Shown: piece by piece, positions 1-64,000 of the stretch
Layout of the letters: the number at the start of each line of letters is the position of its first letter
How positions within the stretch are numbered: position 1 is the stretch's first letter
Assembly (NCBI GenBank): GCA_945902075.1
Contig: CAMDMA010000012.1
Span: forward strand, 1 to 64,000
Reading direction: 5' to 3'
Source: Candidatus Kuenenia stuttgartensis
GTDB lineage: Bacteria; Planctomycetota; Phycisphaerae; Phycisphaerales; SM1A02
Length of the DNA stretch: 64,000 bases
Notes under the pieces: generated by a model
The model's input: only the letters and a program-made list of their open reading frames with translations
Databases searched by the model: none
Told to the model about the DNA's origin: nothing
Program-made: the position numbers and the translations under genes

Positions 1-1315
1 ATTCGAAGCCGCGCTTCACGCCGCCGCCGGCCATCCACACTGTGAAGCAGCGCCCGTGGTGATCGCGCCCCGAGCTTGGGTCGCCAAATCCGCCTTGGCT
101 ATACGCGGTACGGCCGAACTCCGTCGCGAAGATCACGAGTGTGTCTTCGAGCATGCCGCGCGCCTTGAGGTCCTTGAGCACTGCCGCCGTCGGCTGGTCG
201 ACGTCGCGGCACTGGTTTGGCAACTGACGATTGATCGCGATGTGCTGATCCCATCCGCGATGAAAGAGCTGCACGAAACGAACGCCGCGCTCAAGAAGCC
301 GCCGCCCGAGCAAGCAGTTCGCCGCATACGAACCAGGGCGGTTCACCTCAGGGCCGTACATCTCGAGCGTCTCTGGCTTCTCGCCCGACAGATCCGCCAG
401 CTCAGGCACGCTCGACTGCATGCGAAACGCCATCTCGTACGCGTTGACGCGCGCGAGGGTCTCGGGGTCGCCCACGTCACCCGCGTGCATCGCGTTCAAC
501 TTCGCAAGGTCGTCAAGCATCGCGCGTCGTGCTGCCGGGTCGATGCCGTCAGGGTTCGCGAGGTACGGCACCGGATTTCCGCCCGGACGGAACCCCACGC
601 CTTGGTGCGAACTCGGCAGAAAGCCGCTTCCCCAAAGTCGCGAGAAGATCGGTTGGCCGGGGTTCTTGCCCGAGCCCTGCGACACGAGCACGATGAAGGC
701 GGGCAGATTCGCGTTCTCACTCCCAAGGCCGTAACTCGCCCATGATCCCATGCTCGCGTAACCCGGCAGCTGGTTGCCGGTGTTCATCAGCGTGATCGCC
801 GGATCGTGGTTGATCGCCTCGGTGTTGAGGCTCTTGATGATGCAGAGCTCCTCCGCAACAGTCTGAAGGTGCGGCATGAGATCACTGATCCAAAGCCCGC
901 CCGGACCACAGCGCTTCCCTTGCATCAGCGGCGGCACCACCGGAAAGCTCCCTTGCCCGCTCGTCATACCCGTCACGCGCTGCGTGCCCTTGATCGACGG
1001 CGGCAGGTCTTTGCCCGCGTGATCCCACAGCGCCTGCTTCTGATCGAAGAGATCGATGTGAGAAAATCCCTCGCTCTGAAAGAGGCACAAGACGCGCTTT
1101 GCCTTGGGCGCGAAGTGCGGAATGCCCGCCCTGCGTCCATCGATGCCGCCATCGGCACGCGCAGCGCGTGTGTCGCCAAGGATCGAGTCGGCAATCAGCG
1201 ACGCGAGCGCCATCGAACCAACACCATGCGCCGTGCGGCTGATGAAGCTGCGACGGGTAAGAAATGCGAGACGCGCCTCAAGCGCCGCAGCGTCAAAGTG
1301 TGCGGGGTTCTGCAT
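1..1315 (-). CDS. DUF1501 domain protein (sulfatase-like), 3' end outside window
   Basis: DUF1501 proteins are exported alkaline-phosphatase/sulfatase-fold proteins, abundant in planctomycetes and usually encoded next to PSD1-type cytochrome proteins; their substrate is not established. About 438 codons are visible and the stop lies left of the window. Residues 20-30 carry a twin-arginine type export signal (TRRSFISR followed by a small hydrophobic stretch). Further in are HIDLFDQK, a metal-site-like segment typical of the family, and near the visible end FATEFGRT and DHHGR, both family hallmarks. The ATG lies 3 nt past the stop of the upstream PSD1 gene, so the two are almost certainly co-translated. 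Family assignment is firm; the enzymatic role is unknown. Confidence 0.9.
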   Translation of the reverse strand, partial: MQNPAHFDAAALEARLAFLTRRSFISRTAHGVGSMALASLIADSILGDTRAARADGGIDGRRAGIPHFAPKAKRVLCLFQSEGFSHIDLFDQKQALWDHAGKDLPPSIKGTQRVTGMTSGQGSFPVVPPLMQGKRCGPGGLWISDLMPHLQTVAEELCIIKSLNTEAINHDPAITLMNTGNQLPGYASMGSWASYGLGSENANLPAFIVLVSQGSGKNPGQPIFSRLWGSGFLPSSHQGVGFRPGGNPVPYLANPDGIDPAARRAMLDDLAKLNAMHAGDVGDPETLARVNAYEMAFRMQSSVPELADLSGEKPETLEMYGPEVNRPGSYAANCLLGRRLLERGVRFVQLFHRGWDQHIAINRQLPNQCRDVDQPTAAVLKDLKARGMLEDTLVIFATEFGRTAYSQGGFGDPSSGRDHHGRCFTVWMAGGGVKRGFE

Positions 1316-1318
1316 CGA

Positions 1319-4300
1319 TCAATTCCTCGTCACCACTTCGGACAAATTGAGAAGGACCGCAGCGACCTGCGTCCACGCTGCATGTTCTGCAACCGACAAC
1401 GATCGATCACGCAGCGACTCGCCATGCGAAACGAGCGCGTGTGCCGCGCGATCGTCGGCCGTGTATCGAGCACGTTCACGCTTGAGCGCCGCGGAAATCA
1501 CATCGAGTTCGCGCACGTCGGGAACGCGTGAGGTTGTCTCGATAAACGCCCACGCCAGCCTCTCCGCATCGCTTCCATCGCGAGCGATGATGCGCTCGGC
1601 AAACGCGCGTGCAGCCTCGACAAACTGCGTGTCGTTGAGCATCACGAGTGCCTGAAGCGGCGTGTTGGTTGCCGCGCGATCAAACGTACATGTCTCGCGA
1701 TTCGGCGCATCAAAGATCGCCATATTGGGCGGCGGAAGCGTGCGCTTCCAATAGGTGTACATGCTTCGACGATGCAGCTTCTCACCGTGATCTTGGACGA
1801 ACGCTTGCGCGGTTGCCGCACTTGAGCCGTAGTGACTGACCTCGCGCCATGGGTCGCCAGGCGTGTAAGGGTTCACGCTTGGACCACCAATGTCATTGAC
1901 GAGCAGCCCGCCAACCTTGAGCGCACCATCGCGAATGAGTTCTGCAGGCAACCGAAAGCGCGGCCCGCGCATCAGCAGACGATTCTCAGGATCGCGCTCC
2001 AGCATCTCTGGCGTCGTGCGCGACGACTGTCTGTAGACATCGCTCGTCACAATGTCGCGCACCAGCCGCTTTACGTTCCAACCGTTGTCGCGGAAATCTG
2101 CGGCGAGTGCGTCCAGCAGCGCGCGGTGTTCTGGCCAGTCGCCCTGAACACCAAAATCGCTTGTCGTTCGCACAAGACCAGCGCCAAAAAATACCTGCCA
2201 AATGCGATTCACTGCGACGCGTGCCGTGAGTGGATTGCGTGGATCGATCACCCACTGGGCCAGCCCAAGTCGATTGCGCGGTGCGTCATCAGGCATCGGC
2301 GGCAGGACCTCTGGAGTACCTGCCTCAACCTTGTCACGCGGGTCGGCGTAGTTTCCGCGATTGAGAAGAAATGTCTCGCGCGGCGTCGCCGCTGTATCCA
2401 TCACCATCGTGGAATGCGCCTCAGTACGCGCAGCCAACCGCTCCCGCGCGTTCGCGAGGTCAACGCGCGTGCGCGCAGTGGCGGGCGCGTGCGCACTGAA
2501 ATAGACGAGCACATTCGCCGATTCCTCCGCCGTGCGCATGCCGCGATCCTTTGACAAAATCGCGTCGATCGCAGGCGGAAGCGACGAACCATTGTCGTGA
2601 CCAGTCACAAGGAAAAATTCCATTCGCTTCGCCGTGACATCGCCCCATCGGCCGAAGTTCACCTGCGCTGTCATGTTGGTCGCATCGCGCGCGAGCGGCT
2701 CGTCAAACATCACGGTCAGTGATACAGGGCCGTCATGGTTGATATCCGGAACCCATGCCGTCTCCCCGCGCGTTTCGAGCACACCCTCGGGGCGATCGCT
2801 ACCCGACCAACAGTTTGCGGTCGCGCTCGCGAGTTCGAGCATGCGATAAAGATTCACCTGATCAGACGCAACGCTGCCCGCAGAAATCGAGACATTGGTG
2901 ACCGCGAAAGTCCGCTTCTCACCGCGCCCCGCATCAGCCCAGCCCCAACCCGCGTTAGGCGCGGCAGGGTCGGCGTGCATCACAATGCGCAAACCCGTGA
3001 CCTGTTCGGATGGCTGCGCAAACTCCATCGCCACATCAAACGCGACAAATCCCATCGGCCGCGTCACCCGCGCATAGCGGTCGGCTTCGATCTCAAAGCC
3101 GCTTCCCGTGTTTGGTGTGCTGATGTTTGTGAGCTTGACCGGATGCAGCGCAAAATCCACTCCGCGCGTCGCGCGCACGCGCGCTTCGCCAGCTTCCCAG
3201 TGCTCCACCTCTGACGCGTTTGGTTGTGCAAGTTGCTGCTCGAGCGCCGCGATACGCGCCCGCAACGCCTGTTCTTCACCCGTCACGAGCACCGACTTCA
3301 AGGTCGCAACGGGTGCGGCGTTCACACCACCATCGCCACCGTGCGCTGGTTCACTGGTTTGGTTCAAGAACGCGAAGAGCCTGTAATAGTCGCGCTGCGA
3401 GATGGGATCGAACTTGTGGTCGTGGCACTGCGCGCAACTGAGCGTGAGTCCGAGCACCGCCTCGCCAAACGTGCGCACGCGGTCGGCGCCGTAGTTCACG
3501 AGGTTCTCTTCCGGAATCGTTCCGCCCTCGTGGGTTGACATCGAGTTTCGCTGAAATCCCGTCGCGACGAGCGTCTCGTCGGTCTTCTCCGGCAAGAGGT
3601 CGCCCGCAATCTGCTCCACGAGAAAGCGGTCGTACGGCTTGTTCGTGTTTAACGCATGAATGACATAATCGCGCCAAAGCCAGAGATGACGACCACCGTC
3701 AATCGAGAAGCCGTTCGTGTCGGCGTAGCGCGCCGCGTCGAGCCACGAGATCGCCATGCGCTCACCAAAGTGTGGGCTCGTAAGCAGGCGATCGACGGCA
3801 TGTTCATACGCCGCTGGATCGCGATCAGAAACGAAGGCTGCAACTTCATCCGCGCTTGGCGGGAGACCGGTGAGATCAATCGTCACGCGCCGCAACAACG
3901 TCGCGGGAGCAGCCGGCTCCGCAAACCGGAGTCCCGATGCGTCGAGGTGCGCGGCCACCAATGCATCAATCATCCGAGGTGTTCCCTGTGGAATCGTCGC
4001 ACGCACCGGTGGCACAAACGACCAGTGCTCGTCATATCGCGCGCCTTGCTCAATCCAGCTGCGAATCTTCGCCTTCTGCGCGTCGCTCAAATCACGGTGC
4101 GCAGATGGAGGCGGCATGACGTCATCGAGGTCGGTCGATTGGATGCGCGTCCAGATCTCGCTTGCCTCAAGGTCGAACGGCTTGATCGGCGTTATGCCGT
4201 CCGTGGTCGATGCATAGGCAAACTCCGCGCGATCAAGCCGCAACTCCGCCTTGCGCGCTTGCTCGTCAAACCCGTGGCAGGCAAAGCAGTGCTGCGACAG

Positions 4301-4417
4301 AATCGGACGAATATCGCGGTTGAAATCGATGGACGCGTCGTGATTGGTTCGCGATGCCGCTTCTTGTGCCGCGAGCCCCGCCGCAAGAACGCCGCAAATC
4401 ATGAGCTCGCGAGTCAT
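1319..4417 (-). CDS. PSD1-type protein: planctomycete cytochrome c + DUF1549 + DUF1553
   Basis: A large exported protein of 1032 residues from the chosen ATG. An upstream in-frame extension to 4582 is possible, but only the 4417 start places a hydrophobic signal-like stretch at the N terminus. Order of parts: signal-like residues 1-20; PSCyt1 haem site CFACH at about 44-48; DUF1549 with a second CxxCH (CAQCH, near 330); a middle region resembling a carbohydrate-binding insert; then DUF1553 with NRIWQVFFG and [11 protein letters not shown]. Such proteins pair with DUF1501 proteins in planctomycetes and are suspected to act in polysaccharide breakdown or periplasmic redox chemistry, but this is unproven. 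The downstream DUF1501 gene follows with a 3-nt gap. Confidence 0.9.
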
Positions 4418-4480
4418 CGGCGCAACATACGACAACCCCCGCGCGCAACCAAGCGCACGGGGGTCGAATTGCACATTCGT

Positions 4481-4512
4481 GATGCTTGTCGATCGTGATG
4501 CTTGTCGATCGT
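4481..4512. repeat. 16-bp unit, two exact tandem copies at the desaturase stop codon
   Basis: The unit gatgcttgtcgatcgt occurs twice head to tail (4481-4496, 4497-4512). Read on the minus strand, the first copy starts on the last base of the desaturase TGA stop codon. It fills part of the short gap between the desaturase 3' end and the PSD1 gene. Confidence 0.9.
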
Positions 4513-5573
4513 CAGACGCGCCGCGCAGCGAGGCGCTCAGGTGCAGGGAGGCGAACCTTTTTCGCAAGTCCAACGAGTTCAAGTGAGCGGATCAGCACCC
4601 AGCTCAGGTCAAATTGCCACCACTTGAGGCCATGGCGCGCACTTGCCGGAAACGCGTGGTGGTTGTTGTGCCAGCCCTCGCCGAGGGCGAGAATTCCCAT
4701 GATCGGATTGTTGCGGCTCTCATCGCCCGACGCGTACTCCCGCGCACCCCAGACGTGACAGACCGAGTTGACGCTCCACGTGACGTGGTGCAGCAGGAAC
4801 ATGCGCACGACGCCGCCCCAGAGGAACCCGAGCAGCGCGCCCATCCAAGACATCGTGACAAGCCCGCCGATGACCGCTGGGATCGCGAGGCCGAGCACCA
4901 CGAGCGCAGGGAACATGTTGTTGATGCGCACGGTGACGGGATCTGCGAGCAGATCTGGCACATAGCGCTTCATGTCCGCGCGCAGATCCGCGAAGAGCCA
5001 GCCCATGTGCGCATGAAGGAACCCGCGGCATGCGCCGACAACTCCCGCCGCGCGACCGGCGTGCGGCGAGTGCGGGTCGAGGACATCGTCCGAGTGCTGG
5101 TGATGGCGACGGTGCGTAGCAGCCCACCAAATCACCGGACCCTGCGCGGCCATGCTGCCGCAGATCGCGAAGAAAGCCGCAAGCGGCCCGCGCGTCGCAA
5201 ACGACTTATGGGTGTAGAGACGGTGGTAGCCGACGGTGATCCCAAGGCCTGTGATGACATACATGGTCGCCATGAGCACCAAGTCAACCCATCCGAACCA
5301 GCCACCCCATGCGAGGATCATGGTCGCAAGGACACCAAGCGGCGGTACCAGCACTGCAGACATCGTGGCCAGGCGCACCCCAAGGGAAGCTTCGCGCAAG
5401 GCCGCGAGAGCGGTTTCCTCCGCATGGCTCGAATCGGCGTGGCTTGAACTCGAGCGTTCGCCCGAGCCCCTGCCATCCTGGTAACGCCGGGCATGGGTGC
5501 CCTCGGCGGAGGGGAGCGCGATATCGAGCTCAACCAGAATCTGGGTATCAGCGATCGGGGTGTCGAGGGTCAT
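4512..5573 (-). CDS. Membrane fatty acid (acyl-CoA/acyl-lipid) desaturase
   Basis: Introduces a cis double bond into acyl chains using a di-iron centre held by histidine boxes in the membrane. The boxes are all present: HRLYTH (117-122), HRRHH (154-158) and HNNHH (302-306), with hydrophobic segments around 70-115 and 185-260. Length of 353 residues is somewhat long because of a serine-rich, probably disordered N-terminal tail of about 60 residues. The ATG at 5573 is preferred over an upstream GTG at 5603 because it has AGGG 7 nt upstream. The stereotyped delta-9 type box spacing suggests a stearoyl-type desaturase; regiospecificity is inferred. It stands alone, with a tandem repeat directly at its stop codon. 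Confidence 0.92.
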   Translation of the reverse strand: MTLDTPIADTQILVELDIALPSAEGTHARRYQDGRGSGERSSSSHADSSHAEETALAALREASLGVRLATMSAVLVPPLGVLATMILAWGGWFGWVDLVLMATMYVITGLGITVGYHRLYTHKSFATRGPLAAFFAICGSMAAQGPVIWWAATHRRHHQHSDDVLDPHSPHAGRAAGVVGACRGFLHAHMGWLFADLRADMKRYVPDLLADPVTVRINNMFPALVVLGLAIPAVIGGLVTMSWMGALLGFLWGGVVRMFLLHHVTWSVNSVCHVWGAREYASGDESRNNPIMGILALGEGWHNNHHAFPASARHGLKWWQFDLSWVLIRSLELVGLAKKVRLPAPERLAARRV

Positions 5574-5963
5574 GCTCGACCCTGATGTATCGGCTTTTTG
5601 CACTCAGTCTCCTTGGCGCCGGATCAACCGACGCGCCACAGATCGGAGGATGGACCAGATCGGTCGCAGCGCTCCGCAAGTCGGACACCATCGAGGTCGA
5701 ACGAAACAAATCCGCTCGACCGAAACAGTCAGCCAATCGAAGCTTTGCGCTCCTCCAAGGATGCGCAGTACACGTCGGGCCGAACCGTAAGTCTATCCCG
5801 ACCCGAAGGGGAAGTCTGCTTGATCGATCACTTCGGACGAAACAAATTCTTCGCGAGATCGGCTTTCTTTCGCGCGATCGCGGGAAAATGCAGCGCGGCG
5901 CCGACTGGCGCCGCGTGCGAGATTTGGAATTGTTTGCGAAGGATCCCGGCGACGGGCAACGAA
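5574..5963. other. Intergenic region between desaturase and DUF481 gene
   Basis: About 390 bp with no convincing coding sequence on either strand. It should hold the desaturase promoter on its left side and the terminator of the DUF481 gene on its right (hairpin at 5894-5915). Confidence 0.6.
5894..5915 (-). terminator. Probable intrinsic terminator of the DUF481 gene
   Basis: Perfect 9-bp G+C inverted repeat (cgcggcgcc / ggcgccgcg) with a 4-nt loop gact. On the minus strand it is followed after a few bases by TTTT. It lies about 50 nt beyond the DUF481 stop. Confidence 0.6.
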
Positions 5964-6974
5964 TCAGAAGTCGACCTTCACGCCGGCGTAGACCTTGAGA
6001 TCGTTTGAAGTTCCCTGAGACGCTTCGACATACGAGTCGTATTCGTCACGGACGCCGGCAGTTCCCTTCACATCGCCCTTCTCGCTGAGGGCGATCTCGT
6101 AGTCGAGCCGAACGATGATGCGGTACTCGCCGAAGTTCTCGATATCGGGATAGAGCTCAAGTCCCTGCTTCAACTTCGAACGCTCATCGATGGTCCAAAC
6201 GAGTTCATCTGCGAAGAGGAGTTCGGGAGTCCACGAGGAAGAGGGGAACTCATAGCTCGCACCGGCACCGGCCCTGAGCTTGAGACTCAGCGGTTCACCT
6301 TCGAGCAATCGGTAACCAGGACCCACGTACGCACCCGCGCGCTGTTCCCAGTCTTGAAACTCGTCGTACTGATAGTTGCCTTGAACGAAGGCCTCCCACT
6401 TTGAATCCCGGAAGAGGAACTCCTCGAGGCCTTGCACCAACAGGTTGTTGTCGGTGTTCACGCTGTTTGCGGTTTGGAAGTAGTACTCGGCGGTGATGGT
6501 GGTGCGATCAACTTCGCTCTCACGCTTGGCCGAGCCCGCAACTCGGAAGTTCCAGTTCGAGGTGTTATCGCTGTCGCTTCCAGTGAGACCGAGGCTGAGG
6601 CTGAACTTCCAGCTTCCATCAGGCTTCGCTGGCGGCGGCGGCGCGGGCGCGGGTAGCACGGCAACCGGGACTTTTTCCGCGGCTGGCGCAGGCGCCTCGG
6701 CGGCAGGTTGAACAACTGCAGCACCATCAGCGACGGGCGGCTCCACGGCGGGTGCCGGCACGACCTGCGCCTTGGTAACGGTTGCAATGCGCGCGCGCGC
6801 GACTTCAATGCGCCCGAGGGCCGGGTGATCGAGTGTCACGCCAGCTTCCGACTCGGCCACGATCGTGCCGCGGAGGACGTCGCCTCCGACGAGGACGATC
6901 GTATCGGGCTCGCCAATGGCGTACGCGAGGCTTGAGGTCGCCAGAATGGCAAGTGTGGCCAGTGTGATTTTCAT
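5964..6974 (-). CDS. DUF481 family outer-membrane beta-barrel protein
   Basis: 336 residues. A clear signal peptide (residues 1-20, ending in AYA) is followed by a short domain around 25-70 with IVLVGGDVLRGTIV, which resembles the small beta domain often found at the N terminus of these proteins. A proline/alanine linker (70-115) leads into the DUF481 barrel (about 120-336), rich in alternating aromatic beta strands and ending in F after VYAGVKVDF, the usual C-terminal signature for outer-membrane insertion. The family resembles E. coli YdiY; function is unknown. The start ATG is unambiguous because of the signal peptide. Confidence 0.85.
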   Translation of the reverse strand: MKITLATLAILATSSLAYAIGEPDTIVLVGGDVLRGTIVAESEAGVTLDHPALGRIEVARARIATVTKAQVVPAPAVEPPVADGAAVVQPAAEAPAPAAEKVPVAVLPAPAPPPPAKPDGSWKFSLSLGLTGSDSDNTSNWNFRVAGSAKRESEVDRTTITAEYYFQTANSVNTDNNLLVQGLEEFLFRDSKWEAFVQGNYQYDEFQDWEQRAGAYVGPGYRLLEGEPLSLKLRAGAGASYEFPSSSWTPELLFADELVWTIDERSKLKQGLELYPDIENFGEYRIIVRLDYEIALSEKGDVKGTAGVRDEYDSYVEASQGTSNDLKVYAGVKVDF

Positions 6975-7076
6975 AGTTGCTCTCGGGAAAAAGGAAGGTT
7001 GCCGAGGATAACGGCCTCACATTCGCCCCGCAAGCATGTCTGCGCCGATGACACGCACGAAAGTGTCGAGGACGCG

Positions 7077-7799
7077 ATGACTTCATCGGATGAGACAACC
7101 CAAGGCTACGAACTCGAACCAGAGCAGCCCACAGCCGGTGCCCCGCAGCGCGGCGCGCGTGCACCCGCGACCGCGCCTGACCGGACAGCTGCCGCGCGAG
7201 CGACGGACGAGGCCGCAGGAGAGGACGAGGCCGCAGCAGAGGATGAGGGCGCAGGAGAAGATGACGACGAACTGCCCGCACCGATCTCTCGGGAGTCGAA
7301 TCCACGCATTTGGACTGTGGTCGCCGCTGCATGCATCGCACTACTTGTGCTGAGTTGGCTCGCCGGTGCACCGCAACTTGTCATTCCCGAACCCTCAAGT
7401 GGGGACGCTGTGAACATCCCTGAACTCTCGTTCTTCGAGCGGCTCGGGGGTATTGCGCGCACACTCGTGTTTCTTCCGCTTGCGACGGTCGGCGCAGTCT
7501 TCGGGCTCCTCACCCTCGCGTTTGTACGGCAGCGTCCTGTCGGCGACGTGCCCTCATTACTTGCGAAGTCGGCAGCGCTGGTCGCGATGGGAATGCTCGT
7601 GTGGCTTGTGCCGAGCGATATTCGGTTCGTGAAGCAGACGCTCAACGTGCTCGGCACCCCCGCACTCGCTGGCGCGCTTGCCATCCCGATCTTCCGACTG
7701 ACCCCGCGTGACGCACTGTTTGCCACGGTCTTCACGATGATGGGAATGCTGCTTCTTGTCCTTGCCTCTGCAACGGTCGTTTGGGCGGTTGGCGCGTAA
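7077..7799 (+). CDS. Membrane protein with acidic N-terminal tail
   Basis: 240 residues. The first 75 are hydrophilic and very acidic (runs of E, D and A), then four hydrophobic segments follow at roughly 82-102, 125-150, 165-185 and 215-240. The ATG at 7077 is preferred over 6999 because the intervening residues are unlike a protein start. I recognise no family and no catalytic motif. The gene is divergent from the DUF481 gene and converges on the NeuD-like gene, leaving only about 40 bp between the stops. Confidence 0.7.
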   Translation: MTSSDETTQGYELEPEQPTAGAPQRGARAPATAPDRTAAARATDEAAGEDEAAAEDEGAGEDDDELPAPISRESNPRIWTVVAAACIALLVLSWLAGAPQLVIPEPSSGDAVNIPELSFFERLGGIARTLVFLPLATVGAVFGLLTLAFVRQRPVGDVPSLLAKSAALVAMGMLVWLVPSDIRFVKQTLNVLGTPALAGALAIPIFRLTPRDALFATVFTMMGMLLLVLASATVVWAVGA

Positions 7800-7841
7800 C
7801 GGCCGTGGCGTGTCCCACAGCATTGTGCACGAGGTAGCTTG

Positions 7842-8477
7842 TCAGGCCCGCGCGCTCGCCGGAACGCCAACCGCTGTGACGCCGGCGTCGACATCGCGCA
7901 ACACGACTGCACCCGCGCCAATCGTTGCATTGGCTCCGACCACTCGACCCGGAATCACCACAGCCCCCGCGCCAACGTGGGTACCAGCGCCGAGAGATAC
8001 ACCGCCGCAAAGAATCGCGCCGGGCGAGACATGCGCGCAATCGCCAACGATGCAATCGTGTTCGATGATCGCCGCCGTGTTTACGATCGTTGCCCGGCCG
8101 ATCGCCGCACGTGCCTGCACCACCGCGCGCGCGCCAATGAATGACCCCGCGCCAATCGTCGCAGAGACCGAGACGACAGCGGCGGGATCGACCACGCTGA
8201 TGAACGCCGCCTCGCCAAACCGCGCAAGCCAGCGCGCGCGCGTCACGGCATCGCCAACTGCAGCCTGAAGCCGCGCACCTTCATGAAGCAGTTGTTCGAT
8301 CGACGGGATGGCGCCCGTCGCGTCAGGGTCGCCAAGCCATGGAACGCCGGCAAACGGGCCGCCGTCCACGGGACGAACCTGCGACGCGATTCCTGCGACA
8401 AGAAACCCCGCGCGTCGAGCACTCTCCGCAACCACCGCTGCGTGACCACCGGCTCCAAGAATGACAAGTGTGCTCAT
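7842..8477 (-). CDS. NeuD/PglD-type sugar O-/N-acyltransferase (left-handed beta-helix)
   Basis: 211 residues. The N terminus MSTLVILGAGGHAAVVAES is the nucleotide-sugar binding Rossmann-like part of PglD/NeuD enzymes, and residues about 95-205 are hexapeptide repeats (IGAGSFIGARAVVQ and similar) forming the acyl-CoA binding beta-helix. The likely catalytic histidine sits in IIEHDCIVGD. Such enzymes acetylate amino sugars or sialic acids during glycan building. The ATG overlaps the TGA of the upstream gene by 4 nt (ATGA), which implies translational coupling. The acceptor sugar is unknown; the main glycan locus lies 40 kb away. Confidence 0.85.
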   Translation of the reverse strand: MSTLVILGAGGHAAVVAESARRAGFLVAGIASQVRPVDGGPFAGVPWLGDPDATGAIPSIEQLLHEGARLQAAVGDAVTRARWLARFGEAAFISVVDPAAVVSVSATIGAGSFIGARAVVQARAAIGRATIVNTAAIIEHDCIVGDCAHVSPGAILCGGVSLGAGTHVGAGAVVIPGRVVGANATIGAGAVVLRDVDAGVTAVGVPASARA

Positions 8478-8980
8478 TTCGACTGCTCCGTTTCGTGGGC
8501 GGGCCCCGCAAGTGCCGTCGGTAGATCCACCGGATCCTTCGCAACGCGCTCGGCAACCGATCGATCCCACCGACGAAGGTACCGGGCGATCCGGAGTCTT
8601 GCGTAGACAGCGCCGCAGCCGTAACAAACGACCTGCCGCTGGGCGAGCAAAAGTGTGAGCGCGTCAAGCGTCAGAAGTACGGCCAGCAGACCAAAGACCA
8701 GCGGATTTGCGGAATAGCCGAGAAGGGCGACCACCGTTCCCGAAAAAGCAAGCACGACGACAAAAGGCGTCACTTGCGGAAAGCTCTTTCGCACGTAGAG
8801 CTCGCCGCAATCACAGAGCACGCAGCGACGCAGCGCACCCGCGTCATCGAGCGCGCCGTCCCACCGGAGATAGACATCCTGCGCGCCCTCCGCGAGCGTG
8901 ACACGAGCCGGCCGCGCCCTTTCATCGACGTCGACACGGGAGAGGCGTCGTCCGGAGGCATCACGAGGCTCGATACGCAT
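8474..8980 (-). CDS. Membrane protein with two CxxC zinc-ribbon halves
   Basis: 168 residues from ATG 8980 (an ATG at 9037 is also possible but would overlap tmk). A short hydrophilic N-terminal domain is followed by CVLCDCGELY near residue 60, two adjacent hydrophobic segments (about 78-115), then CYGCGAVYARLRIARYLRRW near 125. The paired CxxC/CxC motifs look like a split zinc ribbon on either side of a membrane hairpin. I do not recognise the family. The stop overlaps the NeuD-like start by 4 nt, and the gene is divergent from tmk with about 55 bp between. Confidence 0.7.
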   Translation of the reverse strand: MRIEPRDASGRRLSRVDVDERARPARVTLAEGAQDVYLRWDGALDDAGALRRCVLCDCGELYVRKSFPQVTPFVVVLAFSGTVVALLGYSANPLVFGLLAVLLTLDALTLLLAQRQVVCYGCGAVYARLRIARYLRRWDRSVAERVAKDPVDLPTALAGPAHETEQSK

Positions 8981-9035
8981 GAACCGGAGATGATACTTTG
9001 CTCCCGACCGTCGGCGCGAACGCAATGGTGCATGC

Positions 9036-9758
9036 ATGATCGAACCTCCCCGCGACACGATCCCAGCCAAGACTCCGACCGACGCGATGCGCGCGTTTCT
9101 CAGCGGCCGCTTTGTCGTCTTCGACGGACCCGATGGCTGCGGGAAAAGCACGCAGTTCCGCCGATTCGCCGATTGGGCCTCTGCGCAAGGCGTGACGGTG
9201 ACTGAAGTCCGCGAGCCGGGCGGCACTTCTATTGGTGAGCAAATCCGTGCGATTTTGCTCGATCCAGTCAATAGCGCGATGATGATCCGCTGCGAGATGC
9301 TGCTCTATATGGCGAGTCGCGCACAACTCCTTGAAGAACGCATCCGCCCAGCCCTCGAACGCGGCGAGCTCGTGCTTGCAGATCGTTTCGTGAGCTCAAC
9401 CCTCGCCTACCAGGGAACTGCAGGCGGTATGACACGCGACGACATTCTTGAAGTGGCGCGGGTCGCGGTTGGTGACATGTGGCCGGATGACATCGTCATC
9501 TTCGATGTCGACACCGATACCGCGTGGCAGCGCATGGCCGCTGGTCGAGCTGATTCGTCGCCAGATCGCATGGAGCAGAAGAGTGCGGAGTTTCACGAGC
9601 GCGTGCGCCAAGGATATCTCCAACAGTGCCGCGAAGATCCCGCGCGCTATGTCACGATTGATGCGCGACAGAATCCGGAGACGGTGTTCGCGCGGCTGGT
9701 CGAATCATTCGTATCGCGCATGAAGGCCGGAATCGCGCCGAGAGTTCGGCGTTCGTAG
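9036..9758 (+). CDS. tmk: Thymidylate kinase
   Basis: Phosphorylates dTMP to dTDP in DNA precursor synthesis. Walker A GPDGCGKST (about 31-39), the substrate segment REPGGT (about 59-64), the DR motif in LADRFVSSTLAYQG (about 112-125) and a lid region near GRADSSPDRME are all present. At 240 residues it is longer than usual, because the P-loop starts some 17 residues later than in most homologues. An ATG at 9087 gives a more typical N terminus and may be the true start. The gene converges on gmk, with a tandem repeat covering both 3' ends. Confidence 0.93.
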   Translation: MIEPPRDTIPAKTPTDAMRAFLSGRFVVFDGPDGCGKSTQFRRFADWASAQGVTVTEVREPGGTSIGEQIRAILLDPVNSAMMIRCEMLLYMASRAQLLEERIRPALERGELVLADRFVSSTLAYQGTAGGMTRDDILEVARVAVGDMWPDDIVIFDVDTDTAWQRMAAGRADSSPDRMEQKSAEFHERVRQGYLQQCREDPARYVTIDARQNPETVFARLVESFVSRMKAGIAPRVRRS

Positions 9759-9830
9759 CGCGGACGAGATTTCAAGCGCGCCTTCGCGCGCGGACGAGAT
9801 TTCAAGCGCGCCTTCGCGCGCGGACGAGAT
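9758..9830. repeat. 30-bp tandem repeat spanning the tmk and gmk stop codons
   Basis: Two full copies (9758-9787, 9788-9817) and a partial third (9818-9830) with exact 30-bp period. The first base is the last base of the tmk TAG stop, and the gmk stop codon (9802-9804) lies in copy two. Copies two and three together equal the gmk C-terminal codons for DLVRARRRA plus stop, so the extra copy looks like a duplication of the gmk 3' end. Each unit contains gcgcg-cctt-cgcgc, able to fold as a small hairpin in either direction. Confidence 0.95.
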
Positions 9831-10392
9831 CGCAGAGTTGGTCGATGGCAATCTCAAGGTCGTCGTTGACGATGAATGCGTCGTACACGCCGCTTCCGTG
9901 CGCGAAGTCGATCTCGGTTTTTGCTTCAGCGAATCGTCGCTCAATCGCTGATTCGTCCTCGCGCCCGCGCGCATGAAGGCGCTTGATGAGCGTCTGTTCG
10001 TCAGGTGGCAAGACAAACACGCAGAAAGCCGTTGGCATTGCGTGCTTCACATCGCGCGCACCTTGTACATCGATATCAAGCACGATCAACTTACCCTCGC
10101 CAAGCGCATGCTCAACCTGATCGCGCAGCGTGCCATACCACGAGCGACCAAAGACTTTCGCAAACTCAAGAAAACGGCCCTCGTCGATCCAATGTTGAAA
10201 TGTGTCTTGGTCGACAAAGTGATAATCAACGCTATCTCGTTCACGCTCTGTGCGGGCACGCGTTGTTGCGCTTACGCTGAACTCGCCGCCGAGGCGTCGA
10301 ATCACTTCATGCACGATCGTCGTCTTCCCGACGCCCGACGGGCCGGAGACAACGAGAAGCAAGCCCTTCGCAAGTGCGGCAACGTCGGTCAT
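9802..10392 (-). CDS. gmk: Guanylate kinase
   Basis: Converts GMP to GDP. 196 residues, a normal length. Walker A GPSGVGKTT (about 17-25), the GMP-binding segment SATTRARTERERDSVDYHFV, the loop EFAKVFGRSWYGT and DIDVQGA are all in place. The start lies 3 nt after the stop of the ABC ATPase gene, so the two are transcribed together. The C terminus RARRRA is encoded by the 30-bp repeat unit described at 9758-9830. Confidence 0.95.
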   Translation of the reverse strand: MTDVAALAKGLLLVVSGPSGVGKTTIVHEVIRRLGGEFSVSATTRARTERERDSVDYHFVDQDTFQHWIDEGRFLEFAKVFGRSWYGTLRDQVEHALGEGKLIVLDIDVQGARDVKHAMPTAFCVFVLPPDEQTLIKRLHARGREDESAIERRFAEAKTEIDFAHGSGVYDAFIVNDDLEIAIDQLCDLVRARRRA

Positions 10393-10395
10393 TTT

Positions 10396-11457
10396 TCACT
10401 CCGCAAGCGGCACGACATCGTCGGCGTCGATCTCGAGCAACACCCGTGCGCCGATCGATGGCAGCGTCTTTGGATTGAGTTCGGCAACACGAATCGTCGC
10501 CTCTGTTCCGTCAAGCGCGACCTCGTGCTGTGCAACGCCGCCGAGGTAGATGCTCGACCGCACAGCGCCAACAAGCGTGTTGCGCGCGCCTGGTTCGCGC
10601 ACCATCCGCACTGCCTCAGGTCGCAGTGAAAGCGCAAGTTCCGTCACATTTGGAAAGGGTGCGGCCGTGGACACAAGATTTCCCGCCGCCGTCTTGTAGA
10701 GCGCTTCGGCCGCGTCGCTGCGTACAAGCATCGCCGGAAGAAAGTTGGTGTCGCCGAGAAAGTCTGCAACAAAGCGATTCTTCGGACGGCGATACATCTC
10801 GCGCGGTGCACCGGTTTGGATCACATGTCCGCCCTTGAGCACCGCCATCCCGTCGGCGAGCGAAAGTGCCTCGTCTTGATCATGGGTCACGTAGACGGTT
10901 GTGATTTTGAGCGTGTCGACGATGCGCCGAATCTCAAGGCGCATCTCAAGGCGAAGCTTTGCATCAAGGTTCGAAAGCGGCTCATCGAGTAACAGCACAC
11001 TCGGCTCAAAGACCACTGCGCGCGCGAGTGCCACCCGCTGCTGCTGCCCGCCGGACAACTCCGCAGGCTTTCGCGCGGCGTATTCACCCATGCGAACGAG
11101 CTCAAGCGCACCGCGCACCTTCTCGCGAATCGCGTCGCGGCCGAGTTTGCGCACCTCAAGCCCGAAAGCAACATTGTCGAAGACCGTCATATGCGGCCAG
11201 AGCGCGTAGTTCTGGAACACCATGCCGGTATTGCGTTCGTTCGCGGGTACGCGCGCGACGTTCCGGTCGCCAAAGAAAATGCGCCCATCCGTCGGCTCGG
11301 TAAACCCGGCGATCATGCGAAGAAGAGTCGTCTTGCCACAGCCTGAGGGGCCAAGGAGAAAGAAGAGGCTTCCGGGAGGAATCTCAAGGTTGACGTCGGA
11401 AACTGCGGCGGTGTCGCCGAATTTTTTGACGAGGCCCTCGATGCGAATCGCTGTCAT
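10396..11457 (-). CDS. ABC transporter ATP-binding protein (PotA/FbpC/UgpC type, with TOBE domain)
   Basis: 353 residues. The ATPase half has Walker A GPSGCGKTT (about 36-44), Q-loop VFQNYALWPH, signature LSGGQQQRVALARA, Walker B LLLDEPLSNLDAKLR and H-loop THDQDEA. Residues about 240-353 form the OB-fold TOBE regulatory region found in importers for spermidine, ferric iron or sugar phosphates. No permease or binding protein gene is nearby, so the substrate cannot be assigned; it may be shared by several importers or belong to a remote permease. It is upstream of gmk with a 3-nt gap. Confidence 0.9.
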   Translation of the reverse strand: MTAIRIEGLVKKFGDTAAVSDVNLEIPPGSLFFLLGPSGCGKTTLLRMIAGFTEPTDGRIFFGDRNVARVPANERNTGMVFQNYALWPHMTVFDNVAFGLEVRKLGRDAIREKVRGALELVRMGEYAARKPAELSGGQQQRVALARAVVFEPSVLLLDEPLSNLDAKLRLEMRLEIRRIVDTLKITTVYVTHDQDEALSLADGMAVLKGGHVIQTGAPREMYRRPKNRFVADFLGDTNFLPAMLVRSDAAEALYKTAAGNLVSTAAPFPNVTELALSLRPEAVRMVREPGARNTLVGAVRSSIYLGGVAQHEVALDGTEATIRVAELNPKTLPSIGARVLLEIDADDVVPLAE

Positions 11458-11512
11458 GGACGCAAGTTACCCGAGCGGGCCGTACCATGGGCGCGTGGCT
11501 CGCCCCAACGAC

Positions 11513-11917
11513 ATGCGCAGCAAAGACACGCACTCGGCGAAGCCGCGAGAGCCGGGTGCCGTAGATCCGCGCATCGCGTGGCTCGATCGGATGCGCGAGT
11601 TTCGGGGCCGACGCGAGCGTGACATCACCGTCAACCGACCCGTGGACGCGTTCGAGCGAGAGTTCAAAGATCGTCACCGTGCGCTTGGCGACATCATCGA
11701 CGCTTGGAACGAGCTCTCTCCGCTCTCTGTGCGCGGCGTCGTGACGATTTCTGGACTCGCTCAAGGCACGCTGACCCTGACGATGACGAGTTCATCGGCA
11801 TCGTTTGAGGTTTCGCGCATCCTTCGCGATGGACTTGAGCACACCTTGGTGACGCGGTTTCCTAGCCGAATTCGCCGCATCAAAGTGCGCGTCGGCGGCG
11901 AACCCTCGACGAGCTGA
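11513..11917 (+). CDS. DUF721 / DciA-like protein
   Basis: 134 residues from ATG 11513; a GTG at 11495 in the same frame is an alternative. The basic N-terminal half (about 1-65) precedes a domain with the DUF721 pattern: IIDAWNELSP, then GTLTLTMTSSSASFEVSR and finally a strand ending in IRRIKVRVG. In DciA, this domain assists loading of the replicative helicase DnaB. The order of conserved parts fits DciA, but identity is low and the assignment rests on pattern only. It is divergent from the ABC ATPase gene, with about 55 bp between the starts. Confidence 0.65.
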   Translation: MRSKDTHSAKPREPGAVDPRIAWLDRMREFRGRRERDITVNRPVDAFEREFKDRHRALGDIIDAWNELSPLSVRGVVTISGLAQGTLTLTMTSSSASFEVSRILRDGLEHTLVTRFPSRIRRIKVRVGGEPSTS

Positions 11918-11978
11918 GTCGTGCGTGGCGATTGCCATCTTGCCCCGCGCTGCCGCCACAAGCGACAGCTCCGTAAAT

Positions 11979-12010
11979 AAAAACGACTGGCCCTAAAAAC
12001 GACTGGCCCT
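11979..12010. repeat. 16-bp unit, two exact tandem copies between DUF721 gene and nusG
   Basis: The unit aaaaacgactggccct is present at 11979-11994 and 11995-12010. It lies beside the hairpin at 12016-12043 in the convergent gap between the DUF721-like gene and nusG. Confidence 0.9.
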
Positions 12011-12015
12011 AAAGA

Positions 12016-12043
12016 CCACGGCCGACAAGATTGTCGGCCGCGG
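12016..12043 (-). terminator. Hairpin ending the tuf-rpmG-secE-nusG block
   Basis: Inverted repeat cggccgaca / tgtcggccg with loop agat, extendable by two pairs beyond one mismatch. It sits about 25 nt after the nusG stop. The minus-strand tail is only weakly T-rich (TGGTCTTTA), so it may be a bidirectional or factor-assisted terminator. Confidence 0.55.
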
Positions 12044-12068
12044 AAGATTTTGTGCTGAGAGGCAGAAC

Positions 12069-12857
12069 TCACTCTTGCCCGTCAATGCCCTTCCGGACCT
12101 GCCAGTACTCGAGCTCAATCGGAGCCTGCCGACCAAAGATGGTGACGAGCACACGAACGAGACCCTTCTCGGGAAGGACTTCGTCGATTTCGCCTTCGTA
12201 GTTCTGGAACGGCCCGTCGGCGATGGTGACTTTGTCGCCCTTGACGAACTCCATCTTGACCTGCGGCGCCTCTTCGGGCTTGCGCGAGTCAAAGAGCATC
12301 TTCTCAACTTCATGCTGCGCCATCGGCGTGGGTCGGCCGGCGGTGCCGACGAAATCGCCGACTCCATCGGTTTCTTTGATGAGGAAGAAGATGTCCTGCG
12401 GAATGCGACCATCGGGCTCAAGGCGCATCTCAACGAAGACGTAGCCCGGATAGAGCATGGTCTCGGTCACGCGCTGCTTGCCGCCCTTGAGCGTCTTCGT
12501 CTTTTCCGTCGGCACCATGATGCGACCGACGAATTGATCCATGCCCTCGATCTGCACCTTGCGGAGCAGTGTCTGACGCACAGAGCGCTCCTTGTTGCTC
12601 GCCACGCGAAGCACGAACCAGTTCATGCCCTCGCGGAACATCGGGAGGTCTGTTGCGGGATCAAAGGTCTCGCTCACTTCGAGCTTCGACTTTTCGCCGG
12701 CCTTGCCCTTGCGCGAGGTGTCCGCGAGCGCTTGCGTCGAAACGCCCATGACCTCATGCGGCTTCTCGACCGCGCGCCGTGCATCGACGCCGCGCTTAAG
12801 CGACTTCGATTCGACATCTGCGTTGGGTTCGCTGGTTTCTTTCTTGGTGGATTTCAT
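12069..12857 (-). CDS. nusG: Transcription antitermination/termination factor NusG
   Basis: Couples RNA polymerase with Rho and ribosomes. 262 residues from ATG 12857, which has AAGGA 8 nt upstream; the ATG at 12866 has no spacing from that site. Residues 1-80 are a charged, lysine-rich extension absent from ordinary NusG. The NGN domain runs about 80-190 (NWFVLRVASNKERSV, then MLYPGYVFVEM), and the KOW domain about 205-262 (KGDKVTIADGPFQNYEGEI). It follows secE as in most bacteria but is not followed by rplK; a hairpin and a convergent gene come next. Confidence 0.95.
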   Translation of the reverse strand: MKSTKKETSEPNADVESKSLKRGVDARRAVEKPHEVMGVSTQALADTSRKGKAGEKSKLEVSETFDPATDLPMFREGMNWFVLRVASNKERSVRQTLLRKVQIEGMDQFVGRIMVPTEKTKTLKGGKQRVTETMLYPGYVFVEMRLEPDGRIPQDIFFLIKETDGVGDFVGTAGRPTPMAQHEVEKMLFDSRKPEEAPQVKMEFVKGDKVTIADGPFQNYEGEIDEVLPEKGLVRVLVTIFGRQAPIELEYWQVRKGIDGQE

Positions 12858-12943
12858 CGTTGCCATCCTTCTTGTTCCGTCGTCGTGAAGTCGCGGGATC
12901 CGCAGACTCGCTTCAAACGCTGTCAATCAAGCGTCCAACCCGT

Positions 12944-13405
12944 TTAGGAGTCAAGCACCTTGATGAAGCGGAAGAACGCGAAGAATCCAATATCAATTGC
13001 CCAGCAGAAGACGGTCAGGATCACAGCGGTCGTGATGACCGCGGTCGTCGAGCCCATGATCTCGCGGCGAGTCGACCAGTTGACCTTCTTCATCTCACCT
13101 TCGGTTGCGATCAAGAAGTCAACCGAGCTGTGCTTCATGAAGACGAGGTAGTACACGCCAATGGTGATGATTCCGCCAATGACGATTGCGCCGGCCGCCG
13201 CCACATAGAGCTCGTTGACGCCGGAAATCTCGATCCGCTTCAGGTACTCCCAAAGCCACAGGATTCCGAGCATGCTCACAAGCGCGGCGCCAATGATGGT
13301 GCCCATGCGCGTGTAGTAACCCTGACCCGGCTTGTACACCGAGAAATCAGTTGAGGGCTCCGCAGCGGCTGCGGGATTCGTCGTGATGTCGTTTGCTTCT
13401 GCCAT
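12944..13405 (-). CDS. secE: Preprotein translocase subunit SecE
   Basis: Part of the SecYEG channel in the inner membrane. 153 residues, with hydrophobic segments at about 37-55, 68-88 and 125-150. The conserved amphipathic SecE segment is visible just before the last helix (EMKKVNWSTRREIMGSTT). As in E. coli, extra helices precede the conserved C-terminal core. The ATG at 13405 has AGAGGAG upstream. It lies upstream of nusG in the same direction. Confidence 0.93.
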   Translation of the reverse strand: MAEANDITTNPAAAAEPSTDFSVYKPGQGYYTRMGTIIGAALVSMLGILWLWEYLKRIEISGVNELYVAAAGAIVIGGIITIGVYYLVFMKHSSVDFLIATEGEMKKVNWSTRREIMGSTTAVITTAVILTVFCWAIDIGFFAFFRFIKVLDS

Positions 13406-13587
13406 GACGGACTCCTCTTTGCTCGGGACAGTCTTGAGATTGATCTCAAGACTGTGCTCGAGGCTGAACTCGAGACTGGGCTTGGGTCGATTGCGGCTTG
13501 CGTCGCAACGACCTGCCCTGCGTGGCCTCTGCAAACGCAGTTGGGCACGTGGTCAGGCACGCGCCCTCAGGCCCTGCACCTGTCAAA

Positions 13588-13660
13588 CACGCCGGGGGGG
13601 GATCGAACCCACGACCTGCGGATTTGGAATCCGCTGCTCTACCAGCTGAGCTACCGGCGT
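13588..13660 (-). tRNA. tRNA-Trp (CCA)
   Basis: Read on the minus strand it starts ACGCCGG and ends CCGGCGT plus discriminator G, a perfect 7-bp acceptor stem. The D-arm has AGCTGGTAG, the anticodon stem is GCGGA/TCCGC with anticodon CCA, and the T-loop is TTCGATC. The T-stem GTGGG/CCCCC has one T-C mismatch. CCA is not encoded. Its place between rpmG and secE is the classic bacterial arrangement. Confidence 0.95.
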
Positions 13661-13788
13661 AACGCTTTGAACATCGAAAGTGACTGTGGGCGCGCGAGCG
13701 AAGTCGGAAACGACTCCCGCTTTGAGCGACCAACGCGCAGCGCGGCCAAACCGCGGCTGAACGCGGTCCACCCACTCTACGGTTCGGT

Positions 13789-13968
13789 TTACTTTCGCTT
13801 GATCTTGTGGAGCGTGTGCTTGCGGACCTTTGGGCAGTACTTCATGTAGCCCTCTTTGACGCGCTCAATGATGCCGCCCTTGACGCGGATGTTGGTGCGA
13901 TAGTTCATATCGCCAGTCTCCGTGCACACGAGCCACACCCACTCACGATCCATGGACTTCTTTGCCAT
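13789..13968 (-). CDS. rpmG: 50S ribosomal protein L33
   Basis: 59 residues, the normal size, beginning MAKKSMDREWVWLVCTETGD and ending in KHTLHKIKRK. The family core (NYRT, KYCPKVRKHTLHK) is clear. Only single cysteines remain where zinc-binding forms have CxxC pairs, so this is a zinc-independent (C-minus) type. It lies between tuf and tRNA-Trp in the usual order. Confidence 0.93.
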   Translation of the reverse strand: MAKKSMDREWVWLVCTETGDMNYRTNIRVKGGIIERVKEGYMKYCPKVRKHTLHKIKRK

Positions 13969-14111
13969 TGTCTACTCGCTTTCTCTGCGTGACACACGCT
14001 TGAACGATGCGCGCTGCGGAGCGGACGCACTCCGCTCCGCAGCGGCATCGAAACTCTCAGTTTGATGACCGAGACATCACTGCCTCGAGGCGTTTCACGC
14101 CGTAACTAAAC

Positions 14112-14188
14112 CATCATCAGGACATCATCAGGACATGATCAGGCCATGATCAAGCCATGATCAAGCCATGATCAAGCCATGATCAAGC
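14112..14188. repeat. Seven 11-bp tandem repeats at the tuf stop codon
   Basis: Seven units of exactly 11 bp in plus-strand order: catcatcagga twice, catgatcaggc once, catgatcaagc four times. On the minus strand, the unit nearest tuf contains the last Ala codon and the TGA stop (gcttgatcatg), and the others follow downstream, diverging with distance. Each unit holds the palindrome tgatca, so neighbouring units can pair as short stem-loops. Confidence 0.97.
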
Positions 14189-15391
14189 AATGATTTCGGT
14201 GACGACGCCCGAACCCACGGTTCGGCCACCCTCACGGACTGCGAAGCGGACGCCCGCTTCCATCGCGACGCCCTTGCCCTCAAGGTCGACGATCATGAGG
14301 ATGTTGTCGCCAGGCATGCACATCTCAGCGCCGACGAGATCGTCGATCTTGCCGGTGATGTCGGTCGTGCGGAAGTAGAACTGCGGCTTGTAGCCCTTGA
14401 AGAACGGCGTGTGACGGCCGCCTTCGTCCTTGGTGAGGACGTAGACCTGAGCCTTGAACTTCGTGTGCGGCTTGATCGAGTTCGGCTTGCACAGAACCTG
14501 GCCACGCTCGATGTCGCTCTTTTCAACGCCACGGAGAAGCACACCGACGTTGTCGCCGGCGATGCCGCTGTCGAGGGTCTTCTGGAACATCTCGACGCCG
14601 GTGATGGTGGTCTTCTTGACGTCCGGACGGAGTCCGACGATCTCGACTTCATCGCCGACCTTGACCATACCGCGCTCGATACGGCCGGTGGACACGGTTC
14701 CACGACCCTTGATCGAGAACACGTCTTCGATCGACATGAGGAACGGCTTGTCGGTCTCGCGCATCGGCTCCGGAATGAAGGTGTCGATCGCGTCCATGAG
14801 CTCGGCGATGCACTTGTTCGCAGCCGGGTCGCCTGGGTTCTGGAGTGCCGGGAAGGCAGCGCCACGAATGACCGGGGTGTCGTCGCCTGGGTAGCCGTAC
14901 TTGGTGAGGAGATCGCGAACTTCCATCTCGACGAGGTCGAGGAGCTCGGCGTCAGCGATGTCGCACTTGTTGAGGAAGACGACCATCTTCGGCACGCCGA
15001 CCTGACGGCCGAGGAGGATGTGCTCGCGGGTCTGCGGCATAACGCCGTCGACGCCGGAGACAACGAGGATCGCGCCGTCCATCTGGGCGGCGCCGGTGAT
15101 CATGTTCTTCACGTAGTCGGCGTGGCCGGGGCAGTCCACGTGCGCGTAGTGACGGTTGGCCGTCTCGTACTCGACGTGCGACGTAGCAATGGTCACGATC
15201 TTCGTGGGATCGCGGCGGCCTTCAGACTCAGACGCCTTGGCGACCTGGTCGTAAGAAACCGGCTTGCTGAAACCACGCGCAGCCTGAACTGCAGTGATCG
15301 CGGCGGTGAGGGTGGTCTTACCGTGGTCGACGTGGCCGATGGTGCCGACGTTGACGTGGGGCTTGGTACGGTTGAAGTTCTCTTTTGCCAT
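14183..15391 (-). CDS. tuf: Elongation factor Tu
   Basis: Delivers aminoacyl-tRNA to the ribosome as a GTPase. 402 residues. The G1 motif [10 protein letters not shown] (about 18-27), [16 protein letters not shown] and the SxL-type G5 region are present, followed by domain 2 ([13 protein letters not shown]) and domain 3 ending in [15 protein letters not shown]. The ATG at 15391 gives the canonical N terminus [20 protein letters not shown]. tRNA-Thr lies upstream and rpmG downstream, in the same direction. Its stop codon is embedded in an 11-bp tandem repeat. Confidence 0.98.
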
Positions 15392-15516
15392 GGCTCTGTA
15401 TCTCCGGCTTTCGCCCGCCCGTCACTCGTTGGAGCGGGCGGAAGTGAGAATTTCGGCTCACCCTTCACGGGAGAAGCCAAGTGATTGATCGGCTACGCCA
15501 TCCACGACGTCGCCAA

Positions 15517-15588
15517 AGCCACCGAAGGGGATTGAACCCTCGACCTCACCCTTACCAAGGGTGTGCTCTACCACTGAGCTACGGTGGC
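15517..15588 (-). tRNA. tRNA-Thr (GGT)
   Basis: The minus strand starts GCCACCG and ends CGGTGGC plus one discriminator base (T). The D-arm is GCTCAGTGGTAGAGC, the anticodon stem is CACCCTTGGTAAGGGTG with anticodon GGT, and the T-arm GAGGGTTCAATCCCCTT is intact. It precedes tuf, the usual place for tRNA-Thr in bacteria. Confidence 0.95.
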
Positions 15589-15700
15589 GACTTTGTTGTG
15601 CATGCACTTGCGCGCATGACGGACTGACTGACTGGCATGAACTTTCGTGCATCGTGCGCGGGAATTAACCCGCTCGCCTGCAGACCGGCACCTCATCAGA

Positions 15701-15749
15701 GGCTCGTGCGAGACTCGTGCGAGACTCGTGAAAGGCTCGTGCGAGACTC
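15701..15749. repeat. 11-bp tandem repeats upstream of tRNA-Thr/tuf
   Basis: Units ggctcgtgcga, gactcgtgcga, gactcgtgaaa, ggctcgtgcga and a partial gactc follow one another with exact 11-bp period. The array begins about 110 bp upstream of the tRNA-Thr 5' end, in the likely promoter zone of the block. The 11-bp period is the same as in the unrelated array at the tuf 3' end. Confidence 0.9.
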
Positions 15750-15836
15750 TATGGCATCCCTCACGCACACGCTGCCGGCGCGCGTGCGATCATCGGTCGC
15801 ATAGCCCGCAGACTTGCGGATACGCCCGATGAAAAA

Positions 15837-15856
15837 CCGTGCCAAAGGGCACGGTG
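15837..15856 (-). terminator. Intrinsic terminator of the prepilin-like gene
   Basis: Stem ccgtgcc / ggcacgg around a short A-rich loop. On the minus strand it is followed directly by a run of Ts. It lies about 115 nt after the stop of the prepilin-like gene and isolates it from the tRNA-Thr/tuf block. Confidence 0.7.
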
Positions 15857-15972
15857 GGAAGGAAAGTGTAGCAAGTCGGGAACCTGTTGCAAGGGCGCGC
15901 GCAGTTTTCAGCCGCGTGACGCAATGCACAGTTCCTTCACAGTTTGCTCGCGTGCAGGCGACGGCCAACCGC

Positions 15973-16869
15973 TCACGGATTGACGAAGTATCGGTTCTTA
16001 TCAAGGTCGAGCACACGAACGCCGAGATCCTTCTCCAACTCGTACAGCGATCCAAACTCCGACACCGTGTCGACGTGTCCGTCGAGAAACAGCATCAGGA
16101 CGTTCTTACCGGAGTAGCGCCACTCCACGCCAGCAAGATTGGCGGTTGTGTTATTTGGACTGATCGTTGGTTCCGTGAAGCCAAACAGCTCACCGATTGA
16201 GGAGTCGGCGCAGTACATCGAGGCTTCGGGTCGCTTGATTTGGCCAAGAGTCCAGAACTTCCCGGTGTAGGTCGATGAGGGTCTCGCGTCGAAGAACGGA
16301 TTGCCAGCGAAGTAACCTGGGTCGCCCTTCTCCTCAAGCGTGGTGCCGGTACCAAATGGCGTCGGCGCGGAGCCTTCGGTCGGCTTGTCAAGCACCTCGG
16401 CTGCACGGAAGGGGTTGGTTCCATCCCAGCCGGTGGCATAGAGCGCAGCGTCTGGCGAATCGAAGCGATAGTCCCATTGCGCCGTCGAGGTGTCTTCCTT
16501 CGTCGAGGCGACCGGGCCGAAGTTGCCCGTGGTCCACAAGATGTCCGTCCATGTCCCGACGTTCAACTCGCCGACTGGCGGGGTGAGCCCGGGGGGCGAA
16601 GATGAGCGCGGCTTTCCCGGCGAAGGTAACCCGCGGTAATCGAATGCCGTTGGAACAACCGCATCACGATTGTCACCCGCATAGAGAATCAACAGTTGTC
16701 CAACCTGGCGCAGATTGGCTTGGCTTGTGCCCCAGAGTGCGTTCCGCCGCGCGAGGCTTAGGGCGGGCAAAAGCACCGCGAGGAGTACGGCGAGAACGCC
16801 GACAACAGCCAACATCTCGACAATCGTCATGCCTCGGGAGCGCTGGGAAAAACCGGGTCGTGGCTGCAT
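15973..16869 (-). CDS. Prepilin-type N-terminal methylation domain protein (pseudopilin-like)
   Basis: 298 residues from ATG 16869. A basic leader ending in SRG is followed by MTIVEMLAVVGVLAVLLAVLLPAL, a type IV pilin/pseudopilin signal cleaved after Gly with Glu at +5. The C-terminal part holds NVLMLFLDGHVDTV, the DGHV segment common in planctomycete pilin-like proteins. These proteins are abundant in planctomycetes and presumably assemble at the cell surface or periplasm, but their role is unknown. An upstream in-frame start at 16956 exists but would bury the leader. The gene lies alone, with its own terminator. Confidence 0.85.
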   Translation of the reverse strand: MQPRPGFSQRSRGMTIVEMLAVVGVLAVLLAVLLPALSLARRNALWGTSQANLRQVGQLLILYAGDNRDAVVPTAFDYRGLPSPGKPRSSSPPGLTPPVGELNVGTWTDILWTTGNFGPVASTKEDTSTAQWDYRFDSPDAALYATGWDGTNPFRAAEVLDKPTEGSAPTPFGTGTTLEEKGDPGYFAGNPFFDARPSSTYTGKFWTLGQIKRPEASMYCADSSIGELFGFTEPTISPNNTTANLAGVEWRYSGKNVLMLFLDGHVDTVSEFGSLYELEKDLGVRVLDLDKNRYFVNP

Positions 16870-17145
16870 GCGGAACTCGCTTTTTAGTTTGTGGCGACCG
16901 ACTGCCGCCGAGACGCTTCCAGACTCTGACGCCCTTAGATCGGCATCTTGATCCACATCGCGATCGAGATGTCATGGCGTGTCGCTCCGAGAATCCGAAG
17001 AGACGAAAATCCACACACGCCATCCTACATACGCCGTCGCCAGGCCCAAGCGGCAGAGGCGACCATCGAAGGCGTTTGGACAGCTTGGCGAAATCGCGTG
17101 GCTCTGCCTGCGACGACTCCAACCATCCCAAATGCGCCTGTCCGC

Positions 17146-18648
17146 TCAGCCCATCGCCATCGTCATGAGGAACTCCGCGTTCGACTTCGTCTTGGCGACG
17201 CGCGTTCGGAGCAGTTCCATCGCGTCGACGACGTTCATGTCGCTGACGACCTTACGAAGACGAATGATGAGTTCGTGCTCCTTTGGATCAAGCAACAACT
17301 CCTCGCGTCGTGTGCCAGAGGCACCGATGTTGATCGCGGGGTACACGCGCTTCTCGACGAGTTTGCGGTCAAGATGAAGCTCGGCGTTACCGGTGCCCTT
17401 GAACTCTTCGAAGATGACTTCGTCTGCGCGCGAACCCGTGTCCACGAGCGCGGTTCCCAGGATGGTGAGCGAGCCACCATTCTCGATGTTGCGCGCCGAG
17501 CCGAAAAACTTCTTGGGCTTGATGAGGGCCGCGTTGTCGACGCCGCCGGAGCCGATCTTGCCAGAATTCGGCATCGCGTTGTTGTAACCGCGAGCGAGAC
17601 GCGTGATCGAGTCGAGAAGGATCACGACATGCTGTCCGAACTCCACCATGCGTCGAGCCTTCTCCATGACCATCTCGGCGACCTGAATGTGGCGGATGGC
17701 CTCCTCATCAAAGGTGCTTGCAACCACTTCCACGTGCGCAGGGGTATTCCGCCGGAAATCAGTGACTTCCTCGGGTCGCTCGTCGACGAGCAGCACAATG
17801 ACATGCACATCGGGATGGTTGATCGCGATGGCGTTGGTGATCTGCTGAAGAATGACGGTCTTACCCGTGCGAGGCGGGGCGACGATGAGTGCGCGCTGCC
17901 CGAATCCGAGCGGTGTGACCATGTCGATCACACGCGTCTCGACCTTTCCTGAGCCGAGCATCTCGAGGTGAATGCGCTTGTTTGGGTGAAGCGGTGTGAG
18001 GTTCTCAAACGTCGGGAGATCGTGCAGATTAGATGGATCTTTCCCGTTCACACTTTCGACGCGGAGGAGCGCGAAGTACACCTCTTGGTCCTTCGGTGGC
18101 CGCACAAGGCCCTTCACGACGTGCCCTCGGCGCAAGCCAAAATGGCGGATTTGTGTGGGAGAAACGTAGATATCGTCAGGCGACGGGCAGTAGGAGTAAT
18201 CGGCGCTGCGAAGGAAGCCGTAGCCCTCCGACATGATCTCGAGGGTCCCCTCTGCGATCATCAGCCCCTGCTGCTGTGCACGGGCGCGCAGAATCTCGAA
18301 GACGAGTTTTTGCTTCGGCTGTTGGACATCCTCGATACCAGACTGCTTCGCCAGTTTGTTCAGCTGGTCGATGGGCATCTTCTGAAGCTTGGCGAGATTG
18401 AGATCGTCCTTCTTGGCGATCTCGTACTTACCCTCGAGTTCTTTTTCGATCTCGGCAAGTTCCGCCGCGAGCTGCTCGTCGGTTGGGATCTGACCGGGTG
18501 CGAGATACGGGCTTGGGATGTAGGGCTGCCGAGGGCCGCCACCACCGCCACCGCCGCCTCCTCCGCCTCCGCCGCCGCCACCACCACCGCCTCCACCGCT
18601 GCCATCACCCTTGCCACGACGACGACGACGACCTTGCTTCTGACTCAT
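17146..18648 (-). CDS. rho: Transcription termination factor Rho
   Basis: Hexameric RNA-dependent ATPase that ends transcription. 500 residues. The N terminus [17 protein letters not shown] is followed by 21 consecutive glycines (about 18-38). The Rho N-terminal helical part ([16 protein letters not shown], near 90-110), the RNA-binding cold-shock-like domain ([14 protein letters not shown], near 140-165), Walker A APPRTGKT and the downstream [23 protein letters not shown] and ELHLDRKL segments are all canonical. The ATG at 18648 has AGGAG with 7-nt spacing. Glycine-rich basic insertions near the Rho N terminus occur in other phyla, but this tract is unusually uniform. Confidence 0.97.
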
Positions 18649-18913
18649 CTCGATGCTCCTAGTTTCCGAGCACGCACAACGGTGCGCGCTCTGCCAAACG
18701 TCTTTGCAGACTGACTGTGAGAGGGATGCGTGAATCGATTTGCGCACGCGTGCAGTAGAAACTGCAGCGCAGAAGTTCGACGGTTCAGGCGATGCGGTCT
18801 GCACCAACTGTCCCGGAGCACGCGACGCCTCGCGCACCCGATCGCCGCTCTCGCGACGGGGGGATAGTGACGAGTGAAGGCGCTCTGGTCAAGTCAATCG
18901 ACGAAAGTCGGCG

Positions 18914-19582
18914 CTATTCCACACGCGGACCGCGGGCGACAACCGCCTCAAGGAACCGCGCGACCGAGCTCCGGAGCTCGTCGCGACTGCCGGCATTCAC
19001 TAAAACGTCTGACGCACGTTTGCGCTTCCCGGCGAGCGGCATTTGCACTCTTTCGCGGCGTTCGAGCTCTTCGAGGCTCCATCCCCGGCCGCTGGCGACG
19101 CGAGCGAGCCGCACCGAAAGTGGCGCATCGACAAAGAGCACCGCGTCGCACTCGCGATCAAGCCCAACCTCGAGAAGGAGCGGCGCGTCGATGATCAAAG
19201 CCGGGGCGGTGTCCGGTGCTGCCGCGAACTGGACGCGCCGGAGCTGCTCGATGCGGGGATGCATGATTTCCTCGACGGCACGGCGGTCGCTTGGAGAAGT
19301 GAATATGGCACGCGCAAGCGCAGCGCGATCGATGAGCCCATCGGCGGAACGGATACCGGGTCCAAGCAGTGCCTCAATACGCGCACCAATGTCCGGCTCC
19401 GCCAACACACGACGCGCAAGATCGTCGCTCACGCACACCTCGCAGCCAAGTTCGGCAAGGACGCGCGCGACCTCGCTCTTGCCGCTGCCGATACCTCCAA
19501 CAAGTCCGATGACCGGGCGAAACCTGTGCACGCGCGCAGAATACGCGGAGTTCGCGTAGCGCGAACCCTGCGCGCAGATCAA
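18914..19582 (-). CDS. coaE: Dephospho-CoA kinase
   Basis: Last step of coenzyme A synthesis, phosphorylating the ribose of dephospho-CoA. Walker A GLVGGIGSGKS, the DLARRVLAEP segment, IDAPLLLEVGLD and GRGWSLEELERRE are typical. The stop is near the usual length (222 residues from the TTG at 19582, 205 from a GTG at 19531). The TTG overlaps the stop of the CHAD gene by 4 nt (TTGA), which favours coupling; the GTG would give a more typical N terminus. Confidence 0.9.
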   Translation of the reverse strand: MICAQGSRYANSAYSARVHRFRPVIGLVGGIGSGKSEVARVLAELGCEVCVSDDLARRVLAEPDIGARIEALLGPGIRSADGLIDRAALARAIFTSPSDRRAVEEIMHPRIEQLRRVQFAAAPDTAPALIIDAPLLLEVGLDRECDAVLFVDAPLSVRLARVASGRGWSLEELERRERVQMPLAGKRKRASDVLVNAGSRDELRSSVARFLEAVVARGPRVE

Positions 19583-20475
19583 CTATCGAAGAGTTCCGCG
19601 AGCCCGTGAAAAACACCGCGGCGACCGAGCCGGAGAAATGCGCGCGCGGAATCCTCCATGCGAACGGAGGCCTCAAGCCGGGCGAGGCGGAGCGCCGCGT
19701 CAATCGATTCAACCAGGGGCGAACCTGCGAGCTGCGCGCGGGCGCGGTTCAGTTCGACGTCGAGAAGCGCCAAATCGCGATCCTCGCCGAGTGTGGTTGC
19801 CAGCCGCTTGGCGCGGTTGCGAACGCGTCGGAGCGAGGGTGAAAGCCCCGACTCAAATGGCCGAAGGGTAAGAGCAAGAAATGATGCCTTTTTGCGACAT
19901 TCATGCAGGCGTGCGAGGTCACTCACCTCCAGTGCCTCGCGAAGTTCGACGCGGCAGGACTCGAAAGTTCGACGCATCATCGACTCGACCGCGCGTCGGT
20001 CGATTGGCGCCTCGGCGTCAAGTCGCGTGACTGATTCCATCGCTGCGCGCATCGCCCGGCGCGCGCGTGCAATCGCGCTGTCAGCGAACTGTGAGTCGTC
20101 GCGCCGGTCGGTTTCCGCGAACACAAGTGTTGCAAGCAACACCGTGCGCACCACTCGACGCGGCTCCCCGTCGACGAAACGATCTGAGATCCGCGTGATG
20201 GATCGAATCAAGGCATCACGGTCACGCAATGGTCCAAGGAGTTGATTGGCCTTCGCGGAAAACTCAAGCACGCCGTCAACGAACGCACCATGCTGAGGCG
20301 CGCGACAAAGCGGCGCAAGTGCGCGCACACTCTTCAGTTCACGACGTGCAGTGCGCACCGACTCACGCCGATTTGAGGCGAGCTGACTGTTGCTTGCGAG
20401 CGCTGTCTCAGCGGCCAACATCGACGACCGCACAGCCGCGAGAACGAGTGTTCCCGCATCTTGTCGAGGGTTCAT
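19579..20475 (-). CDS. CHAD domain protein
   Basis: CHAD (conserved histidine alpha-helical domain) proteins bind polyphosphate through basic helices. 298 residues from ATG 20475 (another ATG at 20544 is in frame). The protein is almost entirely helical and arginine-rich. Typical pieces are VRTARRELKSVRALAPL near 40-55, LGPLRDRDALI near 85, LHECRKKASFLALTLRPF near 210 and LGEDRDLALLD near 240, showing the duplicated RxxxKxxR pattern. It lacks a CYTH domain. It is translationally coupled to coaE downstream and divergent from proS. Confidence 0.85.
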   Translation of the reverse strand: MNPRQDAGTLVLAAVRSSMLAAETALASNSQLASNRRESVRTARRELKSVRALAPLCRAPQHGAFVDGVLEFSAKANQLLGPLRDRDALIRSITRISDRFVDGEPRRVVRTVLLATLVFAETDRRDDSQFADSAIARARRAMRAAMESVTRLDAEAPIDRRAVESMMRRTFESCRVELREALEVSDLARLHECRKKASFLALTLRPFESGLSPSLRRVRNRAKRLATTLGEDRDLALLDVELNRARAQLAGSPLVESIDAALRLARLEASVRMEDSARAFLRLGRRGVFHGLAELFDS

Positions 20476-20652
20476 GCTGTCTATGGACGAATCGCTTTCG
20501 GTCACGAACAGGACTGTAGCCGTAGTGCCATGAAATCCCTGCATTCATCGCCGATTTCCGTCGTGTCTGCTACCTTCTCGGGCCTTCGGATTCCGTTCAC
20601 AGCGACCGAGATCCTTTGCGCTCCGCAACAATCCTGCACCATCGAGCCCGTC

Positions 20653-22230
20653 ATGTCGAACCCTAAGCAGCCAGCCGCCTCCGCACCGACGACCGCCATC
20701 ACGCCGACCCGCGAGGAGAACTATGCGGAGTGGTATCAGCAGGTCGTGCGCGCGGCAGACCTCGCAGAAAACAGCGATGTGCGCGGATGCATGGTCATCA
20801 AGCCGTGGGGCTACGCGACGTGGGAAAATGTCCAGCGCGTCCTCGACCGGATGTTCAAGGATACTGGCCACAAGAACGCATACTTCCCGCTGTTTATCCC
20901 GCTTTCCTATCTCGAAAAGGAAGCGGAGCATGTTGAGGGCTTCGCGAAAGAGTGCGCTGTCGTCACCCACCATCGGCTCCAGCCGGGAACCAAAGCGGAC
21001 GGCAAGCCCGGACTTGTTCCGGCGGGCGAGTTGCAGGAACCGCTCGTTGTGCGCCCGACATCGGAGACGATCATCGGTGCGAGTTTCTCGAAATGGGTGC
21101 AGAGTTACCGCGATCTTCCGCTCCTTATCAATCAGTGGGCCAACGTTGTGCGATGGGAGATGCGCACGCGACTTTTCCTGCGCACAACTGAGTTTCTCTG
21201 GCAAGAAGGGCACACCGCCCATGCGACAAGCGAAGAAGCGATGGTCGAGACGCTGAAGATGCTCGAGGTATACGCCGACTTTGCTGAGAACTGGATGGCG
21301 ATGCCTGTCATCAAGGGCGAGAAGACCGAGGGTGAGCGCTTTCCTGGGGCAGTGAACACCTATTGCATCGAGGCGATGATGCAGGATCGAAAAGCGCTGC
21401 AAGCGGGAACATCACATTTCCTCGGTCAGAATTTCGCGCATTCAAGCGACATCAAGTTTAGCGATGCCAACGGCAGCGTTTCCTTTGCTTGGACGACATC
21501 GTGGGGTGTGTCGACGCGGCTCATCGGCGGCATGATCATGACCCACGCGGACGATGATGGCATGGTGCTCCCGCCGCGGCTCGCGCCGGCGCATGTGGTG
21601 ATTATTCCAGTGACCCACAAGCCTGAAACAGCGCAAGCGGTGCACGACTACTGCGTCAAACTCGCCGCCGATCTCCGCACCATCCACTACGCCGGTCGCA
21701 CGATCGATGTTGAGCTTGACGCTCGCGACATCCGTGGTGGCGACAAAGCATGGCAGTGGATCAAGAAGGGCATTCCGCTCCGCGTCGAAGTTGGGCCGCG
21801 CGACATGGAGCAGGACTCGGTGTTCATGGCACGCCGTGACCGCGGTCACAAAGAGAAGGTGTCGGTCAAGCGCGATGAGTTCCTCGCAACCATCGTGCAA
21901 ACGCTTGAAGATATGCAGTCGGGGCTGTTCGCCCGCGCGAAGGCGCACCGCGAAGCCAACACGCAGCGCATAGATTCACGCGCGGAATTCGAAGCATTCT
22001 TCGGTGTGAAAAACGAAGCCGAGAGCGAAGAGACCAGTTCGGGCGGCAGCGTGAAGGGCGGATTCGCTCTCGCCCACTACGCGCCAGATCCAGCTGTTGA
22101 AGATGAACTCAAGGCGAAATTCGCGGTGACCTGCCGCTGCATCCCGGTCGACGGAAACGACGAGCCGGGAACATGCATCTTTAGCGGTAAGCCAAGCTCA
22201 CGCCGCGCCGTGTTCGCGAAGAGTTACTGA
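20653..22230 (+). CDS. proS: Prolyl-tRNA synthetase, archaeal/eukaryotic type
   Basis: Charges tRNA-Pro. 525 residues. Class II motifs are clear: RPTSETIIGASFSKWVQSYRDLP, then WEMRTRLFLRTTEFLWQEGHTAHAT. The anticodon-binding domain follows, and a C-terminal domain with spaced cysteines (CRCIP, GTCIFSG) ends in FAKSY, the terminal tyrosine signature of the short archaeal-type ProRS that lacks the bacterial editing insertion. The ATG at 20653 begins MSNPKQPAASAPTT; longer in-frame starts add residues with no family match. Several bacterial phyla use this type. Confidence 0.95.
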   Translation: MSNPKQPAASAPTTAITPTREENYAEWYQQVVRAADLAENSDVRGCMVIKPWGYATWENVQRVLDRMFKDTGHKNAYFPLFIPLSYLEKEAEHVEGFAKECAVVTHHRLQPGTKADGKPGLVPAGELQEPLVVRPTSETIIGASFSKWVQSYRDLPLLINQWANVVRWEMRTRLFLRTTEFLWQEGHTAHATSEEAMVETLKMLEVYADFAENWMAMPVIKGEKTEGERFPGAVNTYCIEAMMQDRKALQAGTSHFLGQNFAHSSDIKFSDANGSVSFAWTTSWGVSTRLIGGMIMTHADDDGMVLPPRLAPAHVVIIPVTHKPETAQAVHDYCVKLAADLRTIHYAGRTIDVELDARDIRGGDKAWQWIKKGIPLRVEVGPRDMEQDSVFMARRDRGHKEKVSVKRDEFLATIVQTLEDMQSGLFARAKAHREANTQRIDSRAEFEAFFGVKNEAESEETSSGGSVKGGFALAHYAPDPAVEDELKAKFAVTCRCIPVDGNDEPGTCIFSGKPSSRRAVFAKSY

Positions 22231-22245
22231 CGCGCGGGCTGCGAT

Positions 22246-22815
22246 TTACTCAGGCGCAACTTCGGGTGTCGGCGAGGTGGCCGGTGCGCCAACAACTTCC
22301 GTTTGGACTTCTGCTTGCTTGGTCTCAACCTGCGTGACAGGCGCATTTGCGATTGGCGCGGTTGCTGGAATTACCCATCGATACGCAGACTCGACGCGCC
22401 ACGAAAGCATGGGGCCGCCCTTCAGCTTGACGGTCATCAGTTGGTAGACGCCGCGCTCGGGGTAAACAACATCGACGTCAGCCACACCGCCCGAAAGGCG
22501 AAGTTGCTGGACAGAAAAAACCTGTTCATCCCCTGCGGCGATGTCTTTCGACATGGGAGTCGCATTCTCGCCGATGAGCGTTTGCACGCGTGACCAGGTC
22601 GACTGCTCCAACCCTGCAGGGAGATTGAAGACGACCGGCCCACTGAGACCGGTGATGCGATGCGCCTCTTTAATCGCCTTTGCCATGACCTCCGGCCCAG
22701 GCGAAACATTTGGCTTCGAAATCGCGCTTCCCGAAGTCGGCGGATACGTCGAAACCGCGGTGCAAGCGGCAGGAACAACGATCAGGAGCAGAGCGGCAAG
22801 AACGCGGGTCGTCAT
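22246..22815 (-). CDS. Putative lipoprotein of unknown function
   Basis: 189 residues. The N terminus MTTRVLAALLLIVVPAACTAVS is a lipoprotein signal with Cys at about 18 as lipid attachment point. The rest is a single domain (about 45-150) with alternating hydrophobic strands (VFSVQQLRLSGGVADVDVVYP, LMTVKLKGGPMLSWRVES), followed by a Pro/Thr/Val-rich tail. I recognise no family. The same frame remains open upstream to 23778, but that stretch contains a strong hairpin and no match, so the ATG at 22815 is chosen. It converges on proS with about 15 bp between the stops. Confidence 0.75.
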   Translation of the reverse strand: MTTRVLAALLLIVVPAACTAVSTYPPTSGSAISKPNVSPGPEVMAKAIKEAHRITGLSGPVVFNLPAGLEQSTWSRVQTLIGENATPMSKDIAAGDEQVFSVQQLRLSGGVADVDVVYPERGVYQLMTVKLKGGPMLSWRVESAYRWVIPATAPIANAPVTQVETKQAEVQTEVVGAPATSPTPEVAPE

Positions 22816-23389
22816 GACCGCATCGTAACAACCGGGATAAAAACATCGTCGGCGCCTCGGAAATCCGGGGCGCCGACGATGCAAACGTGGAATTCGGTCT
22901 GCGGCGATTCGAGGCGGGAACCTGATCAGCCGCAAGCTCGAGGGGAACACGCGAGCCTTGCCACGCAAGCAAGTCATCATCGTGCGGCACAACATACTGC
23001 CGACCCTTGCTGGCATCACAGATGCCAGAGCTGTCCTGGTTCGCCGGAGTTGGGGGGGAGAAGGGGGCGAACCCTGACACGGGAGAAGAGACACTGGGGG
23101 TCGAGGTTTTGCGCAAGGTTGCCTCCGATTCGCGAATTTCCTTCGTCCGAGCCCCGGCAGCGATTGGGGTGGGCAATGTCGCAGGGACGACGGCGCGAGG
23201 AGCGCGATGTTGGCTGGAGCTTCCACAACAGCAAGGGCGCCGGCGCCAAATCGCATCGCTGGGAAGGCGCTGACTCCATCGTTGTCGCCCACCGTGAAGG
23301 ACGGTGACGCGAGGGAATGAAGTGCACGTTGACGGGTGCCCGTGGGGAACCATGAGAGGGGTCCATTGGGCCAATCTCTGGCGATAACC
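22816..23389. other. Unexplained region between thioesterase and lipoprotein genes
   Basis: About 570 bp between two minus-strand genes. All three minus-strand frames are partly open, but none gives a convincing protein with a stop before the terminator at 22841-22885. A second perfect hairpin (ctggcatc / gatgccag, loop aca) lies near 23010-23028. Candidates are a structured non-coding RNA read leftward, a decayed gene, or a frameshifted short protein. Searches by eye for tmRNA and RNase P hallmarks found none. Confidence 0.5.
22841..22885 (-). terminator. Very strong intrinsic terminator
   Basis: Inverted repeat catcgtcggcgcc / ggcgccgacgatg, extended inward by cgg-aaat-ccg. On the minus strand it is followed by TTTTT. 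No coding sequence is recognised directly upstream on that strand, so whatever transcript it ends is unknown. Confidence 0.85.
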
Positions 23390-23812
23390 TCAAATCGGTG
23401 GCCGTTTACCTGCAGACAAGGCAAGATCGTCCGGCACCGCGCGCGCCCGACCGTCGCGATCAAGACAGGCGAGGGTGGTGCGACCGTCCACCAGCAGGTC
23501 ATCGCCGCGGAAAATCGCGTAGCCGTGCTCAATCTTGACTGGACCAGCGGCGAGCAATTCCGTGCGCACGCGAAGCAGATCGTCGTATCGCGCCGGTCGG
23601 CGAAAGCGAACTTCAAGCCGAACAACCGCGAGAAACACCCCCGACGCCTCCAGCGCGCGGTAGTCGCCGCCCGCTGCGCGCAACATCTCCGTGCGGCCCA
23701 TCTCAAACCAGATCGGGTAGACCGTGTGATGGACAACGCCCATGGGGTCGCACTCGGGGTAGCGGGCGCGAACTTCAATCTCGTGAGAGGGCGGCTGGGT
23801 TGATTCGTTCAT
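23390..23812 (-). CDS. Acyl-CoA thioesterase, YbgC/FadM (4HBT) hot-dog family
   Basis: 140 residues. The hot-dog motif YPECDPMGVVHHTVYPIWFE (about 14-33) carries the catalytic Asp in the D-x-x-G-x-V-x-x region; RFRRPARYDDLLRV and GYAIFRGDDLLVDGRTTLACLD complete the fold. Such enzymes cleave acyl-CoA thioesters in the cytoplasm. Its start lies 19 nt after the mnmE stop, so it is probably the last gene of a yidC-mnmE-thioesterase unit. Chain-length specificity is unknown. Confidence 0.9.
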   Translation of the reverse strand: MNESTQPPSHEIEVRARYPECDPMGVVHHTVYPIWFEMGRTEMLRAAGGDYRALEASGVFLAVVRLEVRFRRPARYDDLLRVRTELLAAGPVKIEHGYAIFRGDDLLVDGRTTLACLDRDGRARAVPDDLALSAGKRPPI

Positions 23813-23831
23813 GGCGTGTCGACTCGAGCGT

Positions 23832-25298
23832 TCACTTTCCGATGCAGAACCGAGAAAAGACAAGTCCGAGGACGTCGTCCGGATGGACAGGGCCGGCGAT
23901 GTCTCCGAGCGCATCGAGGGCGGCGCGTAAGAGGCTCGCGATGAGTTCGAGGTCGCGCATCGACTCGCCGCGCGTATGTGCGCCTGCCACCTGTGTGAAC
24001 GAGTCGTCGGTTGGAAGCGCTTCACGAATCGCGAGGCTGAGCGCGTCCTCGGCCAATACAAGCGACGCGTCATGGCGCGGCAGGATGATCGCGAGTTGGG
24101 CGCGGCGGAGGGCCCGGTCTCTCCGAAGGAGCGCCGCGATGCGCCCGCGAAGTTCGGCAATGCCCGCACCGGTTCGTGCGCTGGTTGAGACAGCGGGCGG
24201 CGGGGGCGCGGAGGCAAGGTCGCACATTGTGTGCACCTCAATGACTTCGCCTGTGATGGCGAGATCGAATTGATCGCTCCGTTCGAGCGAGATGGGTGTT
24301 GCGCTTGGCGCCGTGCAACGCAGCACAATGTCCGCGCGGCGCAGCGCGTCACGCGCCTGACGCTGCATCGATTGCTCGATCTCGCCAACCACTTCTCTAT
24401 CGCCAAACTCGAGACCAGCGAGGTCGACAAGATCCGCTTCAAGTCCAGCGGTGAGCGCCACACGCGCGACGATTGCGTCGCGCGTGGTTCCTGATTGCGG
24501 ACTCGCAACGCTACGCGCTCGGCCAACCAATGCGTTGAACAATGAACTTTTCCCCGCGTTTGGTGGCCCAGCCAGCACGACCAGCGCGACCGCATTCGCG
24601 CGCAGCGAATCGTGCGTCCCACGTAACGCCGCGATACGACCGCGAAGTTCGCGCGCAGCGTCGGCGAAGGCACGGGCATCGATGGTGACGACATCTTCTT
24701 GGTCGGTAAAGTCGATCCCCGCCTCAACGCGTGCGAGCAGTTCGGCGGCGACGCCTACGAGTTCCGCAGCGCGTATGCCGAAGGTGCCGCGCCCGATCTC
24801 CTCAGCGGCGATGAGCTCTGCGTCGTTCGTCGCCGCAATGCGCGCGGCGAGCGACTCCGCCGCATCAACATCGAGTCGTCCAGCAAGATGCGCGCGAAAT
24901 GCAAACTCACCTGGCCGCGCACGACGCGCAGAAAAACCTGCGGTTCGCGCGCTGGCGAGCGCACGATCACAGAGAATTTCGACCAGCGCAGGTGCCCCAA
25001 CGCAAGAGAGTTCAAGCGAGTCCTCGCCAGTGAAACTCGCGGGCCCCTCCATCCAGTAGGCAAGTACTGGATACGAACCATGCAGCGGAAATTCGTGTGT
25101 GCGCGCTTCGTCGACATCACCAAGCCGCACACGCATGCGCGCGACTCCACGCGCGGATGGGATCTCACCAAACATACCACGCGCTGCTGCGCGAACGCCT
25201 GGTCCACTCATGCGCACAAGCGCACGAAGCCCATGACCCGGCGGCGACGCGATCGCAAGAATCGTCTCACGCGGCGCTGTGGCTTCGACCGCGCACAT
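23832..25298 (-). CDS. mnmE: tRNA modification GTPase MnmE (TrmE)
   Basis: With MnmG it modifies U34 of certain tRNAs. 488 residues: N-terminal folate-binding domain (1-120), helical domain, and a G domain (about 215-375) inserted in it, ending with the invariant C-terminal FCIGK. G1 is GPPNAGKSS, G2 GTTRD and G3 DLAG. The G4 position reads HTMCDL instead of NKxD, an unusual variant that may change nucleotide specificity or affinity. It follows yidC by 6 nt, the classical order. Confidence 0.95.
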   Translation of the reverse strand: MCAVEATAPRETILAIASPPGHGLRALVRMSGPGVRAAARGMFGEIPSARGVARMRVRLGDVDEARTHEFPLHGSYPVLAYWMEGPASFTGEDSLELSCVGAPALVEILCDRALASARTAGFSARRARPGEFAFRAHLAGRLDVDAAESLAARIAATNDAELIAAEEIGRGTFGIRAAELVGVAAELLARVEAGIDFTDQEDVVTIDARAFADAARELRGRIAALRGTHDSLRANAVALVVLAGPPNAGKSSLFNALVGRARSVASPQSGTTRDAIVARVALTAGLEADLVDLAGLEFGDREVVGEIEQSMQRQARDALRRADIVLRCTAPSATPISLERSDQFDLAITGEVIEVHTMCDLASAPPPPAVSTSARTGAGIAELRGRIAALLRRDRALRRAQLAIILPRHDASLVLAEDALSLAIREALPTDDSFTQVAGAHTRGESMRDLELIASLLRAALDALGDIAGPVHPDDVLGLVFSRFCIGK

Positions 25299-25304
25299 CG
25301 TTGG

Positions 25305-27491
25305 TTAGCGATCCTTCTTTGGATCCTTGAACTTCTTCTTCGCGCCCCCCTGCGACTGCTGTGAGCGCGCAAGCGCCTTCTCGTAAAGGCGCCCAAGGAA
25401 GTCCTGCTTCTTCTTACCTGCCTCCGGCTTCGCTGTGAAGTCCATTGCATCAACTTGCTTCTTGATGATGCGCCCCTCGACGATGCCGATGCACGTCGAA
25501 GTGAGGATGTACAGCGTGAGGCCGCTCGGCGCGGCATATGTCATCACCGGGAACATGATGACCATCATCCACTTCATCATCTTCTGCTGCGAAATCTGGT
25601 CATCGGTCATATTGGCTGCCATCGGTGGCGCCATGTACTGCTGCTGAACCCAAAACACGATGCCCATCAGTACGGGCAACAAGTTGATTGAAGTAACGCT
25701 GAAGAAGTACAAGTTGAGTGGTGTGCCGAATACGAAGAATCGATCGGGCTGCGCGAGGTCGGCAAGGAAACTCCACCCACCGAAGTTTTGGAAGATCCCA
25801 AAGAATGCGGGCTGTTGGCGCAGTTCAAACGCAAAGAACAGCACTGCGTAGAGCGCCATCCAGATTGGCATCTGCGCGAATGTTGGCAACATGCCGCCAA
25901 CGCATCCTGCTGGGCTCACACCGCGTTCGCGGAACATGCGCATCTGCTCTTGCTGCATGCGCGCTGGATCGTCCTTGAACTTCTTCTGCAGCGAATCGAG
26001 TTCGGGCTTCATCGCCGTCATCGCGCGCGAGAAGCGCTGCATTGAGATTTGTGACTTCTTTTGTACCGGGTGCAAGACGAATCGCACAACGATGACGAGC
26101 GCGATGATTGCGAGGCCCCAGTCGAAGACCACATAGTCGTGGAGGAACGAGAGGAACCACAGCATGCCATCGGCAAGCCACGCAAAGGTGCACCACGAGC
26201 AACACCCACTCATCAAGTAGACGATGAGATCGCCCATATTGAGTGCGGAGTACGGCTCAAGGCCATCGAGGATCTTCGGATCGAGTGGGCCTGCGAAGAT
26301 GCCGATATCGAGCGTGGTTGATGCGCCCGCGGCCACATCGACGACCGGACTCCAGAGCGTGGTGAAAATGCGTTCGTCGAAACCAGTGAGCCCATTGGAA
26401 AATGCGCGGACTTCAGCGATGCTCAAAAGTTGACGCGAGGGGGACGTCGGCGGCGCATACGGCGCGTGCACAGCAAGCGCGAAGTAGCGGTCGGTGCTGC
26501 CGAACCACGAAAGCGCATACCGACCTTCGGTGGCCACGGTGTTCGGCCATACAAGCGGATTCTGCGCTGCGATTTGCTTCGCAAAGTCGGCGCGCTCGTA
26601 GTACTGGCCATTGGCACTGACAAACGACTGCGAGGGATCGCGCTCGGGTGGATAGAGGTAACCGAAGTGAAATCGGCGAACTTCCATCATCGCGACCGGA
26701 TCATGTGGCGGATCGCCTGGGCCGTAGAGAAGGATGCGCGCCTTCATCGACGCGTCGGTGAGGTTGATGATGCGCTGTTGGAGCGCGAGGTCGTAGGCCG
26801 TCGCACCGGCAACGAAGGATCGTTCGACGCGCGCGATGGCGCGGCCTGTGTCGTCAACGATCTCGGTGACGAACGCGCCTGGCGCGGTTTCGGCCCAGAC
26901 TGCGCCGAAGACATCGACCTTTGCGCCGTTGATCTGCACTTCACGCGCTGCGAAGACTGGAATCGTGATGTTGCCGAATGGCGGCGCGTCGGCGAAGACG
27001 TACCGGAGGGAATCGGATGGCAACGCTGCAGGATCGTTCGCCGCGCGCGCACGCTTCGCCTGATCCGCTGCATCGACGGTGCCCCAGAAATCAGCAGCAA
27101 CGATCCGGGTAATACCCGCGGCGTTTCCGGCGAAGGTGATTTCGAAGGGAGCAATGCTTGGATCCAATGATCCAAGCTTGGTTGGGACGGCGGGCGCGTT
27201 CATTCCGACTGGAACGCGCGCTGAGAGTTTCGCGTCGGAGGTCGTGCTCGGACTGGTCGTGCCAGCTTTGGAAGCAGCCGTGTTGGAAGCAGCAGATTCC
27301 GCGCTCGACGTCTCAGTTGTGGTTTCAACGGTCGAAACCTTCGACGCATCGATCACAGAATCGGATTGGCCAGCCGCGATGGGAGTCTCGTTGACAGGAC
27401 CACGCGCCCCACGGGCGACGAGGAACCCGACACCGACAACCACTGCGGCAAGGACGGAGGTGATGAGATAACGCTTCAGAAATGGAGACAT
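25305..27491 (-). CDS. yidC: Membrane protein insertase YidC
   Basis: 728 residues: an N-terminal membrane anchor (about 5-25), a low-complexity linker rich in S, T and A, a large periplasmic beta domain (about 95-390), then the OxaI core with hydrophobic segments (about 430-690). Core motifs include HPVQKKSQISMQRF, the cytoplasmic loop MKPELDSLQKKFKDD and the GGMLPTFAQMPIW helix. Just before the first core helix is an unusual cysteine cluster GCCSWC. The ATG at 27491 begins MSPFLKRYL; the GC-rich upstream extension to 27548 is unlikely. It is the first gene of a unit with mnmE. Confidence 0.93.
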   Translation of the reverse strand: MSPFLKRYLITSVLAAVVVGVGFLVARGARGPVNETPIAAGQSDSVIDASKVSTVETTTETSSAESAASNTAASKAGTTSPSTTSDAKLSARVPVGMNAPAVPTKLGSLDPSIAPFEITFAGNAAGITRIVAADFWGTVDAADQAKRARAANDPAALPSDSLRYVFADAPPFGNITIPVFAAREVQINGAKVDVFGAVWAETAPGAFVTEIVDDTGRAIARVERSFVAGATAYDLALQQRIINLTDASMKARILLYGPGDPPHDPVAMMEVRRFHFGYLYPPERDPSQSFVSANGQYYERADFAKQIAAQNPLVWPNTVATEGRYALSWFGSTDRYFALAVHAPYAPPTSPSRQLLSIAEVRAFSNGLTGFDERIFTTLWSPVVDVAAGASTTLDIGIFAGPLDPKILDGLEPYSALNMGDLIVYLMSGCCSWCTFAWLADGMLWFLSFLHDYVVFDWGLAIIALVIVVRFVLHPVQKKSQISMQRFSRAMTAMKPELDSLQKKFKDDPARMQQEQMRMFRERGVSPAGCVGGMLPTFAQMPIWMALYAVLFFAFELRQQPAFFGIFQNFGGWSFLADLAQPDRFFVFGTPLNLYFFSVTSINLLPVLMGIVFWVQQQYMAPPMAANMTDDQISQQKMMKWMMVIMFPVMTYAAPSGLTLYILTSTCIGIVEGRIIKKQVDAMDFTAKPEAGKKKQDFLGRLYEKALARSQQSQGGAKKKFKDPKKDR

Positions 27492-27608
27492 GCGTGTACA
27501 CCGAGGAGCGCCCGACGGAAGTCCGGCAAGGCGCGAAGGGTACCGCACGAGGGCAGCTTCGGCTGATCGATCCTTCCCGGCGACACGGCGAGCGCGCCGG
27601 AGCGAAAA

Positions 27609-28604
27609 TCACTCTCCCCTTGCCAGCCGCTGCCAAAGCCAGTCGCTGAGCTGCGCGCCCTCTGCGATAAACGCTTGGATCTTCGCCTGGGTGAGCGCAA
27701 TGTCGTAATCAACGCGGTGGAAGGTGAAGGTGTCCGGCGCGCCATTCTCTCCGGTTTGGAGCATGACATACGACGATCGTTTATCGCGATCGCGCGGTTG
27801 GCCGACCGAACCGGGATTGAGGATAAACCGGCAGTTGGGGAGCATTTCCTGAGCCGTCGGCGTCCATTCGCTTTGGCCCTCTTCGAAGGCAACCCAGTCG
27901 TACCGATGCTCGGATTTCCTCACGAGAGGAGAGGCTTGCGCTGCGCCCTTCGACGCATCGCGCGCTTCCATTGCCTCGTCGATCGCGTCCATCGCCGATT
28001 CCTCAAGCAGAAATCCGGGGCAGTGGGTGTGGCCCACGATGGCACTCACTGGTTGCATTGTGTCGTCATCCGTGCTCCGCTTCAGAACAGCGAAGTTCCG
28101 CTCCAGCTTTTTGATCCCCTGATGAATGTCATCCCCGAAGAGATATTCGTTGACCGGCTTCGATGGCGACGCATGAACGCAGATGTAGCGGCCCAGCAGC
28201 ATCTTGCGCGGCGAGATGCCGTGCATGAAGTCATCTCGCTCAGCCTGCCCCGCCTTGAGCCGCTGCGTTTCAGCTGCGATCTCTTCCGGCGTGCCGGTCA
28301 GCTCCCCAAGACGGCGTGCGAGCCAAACGCCGTCCATGGTTTGTTCTCGAGTCCAGAAAACCGCTTGCGCGGCAGCCTTATTGAAGTTTGTCGGCTCGTA
28401 GATCGTGGCGAAGTCGTGGTTCCCAAGCAGAGACCACTCGCAGTGCTCGCGCACAAGATCGATGCACTCGACGGGATCGGGGCCATAGCCCACGACATCG
28501 CCAAGGCAGACCATTTTGTCGTAGCCGATCGATTTCGCGTGGGCGATGACGGCCTCGAACGCTGCGAGGTTCGCGTGGATGTCGCTGACGATGGCAATGC
28601 GCAC
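27609..28604 (-). CDS. Metallophosphoesterase (calcineurin-like, YfcE/MPP type)
   Basis: 331 residues from GTG 28604, chosen because GAGG lies 9 nt upstream; a TTG at 28613 would leave no spacing. The metal-binding signature is complete: SDIHANLAAF, GDVVGYGPDP, GNHDFA, then GHTHCP and NPGSVGQPRD. This order matches the YfcE/DUF2461-like calcineurin phosphoesterases, which hydrolyse phosphodiesters in the cytoplasm. The substrate is unknown. An insertion between GNHD and GHTH (about 80-190) is longer than in the small family members. Confidence 0.88.
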   Translation of the reverse strand: MRIAIVSDIHANLAAFEAVIAHAKSIGYDKMVCLGDVVGYGPDPVECIDLVREHCEWSLLGNHDFATIYEPTNFNKAAAQAVFWTREQTMDGVWLARRLGELTGTPEEIAAETQRLKAGQAERDDFMHGISPRKMLLGRYICVHASPSKPVNEYLFGDDIHQGIKKLERNFAVLKRSTDDDTMQPVSAIVGHTHCPGFLLEESAMDAIDEAMEARDASKGAAQASPLVRKSEHRYDWVAFEEGQSEWTPTAQEMLPNCRFILNPGSVGQPRDRDKRSSYVMLQTGENGAPDTFTFHRVDYDIALTQAKIQAFIAEGAQLSDWLWQRLARGE

Positions 28605-28671
28605 GCGGATCAACCTCGTTTCAAATCAAGGCAGCCCGAACGCACCGCAGCCTCCGGATTGTGTGATGCTA

Positions 28672-30249
28672 TCAAGTTCGGGCGGCGCGGATCGATTCGA
28701 CCGCAGCGATGACGAATGCGCGGACAGTCTCCGCGGAAATGGGTTTCGCGAGAAATCCCGGCTTCGCGGCGTTTGGAAGCTCGGAGATCGGCGTGGCGCT
28801 TGTGAACCGAATCGGAAGATCGGTGACTTCAAAAATCGCGAGGCCCGATCCATCCGAGAGTTGGAGATCCGCGATCACGAAGTCAAAGGGTGATGGAGCG
28901 TCAATCTGGTCGACTGTGAGTCGAGACCGAGCCTCTGCAAGCGAATGCGCGATGGTCGTGGCGACACCGGCGACATGCAAATGGTGGGCGAGTAGGCGGG
29001 CGGCGTCGCGGGAGTCATCCACGATCAGGGCACGAAGCGATGGGGTACCGCCAATGCATGCCTGTCCTGAATTGCTCCCAATGCATGCCTGTCCTGAATT
29101 GCTTGCTGAATCGCTCGCCGAATTGCTTCCGCTGGGCTGCTGGGTCCTGGATTGGACACCTTTCACCGATGCATGCCTGTCCCGGATTGGGTTCTGGATT
29201 GCGCACCTGTCACCGATGCATGCCTGTCCTAGATTGGTGTCTGGATTGGGTTCTGGTTCTTGATCGGACCCGAGATCGGACCCCGGATTGGACCGCCTAG
29301 GTGCTGGAACCTGAAGCGCAAACACGGCGCCATGCGGCAGCCTGTTTGTGACTGACACATCCCCCCCAAGGAGCCGTGCGCAACGACGGACGATCGCCAA
29401 TCCGAGTCCGGCACCCGCGTGGGGCGCCGAACCGCTTGTGGATCCAGTTTGCCCGGCCTTCCCTTGCTTAAATGGCTCAAACAGGTGGTCGAGGAATTCT
29501 GGCTCAATTCCCGCTCCCTCATCCGAAACGGAGATGTGCAAGAGTTCAGATGAATTTCGTGTGATTTCGACTACGATCAAACCTTGATCGCTGAACTTGA
29601 TCGCATTAAGCAGAAGGTTTCCAAGGGCTTGCCCTAGGCGCGTTGGATCGGTTTCCACCCAATCAGACGGATCGATCCCCCACCGCAGTTCGATGGACAA
29701 GCCTTTCGCGCGCGCCTGTGCCGACGCCATCGCGCAGATATCGCCGAGGAGCGCACCGATCACAATCGGCCGCGGCTCGACACGCCATTGACCGGCGTCC
29801 GAACGAATGAGCTCGAAGAGGTCGTGCACCAGCGCGAGCCCGTGGTCACAGGTTCGCCGCATCTCCGACATGCAGGACTCCACTTCTGCGCCGGACCTCG
29901 ACGGGCCGAGCATTTTGAGAAGTTGGAGGTTGGCATCAAGCGCGACAAAGGGCGCACGGAGGTCATGGCCAAGCGCGTGGAGGAATGTCGAAAGCGTTTC
30001 TGTTGCCCGCTCGGCCTTTTCGCGAGCGATCTCAAGTTCGACCTGCCGGGTAGCGAGTTGCGCGCGCGCAGACTCAAGTTCTCGGACGAGATCCGACTGC
30101 GCCCCAAGCGCAAGCGAGAGGCGATCGACGAGCTTCTCCACCTGCTCCGCATTCAAATGCACATTCGACCAGGCGCTTTGCGTCACTGGGTGGGCGTGGT
30201 CGTGGCTGCGGAAATCACTGGAGGGCACCGTTCGGCTCTTTGGTGACAT
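28672..30249 (-). CDS. Hybrid sensor histidine kinase with C-terminal receiver
   Basis: 525 residues, no membrane segment and no recognisable sensor domain, so presumably a soluble kinase. A coiled coil (about 35-88) leads to the H-box HALGHDLRAPF with the phospho-accepting His near 95, then N-box LGNLLLNAIKFSD, G1 DEGAGI and G2 GAGLGLAIV. A repeat-rich linker (about 330-415) follows, then a receiver (about 415-525) with LIVDDSRD, the phospho-accepting Asp in IADLQLSDGSG and the conserved Lys in FLAKPIS. The ATG at 30249 was preferred to 30354. No cognate regulator is adjacent; it is divergent from lpdA. Confidence 0.9.
   Translation of the reverse strand: MSPKSRTVPSSDFRSHDHAHPVTQSAWSNVHLNAEQVEKLVDRLSLALGAQSDLVRELESARAQLATRQVELEIAREKAERATETLSTFLHALGHDLRAPFVALDANLQLLKMLGPSRSGAEVESCMSEMRRTCDHGLALVHDLFELIRSDAGQWRVEPRPIVIGALLGDICAMASAQARAKGLSIELRWGIDPSDWVETDPTRLGQALGNLLLNAIKFSDQGLIVVEITRNSSELLHISVSDEGAGIEPEFLDHLFEPFKQGKAGQTGSTSGSAPHAGAGLGLAIVRRCARLLGGDVSVTNRLPHGAVFALQVPAPRRSNPGSDLGSDQEPEPNPDTNLGQACIGDRCAIQNPIRDRHASVKGVQSRTQQPSGSNSASDSASNSGQACIGSNSGQACIGGTPSLRALIVDDSRDAARLLAHHLHVAGVATTIAHSLAEARSRLTVDQIDAPSPFDFVIADLQLSDGSGLAIFEVTDLPIRFTSATPISELPNAAKPGFLAKPISAETVRAFVIAAVESIRAART
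29051..29237. repeat. Four copies of an element around atgcatgcctgtcc inside the kinase linker
   Basis: Two copies are in tandem (29051-29077, 29078-29104, 27-bp period) and two more lie at 29164-29190 and 29211-29237 with about 47-bp spacing. The shared core is atgcatgcctgtcc. On the coding strand it gives GQACIG in three copies and a shifted frame (RDRHASVKG) in the fourth, so the array was expanded at the DNA level, not by protein selection. Confidence 0.9.
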
Positions 30250-30356
30250 CGGCCGTGGCACGCGATCGGTTGAGCCGAATCGCCGGCCGCGGCGCCGTTC
30301 GCCGCTATTCTCTCGATCCTTCCGACCACAGAGTCCCCTTTGGAGAGGCAGCACCC

Positions 30357-31838
30357 ATGGCAGAGACCAAGCATTACGACCTCATCGTCATTGGCGGCGG
30401 ACCCGGGGGCTATGTCGGCGCGATCCGCGCGGCGCAAATGGGCCTCAAAGTTTGTTGTATCGAGCGAAGCAAGCTTGGCGGAGTCTGTCTGAACTGGGGC
30501 TGCATCCCAACGAAGGCACTCCTCCACAATGCGGAGCTCTACATGGAGGCAATCCGCCACGGCAAGGACTGGGGCTTTGAAATCCCCGAAGGTGCCGTCA
30601 AGGTCGATTGGGCGAAGGTCATTGGCCGTTCGCGATCGATCACGGGCACACTGAATGGCGGCATCGCGTTCCTCCTCAAGAAGAACAAGGTCGACCATGT
30701 CGAAGGTCACGCGAAGATCCTCAGCGGGAAGACTGCTGCTGGACCCTGCCGCGTACAAGTCACCAAGGCCGACACCGACTACTACCACGGTACCGGTGGC
30801 GACAAGACCGCGGAGATCACTGCCGACCGCATCATGATCTCAACCGGCGCTGCGCCGAACGAACTTCCGTTTGCAAAGTCGGACGGCAAAACGATTCTGT
30901 CGAGTTACGACGCGCTCACTATTCCAAAGCAGCCAAAGTCGATGGTCATCATCGGCTCCGGCGCGATTGGCATGGAGTTCGCGTACTTCTTCAATGCGTT
31001 CGGCACGAAAGTCACCGTCGTCGAAATGCTCGATCGGATTCTTCCGAACGAGGACGAGGACATCTCCGCCGCCGCACTGCGCGCGTTCACGAAGCAAGGC
31101 ATGGAGTTCAAGGTCGGCACCATGACGACCGCGATTGACAAGTCTGCTTCGGGCGCAAAGGTGACGCTCGTAAATGCGGCCGACAAGACGAAGACTGAGA
31201 CCGTCGAAGCGGAGTGCGTACTCGTCGCCATCGGCGTGAAGGGGCGCTATGAAGGTCTTTGCGATGACAAACTCGGTTTGCGCATCGAGAAAAACCATAT
31301 CTGGACCGATTACAAAGACAAGAAGGAACCGACGTACCAGACCTCTGTTCCTGGGGTGTATGCAGTCGGTGATTGCATCGGGCCACCGTGGCTCGCCCAT
31401 GTGTCGAGCGAAGAGGCCGCTGCGTGTGTCGAGCGCTTCCTCGGGCACCACACGCTTGGCGTCGACTACTCGTCGATCCCGGGCTGCACATACTGCAATC
31501 CGCAGATCGCTTCGATCGGTATGACCGAAAAGCAGGCCAAAGAGAAGGGTCTCAAGTACAAGGTCGGCAAGTATGCGTTCAAGGGCCACGGTAAGGCAAT
31601 TGCTGTCGGTGCAACCGAAGGCCTCGTGAAGATCATCGTGAGCGAGCCGTACGGCGAAATCCTCGGCGCTCACATCATCGGCGAGGACGCGTCCGAACTC
31701 ATCGGCGAGATGGGACTCGCCCGTCGCGTCGAAGCAACCATTGAGGATGTCATCTCGACCGTGCACGCGCACCCCACGATGTACGAGGCGCTGCACGAGG
31801 CTGCGCTCGCGACGGAAAATCGCGCGATCCACGCGTAA
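30357..31838 (+). CDS. lpdA: Dihydrolipoyl dehydrogenase (E3)
   Basis: FAD enzyme reoxidising dihydrolipoamide in 2-oxo acid dehydrogenase and glycine cleavage complexes. 493 residues. FAD motif GGGPGGYVGAIRAAQMG (about 13-30), the redox-active disulphide GGVCLNWGCIPTK (about 45-57), the NAD motif GSGAIGMEFA (about 200-210), AVGDCIG, and the C-terminal catalytic segment HAHPTMYEAL are all complete. No E1 or E2 genes are nearby. The ATG at 30357 gives MAETKHYDLIVIGGG. It is divergent from the histidine kinase and ends before a strong hairpin. Confidence 0.96.
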   Translation: MAETKHYDLIVIGGGPGGYVGAIRAAQMGLKVCCIERSKLGGVCLNWGCIPTKALLHNAELYMEAIRHGKDWGFEIPEGAVKVDWAKVIGRSRSITGTLNGGIAFLLKKNKVDHVEGHAKILSGKTAAGPCRVQVTKADTDYYHGTGGDKTAEITADRIMISTGAAPNELPFAKSDGKTILSSYDALTIPKQPKSMVIIGSGAIGMEFAYFFNAFGTKVTVVEMLDRILPNEDEDISAAALRAFTKQGMEFKVGTMTTAIDKSASGAKVTLVNAADKTKTETVEAECVLVAIGVKGRYEGLCDDKLGLRIEKNHIWTDYKDKKEPTYQTSVPGVYAVGDCIGPPWLAHVSSEEAAACVERFLGHHTLGVDYSSIPGCTYCNPQIASIGMTEKQAKEKGLKYKVGKYAFKGHGKAIAVGATEGLVKIIVSEPYGEILGAHIIGEDASELIGEMGLARRVEATIEDVISTVHAHPTMYEALHEAALATENRAIHA

Positions 31839-31864
31839 CGACATCCGCGCATTCGCTCTCCTTT

Positions 31865-31892
31865 CGCGGCTGCGTGCGTGCACGCAGCCGCG
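31865..31892. terminator. Bidirectional terminator between lpdA and phosphoesterase
   Basis: Perfect 12-bp inverted repeat cgcggctgcgtg / cacgcagccgcg with loop cgtg in the short gap between two converging genes. The plus-strand tail is gttcattt, the minus-strand tail begins aaag, so it probably serves lpdA better. Confidence 0.75.
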
Positions 31893-31898
31893 GTTCAT

Positions 31899-32504
31899 TT
31901 ACGCCCGCACAAAGCCGCTAGGTGGCGTTGTGCGCAGCACATCTATAAGGTCTACAAACGCGCGCGGACGCATCGCATTGGCCTTCACATCAACTCCGAC
32001 ATCGAACCGCCGCGCGAGCGACACCCCGTGACCATGCACATGTCCGTGTAAATGGAAACCGCCATTCGGTCGACCCTGCCACTGGTCGATCGGATAATGA
32101 AAGAGCACCACGCGCTCATCGACCCCCGCGATTCCCCGCGCGCTCACAATGTCTTCCACAGACTCAAACATCGCATCAAACTTTGCCTCGCCGAGCGGAT
32201 CGTGATTTCCGCGGATCAGCACAATCCGCTTGCAGGCGATTCGATCACGCAGTGCTGCCGCGCGCGAAAGATCATCGCGCTCCCATCCCCGAGCCGAAGC
32301 CTTCACCACGAAATCGCCGAGGTGAAGCAAAATGTCCTTTGGTTCAACAACGGCATTGATCGCTCCAATCAGCGCGTCGTCCATCTCGTCCACGGAGGCG
32401 AAGGGCCGCGCGAATATGTCGCGTGCAGCGTCGTGGCCAAAGTGCGTGTCCGCGGTCACAAAGATCCGCCGCTCCGTCTTCACGAGGTCCTTCGCGGTCG
32501 ACAT
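31899..32504 (-). CDS. Metallophosphoesterase, small family member
   Basis: 201 residues. Calcineurin-type metal site: TADTHFGHDA (about 17-26), HLGDFVVK (about 61-68), IRGNHDPLGEA (about 98-108), HYPIDQWQG and HLHGHVHGH (about 150-158). The opening TADTHFGH resembles YfcE-like proteins that act on phage-type or nucleotide substrates, but the true substrate is unknown. It converges on lpdA and is divergent from the fucosidase gene, with about 40 bp between the starts. Confidence 0.88.
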   Translation of the reverse strand: MSTAKDLVKTERRIFVTADTHFGHDAARDIFARPFASVDEMDDALIGAINAVVEPKDILLHLGDFVVKASARGWERDDLSRAAALRDRIACKRIVLIRGNHDPLGEAKFDAMFESVEDIVSARGIAGVDERVVLFHYPIDQWQGRPNGGFHLHGHVHGHGVSLARRFDVGVDVKANAMRPRAFVDLIDVLRTTPPSGFVRA

Positions 32505-32546
32505 GGGTGAAAGGTAGCCGACTCAGAGCCGCAGTACAGTGCGTTG

Positions 32547-34691
32547 ATGAAGCAACGAGCACTCCTCGCAGCATCCGTGCTTACCGTCACCGCCTGCGCC
32601 TCCACGGCCACGAAACAGGAAACCTCACAAGACACGACGCCCGTCGCCATCGCGGAACTTCCGCGCTACGGCGGCGTCAACCTCGTCAATGAGACACCCG
32701 CTGAGCATGACGCGCGCATGCAGTGGTTCCGCGATGCGAAGTTTGGCATGTTTATCCACTGGGGCGCGTATTCAACCGCTGGTGGCGAGTGGAACGGTCG
32801 CCGCGTGCCGGGGATCGGCGAGTGGCTTCTTTCCAATGCGCAGATCAAGCCCGAGGACTACGCAGTGCTCGGTTCGCAATTCAATCCCGTGAAGTTTGAT
32901 GCGAAGCGTTGGGTCGCGATCGCGAAGGACGCTGGGATGAAGTACATCGTCATCACCTCGAAGCATCACGATGGCTTCTGCCTTTGGAACTCCGCATTCA
33001 CGGACTGGGACGTTGGAAACTCGGCCTTTGCGCCGCGCGATCCACTGAAGGAACTCGCAGACGCCTGCTCCGAATCAGGCATTCGGCTTTGCTTCTACCA
33101 CTCGATCATGGACTGGAATCATCCAGACTATCTTCCGCGTCGCGCGTGGGATACACGTTCGAGCGTGGGCGCGGACTACCAGCGCTACATCGCGTACATG
33201 AAGAGTCAACTCAAGGAGCTCACATCGGGCAAGTACGGCGATGTTGGCATTCTTTGGTTCGACGGCGAGTGGGAGGGCACGTGGACACATGAGATGGGCA
33301 AGGACCTTTACGACTACTGCCGCGCGCTCGACAAGGACATCATCGTCAACAACCGCGTCGACACCGGCCGCTCGGGTATGGAGGGCATCACGCGCGAGGG
33401 CGACTATCGCGGCGACTACGGTACGCCCGAGCAGCAGATCCCAGCGACCGGCCTCCCCGCAGGCGTTGATTGGGAAACCTGCATGACGATGAACGATACG
33501 TGGGGCTACAAGCGTTTCGACAACAACTGGAAGTCGAGCGAGGATCTTGTGCGCAAGCTCGTTGATATCGCATCGAAGGGCGGCAACTTTCTGCTCAATG
33601 TCGGGCCGACCGGCGAGGGAGAGATCCCCGCACCGAGCATCGGTCGTCTCGAGGCGGTGGGTCGATGGATGCAGAAAAATGCGATGTCGATCTACGGCAC
33701 GCAGGCGAATCCGTTTCCGGAGCCGCCCGCGTGGGGGCGTGTCACGCGTGCGGTGATGGCCGATGGACACGATCGGCTCTATCTCCACGTGTTTGACTGG
33801 CCGAAAGATGGAAAACTCCGGCTCTCAGGCTTACTGAGCGAACCGCGTTCGGTGCAGATGCTCGGACAGCGCACCCGGAACCTGTGGACATTCGAACGCG
33901 ATGGCGACACGCTTGTCTTCAATCTTCCGCCGAAGCCACTTGATGAAGTGTGCACGGTGGTTGCTGTCGACCTCGCCGATCCGCTCGCCGTTGCGGAACT
34001 ACCGGTGATCGACGCGCCGGACGACAAGTTTGTGGGCATGATGCTGGTTGCTGTCACGCAACCAGCGGGCCGCGTCACCTATCGCTACACGACCGATGGT
34101 TCTGATCCGACATCAGAAAGCCGCGCGGCTGGCGGCTCGATTCCGCTCAGCGAAACCACCACGGTGCAGGTGCGTGGCTTCCTCGGCGAGCGCGCGGTGA
34201 CGCGTGTGGTGTCGCGCACATTCACTGAGCTCACAGTTCTCCCTGCGGTCCAAACGCTGAAGGCCGATCCGGGCATCGCGTTCCGCGCGTATGAGGTCAG
34301 CGAAGGAATAAAATCGTGCGCGGAGATCAGCGGATCGAAGTTGGTGCGCGAGGGTGTCGCTGAAGTTCCCACGGAAGCACTAAAGCCGCGCGAAGAATTT
34401 TTCGGGCTCATCATCAACGGCTTCATCGAAGCGCCCCAAACCGGTCTCTACCGCTTCTTTGTCGACTCCGATGATGGCAGCACCATGTCGGTGCAAGGCG
34501 CGCTTGTCGTCGACAACGATGGACTTCACAGCGCCACCGAGAAATCGGGTGCGATCGCGCTCGAGAAGGGACTTCACCCATTCGAGATCCGCATGCTTGA
34601 GGCAGCCGGACAAGACCTCCTGCGCGTGTCGTGGATCGCACCGGGCATGGCACGGAAGTCCGTCGTCCCAGCGAAGGCGTATTTCCACTGA
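32547..34691 (+). CDS. Alpha-L-fucosidase (GH29), lipoprotein with PA14-like C terminus
   Basis: Releases terminal L-fucose from glycans. 714 residues. A lipobox (LTVTAC, Cys about 17) anchors it outside the cytoplasm. The GH29 barrel (about 40-400) shows KFGMFIHWG (66-73), SKHHDGF (138-144) and the nucleophile Asp in WFDGEW (Asp about 239). A beta-sandwich follows (to about 480), then a chitobiase-like segment with YRYTTDGSDPT (about 510) and a C-terminal PA14-like domain (about 600-714) with FVDSDDGS. A TTG at 32544 immediately precedes the ATG. Substrates could include sulfated fucans, as in other planctomycetes, but this is inference. Confidence 0.93.
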   Translation: MKQRALLAASVLTVTACASTATKQETSQDTTPVAIAELPRYGGVNLVNETPAEHDARMQWFRDAKFGMFIHWGAYSTAGGEWNGRRVPGIGEWLLSNAQIKPEDYAVLGSQFNPVKFDAKRWVAIAKDAGMKYIVITSKHHDGFCLWNSAFTDWDVGNSAFAPRDPLKELADACSESGIRLCFYHSIMDWNHPDYLPRRAWDTRSSVGADYQRYIAYMKSQLKELTSGKYGDVGILWFDGEWEGTWTHEMGKDLYDYCRALDKDIIVNNRVDTGRSGMEGITREGDYRGDYGTPEQQIPATGLPAGVDWETCMTMNDTWGYKRFDNNWKSSEDLVRKLVDIASKGGNFLLNVGPTGEGEIPAPSIGRLEAVGRWMQKNAMSIYGTQANPFPEPPAWGRVTRAVMADGHDRLYLHVFDWPKDGKLRLSGLLSEPRSVQMLGQRTRNLWTFERDGDTLVFNLPPKPLDEVCTVVAVDLADPLAVAELPVIDAPDDKFVGMMLVAVTQPAGRVTYRYTTDGSDPTSESRAAGGSIPLSETTTVQVRGFLGERAVTRVVSRTFTELTVLPAVQTLKADPGIAFRAYEVSEGIKSCAEISGSKLVREGVAEVPTEALKPREEFFGLIINGFIEAPQTGLYRFFVDSDDGSTMSVQGALVVDNDGLHSATEKSGAIALEKGLHPFEIRMLEAAGQDLLRVSWIAPGMARKSVVPAKAYFH

Positions 34692-35707
34692 GCCAGTCGC
34701 ACGCCACTCCTCGAGCACCACGCGGACTCACCACGCTCGGCGCAGATCTGCTGTTGTTTGCGGCTGCGTTTATCTGGGGAACCGGATTCGTTGCGCAACG
34801 ACTCGGTAGCGAACACCTCGGCGCATTCGCCTTCACGGGCCTTCGCTTTACGGCGGGCACGTTGCTTCTCTTACCGCTCCTCTGGTTTGCGCCATGGCCA
34901 ACACACGTCGACCGCGCCACCGCGCAGCGGGCAACCGTGCGCGGCGGGCTACTTGCGGGTGTCATCATGCTGTGCGCCGCGAATGTCCAGCAGTTCGGCC
35001 TCGCCTCGACGACAGCATCAAACGGCGCGTTTATCACAAGTCTTTACGTTGTATTCGTGCCGTTTCTCGGGCTCCTCGCGCGACACCGTATTGGTTGGCC
35101 CGTGTGGGTCGGCATTGTGCTCGCCGGTATCGGGCTTCTACTCCTCGGTGTTGAGCCGGATTTCACCGTCAACGCGGGTGATCCTTGGGTCCTCGCGTGC
35201 GCAGTGTTCTGGGCGCTCCACGTCGCGGTGGTCGGGGTGTACTCGCGCGATGCTGAACCGATTCGACTCTCCCTCATCCAACTCGGAATGACGGGAGTCG
35301 TCGCACTTTCCATCGCTGGCACCCGCGGAGAGATCACCGCCGAAGCGGTCGACTTGGCGAAATGGGCGCTTCTGTATGGCGCGGTGCTTCCTGTTGCTGT
35401 CGCGTTCACGCTGCAGGTGATCGCGCAAAAGAAGGCACCGCCCACACACACTGCGCTGATTCTCTCGCTTGAGAGCGTCTTCGGTATGGCAAGCGGCATC
35501 GTGCTGCTCGGTGAGCGTCCGGATCTCCAGAAGTACGTTGGTGCAACGTTGATGCTTGCGGGGGTCGTGGTTTCGCAAGCAATTCGGCCGAAGCCTGCTC
35601 GACGCGGAATGGATGGTGATCGCGCGATCGGGATCGATGAGACTCTTGAGTCGAGTCGCCGCGACGACGCGACTGAGGCAATCGCGCACGACCCGCAGCC
35701 GCGTTGA
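34631..35707 (+). CDS. EamA/DMT family transporter
   Basis: Ten hydrophobic segments in two EamA repeats, with the typical first helix motif LLLFAAAFIWGTGFVAQRLG and, in the second repeat, LILSLESVFGMASGIVLLGE. Such proteins move metabolites, drugs or sugars across the inner membrane; the substrate is unknown. The start is unclear: the only standard in-frame codon is GTG 34631, overlapping the fucosidase gene by 61 nt, while a CTG at 34688 overlapping its stop codon gives a more natural 339-residue protein. The C-terminal 30 residues are hydrophilic. Confidence 0.85.
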   Translation: MDRTGHGTEVRRPSEGVFPLSQSHATPRAPRGLTTLGADLLLFAAAFIWGTGFVAQRLGSEHLGAFAFTGLRFTAGTLLLLPLLWFAPWPTHVDRATAQRATVRGGLLAGVIMLCAANVQQFGLASTTASNGAFITSLYVVFVPFLGLLARHRIGWPVWVGIVLAGIGLLLLGVEPDFTVNAGDPWVLACAVFWALHVAVVGVYSRDAEPIRLSLIQLGMTGVVALSIAGTRGEITAEAVDLAKWALLYGAVLPVAVAFTLQVIAQKKAPPTHTALILSLESVFGMASGIVLLGERPDLQKYVGATLMLAGVVVSQAIRPKPARRGMDGDRAIGIDETLESSRRDDATEAIAHDPQPR

Positions 35708-35713
35708 TGGGCG

Positions 35714-36604
35714 TCACGACTCGCGGACAGAGAGGGTGATACCACCGCTCGTCGTCTTGATGATCGAGTGCCCCGTCGCTGCGCCAATCTCGGCTGTCAT
35801 ACTGTGGTCGGCGATATCTGGCGTACGCACGCGTTTCGCCGGATCAACGACTGCGATTGTTCCACTCGAAGTCGTGATGCGCACCGCGCCGTCGAAGTCG
35901 GCACCGACCTCAACCATGACCAGCGCGTTCTTTGCCTCGATATCGAAGGGGTGATCATTACCACTCGCAAGCGTGACGCGAACTGCACCGTTCGCAGAAG
36001 TCGCCCGCACACCGTCGGTTGCGCCTTCGATCGTAATGGGGCCATTCGCAGAAGTAGCGTCGATGCTTCCGGTGTGTCCACTGACATTGATCGAGCCGTT
36101 TTTGGTCGCAACACGCAGCGAACCCGACGTACCACGCACAACGAGCGTTCCGTTTCCACTTTTCAACGCACAGTCACCGGTTGCAGGGACGCGAATGGTG
36201 AGCTTCACAGAATCACGCGCCATCCACTTTCCAGGAAACACCGGCTGCACGACAATCGTGCCATCCGCCGTGCGTTCCGCGTAGAGCTTTACAACTTGTT
36301 CGCGGCGCTTCACGTCCTTTGCGTCCTCGCCGTCGACGGTGAACTCCGCGTCAATACGCGTCTCCTCGTGCTTCGGATCAGAGACGATCTCGATGGACCC
36401 GCGCTCGATTTCTGCCATCAACTTCTCACGTGTGGCCTCGTCGCCAGCTTTCGGCGCCGTGCGCGCGATCTCTGCGTCGCGCTGCACCAGGGCCGTCGCC
36501 ACGTCGTCGCTGGCGCACGCAACCTTCGGAGTAATCGGAAGCAGAGCCGCGGCGCACACCAGAACGAAGGAGATTTTGAGGATGTTGCGAATGGCTGTGT
36601 GCAT
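35714..36604 (-). CDS. Secreted DUF4097-like (beta-helix adhesin-type) protein
   Basis: 296 residues. Signal peptide 1-31 (hydrophobic, ending in ACA), then a helical N-terminal part to about 75. From about 85 to 290, regular short beta strands repeat every 20 residues (SGNGTLVVRG, TKNGSINVSG, SANGPITIEG, SANGAVRVTL, SSGTIAVV, TSGGITLS), the signature of DUF4097/DUF2807 putative auto-transporter-adhesin head folds. The function is unknown. It converges on the DMT transporter gene with 6 bp between the stops. Confidence 0.82.
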   Translation of the reverse strand: MHTAIRNILKISFVLVCAAALLPITPKVACASDDVATALVQRDAEIARTAPKAGDEATREKLMAEIERGSIEIVSDPKHEETRIDAEFTVDGEDAKDVKRREQVVKLYAERTADGTIVVQPVFPGKWMARDSVKLTIRVPATGDCALKSGNGTLVVRGTSGSLRVATKNGSINVSGHTGSIDATSANGPITIEGATDGVRATSANGAVRVTLASGNDHPFDIEAKNALVMVEVGADFDGAVRITTSSGTIAVVDPAKRVRTPDIADHSMTAEIGAATGHSIIKTTSGGITLSVRES

Positions 36605-36831
36605 GAGGCTGATTCTTGAAGTTGAGTCGCGGCGCGAGCCTCAAAGGGCATGTGGCTGCAGTTATAGGCGACTGTTTCGCGCGGTTTGGAAGTTCACGGA
36701 TCGGTTATGGCTCACTGTATCCAAGTGTTCCGATCCGAACCGCGTGAAGCCGAAAGAAGTGTCGCCGAGGCAAGGTGCAACGGTAACCCGCAGGGAGGAT
36801 CCCGGCGACAGGCTCAACAGGTGCGCGACTC

Positions 36832-37578
36832 GTGGATGCGTCGACACCCGCAATAGAAACCAACGCGAACATGAACTCCACTCTGAACTTCGACCGTGTC
36901 CTTGAGCAGCTTTTCTCGACCCTTGTCAGCGGTGACCGCCGCGGCACGCGCGAGATCGTTGACGCCGTCTACGCATCGGGAATCCCGGCCGAGACCGTCT
37001 CCAAGGACATCTTCTGGCCGATCCTCGAATCGATCAGCGCGCTCTATCGCAAAGATCAGCTCACCACGCTTTCGCATCACTATGCGACGCGCCTTCTCCG
37101 CGCACTCGTCGACCAAGCTCAGAGCCGATATACAAACAAGGCTGCGCGCGGCAAGCGTATCGCGATGTTCTGCGGCCCGAACGAAACCGAAGAGCTCGCA
37201 GGTCAACTCGTCGCCGATTTGCTTGAGGCCGACGGTTATGAAGTCACCTTCGCTGGTGGTGGCGTGGCGAATGACGAGATCCGGGGCGAACTCGGCGAGC
37301 GCGCGCCGGACACGCTGCTTCTCTTCGCATCGAGTGCGAAAGATGCACCATTCATCCGCGAACTCATCGATCAGATCCGCGAGATCGGTGCACGCAATGA
37401 CATGCAGATCGTCGTTGGCGGTGGCATCTTCAATCGCGCACCCGGACTTGCTGAAGAGATCGGCGCCGATGTCTCTGCAACCTCTCCGCGCGACCTGCTC
37501 GAAAAGCTCGTCAGCGAGAGCAGTTCGCGCAACGAGCGTTGGGCGAAGTCGACTCGTCGTTCGCGCAGCGCAGCCTGA
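36832..37578 (+). CDS. B12-binding-fold protein lacking the usual cobalamin ligands
   Basis: 248 residues from GTG 36832; an ATG at 36871 (235 residues) is an alternative and neither has a clear ribosome site. Residues about 55-95 form the helical module seen before B12 domains in CarH/LitR-type photoreceptors and methyltransferases; residues about 105-230 are the Rossmann-like B12 domain. Two signatures are altered: Wx9EH reads Yx9HH (YRKDQLTTLSHH), and the loop that normally supplies the axial His (DxHxxG or GERHELG) reads NETEELAG. There is no DNA-binding domain. A basic tail (RRSRSAA) ends the protein. It may bind another ligand or cobalamin without a protein His. A terminator follows. 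Confidence 0.75.
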   Translation: MDASTPAIETNANMNSTLNFDRVLEQLFSTLVSGDRRGTREIVDAVYASGIPAETVSKDIFWPILESISALYRKDQLTTLSHHYATRLLRALVDQAQSRYTNKAARGKRIAMFCGPNETEELAGQLVADLLEADGYEVTFAGGGVANDEIRGELGERAPDTLLLFASSAKDAPFIRELIDQIREIGARNDMQIVVGGGIFNRAPGLAEEIGADVSATSPRDLLEKLVSESSSRNERWAKSTRRSRSAA

Positions 37579-37599
37579 CGCGAAAAAGAATGAAACATT

Positions 37600-37637
37600 C
37601 GCGCGTCGCCCGTTTGTTCGGGCGGCGCGCGTTTTTT
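37600..37637 (+). terminator. Intrinsic terminator of the B12-fold gene
   Basis: Stem cgcgcg.cgcccg / cgggcg.cgcgcg around loop tttgtt, followed by six Ts. It lies about 20 nt after the stop of the B12-fold gene. Confidence 0.92.
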
Positions 37638-37783
37638 GTTGAGATCGCAGTTTCTTTGTAAGGGTTCGTGCGGCCAATTCGGTGAATGTTGGCGACGACA
37701 CATCACGGCAATAAACGCGGGAAAATGCGGGCGGATGACCGCTTCGCACAAGATGTCGCACGCCTCACTCAAAGGAGTCAGCC

Positions 37784-38179
37784 ATGCGCAATGCACTCAT
37801 CGCCTCCATCGCACTCGGCGGCAACCTTTGGCGGAAACGCAGTCATGCCGGCCCTGACTCGCTTCATCGGCGGAGTGATACAAGGAATGAGCTCCGCGAA
37901 TCTCCCAACACTCGCCGTCCGCGTCACGACCTGCTCTGGCGCGATCCAGGCACCGGTATTCGCTGTGGTCAACGCAACCACCGCTGTGGCGAACGGATGG
38001 TTTTCATTCTCATTGGCACTGGTGTGTTGACTGGAAGCGCAGACTGGTCGCAACCAATCGGGATCGGAGCCATCCTTTCCCTCGGCGACCTGAACAACAA
38101 ACTCTCGTTCCGATTCAACACCTGTTTCACGGCAAACAACTTTCTTCGCATCGAGTTCGACACCGATGAAGTGATGTGA
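37784..38179 (+). pseudogene. Decayed tandem copy of the secreted protein at 38316
   Basis: A ribosome site and start (aaggagtcagccATGCGCAATGCA) match those of the downstream gene, but the reading frame is broken. The signal-like start is in one frame; LTRFIGGVIQGMSSANLPTL and VTTCSGAIQAPVFAVV (matching [15 protein letters not shown] in the intact copy) lie in a second frame; and GIGAILSLGDLNNKLSFRF followed by NTCFTANNFLRIEFDTDEVM (matching [20 protein letters not shown]) return to the first frame. It is about 200 bp shorter than the intact copy. At least two frameshifts and an internal deletion are implied. Confidence 0.75.
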
Positions 38180-38315
38180 TCCGCACCGTCGAGGCCTTGC
38201 AGCCGTTTCTGGAGAAATCTCAGAGTCTGCTGCGAGATTGAGTCACGCAGCGCAGAAGAGTCGTGGAAGCGCATCGTCCTGCGCTCCACAAACCTTCAAC
38301 CGAAAGGAACCCGCC

Positions 38316-38921
38316 ATGCGCACTCTCACCTCGATCGTCCTCGCCTCGCTCGCCTCCCTGACCGCCGCCAGCAGCTCCCAGGCTGCCGTGTTCGGGCCCT
38401 TCGCGACAGCTGTCGGTGCGCTCCGCACGGTCGCCACCACAGCGCAGGCGACCAATGGCGCGATCAATGCCACCAGCCTCCTCAAGGTGACCCGCTGCTC
38501 GGGCGCAGTCGAAACTCCAGCGTGGGTTGTCGCCGGCCCAACCTGCACTGCCACCGCAGCCGATTATCAAATCTCGATGACCGTCGTTTCCGCGACCCAA
38601 ACCCGCGTTCGCATCGCGGCGACCGGGGCGACCTGCGACATCCGTCAGATTGTCTTCGGCACGCCAAACACGCGCTGCGGCTTCGACCTCACGCTGCCGA
38701 ACCCCGGCACCGCAGGTTCGGCCGCGGGCTTCAATCCTGCGCCAGTCGCCGGATCTCTCGTCGGCGCGTGGATGGCAACTGTCCGCCTGGAGAATGCCGT
38801 CCGCATTGGAGGGGCCGCGCCCGTCGGCGACCTCTACAGCGTCATGGTCGTGAGTTTCAACAGTTGCTTCGACATCAACGATCGCATCGAGTTCATCGTT
38901 GATACCGATTACATCAACTGA
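38316..38921 (+). CDS. Small secreted protein of unknown function
   Basis: 201 residues. Signal peptide 1-24 (ending in SSSQA before AVFGP), then a beta-rich domain with four to six cysteines ([37 protein letters not shown]) that could form disulphides outside the cytoplasm. No known family recognised. Start ATG 38316 has AAAGGAA 7-8 nt upstream. A decayed copy lies just upstream and a terminator follows, so it is an independent unit. Confidence 0.8.
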
Positions 38922-38972
38922 ATCGAACGAGAGATCGGATCCTTGCCGGACTCGAAGCCTCGGAACCTCGCA

Positions 38973-39010
38973 TTGCCCGTTGCCTCATCAGCACGGGCAG
39001 TGCGGTTTTT
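38973..39010 (+). terminator. Probable terminator of the small secreted protein gene
   Basis: Stem ttgcccgt / acgggcag with a 12-nt loop, followed by tgcggttttt. It lies about 50 nt after the stop and about 50 nt before xylA. Confidence 0.65.
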
Positions 39011-39061
39011 ACAAACCACGGAACACCAAACGCTGCTTGCGAGTCGATACGCTCCGCTCCC

Positions 39062-40375
39062 ATGTCTCACGAAGCGTTTCCCGGTATCGACACCATCCCA
39101 TTCGTCGAGCGTTCCTCGCGCGAACTCCTTGGATTTCGCCACTACCGCCCCGATGAAGTCGTCGAGGGTAAGTCCATGCGCGACCAAATGCGCTTCGCGT
39201 CATGCTACTGGCACACCATGCGCAACGGTCTCGCCGATCCATTCGGCGCTGCAACCGCGCGAATGCCGTGGGACGATGGCTCCGACTCCATCGACAATTG
39301 CCTCCGCCGCGCCGACGCCTTCTTTGAGTTCCTGCGGAAGTGTCGCATTGATTTCTATTGCTTCCATGACCGCGACATCGCCCCTGAGCGCGCGACGCTC
39401 GCTGAGTCGAACGCTGATCTCGACCGCGTGGTGGAGCATTTCGCCGTGCTTGCACGCGCAAGCGGCAAGAAGCTCCTCTGGGGCACCGCGTGTCTCTTCG
39501 CGCATCCACGTTACGTCTCGGGCGCCGCAACCAGCCCGCGCATTGAGGTGTTCGCCCATGCCGCCGCACAAGTGCGCAAGGCGATTGAGGTAACCCATCG
39601 GCTCGGCGGCGAGGGTTACGTCTTCTGGGGCGGTCGCGAGGGGTACACCACGCTCCTCAACACCGATATGAAGCGCGAACGCGAGCATTTGGCGCACTTC
39701 CTGCACATGGCGGTTGAGTACAAGAAGTCCATCGGCTTCAAGGGACAGTTTTATATTGAGCCGAAGCCGCGCGAGCCGAGCGTGCATCAATACGACTCGG
39801 ATACCGCCGCGTGTCTCGCGTTTTTGCGTGAGTTCGGGCTGTTGCCACACTTCAAGCTCAATATTGAAACCAACCACGCAACACTCGCTGGTCATACGGT
39901 CGAACACGAACTCGCCGCGTGTAGAGCGGCGGGCGTACTCGGTTCGGTTGATGCAAACTCTGGCACTGAGAACTGCGGATGGGACACCGACGAATTCCCA
40001 ACTGATCCGCGACTGACCACGAAGATGATGCTCGAGATTCTTGCTGCGGGCGGACTCTCGACCGGTGGACTGAACTTTGACGCCAAGCGACGTCGTGAAA
40101 GTTTCGAGCCAGTCGACCTCTTCCATGCGCACATCGCCGGGATGGATGCGTTCGCGCGGGGGCTCAAAGCTGCTGCCGCCGTACGCGCCGATGGACGCAT
40201 CGCACAATTCGTGAAGCAACGCTACGCGAGTTGGGACTCTGAACTTGGCCGACGCATCGAGAACGGCGACGCAACACTCGAAGAACTCGAGAAGGTTGCC
40301 CTCAGCCAAACAGCATGGCCCGTGGAAAGCGGCCGACAAGAGCTACTCGAGCACATCCTCCACGAGCACATTTGA
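39062..40375 (+). CDS. xylA: Xylose isomerase
   Basis: Interconverts D-xylose and D-xylulose in the cytoplasm with two divalent metals. 437 residues, the class II length. Catalytic region [12 protein letters not shown] (His about 102, Asp about 105), [14 protein letters not shown], the metal ligand Glu in [10 protein letters not shown], then [13 protein letters not shown] and [11 protein letters not shown] are all complete. No xylulokinase is next to it; the following gene is an HD-domain protein overlapping its stop by one base. The start ATG lies 3 nt into a region free of other genes. Confidence 0.96.
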
Positions 40376-40926
40376 TGGAACTCACCGACGCACGCCGCAC
40401 ACTTTATGAGTGGGTCGCCAACCCCGCGCTTCGTCATCACATGGAGTGTGTCGCTGCCTGTATGGGTGCGTATGCAATGCGCGTCGATCCACCGCAGCGC
40501 GCGCGGTGGATGCTCGCCGGACTGATGCACGATCTTGATTGGGAACGTCATCCGACGGCAGCTGAGCACCCGCGTGTCGCGGTGGCTTTCCTTCGCGAGC
40601 GAGGCGTCGACGAAACCGTGTTACACGCGATCATGGCGCACGCGCCATATACGGGAACATTGCGTGACACGCCGATGGCGAAGCACCTCTTTGCGGTTGA
40701 TGAGCTCGCGGGTTTCATCGTCGCGTGTGGCAAGGTTCGCCCTGATGGCATTGCAACGCTCGAACCGGCCAGTGTGCGAAAGAAGCTTAAAAATCTGTCG
40801 TTTGCAGCGGCGGTTTCTCGCGACGACATCGCGACTGGCGCCGCTGAAGTTGGTTCGACAGAGGACGAGCACTTTGCGCTCTGTCTTGCGGCGATCCGAG
40901 AAATGCGTGAAGGAATTGCGGAATAG
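40375..40926 (+). CDS. HD-domain hydrolase (YedJ/YfbR-like)
   Basis: 183 residues. The HD metal site reads HHMECVAACMGAY, then LMHDLDWERHP and HAIMAHA, typical of the small HD phosphohydrolases related to a planctomycete and cyanobacterial group of predicted metal-dependent HD hydrolases. Such proteins commonly cleave nucleotides, but the substrate is unknown. The ATG overlaps the xylA stop (TGATG), so translation is coupled. It converges on galactokinase. Confidence 0.85.
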   Translation: MELTDARRTLYEWVANPALRHHMECVAACMGAYAMRVDPPQRARWMLAGLMHDLDWERHPTAAEHPRVAVAFLRERGVDETVLHAIMAHAPYTGTLRDTPMAKHLFAVDELAGFIVACGKVRPDGIATLEPASVRKKLKNLSFAAAVSRDDIATGAAEVGSTEDEHFALCLAAIREMREGIAE

Positions 40927-40962
40927 CCGCACTTGCGGTGCGTGATCGCTGCCTGATTTCCA

Positions 40963-42018
40963 TCACGATCGCCACGCGACCACAATCGACCCGCCGAATC
41001 CACCGCCCGTCATACGAGCGCCAAGTGCGCCGTCGGAACGAGCGCGAGTAACGAGCGCGTCGAGCTCTGGTACCGAGACTTCAAAGTCGTCGCGGAGCGA
41101 TTGGTGACTCTCGAATAACAGCGCCCCGAAGTGCTCAATGTCGTTTGAGGCCAGTGCGCGCATCGCGTCGTGTACTCGGGCCGCCTCCGTCACAACATGA
41201 CGCGCGCGACGCGCAATTCTCGGCGCAAGCTCAGCAATCTCAGGCCACCTGACGCGCGGCAGATGCGCGAGATACCCAACGCCGAGTTTGCGTGTGGCGG
41301 TCTCAACATCCGCGCGGCGTTCGGCGTATCCACCGTCACTGAGCGCGTGGCGCACGCCGGAATCGATGACCTCGATTCGCATCGTGTCTGGCAGCGACAC
41401 GAACGAAGACTGCAGTGCAGCACAATCAAGATGCAACGCCTCGCCCGACTGCGCGTGCGCGACGACCCACTGATCCATGATTCCGCAGGGCACGCCCGCA
41501 GAAACATGCTCCGCGCGCTGACAAATCAGTGCGATCGTGCGTGGTTCAACCGCGAGCCCGATAGAGAGGAGCGCAGCACGTGCAACCGAAACCTCAAGCG
41601 CAGCGCTCGACGAAAGTCCCGCGCCCACCGGCACATCGCTCGCGAGCGCGATCTTGAGTAGCGGGATCTGATATCCAGCTTCACGAAGCGCATCGAGTAC
41701 ACCTCGGGGATAGCGTTTCCATGCGTCACTGTCCGCCTTGGTAGCACCACTCCACTCGCTTGTGAATTGATCGACCGCCGCGTCGACACCTTCCATACCG
41801 AGTGCACCCGCTGCAGCAACGGTGTGCGCGCTAAGCGCCATCGGGAGCACTGTGCCCCCGGCGTAATCAATGTGGTCACCGATAAGATTCACTCGGCCCG
41901 ATGCGCGCGCGACAACCGTCGGCGCTTCACCAAACGCGCTTTGAAACAAGTGGCGCGCGCGCAAGCCGACATCACTTGCCGCCAAGCCAAATTCCCTTGA
42001 AGAGTTCGCGCGAGGCAT
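40963..42018 (-). CDS. galK: Galactokinase-like GHMP kinase
   Basis: Phosphorylates galactose at C1 (Leloir pathway). 351 residues from ATG 42018, which overlaps the preceding gene by 47 nt; TTG codons at about 41980 would avoid the overlap. The galactokinase signature GRVNLIGDHIDYAGGTVLP, the GHMP ATP loop VPVGAGLSSSAALEVS (about 115-130) and the C-terminal MTGGGFGGSIVV are present. The conserved galactokinase Asp lies in GIMDQWV. No galT or galE is nearby. An N-acetylgalactosamine or arabinose kinase role cannot be excluded. Confidence 0.88.
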   Translation of the reverse strand: MPRANSSREFGLAASDVGLRARHLFQSAFGEAPTVVARASGRVNLIGDHIDYAGGTVLPMALSAHTVAAAGALGMEGVDAAVDQFTSEWSGATKADSDAWKRYPRGVLDALREAGYQIPLLKIALASDVPVGAGLSSSAALEVSVARAALLSIGLAVEPRTIALICQRAEHVSAGVPCGIMDQWVVAHAQSGEALHLDCAALQSSFVSLPDTMRIEVIDSGVRHALSDGGYAERRADVETATRKLGVGYLAHLPRVRWPEIAELAPRIARRARHVVTEAARVHDAMRALASNDIEHFGALLFESHQSLRDDFEVSVPELDALVTRARSDGALGARMTGGGFGGSIVVAWRS

Positions 42019-43810
42019 CAAGCGCGTCGTTCCCGCTGACTGCAGCAAGACCCTCTTCGACCAACGTGCGATTCTCCGTCTGGTGGCCGATGTATGCGAG
42101 CACGAGCCCATATCCCGGTGCATCATCGCCGCGCAAGATGCGTGTACGCATCAGTGTGACCGCTTCATCAAGTCGACCACCCGTCGGAAGCAACTTGGCG
42201 TCGTAGCGCGCGTCGATCAATTCAGGCTGCGCTTCGAAGAGGTTTCGTAGCGTAAGTCCAGCAGACAAGTAGAGCCCTGCACCAATCTGTGCGTGTGCGA
42301 TGCCTGCCTCGATCAGCGGATTGTCACTTGCAAGAACTTGAGCCTGCCCAAACCGACGCTCGGCTTGAAAGTATTCGCCGTTGCGCAACGCCTCTTCGCC
42401 CTGACGAATAAGGTCGTCGACGCGCCGACGGTCGTCGCTCCCAAGCTGGTCAAACTTCTTTCCGTGACGCAGAATTTCGGCCATTTCCGGTACAGGAAGC
42501 AATTTGCCGCGCTCTTCGATTCGCTTTACTTCTCGCTCGGCTTCCGCGCCCTGTGGAACCGCGCCGTCACCAGAGATCAACGATGGCTCACCGCTCTTTG
42601 CGGGCTTCGGCTCCTTTGTCGACTCCGTCTCTCGCTTTGTCGCCGTGTCCTCAATCGCCTTCGGAATGCCCATACCCATCTCTTCAATATCGCTTCGTAC
42701 GCGTTCGAGGCCACTCTTCGTTTTCTCTGAGCCCGCATCGGTAGCGGCCCCGATTTTCTCGGTGGCCTTCTTGTCGACGGCCTCCAGTAAATCGCGATAG
42801 TTCTGCGGAGCGATGCGCGCTTCCTCGCCAACCGAAGTCGGAGCGACCTGAAGGTCAAGCCGCGTCGCGCCAGCACCCATTTTCTCGTAGTCCGACGGGC
42901 GGGCGAGACCCTTCCGAATGTCAGCTCGCGCGCGGGCCTGCTCATATGCGCCGAGACCCGCTCGCACGATTGGATCGACAAGACTCTCCGCCTGCAGTCC
43001 GCGCAGTGGGGACACGATGTACTGAATCGGATCACCATTCGCCGCCTGGCCGCGGGCGATTGCTCGTTCCTCGCCAAGTTTCTGGTTCATGGTGCCAAAG
43101 GCCATCTCTGCGTTGGCGCGATCGAGTCGAAGCCGACTATCCGGCCTGTTAGTCACCGCACGCTGCGCATCCACGCCAATTGGCGTTGAATCGCGGCGAT
43201 ACTCAAAGACACCAAGGCCCTGGCCGACGAGGAAGCGATCTTTGTAGATTGGTGAAGCGATGAACGCTGGATTCGAAAGTGCGCTTCCAGCGCGGAACTG
43301 ATAGGTGGAATCCGAACCAGTCAGGCCGCGGAAGTCTGTGTCCGCCGTGTACCCAACGGATCCGCGAAATCCACGCCCACCCGGAACACTGTCGGTGACG
43401 ATCAGATTGCGCGCGTAATAGTCGACGGGCATCGACGCGTTGTTCGAGCCTCCGCTCCCAACCTGCGAGTTGCGGTCGAGGATGTTTCCGCTCCCAAGTG
43501 CTCGGCCAGATCCTGTCCCGCGCGACCAAGAGAAGGTTTGTCCGCCCATACCGGTCCCATCACCAAGTGCGTTGCCGCTTCCGGTCGGCAGCTTGTTGAT
43601 ACCTCCCACCACGCCTCCGCGACTCCCGCTGTTTCCACCACCGATCCTGCTACCCGAGCCGACAGCCTCGCCGCCAATGCGCTGCGGTTGGACTTGGGTC
43701 TGCGCATGGGCGAAATCGACGACAAGAAATGCGACCGACCAGACGAGTGACCCCGCGAGGACGGTGGGCACGAGGGAAGCGCGCGAGGGAGTGTTCATGA
43801 GAAATTGCAT
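41972..43810 (-). CDS. Secreted glycine-rich protein with TPR-like C terminus
   Basis: 612 residues. A signal peptide (about 5-36, ending in AHA) precedes a Gly/Ser-rich region (about 40-130) with repeated SGSRIGG and TGSGRALGSG. Middle residues (130-300) contain GFRGSVGYTADTDFRG. A charged helical part follows (330-450), and residues about 460-600 resemble tetratricopeptide helices (ALRNGEYFQAERRFGQAQVL, NPLIEAGIAHAQIGAGLYLSA). I recognise no family; the layout suggests a periplasmic or surface scaffold. The ATG at 43798 (MNTPSR) is an equally good start. Its stop overlaps the galactokinase gene. Confidence 0.72.
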   Translation of the reverse strand: MQFLMNTPSRASLVPTVLAGSLVWSVAFLVVDFAHAQTQVQPQRIGGEAVGSGSRIGGGNSGSRGGVVGGINKLPTGSGNALGDGTGMGGQTFSWSRGTGSGRALGSGNILDRNSQVGSGGSNNASMPVDYYARNLIVTDSVPGGRGFRGSVGYTADTDFRGLTGSDSTYQFRAGSALSNPAFIASPIYKDRFLVGQGLGVFEYRRDSTPIGVDAQRAVTNRPDSRLRLDRANAEMAFGTMNQKLGEERAIARGQAANGDPIQYIVSPLRGLQAESLVDPIVRAGLGAYEQARARADIRKGLARPSDYEKMGAGATRLDLQVAPTSVGEEARIAPQNYRDLLEAVDKKATEKIGAATDAGSEKTKSGLERVRSDIEEMGMGIPKAIEDTATKRETESTKEPKPAKSGEPSLISGDGAVPQGAEAEREVKRIEERGKLLPVPEMAEILRHGKKFDQLGSDDRRRVDDLIRQGEEALRNGEYFQAERRFGQAQVLASDNPLIEAGIAHAQIGAGLYLSAGLTLRNLFEAQPELIDARYDAKLLPTGGRLDEAVTLMRTRILRGDDAPGYGLVLAYIGHQTENRTLVEEGLAAVSGNDALDASRELFKGIWLGGK

Positions 43811-43876
43811 GCGTGCTCTCGAAGAAAGGTGAGTCGGACTGAGTATCGGCTGTGATCCCGCAAAGGCAAGAGATCT

Positions 43877-44674
43877 TCAGGATGCAGTGGAACTTGGTGC
43901 CACCGTGGACGGATTGGCGTTGCCCTCGGTCTGCGCGGAAAGTTGCTCAAGCTCGGCAACGATTGTCTGCGCGAGGTCCACTCCATCCGCCTGAACCGCG
44001 TACATCAACCGCCCAATCCGAAGCATGAGTACTGCTGCTGGTGCCATCGCGCCATCCGTGGACTCGCGCACCATGACCGAGAACACCTCGCCCTCCGGCA
44101 TCGGTTGCGGTCTGCTGTAGCGGTCAAACACCGTGAAGCGATCTTCGTCCTCGAGGACGAGGATACTTGCGAAGGACTCAGCAGCCGCCTGCCCGCGTTT
44201 CGGGGATATCGCGCAAAAAAGCATCGCGCCAGACGCGCCCGGAAGCCGGACCCGATCCACTTCAATCCAGCGCACCCTCGCGTTGGCAAGGCGGGGCAAT
44301 TCGACCCGATTGCCGACCATCTCCGACGCCTCACGGGAAAACTGCTCCCGCAGTTCCGCCTGCTCTAAGTCGGCCTCCGCACTGCTCTCCCCGCGAAGGA
44401 ACCGAGAAGCGCTGTCGCGGCCGAGCTGCCTCGCATCAAACGCGCGCTGCGCGTGCCGTGGCTCGATCGCATCTGCAAGCTCGACAAGGGTTATTCCAGC
44501 AGGGAGTTGCTGGCGATTTCCAAGACGCGGCCCGTATGTACCGATGAAAATCGAGAAGAGAACAAGCGCAACTGTCGCCCCCACCGCTGGGAGGCTTGTG
44601 CGCCGTGTTTCAACGTGCGGCGGCGGCCCACCAGTCTTGGGCTCCGGATGCGTGAGATCAAGGTCGTCGGTCAC
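43877..44674 (-). CDS. Single-pass membrane protein of unknown function
   Basis: 265 residues from GTG 44674. Cytoplasmic N terminus rich in Pro, one hydrophobic segment (about 30-50), then a largely periplasmic beta-rich domain (about 120-235) with VELPRLANARVRWIEVDRVRLPG and AMLFCAISPKR. A single Cys residue near 165. The layout (one anchor, then a soluble domain) resembles an anti-sigma factor, but there is no zinc-type HxxxCxxC motif and no sigma gene nearby. It is in the same direction as the preceding unknown secreted protein gene, and divergent from metG. Confidence 0.65.
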   Translation of the reverse strand: MTDDLDLTHPEPKTGGPPPHVETRRTSLPAVGATVALVLFSIFIGTYGPRLGNRQQLPAGITLVELADAIEPRHAQRAFDARQLGRDSASRFLRGESSAEADLEQAELREQFSREASEMVGNRVELPRLANARVRWIEVDRVRLPGASGAMLFCAISPKRGQAAAESFASILVLEDEDRFTVFDRYSRPQPMPEGEVFSVMVRESTDGAMAPAAVLMLRIGRLMYAVQADGVDLAQTIVAELEQLSAQTEGNANPSTVAPSSTAS

Positions 44675-44732
44675 GAGCGCATGGTACGCGTGGCCCGTGC
44701 GGCAGCTTCGTCGCAATCTGTACGATCCACGC

Positions 44733-46322
44733 ATGTCTCGCAAGGCTCCCGCGTACGTCACCACCCCGATCTACTACGTGAACGACCGCCCCCACATCGG
44801 GCACGCGTATACGACGACTTTGTGTGACGTCTGGGCACGCGCGATGCGGCTCGATGGCCGTGATGTCTTCTTTCTCACCGGCACCGACGAGCATGGCGTC
44901 AAGGTCGAGAAGAGCGCGCAGGAGCGCGGCATCACGCCACAGGCACTTGCTGATGAAAATTCCGCTGAATTTCGCAAGGTCATGACCACCTTCGGACTGA
45001 CCAACGACGACTTTATTCGAACCACCGAGCCACGCCATGAGTCGCAGGTCAAACTCTTCGTCAAGCGGTTGCTCGCGTCGGGCGACATCTACCTCGGCGA
45101 ATTCGAGGGCTGGTATGACGAGGGTCAAGAGGAGTATGTCACCGACACCCGTGCCAAGGACCTTGAGTTCAAGAGCCCGATCTCGGGACGACCACTGGTC
45201 CGGGCCAAGGAGCACAACTATTACTTTCGGCTGAGTGCCTACCAAGCTCGACTTGAGGCCTTCTTCGCGGCGAACCCTGGGTTTGTCCGGCCCGCTGGTC
45301 GCTTCAACGAGGTCCTTGGCCGCATGCGAGAGGGGCTGCAAGATGTTCCGGTCACGCGCACCAATTTCACCTGGGGCATCGGTATGCCCGGGGCACCTGA
45401 GCACGTCATTTATGTGTGGATCGACGCGCTCTTCAACTACGCCACTGCGCTTGGCCTCGGTGAGCCTGACGGCGCGCTCGCGAAGGAACGTGCGAAGTAT
45501 TGGCCACCCGAGTACCACGTCATCGGAAAAGAAATTCTGTGGTTCCACGCGGTCATCTGGCCCGCGCTCCTGATGGCGCTCGACTTACCCACGCCTCGCT
45601 GCATCTACGCGCACTCGTTTTGGATTTCGAACGGCCAGAAGATGTCAAAGTCGCTTGGAAACTTCGTCGATCTTCCGACGATCGAGTCGTACATCGCGAA
45701 ATACGGCCTCGATGCTTGGCGCTGGTACATGACCACGCAAGGCCCGCTCGGTGCAACCGACGCCGACTTCAGCCCGCGGCACTTTCACGAAATCTACACT
45801 GCAAATCTGGTCAACACCTTCGCCAACTGTGCCTCGCGCACGAGTGCGATGATTGAGAAGTACTTCGGCGGCGTCATGCCCACCGGGGAGACCGCATCGA
45901 TGCCGATATCGGCCGTCGAAGGCGCACCAACGTGGAGCGCCTTCACCAGCGATGCGGCTACAAAAGTGATCGGGCACTACGCGGATTTTGAGCTTGCGGA
46001 GGCAGCGGACGCTGCGCTTGCCGTCGTACGCGCAGTGGACGCGATCATCAACGAAACGCAGCCATTCAAGCTCGCGAAGGATCCAACGCGCATGGACGAG
46101 GTTGCGCGGATCCTCTCCGCCTGCGCCGAAGGTGTGCGGGTTGCGGCGGTGCTACTCACACCGATCATGCCGACAAAGTGCAGCGAGGTACTCGCTGCAT
46201 ATGGATCGATGGTCGCGACCGATGGCGACATGATCGAGGCGGCCCGTTGGGGCGGACTCAAGGCGGGCGGGAGAATTGCAAAGTGCGCGCCGTTCATGCG
46301 CGTCGACGCGCCGGTCGCGTGA
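44733..46322 (+). CDS. metG: Methionyl-tRNA synthetase
   Basis: 529 residues. HIGH signature PHIGHAYTT (about 19-27), KMSKS in GQKMSKSLGNF (about 303-313), and GTDEHGVKVEK are present. The connective zinc knuckle of E. coli-type MetRS is lacking, as in short bacterial forms without structural cysteines. There is no C-terminal tRNA-binding (Trbp111) domain. The ATG at 44733 begins MSRKAPAYVTTPIYYVND; the long upstream frame extension is a shadow of the opposing gene. Confidence 0.96.
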   Translation: MSRKAPAYVTTPIYYVNDRPHIGHAYTTTLCDVWARAMRLDGRDVFFLTGTDEHGVKVEKSAQERGITPQALADENSAEFRKVMTTFGLTNDDFIRTTEPRHESQVKLFVKRLLASGDIYLGEFEGWYDEGQEEYVTDTRAKDLEFKSPISGRPLVRAKEHNYYFRLSAYQARLEAFFAANPGFVRPAGRFNEVLGRMREGLQDVPVTRTNFTWGIGMPGAPEHVIYVWIDALFNYATALGLGEPDGALAKERAKYWPPEYHVIGKEILWFHAVIWPALLMALDLPTPRCIYAHSFWISNGQKMSKSLGNFVDLPTIESYIAKYGLDAWRWYMTTQGPLGATDADFSPRHFHEIYTANLVNTFANCASRTSAMIEKYFGGVMPTGETASMPISAVEGAPTWSAFTSDAATKVIGHYADFELAEAADAALAVVRAVDAIINETQPFKLAKDPTRMDEVARILSACAEGVRVAAVLLTPIMPTKCSEVLAAYGSMVATDGDMIEAARWGGLKAGGRIAKCAPFMRVDAPVA

Positions 46323-46856
46323 GCGAATGATTTTCACGAAGTCGAAGGTTCCAACGACAGATGCGCCCCATGGGCGCGGTTTCTCCCTTGAAAGGGAACA
46401 ACACCAAGCGCAGGATGTTCAAACTCCTGGATTGCGCTTGGGAAATCGAAGACGGAGATTCCGCCGCGCGAGAAGAGGCTCGACGGCAGAACAAACGCAC
46501 ACCACCTAAAAAACCTGGTGTTGACCGTGAATACCGAATGGAAAATGGAACGCTCTCATACCTCGTAGACACAGTATTCCAAAGTGCGCAGTGCAATGTT
46601 GTGGTCACGGAACCATCGATTGGTGAGCTCAGGCTCCCAGCACTCTCAGTCAACTGAGTCGCTCCGAATGTGTGCATTTCTTACTGCTGTCGATTCTGCT
46701 CGCATGATCGACGACGGATCGTCACCGTCATCACACCCAACCAAGGAGCGTGCGTTGTGTGCATCATGAGCGCATCGCGACGATCACGGCCATGATTGCG
46801 TTGAGTGCGATCGACTTTGCACTCGCCGACGTGAACATTGCACGCACACCGACGCG
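46323..46856. other. Gene-poor stretch between metG and an unknown gene
   Basis: About 530 bp. Short open frames exist on both strands (46361-46657 plus, 98 codons; 46294-46677 minus), but neither has a good ribosome site or a recognisable match. A small plus-strand frame (46759-46860, 33 codons) follows AAGGAG at 46743-46748, but it overlaps the next gene by 4 nt. I see no terminator for metG. Confidence 0.4.
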
Positions 46857-47885
46857 CTAGCCTGCTCGCATCGAGGCGCGGAGGAGTTCCCACGCACTCG
46901 CTGGATCCAGGTCACCGTGATGTCTCCGAGGAACATCAAGACCGAACACTTGGTTGATCTCCACGAGTTCGCGTCGTACCTCCTCAGCGACACCAGCATC
47001 CATCATGTTGATCGAGATGCCCGAACAAACATGCGTGGCACGCGCGGGCGAATTCGTCGGCCACAACGCGCGGCCTCGTCCGCCCGCGCAACCCCTGAGC
47101 CACGTCACATGTGTCAAGGCTCCAGAAGCTCCCCACATCCCGAACTCGATGATCTCGTTCGTGTGTCGTAGCGCCATCTCCAGCATTTCCGCAGCCTCAT
47201 CTTCAACCAACCAACGCGGGAGTGGCTCGGTGGTGAGACACACGCAATCAGCCTCGTCGACCTCGTCGTGACCCGATCTCGGGTTCCCGCGATGAACGCG
47301 CATCACGGCGTGCTTGCCACGCGCTGCATCAACTGGTTGGCTGGCGAAACCGCGCCGCGAAATCACCATGCTTCCGTTCCATCGACGGCGAATCGAAACA
47401 GGCCCGTGCCGTGTGATTCGCGGCAAAGGTGTGCCGTTCTCAAACGGGGGATCGGTGTTGAGGCCGTACGGACCCTCGTTCAGTTCATCGGCGCTGTAGT
47501 ACCGGCGGTCATGCAGGAGATGTGCAACACCGTCGAAACCTTCGAAGCCTACGTGTCCACCGTAGCGACGCGCCAGGAGATTCTCGAGCGTCGATCCCGC
47601 AATCTCAACCTGCGTACCCTCGCCAAACAGGCCGTCATCGGACACAAACGGACACTCGCTCAGTTCCTCACCGCGTTCAGCCAGTTGCGCGACACGCGCA
47701 CGCATCGCACGGCGCTCTTCCGTGATCGACGGCTCAGGCTCTGTTGAAATCGAAATGTGGAATCGCCCTGGGAGAAAGGTGGTTCCGAAGATACCGCGGA
47801 GCGCCGGTGAGTTCCGATCCGCTGCTGGAATACCAAGTTCTCTGACCAGTCGATCGTGTTCTTCCCACGACATGTTTCTGCTCAT
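46857..47885 (-). CDS. Unrecognised protein, 342 residues
   Basis: I do not recognise the family. The protein is soluble, with no signal peptide or membrane helix, moderately acidic at its start and rich in Arg and Glu. Possible sub-regions: N-terminal helices (1-75), a Gly-rich middle (90-170), and a C-terminal helical part (200-342) with LEMALRHTNEIIEFGMWGAS and GVAEEVRRELVEINQVFGLD. Scattered cysteines (CPF, DCVC, GCAGG, VCSG) could be a metal site but do not form pairs. The same direction as the gene at 48002 suggests a two-gene unit. Codon use is similar to neighbouring genes. Confidence 0.7.
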   Translation of the reverse strand: MSRNMSWEEHDRLVRELGIPAADRNSPALRGIFGTTFLPGRFHISISTEPEPSITEERRAMRARVAQLAERGEELSECPFVSDDGLFGEGTQVEIAGSTLENLLARRYGGHVGFEGFDGVAHLLHDRRYYSADELNEGPYGLNTDPPFENGTPLPRITRHGPVSIRRRWNGSMVISRRGFASQPVDAARGKHAVMRVHRGNPRSGHDEVDEADCVCLTTEPLPRWLVEDEAAEMLEMALRHTNEIIEFGMWGASGALTHVTWLRGCAGGRGRALWPTNSPARATHVCSGISINMMDAGVAEEVRRELVEINQVFGLDVPRRHHGDLDPASAWELLRASMRAG

Positions 47886-48001
47886 TTCTCCGTGCTCGAA
47901 GTTTCACACGCGAACTCGCACGGGCACGGGCCGTTGCGCATCGCTTCATTTCCACATCCATCAAACTCCACGGTTGATGACACGCATTTCGCTCATGACA
48001 C

Positions 48002-49300
48002 TCAATCCGCGAAGGCAACGCGGAGTGCGTCGTAAAACGTCACCGGCCATGTTGCGCGCACGATCGCGCGAAACAGTGTTTCATCAGGGAGAAACACTGC
48101 GTTGATCGGTACTGGTGCGCCGTTCGGGAAGTACGGCGCTGATGATCCAGACGAACGGTCGGGTTTGAGGTAGCTCCATCCTGAGGGTAAAAGTCGAGTG
48201 CGTGGTAAGGGCGACTCGTCCTCATCATTCCAATCGATGGTCGAACCCACGCCCGTCGCCCGACCTACGACAATCGCCGCCGCGCCACGATGGGCGATGA
48301 ACATCGCGTGCATGAAACTCGTTGGATTCGGCGCGATTTCGACAGCGATCGGCATACTCGCCTCGCAGAACGATGGGAGTTCACATCGCCAAATCGTCGG
48401 CACAACACCCCCTGATTGCATGCGCTCGATACGCGCCAACGCGCCGCCAACTTGGTCATGCGTAGGGGTGCGGATGCGCCTCGCGCGAACGCACACCGTC
48501 TCGTTGAAGCCAGAATTCCATACGCGCGCCGCTGCGACCTGCGCTGCACCGGGTATCTCGGTCGGAACGCATACGATGAGATCTCCACGATGCCAATGCA
48601 GTACAGGCGGTGGAGTTTCAGGTCGGACATCGATGCGACGCAAAAGTGACCCTTGTGCGATCGAGATCGCTCGTTCACGCCACGCTTCACGCTCGTACGC
48701 AGAGCTCGAACATGTGGACGCGAGCGCCTGCAAATCCTGCTCGTTGACCGCCGCGCGTGCCGCACGAAAAAGGGGTGCAAGTTCCGTCCCGAATTGATCG
48801 GGTGCAAGGAGAAACACTCGGTCGACATGGCCGCCGTTTGGTGGATCATTGGGAAATGGTGCCGCGGCACTCCCTCCCCCACATGGATACACATCCGCCG
48901 CAAACGGCAGTCTCGAATCGATTCGGTCGAGTTCCATCACGCACACTCCTTCGATCGCGTGCAAGCACGCGCTGGTGGGCGCATCCCGAGCGACGCGCAC
49001 GCCGCCCGATCGGGGCAAGGCGACAGCGCTCGCGTTCGCGAGGTTGACGGCGCGTTTCCCGCGCGCCGCCCGCATCGATTTGGCACCTTGCCTCGCGGCC
49101 GGTTGCCGGAGCGCACGCCGTATTGCTCGGCGATGCGCATCACTCGGGATGCACTCTGGTTGTCGCGATACTCCCGGCCGACGCTCCATGCGACGGAGAA
49201 ACCGTTCGAATCGCATCAGCATCAAGAGCGTGTGCAGCGTTTGCTGCTGAATCCTCGATTGTGCCTGATTTGGCTGCGAACAGCGTGTTTCAGGCCGCAT
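48002..49300 (-). CDS. Unrecognised protein, 432 residues
   Basis: I do not recognise the family. The first 110 residues are very basic (RFERFLRRMERR, HRRAIRRALRQPAARQ), which could mean nucleic-acid binding or a wrongly extended start; an ATG at about 48938 (MELDRIDSRLPFAAD) would give a 312-residue protein. The rest is a mixed alpha/beta domain with ERAISIAQGSLLRRIDVRPE, DLIVCVPTEIPGAAQVAAAR and a hydrophobic C-terminal segment SFMHAMFIAHRGAAAIVVGR. No signal peptide. It lies 116 bp upstream of the 46857-47885 gene in the same direction. Codon bias is less marked than in neighbouring housekeeping genes. Confidence 0.6.
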   Translation of the reverse strand: MRPETRCSQPNQAQSRIQQQTLHTLLMLMRFERFLRRMERRPGVSRQPECIPSDAHRRAIRRALRQPAARQGAKSMRAARGKRAVNLANASAVALPRSGGVRVARDAPTSACLHAIEGVCVMELDRIDSRLPFAADVYPCGGGSAAAPFPNDPPNGGHVDRVFLLAPDQFGTELAPLFRAARAAVNEQDLQALASTCSSSAYEREAWRERAISIAQGSLLRRIDVRPETPPPVLHWHRGDLIVCVPTEIPGAAQVAAARVWNSGFNETVCVRARRIRTPTHDQVGGALARIERMQSGGVVPTIWRCELPSFCEASMPIAVEIAPNPTSFMHAMFIAHRGAAAIVVGRATGVGSTIDWNDEDESPLPRTRLLPSGWSYLKPDRSSGSSAPYFPNGAPVPINAVFLPDETLFRAIVRATWPVTFYDALRVAFAD

Positions 49301-49523
49301 CGTGATGGCACCGTGGTCGGATAAAGACTCGGTTGCCGAGTGGATGACTCCACTGCTCGGGATGCTGAACCATGAACTATAAACCTTGTTCGCGGTTGAT
49401 GCCAATTATTCGTTGGCAATTTTTCGACTTCAGTGAATGCAAGATGGAGCCGCGCACGCGCGAATCGATGTCAGTGATCAAGGAGAATTGCGTAGATGCG
49501 TGGGAAACGGTCGATCCGGTAGT

Positions 49524-50846
49524 ATGAATCGAATGCCTGAGTCCTTTCCAGCGCCCGCCGCACTCTTAACTGGCGTCGATTTTCGAAACAAAAATCTTGG
49601 CGTCAGTGCGCTCGGACTCAGTGCACTTGCGCTGCTTCGTAACCGTCTCAGTGCCGTCGATATCCTTGACTGGGGAATTGGTCTTCGAACCGCAGGTGAC
49701 GACATTCTCCGTCACGCAGGAACAAACTCTGCATCCACGACGGTGCGCATGCATGGTTTTCGGCAGACAAGAAAGCCGTGGGCTGCTGATTCGATGTTTC
49801 TTGCGGACGCTGCAATCCATACCGGGCTCGAGCTTGGTTCAGGAGCGCGCGCGATCGGAGCGGCGTCTGCGCTACTCGATGCGAGCGGTGGAGACAGTTT
49901 CGCCGACATCTACGGACGGCGACGTTTCGTTCGGGTCTCTCGTCCCAAGTGGCTTGCGATTGCGATGAAGCGTCCACTTGTACTTCTTCCGCAGACCTAC
50001 GGCCCGTACAAAGACCCAGTCATGCGCCGTGAAGCGGCAGACATCGTGGCGCATGCTGTCTGCGCTGTCGCTCGCGACGCGCGGAGTTACGAAGTTCTTA
50101 AGGAACTCCTCGGCAACCGCTTCGATCCGTCGCGGCACCTTGTGGGAACCGACATGGCGTTCCGCCTTCCGACAATTGATCCGCCAGCTGAAGCGCTCGA
50201 TCTGGTCGAGCGCGCGCGAGCGATGGCTCGTGGTGCGGCTGTGGCGGGCATCAACGTCAGTGGGTTGATCGCGAATGCTCCTGATTCGTGGCGCAAGTAC
50301 GGTTTTCGTGATGACTACGCTGTGACCTCGCGCAAGCTGGTGCTCCGGCTCCTTGATTCTGGCGCAGGTGCAGTCATCCTCCTTCCCCATGTCATCATTG
50401 ATGGTGGCGCTGACACGGAGTCTGACATCCACGCAAGCCATGCGCTCCGGAACTCGCTCGAACCCACGCAGCGTGAACGTGTGTTTATCGCAAGTGGCTA
50501 TGAGTTTCCCACCGAGGCGAAAGCGATCATCCGGCGGCTCGATTGGTTCACTGGCTGTCGACTTCATGCAACGATCGGATCGCTGTCAAACAGCGTTTCA
50601 ACCGCGACGATCGCCTACAGCGATAAGGCCCGCGGGATATTTGAAGCGCTCGGCGTCGGCGACACGGTCGCCGACCCCCGCGTCCTTCGCGGCGATGAAG
50701 TCGTCGAGCATCAAGTACGCTGTTTTGTTGCACGCGACCGTCATCGAACTGCTATCGCCGAAAATCTGCCTGGAATCCTTGCGACAGCTGATCGACAGAT
50801 GGACGATATCACGCGTCTCCTCAGAACCGCGTCGCCGTCGCGCTGA
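49524..50846 (+). CDS. Polysaccharide pyruvyl transferase family protein
   Basis: Adds pyruvate ketals from PEP to sugars of an exopolysaccharide. 440 residues. Family features: N-terminal NKNLGVSALGLSALALL, a conserved GGDSFADIYG near 125, LLPQTYGPYKDP near 155, and C-terminal TGCRLHATI near 350 that corresponds to the GxRLHxxI motif with the catalytic His. The ATG at 49524 follows an 8-codon mini-frame with its own AAGGAG site (49496-49522), possibly for coupling; TTG 49488 and GTG 49500 are in-frame alternatives. It opens the exopolysaccharide locus and converges on cysS. Confidence 0.85.
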   Translation: MNRMPESFPAPAALLTGVDFRNKNLGVSALGLSALALLRNRLSAVDILDWGIGLRTAGDDILRHAGTNSASTTVRMHGFRQTRKPWAADSMFLADAAIHTGLELGSGARAIGAASALLDASGGDSFADIYGRRRFVRVSRPKWLAIAMKRPLVLLPQTYGPYKDPVMRREAADIVAHAVCAVARDARSYEVLKELLGNRFDPSRHLVGTDMAFRLPTIDPPAEALDLVERARAMARGAAVAGINVSGLIANAPDSWRKYGFRDDYAVTSRKLVLRLLDSGAGAVILLPHVIIDGGADTESDIHASHALRNSLEPTQRERVFIASGYEFPTEAKAIIRRLDWFTGCRLHATIGSLSNSVSTATIAYSDKARGIFEALGVGDTVADPRVLRGDEVVEHQVRCFVARDRHRTAIAENLPGILATADRQMDDITRLLRTASPSR

Positions 50847-50855
50847 GCATCCAGC

Positions 50856-52367
50856 TCACACCGCGCGTTCCCAGGTCGTCCCCTGCGGGCCATCCTTGAT
50901 GCGCACGCCCATCGCTGCGAGCTCGTCACGCACACGATCGCTTGCAGCGAAGTCTCGTGCCGCACGCGCGGCTCGGCGCGCCTCTAAGAGGACCTCAACC
51001 TTCGTCGCAAGATCATCACTCGCCTCACTCGCAAGTGGCGCATTGCGTTCAAAGACTCCGAGCACTGAGTTCATCGCATCGAGTGCAGCGAGCTCAGTAA
51101 GAGCATCGCCGGCTCCAGGCTCACTAATCGCAGTGTTGAGCACCGCGATAGCACGGGCAATATTCAGGTCGTCGCCGACTGCCTCGCGAAACTCAACGAG
51201 TGCTCGTTGCAGAGGACCGTCACCCGCGCCTTGGCTTTCGTCACGCGTGCGATCGAACACAACCGCACGCGCAGCCGCCCAACGATCGATCATTCGCTGG
51301 CAATCACGAAGTCCTTGAAGCGTGAAATTCGAGTTGGTGCGGTAGTGCGTTCGTACCAGTTCAAGCCGCAATGCTGCTGGTGTAACGCCCTTCGCAAACA
51401 AGTCGCGTGCGGTAAAAAAGTTTCCCTTCGACTTGGACATCTTCTCGCCCTCGACTTGAAGATGCCGCGTGTGGAACCATGCACGTGCGAAAAAGCGCTG
51501 ACCACTCGCGCAGCAACTTTGCGCGACTTCGCACTCGTGATGCGGAAAAATGTTGTCCTCACCGCCTGAGTGCAAATCAATCTCTTCACCGAGAAGCATT
51601 TTCGCCATCGCGCTGCACTCGAGATGCCAACCCGGATAGCCCTCTCCCCACGGACTCGGCCACCGCATGAGATGGCTCGGGTCAGGCTTCCAAAGCATGA
51701 AGTCCGCGGGATGGCGCTTGACCGCTTGGTGTTCAGCGCTGATGCGTCCGCCCTCCCCCTCGCGGAGTGCATCGAGTGTGTTTCCTGAAAGGCGCCCGTA
51801 CTCCGGGAAGCTTTGCACACTGAAGTAGACGACGCCATCCTTCGCAACATATGCGTGTCCGCGCGCAATCAAAGACTCGACCAATGCAATCATCTGTGGA
51901 ACGCATCGTGTCGGGCGCGGCATGAGTTCCGGACTTGTGCGCTCCTCAATTGCGACCTTGAGGCCAAGGTGTCGTGCGTCTTCAAGAAACCGCTCTGCGT
52001 AGAACGAGGCGATGGCGTACGGATTTGTCGGATCAATCTCTGCGTCGGCCGGCAGTTTCCCGGACTTCTTCGCCTCAGCAATACGTCGACCCGCGACAGC
52101 CATCTTGTCTTCTCCTCCACCATCTGCATCGGCGTCCTCCGTCATATGACCAACATCGGTGATGTTCATCACATGACGCACGGAATGTCCATGCAACTCA
52201 AGCGCGCGTCGCAGTACATCTGCATTCAGAAACGAGCGAAAATTCCCGATGTGCGCGTCGTCGTAGACAGTCGGTCCACAGGAATAGAAGGTCACACTTC
52301 CGTCGGCTGCAATTGGCTGAACAACTTCGACCGACTTCGTAAGTGTGTTGTAGAGACGGATCGACAT
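50856..52367 (-). CDS. cysS: Cysteinyl-tRNA synthetase
   Basis: 503 residues. Zinc and HIGH region FYSCGPTVYDDAHIGNFRSF (about 27-46) and VMNITDVGHMTEDAD; a second zinc site in GWHLECSAMAKMLLGE (about 250), HHECEVAQSC; and the KMSKS loop VEGEKMSKSKGNFF. The last 100 residues are the helical anticodon domain. The gene has no functional link to its neighbours but lies 64 nt downstream of the wcaF-like gene in the same direction, so it may be read from the exopolysaccharide operon. It may also have its own promoter in this gap. Confidence 0.96.
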   Translation of the reverse strand: MSIRLYNTLTKSVEVVQPIAADGSVTFYSCGPTVYDDAHIGNFRSFLNADVLRRALELHGHSVRHVMNITDVGHMTEDADADGGGEDKMAVAGRRIAEAKKSGKLPADAEIDPTNPYAIASFYAERFLEDARHLGLKVAIEERTSPELMPRPTRCVPQMIALVESLIARGHAYVAKDGVVYFSVQSFPEYGRLSGNTLDALREGEGGRISAEHQAVKRHPADFMLWKPDPSHLMRWPSPWGEGYPGWHLECSAMAKMLLGEEIDLHSGGEDNIFPHHECEVAQSCCASGQRFFARAWFHTRHLQVEGEKMSKSKGNFFTARDLFAKGVTPAALRLELVRTHYRTNSNFTLQGLRDCQRMIDRWAAARAVVFDRTRDESQGAGDGPLQRALVEFREAVGDDLNIARAIAVLNTAISEPGAGDALTELAALDAMNSVLGVFERNAPLASEASDDLATKVEVLLEARRAARAARDFAASDRVRDELAAMGVRIKDGPQGTTWERAV

Positions 52368-52431
52368 GAAGGCTCGCTTTCTCGCGGCGAGAATAGCAAC
52401 CTCATCCACGCGCGGCGATCGTCCACTGGAA

Positions 52432-53007
52432 TCAGGGGGTGTACTGACGATCACGTATGCGTGTCGCTGGGTTGCCGCTGTAAATCGTCCAAGGCGCGAG
52501 ATCGCGGAACGCAACCGCGCGAGCACCCAGTATCGCGCCGTGACCAACCGTCACCCCGGGTCCAACGAATGCATCCGCCGCAATCCAAACGTCATCACCA
52601 ATATTGATTGGCGGGCGAAGAAGCGGCATCGATGCGAGGCGATGGTCATGTGAGCCCGCACAGAGATGCGCACCCTGAGAAACCGTCGTTCTTGTCCCAA
52701 TTCGCACTGGTCCGAGGCAGTAGAGGATCGCACGGTCGCCGACCGAACTTTCGGCCCCGATGGTGAGGTTCCATGGACATTCGATCAGCACGGTTCGACG
52801 AACATTTGCCGTCTGGTCAATTTGCGCACCAAACGCGCGAAGCACCTGTCGCCGAAACCCATACCAGTTATGAAACGAGCAGCGAAAGAGCGTGAGTTGT
52901 ACACAAGACCAGAGAATCCGCCCAACCTTCTCGCGAAGCGTATAGGGGCTCGTACGGCGCGTGCGCAGCGAATCGTTCTTCGAAGTTTGAGGGGCGGACT
53001 GCTGCAT
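52432..53007 (-). CDS. WcaF-like acetyltransferase (left-handed beta-helix)
   Basis: 191 residues. WcaF/NodL-type hexapeptide acyltransferase: RRTVLIECPWNLTIGAESSVGDRAILYCLGPVRIGTRT-like strands (split here into short pieces), the conserved His in CAGSHDHRLASMPLL, and PINIGDDVWIAADAFVGPGVTVGHGAILGAR. These transfer acetyl from acetyl-CoA to sugars of colanic-acid-like polymers. Start ATG 53007 is 24 nt after the GT4 stop. It is part of the run fcl, GT4, acetyltransferase, cysS. Confidence 0.88.
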   Translation of the reverse strand: MQQSAPQTSKNDSLRTRRTSPYTLREKVGRILWSCVQLTLFRCSFHNWYGFRRQVLRAFGAQIDQTANVRRTVLIECPWNLTIGAESSVGDRAILYCLGPVRIGTRTTVSQGAHLCAGSHDHRLASMPLLRPPINIGDDVWIAADAFVGPGVTVGHGAILGARAVAFRDLAPWTIYSGNPATRIRDRQYTP

Positions 53008-53031
53008 GATTGCGGTTCTGTGCCGAATGAT

Positions 53032-54252
53032 TCAGCGCCTTCGGGAGGCAACCTGCTCAAGCAGCACAAGCCACTTCCGCATTGCGATTGCCGCGCTAGT
53101 TTTCTCGACCACGACACGCCGTGCGCGATCGCCCATCTGAGCTGCGAGGTTGCGATCAACAGCGAGGGTGCGAAGCGCCACAGAAAGTCCAGAGACATCT
53201 CCAGGCGCAAAGACGAAACCGCATTGCTCCTCGTCGATCACACGCGCAACCTCACCGGACTTTTCACCGATGTACAAAATTGGTCGCCCCGCAGCGAGCA
53301 CTCCATAAAACTTGCTCGGAACCATGATCCCAGTCGCACTACTCAGGAGGCTTGCTAAGTGAATATCCGCGGCTCCAAGTAGTTCGTTGATCCGTTCTCG
53401 TGGCTGATAGGGCGCTTCGACAAAGTTGCTGAGACCGCGTGCTTTCAGAAGATGAATGAGTTCGTCCTTGCGTTTTCCGCCGCCAACAAAGGCAAACATC
53501 ACATTTGGATCATTCCGAAGCGCCTCCACACCACGAGCAATCGTCACAACATCGTGCGCGATCCCAAAGTTCCCAGAGTACATCACGAGAAGCCGATCAC
53601 CCACATTCCATTCGCGACGATAGCTGTTGGTGGCGGGGTCGATCGGCTTGATTTCGTTCGGGTCACTCCACACATTGATCAGCGCAAGTCGCTCAGCTGG
53701 AACACCCTTCTCAGCAACGCGTGCCGCCATACATCGACCAAGCACAACGGACTGATCAGCGTGCGTCATACAGAACCGATTGAGTCGCTCCAAGAGCCAA
53801 GTGACGGGCGAGGTGCCACGCATCACACCGCATGCGACTGCGACATCCGGATAGAGATCCATCACCCAGTAGACGTAGCGCGTGCCGCGCACACAGCGAA
53901 GAACCCATCCGATGAGCGCAACAAACGGAGGAGTCGTAAGGCAGATGACCACATCCTGCCTTCGCATGATCATCGACTTCCAAAATGCCAAAAGGTAGAA
54001 AAGGCCAAAGTCGATGGCTCTTGCTGCGATCGACGATTTTCCGAAGATGCTCTTTCCGACTCGAACGACGCGAATACCGTCCACCGTCTCCTCGCGCGGA
54101 AGCGCGGCACCCTTCTCTCCATAGATTGAGCGCGACGCGATCGCGGTGACTTCGTGACCTTCAGCAACCAGAAACCGCGCAAGGTCATGCGCATGCTGCG
54201 CAGTCGCCGCGATATCGGGGTAGAAAGTCTGGTTGATGAGAAGTACGCGCAT
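53032..54252 (-). CDS. Glycosyltransferase family 4 (WcaI/WbuB-like)
   Basis: 406 residues, a GT-B fold transferase. The N-terminal acceptor half begins MRVLLINQTFYPDIAATAQH, close to WcaI and WbuB enzymes that add L-fucose or N-acetyl-fucosamine. The donor half has YSGNFGIAHDV near 225, FAFVGGGKRKDEL near 260 and the GT4 ATGIMVPSKFYGVLAAGRPILYIG segment (with the Glu of EKSGE) near 315. The order fcl, GT4, acetyltransferase suits a GDP-fucose dependent transferase, but this is inferred from context. The ATG at 54252 was chosen over an upstream in-frame start. Confidence 0.9.
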   Translation of the reverse strand: MRVLLINQTFYPDIAATAQHAHDLARFLVAEGHEVTAIASRSIYGEKGAALPREETVDGIRVVRVGKSIFGKSSIAARAIDFGLFYLLAFWKSMIMRRQDVVICLTTPPFVALIGWVLRCVRGTRYVYWVMDLYPDVAVACGVMRGTSPVTWLLERLNRFCMTHADQSVVLGRCMAARVAEKGVPAERLALINVWSDPNEIKPIDPATNSYRREWNVGDRLLVMYSGNFGIAHDVVTIARGVEALRNDPNVMFAFVGGGKRKDELIHLLKARGLSNFVEAPYQPRERINELLGAADIHLASLLSSATGIMVPSKFYGVLAAGRPILYIGEKSGEVARVIDEEQCGFVFAPGDVSGLSVALRTLAVDRNLAAQMGDRARRVVVEKTSAAIAMRKWLVLLEQVASRRR

Positions 54253-54278
54253 AGTTTGATGCTGGCGGTTTTTGTAGC

Positions 54279-55256
54279 TCAGTGTCCTGTACGAGTTCGC
54301 GCGTGTCGGGTCGTTCGGTACCACGCAACTGTGCGTCGAAGGCCGTCAGACAGTGCGACCTCTGCTTTCCAGTCAAGAAGTTTCTCAGCCCGGCCCGCAT
54401 CGACGCATCGCCTTGGCTGTCCATCGGGCTTCGTGGCGTCCCACCGAATCTCACCGCGGAATTCACACGCATCAGCGACTCGCTCGACGAGTTCGCGAAT
54501 TGTGATCTCAGAGCCAGTCCCGAGATTTATCGGTGCTGGGTCGTCGATGCGCTCTGCAGCGCGAATGATCCCTTCCGCAGCATCGTCGACAAACAGGAAC
54601 TCGCGACTCGCACTTCCAGTTCCCCAGCACTCGATGCTGTCAACGTCATGCTCTTGGGCTTCGATGCACTTGCGAATCAGCGCCGGGATGACGTGAGAAC
54701 TTTGGAGGTCAAAATTATCCCAAGGCCCGTAGAGATTCACAGGAAGCAGATATGCCGAAGCCAACCCATACTGCCGTCGGTACCCGTCAAGCATCACCAT
54801 CGCCGCCTTCTTTGCGATTCCGTACGGCGCGTTGGTCTCCTCGGGGTATCCGTTCCAGAGATCGTCCTCGTGAAATGGCACCGGAGTGAACTTGGGGTAC
54901 GAACAGATCGTTCCGGTGTGAACGAACTTCCGCAGCCCAGTCTGGCGAGCCTGCTCGATGAGATGCAATGACATCGCCATGTTGGCGTAGAAATAGCGTC
55001 CAGGGTTTGTTTGGTTGGCCCCGATGCCCCCAACCTCGGCGGCAAGGTGGATGACAATGTCCGGCCTTGCGTCGGCAAACAACTTGATGACGCCCTCTTC
55101 AGTTGTGAGGTCGTAGTCACATCGCCGCGGCACAAACGGTGGCGGCAGCCCGCGCGCTGCGAGCGCGTGTAAGACCGCCCGACCGAGGAAGCCTGCGCCT
55201 CCGGTCACGACGATGCGGGAGCCGATGAGTGGAGTGTGAAGGACCCGGTTCTGCAT
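54279..55256 (-). CDS. fcl: GDP-L-fucose synthase
   Basis: Converts GDP-4-keto-6-deoxy-mannose to GDP-L-fucose with NADPH. 325 residues from ATG 55256. NADP motif TGGAGFLG (about 18-25), [13 protein letters not shown], the Ser in GTICSYPKF and the Tyr/Lys pair in PYGIAKKAA match the epimerase/reductase family, and the length is right. The partner gmd lies 0.8 kb away and is divergent, unlike the usual gmd-fcl operon. The 26-nt gap to the GT4 gene shows co-transcription. Confidence 0.93.
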
Positions 55257-57124
<1,868 letters not shown>

Positions 57125-57255
57125 CGTATGGCAGGATCAAACCTCTCGGCATAAAGCGCGATCGCGATTGCCGCTCTGGCGAAGCCGAGCACTCGCGCCG
57201 GCGACGATTTGGCCAAAACTACAGATAGCTTGCCGATCGTCCGCATCGTGCTTCG

Positions 57256-58689
57256 TTACAGACTGACACGCTCGCGCGAATAGGCCCGGCTCTGGTCGCC
57301 TTCTTGCTCGACTTCTACATCTGCGTCGAGATCGGCTGCGATGTCGAATTCCTCACCCGCGTCGAACGCCTCTTCATACTCCGCCTCCCGGTCGACAGGG
57401 AGAAACATCCGCGACACGAGCAGACTGAAAAACCATGCTCCAACGATTGCTGCGAGGAGATTGAATCCGAAGAGTCCGAGTTCGCCGCGCGGCATGGCAA
57501 GTGCCTGACCAAGCGCGCTACCGAAAATGGCTACGGTCATGGGATCGCGGGTCGAAGCCATCGTGCGGACATCCATGTATTTGAACAGTGCCGCAAGAAT
57601 GAATGCGTAGATCGGAAGAGACAGAAAGACGATGTCATTGCAGAGGTGGCCGACAAGACCCGGTCCCCAGCTGAACTCGTCAGGAACACCCGTCACACCT
57701 GCTTCGTCGGGAGCGGTTGCTCCGAGGCCTGAATATTTTCCAGGCCAAAAATCGCGTGGAATCGGAAGCGTTGCAAAGTACGCGAGCGAGTGCAGTGGGT
57801 CATATGCCGAGTCCTTCAAGCGCGTTTCGAAGAGGTACATGCTGATTCCGCCCGCAAACTGCCCGCTGACGGCGTCTAGGAATCGGGCCTCAACATTTTC
57901 CCACTCAATCTGCGTGATTCGTTCGAGTTGCTGGCCCAACGATCGGTCGGCATCCTCGCCGCCAACGCGCGACGCGGAGAAGACAAGAACTGCAATTGAG
58001 AGGACCGCCATCGCTCCCGTGAGTCGAGGGAACAAGCGCGTCGCAGGCATGTAACGCCACTTCTCGTAGAAAAGCGCCCAGACGATCGAGAAGAAAAGTC
58101 CGAGGATTTCGCGCCGCCCGAAGGCACCAACTAACAATGTTGCCGAGCTAGCCGCAAGAGAGAGTACGAGAACAAGCGCGATAGCGAAGTTGAACACAGA
58201 ACGAACCCACGCGGTCGCCACCAATGCGATCCCTACGCCAAGGCATCCTGCCGACAACTGCGGCAGAAGGACTGCGATGTACGGAATTCCCGCACCACCG
58301 AACCGAAGTGTGACACCGATCAATGTCATCAACAGCCCTGCGGCCAACAGTCGCGACTGCGATGACTTACGGATTCGCGTTCGTGCCCAGGCGAATCGCT
58401 CAACGAATCCCATCGATCGATACAGCCAAAGGAAGACCGCGACAAATATGGTGAGAATCGTGCAAAAGACCAGCCCCGGAAACACAAAGGAATTGAGTTC
58501 GGCGCCGCGCTCCGTCTCCTTCAGAATGAGGGTCACCGCTCCTGAACTGCTCTGAAACAGAATGATCCCTGTCAGGAAGTAGTTGCGAGTCGACAAAAGC
58601 GGGCAACGCTCATGCACAGCATCCCCTCGCATGATGACAATCAGTGCGATCGAGAACACGATGAGGTAGATGCCAAGGATCGTCGTCAA
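57256..58689 (-). CDS. Wzy-like O-antigen/exopolysaccharide polymerase (putative)
   Basis: 477 residues with about ten to twelve hydrophobic segments; a large extracytoplasmic loop lies near 250-320 (SAYDPLHSLAYFATLPIPRDFWPGK begins the loop). The layout and the LPIPR.FWPGK type loop match oligosaccharide repeat-unit polymerases, which have very low sequence conservation. The C-terminal 45 residues are acidic and cytoplasmic. The TTG at 58689 starts the first helix; an ATG at 58632 would delete it. It sits between gmd and a methyltransferase, so locus context supports the call. Confidence 0.7.
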   Translation of the reverse strand: MTTILGIYLIVFSIALIVIMRGDAVHERCPLLSTRNYFLTGIILFQSSSGAVTLILKETERGAELNSFVFPGLVFCTILTIFVAVFLWLYRSMGFVERFAWARTRIRKSSQSRLLAAGLLMTLIGVTLRFGGAGIPYIAVLLPQLSAGCLGVGIALVATAWVRSVFNFAIALVLVLSLAASSATLLVGAFGRREILGLFFSIVWALFYEKWRYMPATRLFPRLTGAMAVLSIAVLVFSASRVGGEDADRSLGQQLERITQIEWENVEARFLDAVSGQFAGGISMYLFETRLKDSAYDPLHSLAYFATLPIPRDFWPGKYSGLGATAPDEAGVTGVPDEFSWGPGLVGHLCNDIVFLSLPIYAFILAALFKYMDVRTMASTRDPMTVAIFGSALGQALAMPRGELGLFGFNLLAAIVGAWFFSLLVSRMFLPVDREAEYEEAFDAGEEFDIAADLDADVEVEQEGDQSRAYSRERVSL

Positions 58690-59002
58690 AGAATTTTCCG
58701 GCTTCTGGCGCGTAGGAAACCACGCCCGTCGACTCTTTCTATCGGCACGCCTCGGGGCGTCGTTGCAGCAAAGTTAATCACTCGGCGCGCGTGCTATCCG
58801 TTTGGCCGCAAAGCACGTTTACAGAGTGGCCCAGATAGCCATCGAACAGAAATCGCCGATTGATGGCAATTATACTCAAGTAAAATCTGCACCATGCCGA
58901 TCACGACCGTTCTGGTCGATGCATCGGGCCTTCGTTCCCTAGATGCAACCGTGACACTCGGACGCCGACCGGCGAATGAACACGATTGAGAAATGAAACC
59001 CG
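58690..59002. other. Intergenic region between polymerase and methyltransferase genes
   Basis: About 310 bp, divergent, probably holding promoters for both genes; TATACT lies near 58871. A 31-codon plus-strand frame (from ATG 58894) has no recognisable match. Confidence 0.45.
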
Positions 59003-59746
59003 ATGATCAGTCGAGAATTTATCGAGCGTGTCTACCCTGAACTTCCCTTCGGTGGCTTCTCAAGGGTTGATGGAACCATTCCGCTTCTCTCCCGCGCACA
59101 CGCACTTGCGGAGGGAGCCAAGGTCGTACTGGAAATCGGATGCGGACGGGGTAAAGCCCGGGATGACTCCTCGAACTACCGTAGGAAACTGCACGACTTT
59201 CGAGCTCCAGGGCGAACAGTCATCGGTATCGATGTGGATCCTGTCGCTGCGACCAACCCTCTGATCGATGAGTACCGTCGCATCGGAAGCGATTTCAAGT
59301 GGCCGGTCGAAGATGCGAGTATCGATTTCGCCTTCAGTGATTATGTCCTTGAGCACGTTGGTAACCCTGAGGCATACTTCGCCGAACTGCGACGCGTGCT
59401 CAAGCCGGGCGGGTACTTTCTTGCCCGCACTCCTTCGAAGTTCTCTTACATCGCCGTCGCCGCCCGGCTCATCCCAAACTCGCTCCATGCCCGCGTCTTA
59501 GGGAAGGCGCAACTTGATCGCAAGGAAGAAGATGTCTTTCCAACGGTCTATCGCGCGAACTCGAAGCGACAACTGAACCGATTAATCCGCGGTGCATCGC
59601 TTGTAGGGACTGTTTACTCAGTCGAGTGTGAGCCCTGGTATATGACTTTCTCGCGGATTGCATTCCGTGTCATGAGTGTCGTGCACCGAGTTCTTCCCGG
59701 CTTCCTGCACTCCACCTTGATCGTGCTCGCACGCAAGCCCGCCTGA
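59003..59746 (+). CDS. SAM-dependent methyltransferase (class I)
   Basis: 247 residues. Motif I VVLEIGCGRGKA (about 41-52), motif post I GIDVDPVA, then DASIDFAFSDYVLEHV and LRRVLKPGGYFLARTPSKFSY (motif III) are typical of the Methyltransf_11 group. In this locus it most likely methylates a sugar or a terminal residue of the polysaccharide, possibly regulating chain length, but a lipid acceptor is possible. Start ATG 59003. Convergent with the flippase gene. Confidence 0.87.
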   Translation: MISREFIERVYPELPFGGFSRVDGTIPLLSRAHALAEGAKVVLEIGCGRGKARDDSSNYRRKLHDFRAPGRTVIGIDVDPVAATNPLIDEYRRIGSDFKWPVEDASIDFAFSDYVLEHVGNPEAYFAELRRVLKPGGYFLARTPSKFSYIAVAARLIPNSLHARVLGKAQLDRKEEDVFPTVYRANSKRQLNRLIRGASLVGTVYSVECEPWYMTFSRIAFRVMSVVHRVLPGFLHSTLIVLARKPA

Positions 59747-59784
59747 TGGCGTAATCCAATCATGAGCGATGTTGGATCGGCGGT

Positions 59785-61362
59785 TCACTGAACGGCCGAA
59801 GGATTTTTTCGTCGTCGAAATCGCGCGAAGATCGCGCGAATATCGGCGCGAGTGTCTTTCCGCAGCGACATCGATCCAGCGATTGCGATAACCGCGGCGA
59901 GCGGTCCAATCACTGCAATGCAGATTACATCTGCGATCCAGATCGACGTACTCGCCCGCAACATCGACCAGGCGAAGACAGCCATCACGGCCATAGGTGC
60001 TGCGACAATCCAGGGTGCGAAAAACACACTCAACACAGTGCGAAATGAAAGTCTGCTCGGTCGGCCAGCAATCCAGAGCCCAATTGGGCAGAAAATGGAC
60101 CACATACTGGCACTAGCGAGACTCAACGCAAGAGCCTGCCGTGCATCGTCGCTGACTGGAAGATGGACGAAACTTGCAATGCGGGCCCCAATATCCTGGC
60201 CAAACTTGATTGCGAAGATAAAGCAGACGACAGACACCACGAATTGGCTGAACTGCCAAGCGAAGTACGCTCGAAAACGACCTTGTGCCTTGAGTAGCGA
60301 AATTGATGGCGCACTCACGAAGACGAACGTCTGTGAAACGCTGAGCGCTGCGAAAATCGCAATCGATCCCGTCCACTTCTTTTCGAAGAAAAGTTGGAAG
60401 AGCGGAATGACAAGTGCTGCCTGCATCAAGGAAAGTGGCACACAAATGCTAGAAAGTAGTCGCGTCGCGCGTAGAAATGCAGCGACTTGCCGGACAGAGT
60501 CATGACGAATGTGAGCGAAGATTGGTTGAAGTACTGCACCGAGCTGGGATGCGATGATGGTGTTTGTTTGCACTGCAAGCATCGTCGCAAATCCATATAG
60601 GCCGATCTCGGTCTCGCTCGCGAAGAAGCCGAGTACAAACACCTCAAGGATCGCAAGCACACTGTTTAAATATTGACCTGTGCTCGCAATCATGAATCGT
60701 TTGGCGATCGGAACGATCAACCCGCGGTCGACAGAACTGGGGGCCACCGTTCCTGCGGCGCGTCGATAGAGCAGCGCGCGGATCCAAATCATGGCAATCG
60801 GGGGAACCAGTAACGAGGATGGTCCCATCCCGACGTACGCCATCGCGACGCCCATGAGCGTCGCGAAGAGGATCACACCGCCGTCGATGAGCGTGATCGT
60901 TTTGTAAGCAAGATTGATTCGAAGTCGTGAATTAGGGATCACGAACGCCGCATCAGCAAGCGGACGTTGCATCACAATAAACATGAGGAGAAATGCGAGG
61001 CCAGGTTTTTCGGTGAAGCTCTCGATGGGGTTTGCGAGAACCACCAACCCGACGGCAAGGATTGTTCCGGCGCACCAAGCGATGAACCGCGCAGTTCCGG
61101 CATTGCGCACAAACTGCGATGGGCTTGCCAAGAGCACATCGCCCATCACAAATGGAGCGATGATGAAAGCGAACGAACCCACGCTGATGGCGAGATTGGC
61201 GAGGCCAAAATCAGCGGGCTCAAGCAACTTTGCAAGAACCAACATCGCGAACACAGTCGCGATCTTGTTGAGAAGCGTCTGCAGCGTCGTCCATGCGGAA
61301 CCAGACACCGCAACGGTTGCATAGCTTTGACCCTCACGGGACGCGTCAGTCGACGCGGTCAT
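59785..61362 (-). CDS. Wzx-like polysaccharide flippase (PST/MOP family)
   Basis: 525 residues with about fourteen hydrophobic segments; the first one or two follow a short cytoplasmic N terminus (MTASTDASREGQSYATVA) with the SGSAWTTLQTLLNKI region typical of lipopolysaccharide flippases. It is expected to flip lipid-linked repeat units across the inner membrane before Wzy polymerisation. ATG 61362 lies 4 nt after the nucleotide-sugar dehydrogenase stop. The basic C terminus RRRKNPSAVQ is cytoplasmic. Confidence 0.85.
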   Translation of the reverse strand: MTASTDASREGQSYATVAVSGSAWTTLQTLLNKIATVFAMLVLAKLLEPADFGLANLAISVGSFAFIIAPFVMGDVLLASPSQFVRNAGTARFIAWCAGTILAVGLVVLANPIESFTEKPGLAFLLMFIVMQRPLADAAFVIPNSRLRINLAYKTITLIDGGVILFATLMGVAMAYVGMGPSSLLVPPIAMIWIRALLYRRAAGTVAPSSVDRGLIVPIAKRFMIASTGQYLNSVLAILEVFVLGFFASETEIGLYGFATMLAVQTNTIIASQLGAVLQPIFAHIRHDSVRQVAAFLRATRLLSSICVPLSLMQAALVIPLFQLFFEKKWTGSIAIFAALSVSQTFVFVSAPSISLLKAQGRFRAYFAWQFSQFVVSVVCFIFAIKFGQDIGARIASFVHLPVSDDARQALALSLASASMWSIFCPIGLWIAGRPSRLSFRTVLSVFFAPWIVAAPMAVMAVFAWSMLRASTSIWIADVICIAVIGPLAAVIAIAGSMSLRKDTRADIRAIFARFRRRKNPSAVQ

Positions 61363-61366
61363 CGCC

Positions 61367-62725
61367 TTACGCGCGGACGAGCCGCGCTCCCATCTGGGCT
61401 TCATACGCACGCATTGCGTCGCGCGTATCAACGCAAAGCTTGGCATTCTTCGCGATCACCGAGTAGTCCATCTTGGAGTGCGCAGTCGAGATAAGAATGC
61501 AGTCATAAGACGCAACTGTCGCAGCGTCATAGCCAACAGACGTCATCTTGAGATCGTGCTTGCGACCAGCCCAAGTTGCCGGAACCAGCGGATCGAAGTA
61601 ATCGACGACGGCGCCGCGGTGCTTGCAAAGTTCGATCAACTCGAATGAGGGGCTCTCGCGTACATCATCGATGTCGGCCTTGTACGCAAGTCCCACAACC
61701 AAAATGCGTGAGCCCTTCATCGGCTTCGCCTGGCCATTCAGCGCCTCGGCTGTGCGATCAACGACATAGTGCGGCATCGAGGTATTGATCTCGCCAGCGA
61801 GCTCAATGAATCGGGTCGAATGACCATACTCGCGTGCTTTCCAAGTGAGGTAGAAGGGATCGATCGGGATGCAGTGACCACCGAGACCTGGGCCTGGAAA
61901 GAAGGGCATAAATCCGAATGGCTTCGTTCCCGCAGCACGCACAACTTGCCAGACGTCGATACCCATTGCGTCGAGCACGACTTTCATCTCGTTGACGAGC
62001 GCGATGTTCACCGCGCGGAAGATGTTTTCGAGAAGTTTCGCGCTCTCTGCGATTTCCGCAGTCGCGACTGGAACCACAGTCGTCACGCCCTTGCGGTACA
62101 CAGCCGACGCAAGTTCCGTCGATGCATCATCGAGTCCGCCGACGAGTTTCGGAATCGTGCTCGTCGAGTGCGATTTTCGACCCGGATCCTCGCGCTCAGG
62201 GCTGAACGCTCCGAACACATCACGACCAATCTGCAGTGCCTTTGCCTTTTCTCCAGCTGCAGTCATGATCGCAGGCATCATGTCGTCGCGAGTGGTCCGC
62301 GGATAAGTCGTCGACTCAAGGATGATCAGTTGACCTGCGCGAAGCGTCTTACCGATCGCTTCAGCTGTCTGCAGGATGTATGAAATATCCGGCTCCCAAT
62401 GTTTCCCAAGTGGGGTCGGAACGCACACGATGATGATGTCTGCTTCGCCAAGGCGCCCAAAGTCGGTCGTCGCCTCAAAGCGCTTACTGTCGCGAAGGCT
62501 CGTGATCAGCTCGTCGCCGAGATGCTGAAGATAGTTACGCCCCTCGCGAATCGCATCGATCTTGTTCTGATCAATGTCGAAACCAAGAATCGGCAGGCCA
62601 CCGTGATGAAGCGCATGGGCGAGCGGCAGCCCGACATAACCGAGGCCGATGACGCCAACCTTTGCTTCGCAGCGTTCAATGCGGGAGAGAAGACTCGAGG
62701 CAACGTCGTTCATGGATGCAGACAT
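61367..62725 (-). CDS. Nucleotide-sugar dehydrogenase (UDP-GlcNAc/ManNAc 6-dehydrogenase type)
   Basis: Oxidises a UDP-sugar to its uronic acid. 452 residues. NAD motif GVIGLGYVGLPLA (about 24-36), catalytic region LLENIFRAVNIALVNE, the active-site Cys in PGPGLGGHCIPIDPFYL (about 265-281), and the C-terminal KADIDDVRESPS. The GGHCIPIDP context is closest to WbpA, VipA and TviB enzymes that make UDP-GlcNAcA. The product could be a building block of the exopolysaccharide. It is upstream of and coupled to the flippase. Confidence 0.92.
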   Translation of the reverse strand: MSASMNDVASSLLSRIERCEAKVGVIGLGYVGLPLAHALHHGGLPILGFDIDQNKIDAIREGRNYLQHLGDELITSLRDSKRFEATTDFGRLGEADIIIVCVPTPLGKHWEPDISYILQTAEAIGKTLRAGQLIILESTTYPRTTRDDMMPAIMTAAGEKAKALQIGRDVFGAFSPEREDPGRKSHSTSTIPKLVGGLDDASTELASAVYRKGVTTVVPVATAEIAESAKLLENIFRAVNIALVNEMKVVLDAMGIDVWQVVRAAGTKPFGFMPFFPGPGLGGHCIPIDPFYLTWKAREYGHSTRFIELAGEINTSMPHYVVDRTAEALNGQAKPMKGSRILVVGLAYKADIDDVRESPSFELIELCKHRGAVVDYFDPLVPATWAGRKHDLKMTSVGYDAATVASYDCILISTAHSKMDYSVIAKNAKLCVDTRDAMRAYEAQMGARLVRA

Positions 62726-62819
62726 TTCGTTTCCTTCTTTGGGGTGGCCACTCTATCGACCGACAGCCCGTCGATCGTCAGAAGTCCTCCCGCTCTTTGA
62801 TTGCTTTTTGTTCAGACGG

Positions 62820-63305
62820 TCAGCCCGTTATCGACACACGGGGCTTCGCTTCTCGAACCTGCGCAGCGGTTGGCGCAACGCCGCTCGGCAATTCCTGCAT
62901 GCGGCTTGCATCCCGGTTTTCCCGGGAGAGTTCATCGATGCACATCGACCAAGTCTCGCGCTCGAATCGCAGAAGTTTCAGCACCTCGTCCAGCGGCGCA
63001 AGTTCCCGGGTGGAACTCGCTTGCACAAGCTGCTTGTAGATGTAGGTGTAGAGTGCGGTCAGACGCTCGCAGAGTTCGGGTGCCTGTGCCGGTCGGAGTG
63101 CGTTGATCAGCTCCATCAGGATCGCTTGCGCCTTGGTCGTTCCGTCAAAGGCAACTTCGAAGTCACGCGCCTCGTATCCGCGGCGCGCCTGCTCCGTAAA
63201 CCGGATCGCGCCGTCAAACAACATGAGACGAAGTTCGGCGGGACTCGCCGTCATCACCTTGGTTCGAAGGTACGCCTGTGTTGCGTTTGTTGTCTGCATT
63301 GCCAT
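62820..63305 (-). CDS. fliS: Flagellar export chaperone FliS
   Basis: Binds flagellin and prevents premature polymerisation. 161 residues from ATG 63305 (a second ATG at 63299). The family core is present: TQAYLRTKVMTASPAELRLMLFDGAIRF (about 8-35) and a helical bundle following. The C-terminal 45 residues, including RENRDASRMQELPSG, extend beyond ordinary FliS. It lies 42 nt after fliD, the usual order, and upstream of the nucleotide-sugar dehydrogenase. Confidence 0.9.
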   Translation of the reverse strand: MAMQTTNATQAYLRTKVMTASPAELRLMLFDGAIRFTEQARRGYEARDFEVAFDGTTKAQAILMELINALRPAQAPELCERLTALYTYIYKQLVQASSTRELAPLDEVLKLLRFERETWSMCIDELSRENRDASRMQELPSGVAPTAAQVREAKPRVSITG

Positions 63306-63347
63306 CGTCCGATTGATCGGCCCGCCGCGCACCCAACTTTTGTCTGT

Positions 63348-64000
63348 TTATCCCATCAACGCAACGTTTGATGCCAAAGAACCGAGTGATGACTGTTGAA
63401 GCTGGAGCTTCGCCATCGTCGCTTCCATCGCGGCAAACTGCGACTGGTAGCGCTCGCGTTTCGACACCAAACGGGCATCAAACCGATCGATACGCTCCTT
63501 CAGTCCATCGAGCTGCTCTTGAAAGCTACGGTCTGCAAGAGTCGTCACACCATCGACACTGTTGGTGAGCTTCTTCAGAACCTGGTCAAACAGATCGCCA
63601 AAGCCCAGCTTGCTGTAAGTCGTCGTCGTTGCCTCGACAGTCACGCCAGCGACCGGCGAGTTTGAACTGGTCGACTGGATTTCGAAACCGGTAAAGAGCT
63701 CTTCGACTGCTTGTGGATCGGTGTCGTAGGCGGCGCGGAACTTCGCTTCATCAAACACGAGTTCCCCCTCCTTGCCGAAACGAACACCGACCTGCGAGAG
63801 GTAGCGGTAGCGACCTTCGATTCCCTTCGCTGGACCCTGCGCTGTCTGAATGAGTTGTTGCCGAACACGCGCCACGGTTGGATCGCCAAGAAGTGGACCG
63901 CGCAGCTTCTTCTCATCGTCATATGTGTCGTAATCGCCGATGCGTCCGAGCGCGTCGTTGATGGTTACGACCAGCTGCTTAACCCCTTCGACAATGCCCG
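63348..64000 (-). CDS. fliD: Flagellar hook-associated protein 2 (FliD), 3' part
   Basis: Filament cap protein. About 217 C-terminal residues are visible; the start lies right of the window and the frame is open through 64000. Visible features are RIGDYDTYDDEKKLRGPLLGD and RVRQQLIQTAQG, LSQVGVRFGKEGELVFDEAKF (a common segment in the FliD C-terminal domain), and the coiled-coil tail LKERIDRFDARLVSKRERYQSQFAAMEATMAKLQ, ending SNVALMG. FliS follows 42 nt downstream. Confidence 0.93.
   Translation of the reverse strand, partial: GIVEGVKQLVVTINDALGRIGDYDTYDDEKKLRGPLLGDPTVARVRQQLIQTAQGPAKGIEGRYRYLSQVGVRFGKEGELVFDEAKFRAAYDTDPQAVEELFTGFEIQSTSSNSPVAGVTVEATTTTYSKLGFGDLFDQVLKKLTNSVDGVTTLADRSFQEQLDGLKERIDRFDARLVSKRERYQSQFAAMEATMAKLQLQQSSLGSLASNVALMG

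Follow-up and report, generated by a model that had tools for sequence, protein, structure and literature searches.

A conserved structured RNA ending in a terminator beside a thioesterase gene in one planctomycete genus, and its candidate role as a trans-acting regulator

Results

A conserved RNA between a thioesterase gene and a lipoprotein-like gene

The region from 22839 to 23117 on the minus strand of the window (the whole stretch of 64 kb that was analyzed, taken from a genome of 3.3 Mb in 70 contigs) almost certainly specifies a noncoding RNA, about 280 nt long, that is conserved and structured and has a terminator at its end; a transcript is predicted from the sequence. The T-run sets the 3′ end of the RNA, and the 5′ end at 23117 is approximate. 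The earlier note on this DNA had proposed an unannotated structured RNA, a guess that is now strongly supported by conservation, covariation, and the terminator. The extent it gave, 22816–23389, has to be narrowed: the conserved RNA does lie inside, but it is shorter, running from about 23117 to 22839 and not up to 23389.

On the right-hand flank, the genes of YidC, MnmE, and a YbgC/FadM-type thioesterase are all directed leftward, and a spacer of about 270 nt separates the stop of the thioesterase gene at 23390 from the RNA. On the other side, the T-run is followed after 23 nt by the ATG of a lipoprotein-like ORF (22246–22815), which is also leftward, converges with ProS, and had no match in Pfam or NCBIfam. 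The parts of the RNA and its two neighbors are listed in Table 1.

Table 1. Positions of the conserved RNA, its predicted parts, and the adjoining genes in the window
Feature	Position	Strand	Basis
Whole conserved RNA	22839–23117	−	DNA conserved next to the thioesterase gene in ten further genomes of the same genus; alignments
5′ motif GCGCAAA (GCGCAGA in the other ten genomes), probably close to the 5′ end	23108–23114	−	Alignment not anchored on the motif
CTCTTCTC element, nearly invariant	23083–23090	−	Alignment
P2, 5′ arm	23066–23078	−	Double-sided changes in 6/12 P2 pairs (MAFFT)
P2 loop, unpaired, pyrimidine-rich, G-free here (CCCTTCTCCCCCCCAACTCC)	23046–23065	−	Comparison of 11 loops
P2, 3′ arm	23033–23045	−	Double-sided changes, P2 MAFFT alignment
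P3 hairpin (second hairpin of the earlier note)	23010–23028	−	Perfect stem; hand alignment
P4, 5′ arm AGGG	23004–23007	−	Hand and MAFFT alignments
P5 hairpin	22985–23002	−	Double-sided changes in 5/5 pairs
P6, conserved loop TTGCGTG (22962–22968)	22949–22983	−	Double-sided changes in 4/6 inner pairs
P4, 3′ arm CCCT, predicted to close the multiloop over P5 and P6	22941–22944	−	Hand and MAFFT alignments
P7, outer stem TTGCGG/CCGCAG (nearly) invariant	22899–22935	−	2/3 apical pairs with double-sided changes
17-nt strand ACCGAATTCCACGTTTG, most conserved unpaired stretch, nearly invariant	22882–22898	−	Alignments
Terminator hairpin	22844–22881	−	Stem count; pair variation in alignment
T-run TTTTTAT	22837–22843	−	Sequence
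YbgC/FadM-type acyl-CoA thioesterase, upstream neighbor	23390–23812	−	TIGR00051, 74.8 bits (cut-off 68.7)
Lipoprotein-like ORF, downstream neighbor	22246–22815	−	N-terminus read as lipoprotein

The terminator

The hairpin at the 3′ end consists of a perfect outer stem of 13 bp and a small inner stem, and reads, in minus-strand order, CATCGTCGGCGCC-(C CGG ATTT CCG A)-GGCGCCGACGATG followed by TTTTTATCC. When perfect 13-bp stems with loops of 3–14 nt were counted over the whole 64-kb window, two places were found, at 14012–14044 and 22844–22881, and a T-run stands only behind the latter, on the minus strand only; three dinucleotide shuffles of the window contained 0, 0, and 0 such stems. The strong terminator claimed in the earlier note is thus the sole perfect 13-bp stem with a T-run in 64 kb, and the second perfect hairpin that it had seen inside the region, CTGGCATC/GATGCCAG, is also there. 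A simple terminator scan of 20000–26000, which accepts only uninterrupted stems and loops no larger than 8, did not list 22844–22881. The hairpin with its T-run is present at the 3′ end of all 11 homologues, and one of its stem pairs is T-A in five genomes and C-G in the other six. A similar terminator found in the same genome (C28:18181) stands behind a gene read as rpmA and was regarded as unrelated.

Distribution of the RNA

A search of 61 genomes with the 575-nt stretch (E 0.001, at most 10 candidates scored per genome) gave matches in 11, namely the genome of the window and ten others of the same genus, and none elsewhere; the RNA is therefore present in 11 of the 16 genomes of that genus. 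The match extends over about 250 nt with 72–79% identity in four relatives and over the 3′ 70–133 nt with 82–96% identity in six, and the neighboring MnmE is only about 51–57% identical in the same genomes. Every copy adjoins the thioesterase gene, on its 3′ side and on the same strand.

A covariance model was built from the 3′ 130 nt of these 11 sequences, which it matches by construction with scores of 92–135 bits, and its use added no member. Under strict filters and an E of 0.01, the sole extra match in 181 genomes of the family scored 25.7 bits and was attributed to chance, as it lies in an ORF of G130 interpreted as an MFS-type transporter. With laxer settings, 26 genomes were searched, the five non-carriers of the same genus among them; nothing exceeded 25.4 bits, a score that belongs to a match inside a long coding ORF of G004 and was likewise put down to chance, and seven other places scored 17–20 bits. 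The next best score among 20 loci outside the carriers was 14.4 bits, and the best among nine loci that carry the tail motif or a close variant was 16.1 bits. A pattern scan hit 13 loci in wider genome contigs, ten of them in known carriers and three, taken as chance matches, in other phyla, and 0 loci in viral contigs.

Among the non-carriers of the genus, G003 (97% complete) and G004 (88%) have the lipoprotein gene directly behind the thioesterase gene, with no RNA between them, and the other three, which are 78–82% complete, gave no thioesterase match. In a tree of thioesterase and MnmE from 19 genomes, from which six of 25 genomes were left out because they had no MnmE match in the locus, the carriers are separated from every other genome with a support of 0.92, and G003 and G004 form a pair (0.87) adjacent to them. 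Such a spread would fit one gain of the RNA, or its loss in G003 and G004.

Covariation and the predicted fold

The compensatory changes that the earlier note had suggested looking for in relatives were observed. RNAalifold, applied to a MAFFT alignment of the 3′ part, gave 31 pairs, 15 of which carry double-sided compensatory changes, whereas shuffled alignments have 7.5 ± 1.5 such pairs; the cells that pair amount to 93.8% (83.7 ± 1.1 in shuffles) and the covariation score is 0.375 (0.190 ± 0.018), and none of these three values was reached by any of 500 shuffles. The count of further pair types, one of the five covariation measures and a weaker one, was 31 against 27.7 and was reached by 27 of the 500. 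In slid controls, over which the counted structure has an advantage since it was derived from the same alignment, 39–51% of cells pair and one to five pairs are double-sided. Misalignment is visible in the rows of G015 and G012, and a looser count of double-sided pairs gave 16 with all rows and 13 of 31 without these two. When P2 was aligned apart by MAFFT, half of its 12 pairs were double-sided. In a hand alignment, made to fit the structure and biased in its favor, 32 of 64 pairs are double-sided and 480 of 533 cells are paired.

The fold energy of the whole 575-nt stretch corresponds to a z of −3.15, largely contributed by the terminator. For the RNA without the terminator, z is −1.6 in this genome and ranges from −0.7 to −4.9 over the 11 homologues (60 shuffles each), and because these values are modest in several homologues, the case for a structure is made by covariation, not by energy.

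The predicted fold that is supported by comparison comprises P2 with its long pyrimidine loop, P3, a multiloop containing P5 and P6, P7, the 17-nt strand, and the terminator. Support for P3 comes from the structure-fitted hand alignment, where up to five standard pair types are seen per position; the separate MAFFT alignment of P2 did not recover this hairpin. P4, the AGGG/CCCT helix that probably closes the multiloop, is the weakest: on the hand alignment 42 of 44 cells pair and none of the four pairs is double-sided, and on the MAFFT alignment three of five pairs show double-sided changes, partly via a misplaced row. The outer stem of P7 hardly varies and is therefore neither supported nor refuted by covariation. 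The CGTG of the P6 loop is kept in 11/11 sequences on the hand alignment and stands in register in 10/11 on the MAFFT alignment. It could form a pseudoknot with the CACG contained in the 17-nt strand; 95.5% of the cells pair in this way on the MAFFT alignment, the exception being a misaligned row, and the two motifs never vary.

Absence of a conserved protein

The earlier note had stated that the 500 bp before the terminator hold no clear protein and had offered a short, frameshifted secreted protein as a second guess. The former statement is correct, since two frames of the region had no Pfam match and the best coding-like frame, 23140–23397, had no credible relative, its relatives reaching at best an E of 0.005 on contigs other than that of the RNA locus. 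The second guess, even when widened to a degraded gene, is extremely improbable. Codon scores on the minus strand look gene-like at 23160–23369 (0.10–0.36) and are weak at 22860–23069 (0.00–0.18), but the distance from the 5′ motif to the T-run, 278–325 nt in the homologues, takes all remainders modulo three, and every reading frame is interrupted in some homologues and open by chance in others, with stops in differing frames. The compensatory changes in the stems also speak against a protein gene, and no conserved protein was found in place across the region in the relatives. A two-frame protein suggested by the codon-usage scan was rejected on the same grounds, its frames being broken in homologues and no relative being found in place.

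Relation to the adjoining genes

The RNA lies 5′ of the lipoprotein gene in 10 of the 11 carriers, and the short distance from its T-run to the ATG would suit a cis-acting leader, such as a riboswitch or an attenuator, whose terminator controls that gene. This arrangement is, however, not constant. In G015, the RNA (92 bits) is followed by a convergent ORF of 361 aa and, as judged by reading the sequence and its ORFs, by no lipoprotein gene, so the RNA is not always upstream of the gene, while G003 and G004 carry the lipoprotein gene without the RNA. In addition, a −10-like TACGAT stands at 22822–22827 on the minus strand, just before the lipoprotein ATG, and a TANNNT box was read by eye at this position in all 12 genomes inspected (ten carriers, G003, and G004), after the terminator where the RNA is present. 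The box suggests that the lipoprotein gene probably has its own start and perhaps a leaderless mRNA. A leader function for the RNA is thus very unlikely, and its occurrence in G015 argues for a free-standing RNA.

Another possibility is that the RNA belongs to a yidC-mnmE-thioesterase transcript as its structured 3′ untranslated region and terminator; it would then protect or end that transcript and have no separate function. Its constant position behind the thioesterase gene, on the same strand in 11/11 genomes, agrees with this, as does the lack of a clear promoter: no sigma-70-like promoter was found within 20000–26000, and no clear box precedes the GCGCA in the homologues, where the strongest columns are AA at −16/−15. 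The conserved unpaired motifs and the loop, however, exceed the needs of a terminator, and the thioesterase genes of G003 and G004 manage without the RNA, which makes this explanation unlikely, if less so than a leader. The RNA resembles the class of 3′ UTR-derived sRNAs in lying behind a coding operon and ending in a terminator, but there is no evidence of processing here, and a long spacer separates it from the thioesterase stop.

Discussion

The role of the RNA is most readily sought in the P2 loop. Over the 11 homologues, this loop is 20–27 nt long, consists of C and T at 77–100%, contains a single G in total, and carries CTCC in every case, and it is kept although its closing stem changes in sequence. 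An open, CU-rich loop is what would be expected of a regulator that base-pairs with purine-rich sites. The RNA of about 280 nt would be made as its own transcript ending at the intrinsic terminator; its stems would hold the almost G-free loop open, and the loop, together with the CTCTTCTC element, would pair with purine-rich stretches of mRNAs, as has been proposed for sRNAs with C-rich loops, and thereby regulate them in trans. We consider it about an even chance that the RNA is a free-standing candidate regulator acting through its P2 loop in this manner.

The searches for targets bear on this estimate. The perfect complement of an 11-nt loop sequence, the loop form of six of the eight genomes searched, occurs at five places outside the RNA itself, against two for the reversed control. 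Two of the five, in G010 and G011, are the same place, and within this set of eight none was observed at a conserved gene start, with ORFs listed at one of the five places. The complement of the 3′ strand gave 14 non-self matches in 11 genomes, three of which represent one terminator locus; one further place in G011 recurs, with a mismatch, in the closely related G001, and no target shared more widely was found in the 11 genomes. Moreover, a Shine-Dalgarno-like core precedes 13 of the 49 genes of the window as called by a rough gene predictor, so that the blocking of ribosome-binding sites would reach few genes, which counts against such a mechanism. The scarcity of these cores and the lack of a conserved target are the reasons for which we hold the trans-acting reading no higher.

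The failure to find an mRNA target would, on the other hand, agree with a protein-bound structural RNA, 6S-like or the scaffold of some other ribonucleoprotein, in which the loop motifs and the 17-nt strand contact protein instead of mRNAs. The complex multi-helix fold also points in this direction, as do several unpaired motifs that vary little or not at all (GCGCAGA, CGTG, and GAATTCCACGTTTG). The region, however, had no Rfam family at the gathering score, and both the tmRNA and a weak 6S candidate of the genome lie elsewhere; moreover, the restriction of the RNA to one part of one genus indicates that it is not a universal ribonucleoprotein. We therefore view a structural role as a tentative alternative, clearly less probable than regulation in trans. 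6S RNA (RF00013) is a stand-alone bacterial RNA that folds into one long rod interrupted by a central bubble; the RNA described here would similarly stand alone, but is multi-branched. No 6S match was obtained in the region at an E of up to 10. The only 6S candidate of the genome, G000:C13:35224–35351 (−), lies on a different contig and scores 29 bits against a cut-off of 46.4, and that locus had nothing at the Rfam gathering level.

Against Rfam 15 the region was searched with covariance models, as the earlier note had advised, and no family exceeded the gathering cut-off; at an E of up to 10 there were seven sub-threshold matches, all overlapping the terminator, the best with an E of 0.053. 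Nothing on the RNA at 22839–23117 was found in the literature searched. The family is thus new relative to Rfam 15 and that literature, while its broad kind, a structured sRNA ending in a terminator, is known. sRNAs of the 6C or B11 type are small molecules of less than about 100 nt that carry a pair of short C loops. The RNA shares with these actinobacterial molecules the exposure of a C-rich loop, conserved as unpaired in 11/11 sequences here, but differs in its length of about 280 nt, its single CU loop of 20–27 nt, and its several further helices. For B11 of Mycobacterium abscessus, binding of its two C-rich loops to a run of six G residues in a 5′ UTR has been proposed, and mutants of the loops were tested (PMC10470900).

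A table in a 2022 review (PMC9029176) records 8 sRNAs for the whole PVC group, compared with 345 for Proteobacteria. Judged by that table, few sRNAs are recorded for planctomycetes, and an RNA that is supported by covariation and lies outside Rfam 15 adds one. Its occurrence in part of one genus might allow the origin of a complex RNA to be placed, and it offers an entry point to the study of RNA regulation in bacteria whose use of Shine-Dalgarno sites seems sparing, as far as the rough predictor tells. A bolder interpretation would make it a new class of structured RNA, with a single origin in one planctomycete genus, a pseudoknot between the P6 loop and the 3′ strand, a reusable tail module, and a mechanism unlike that of known sRNAs; we think it rather unlikely that all of this holds.

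The tail itself recurs. In G001, G005, and G010, a separate locus has AATTCCACGTTTGCA or ATTTCCACGTTTGCA immediately in front of another terminator hairpin. These second loci (L085 on the minus strand, L096 at 1501 on the minus strand, and L099 at 260 on the plus strand, belonging to G001, G010, and G005, respectively) show the tail A[AT]TTCCACGTTTGCA followed by a different terminator hairpin and a T-run, and BLAST at an E of 1 detected nothing else in common upstream of them. The 3′ strand and terminator may therefore represent a shared 3′ module. Palindromes resembling REP elements are repeated between genes in L096 (about 1520–1720) and in L085, and share GAGCGGGCACCTGAAGC and CGCGAGCGCTCAAA. 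Elsewhere in the window, a SAM-I/IV riboswitch was recognized at 49256–49370 on the minus strand (45.1 bits against the Rfam gathering cut-off of 41.1), upstream of a predicted leftward ORF at 48002–49075.
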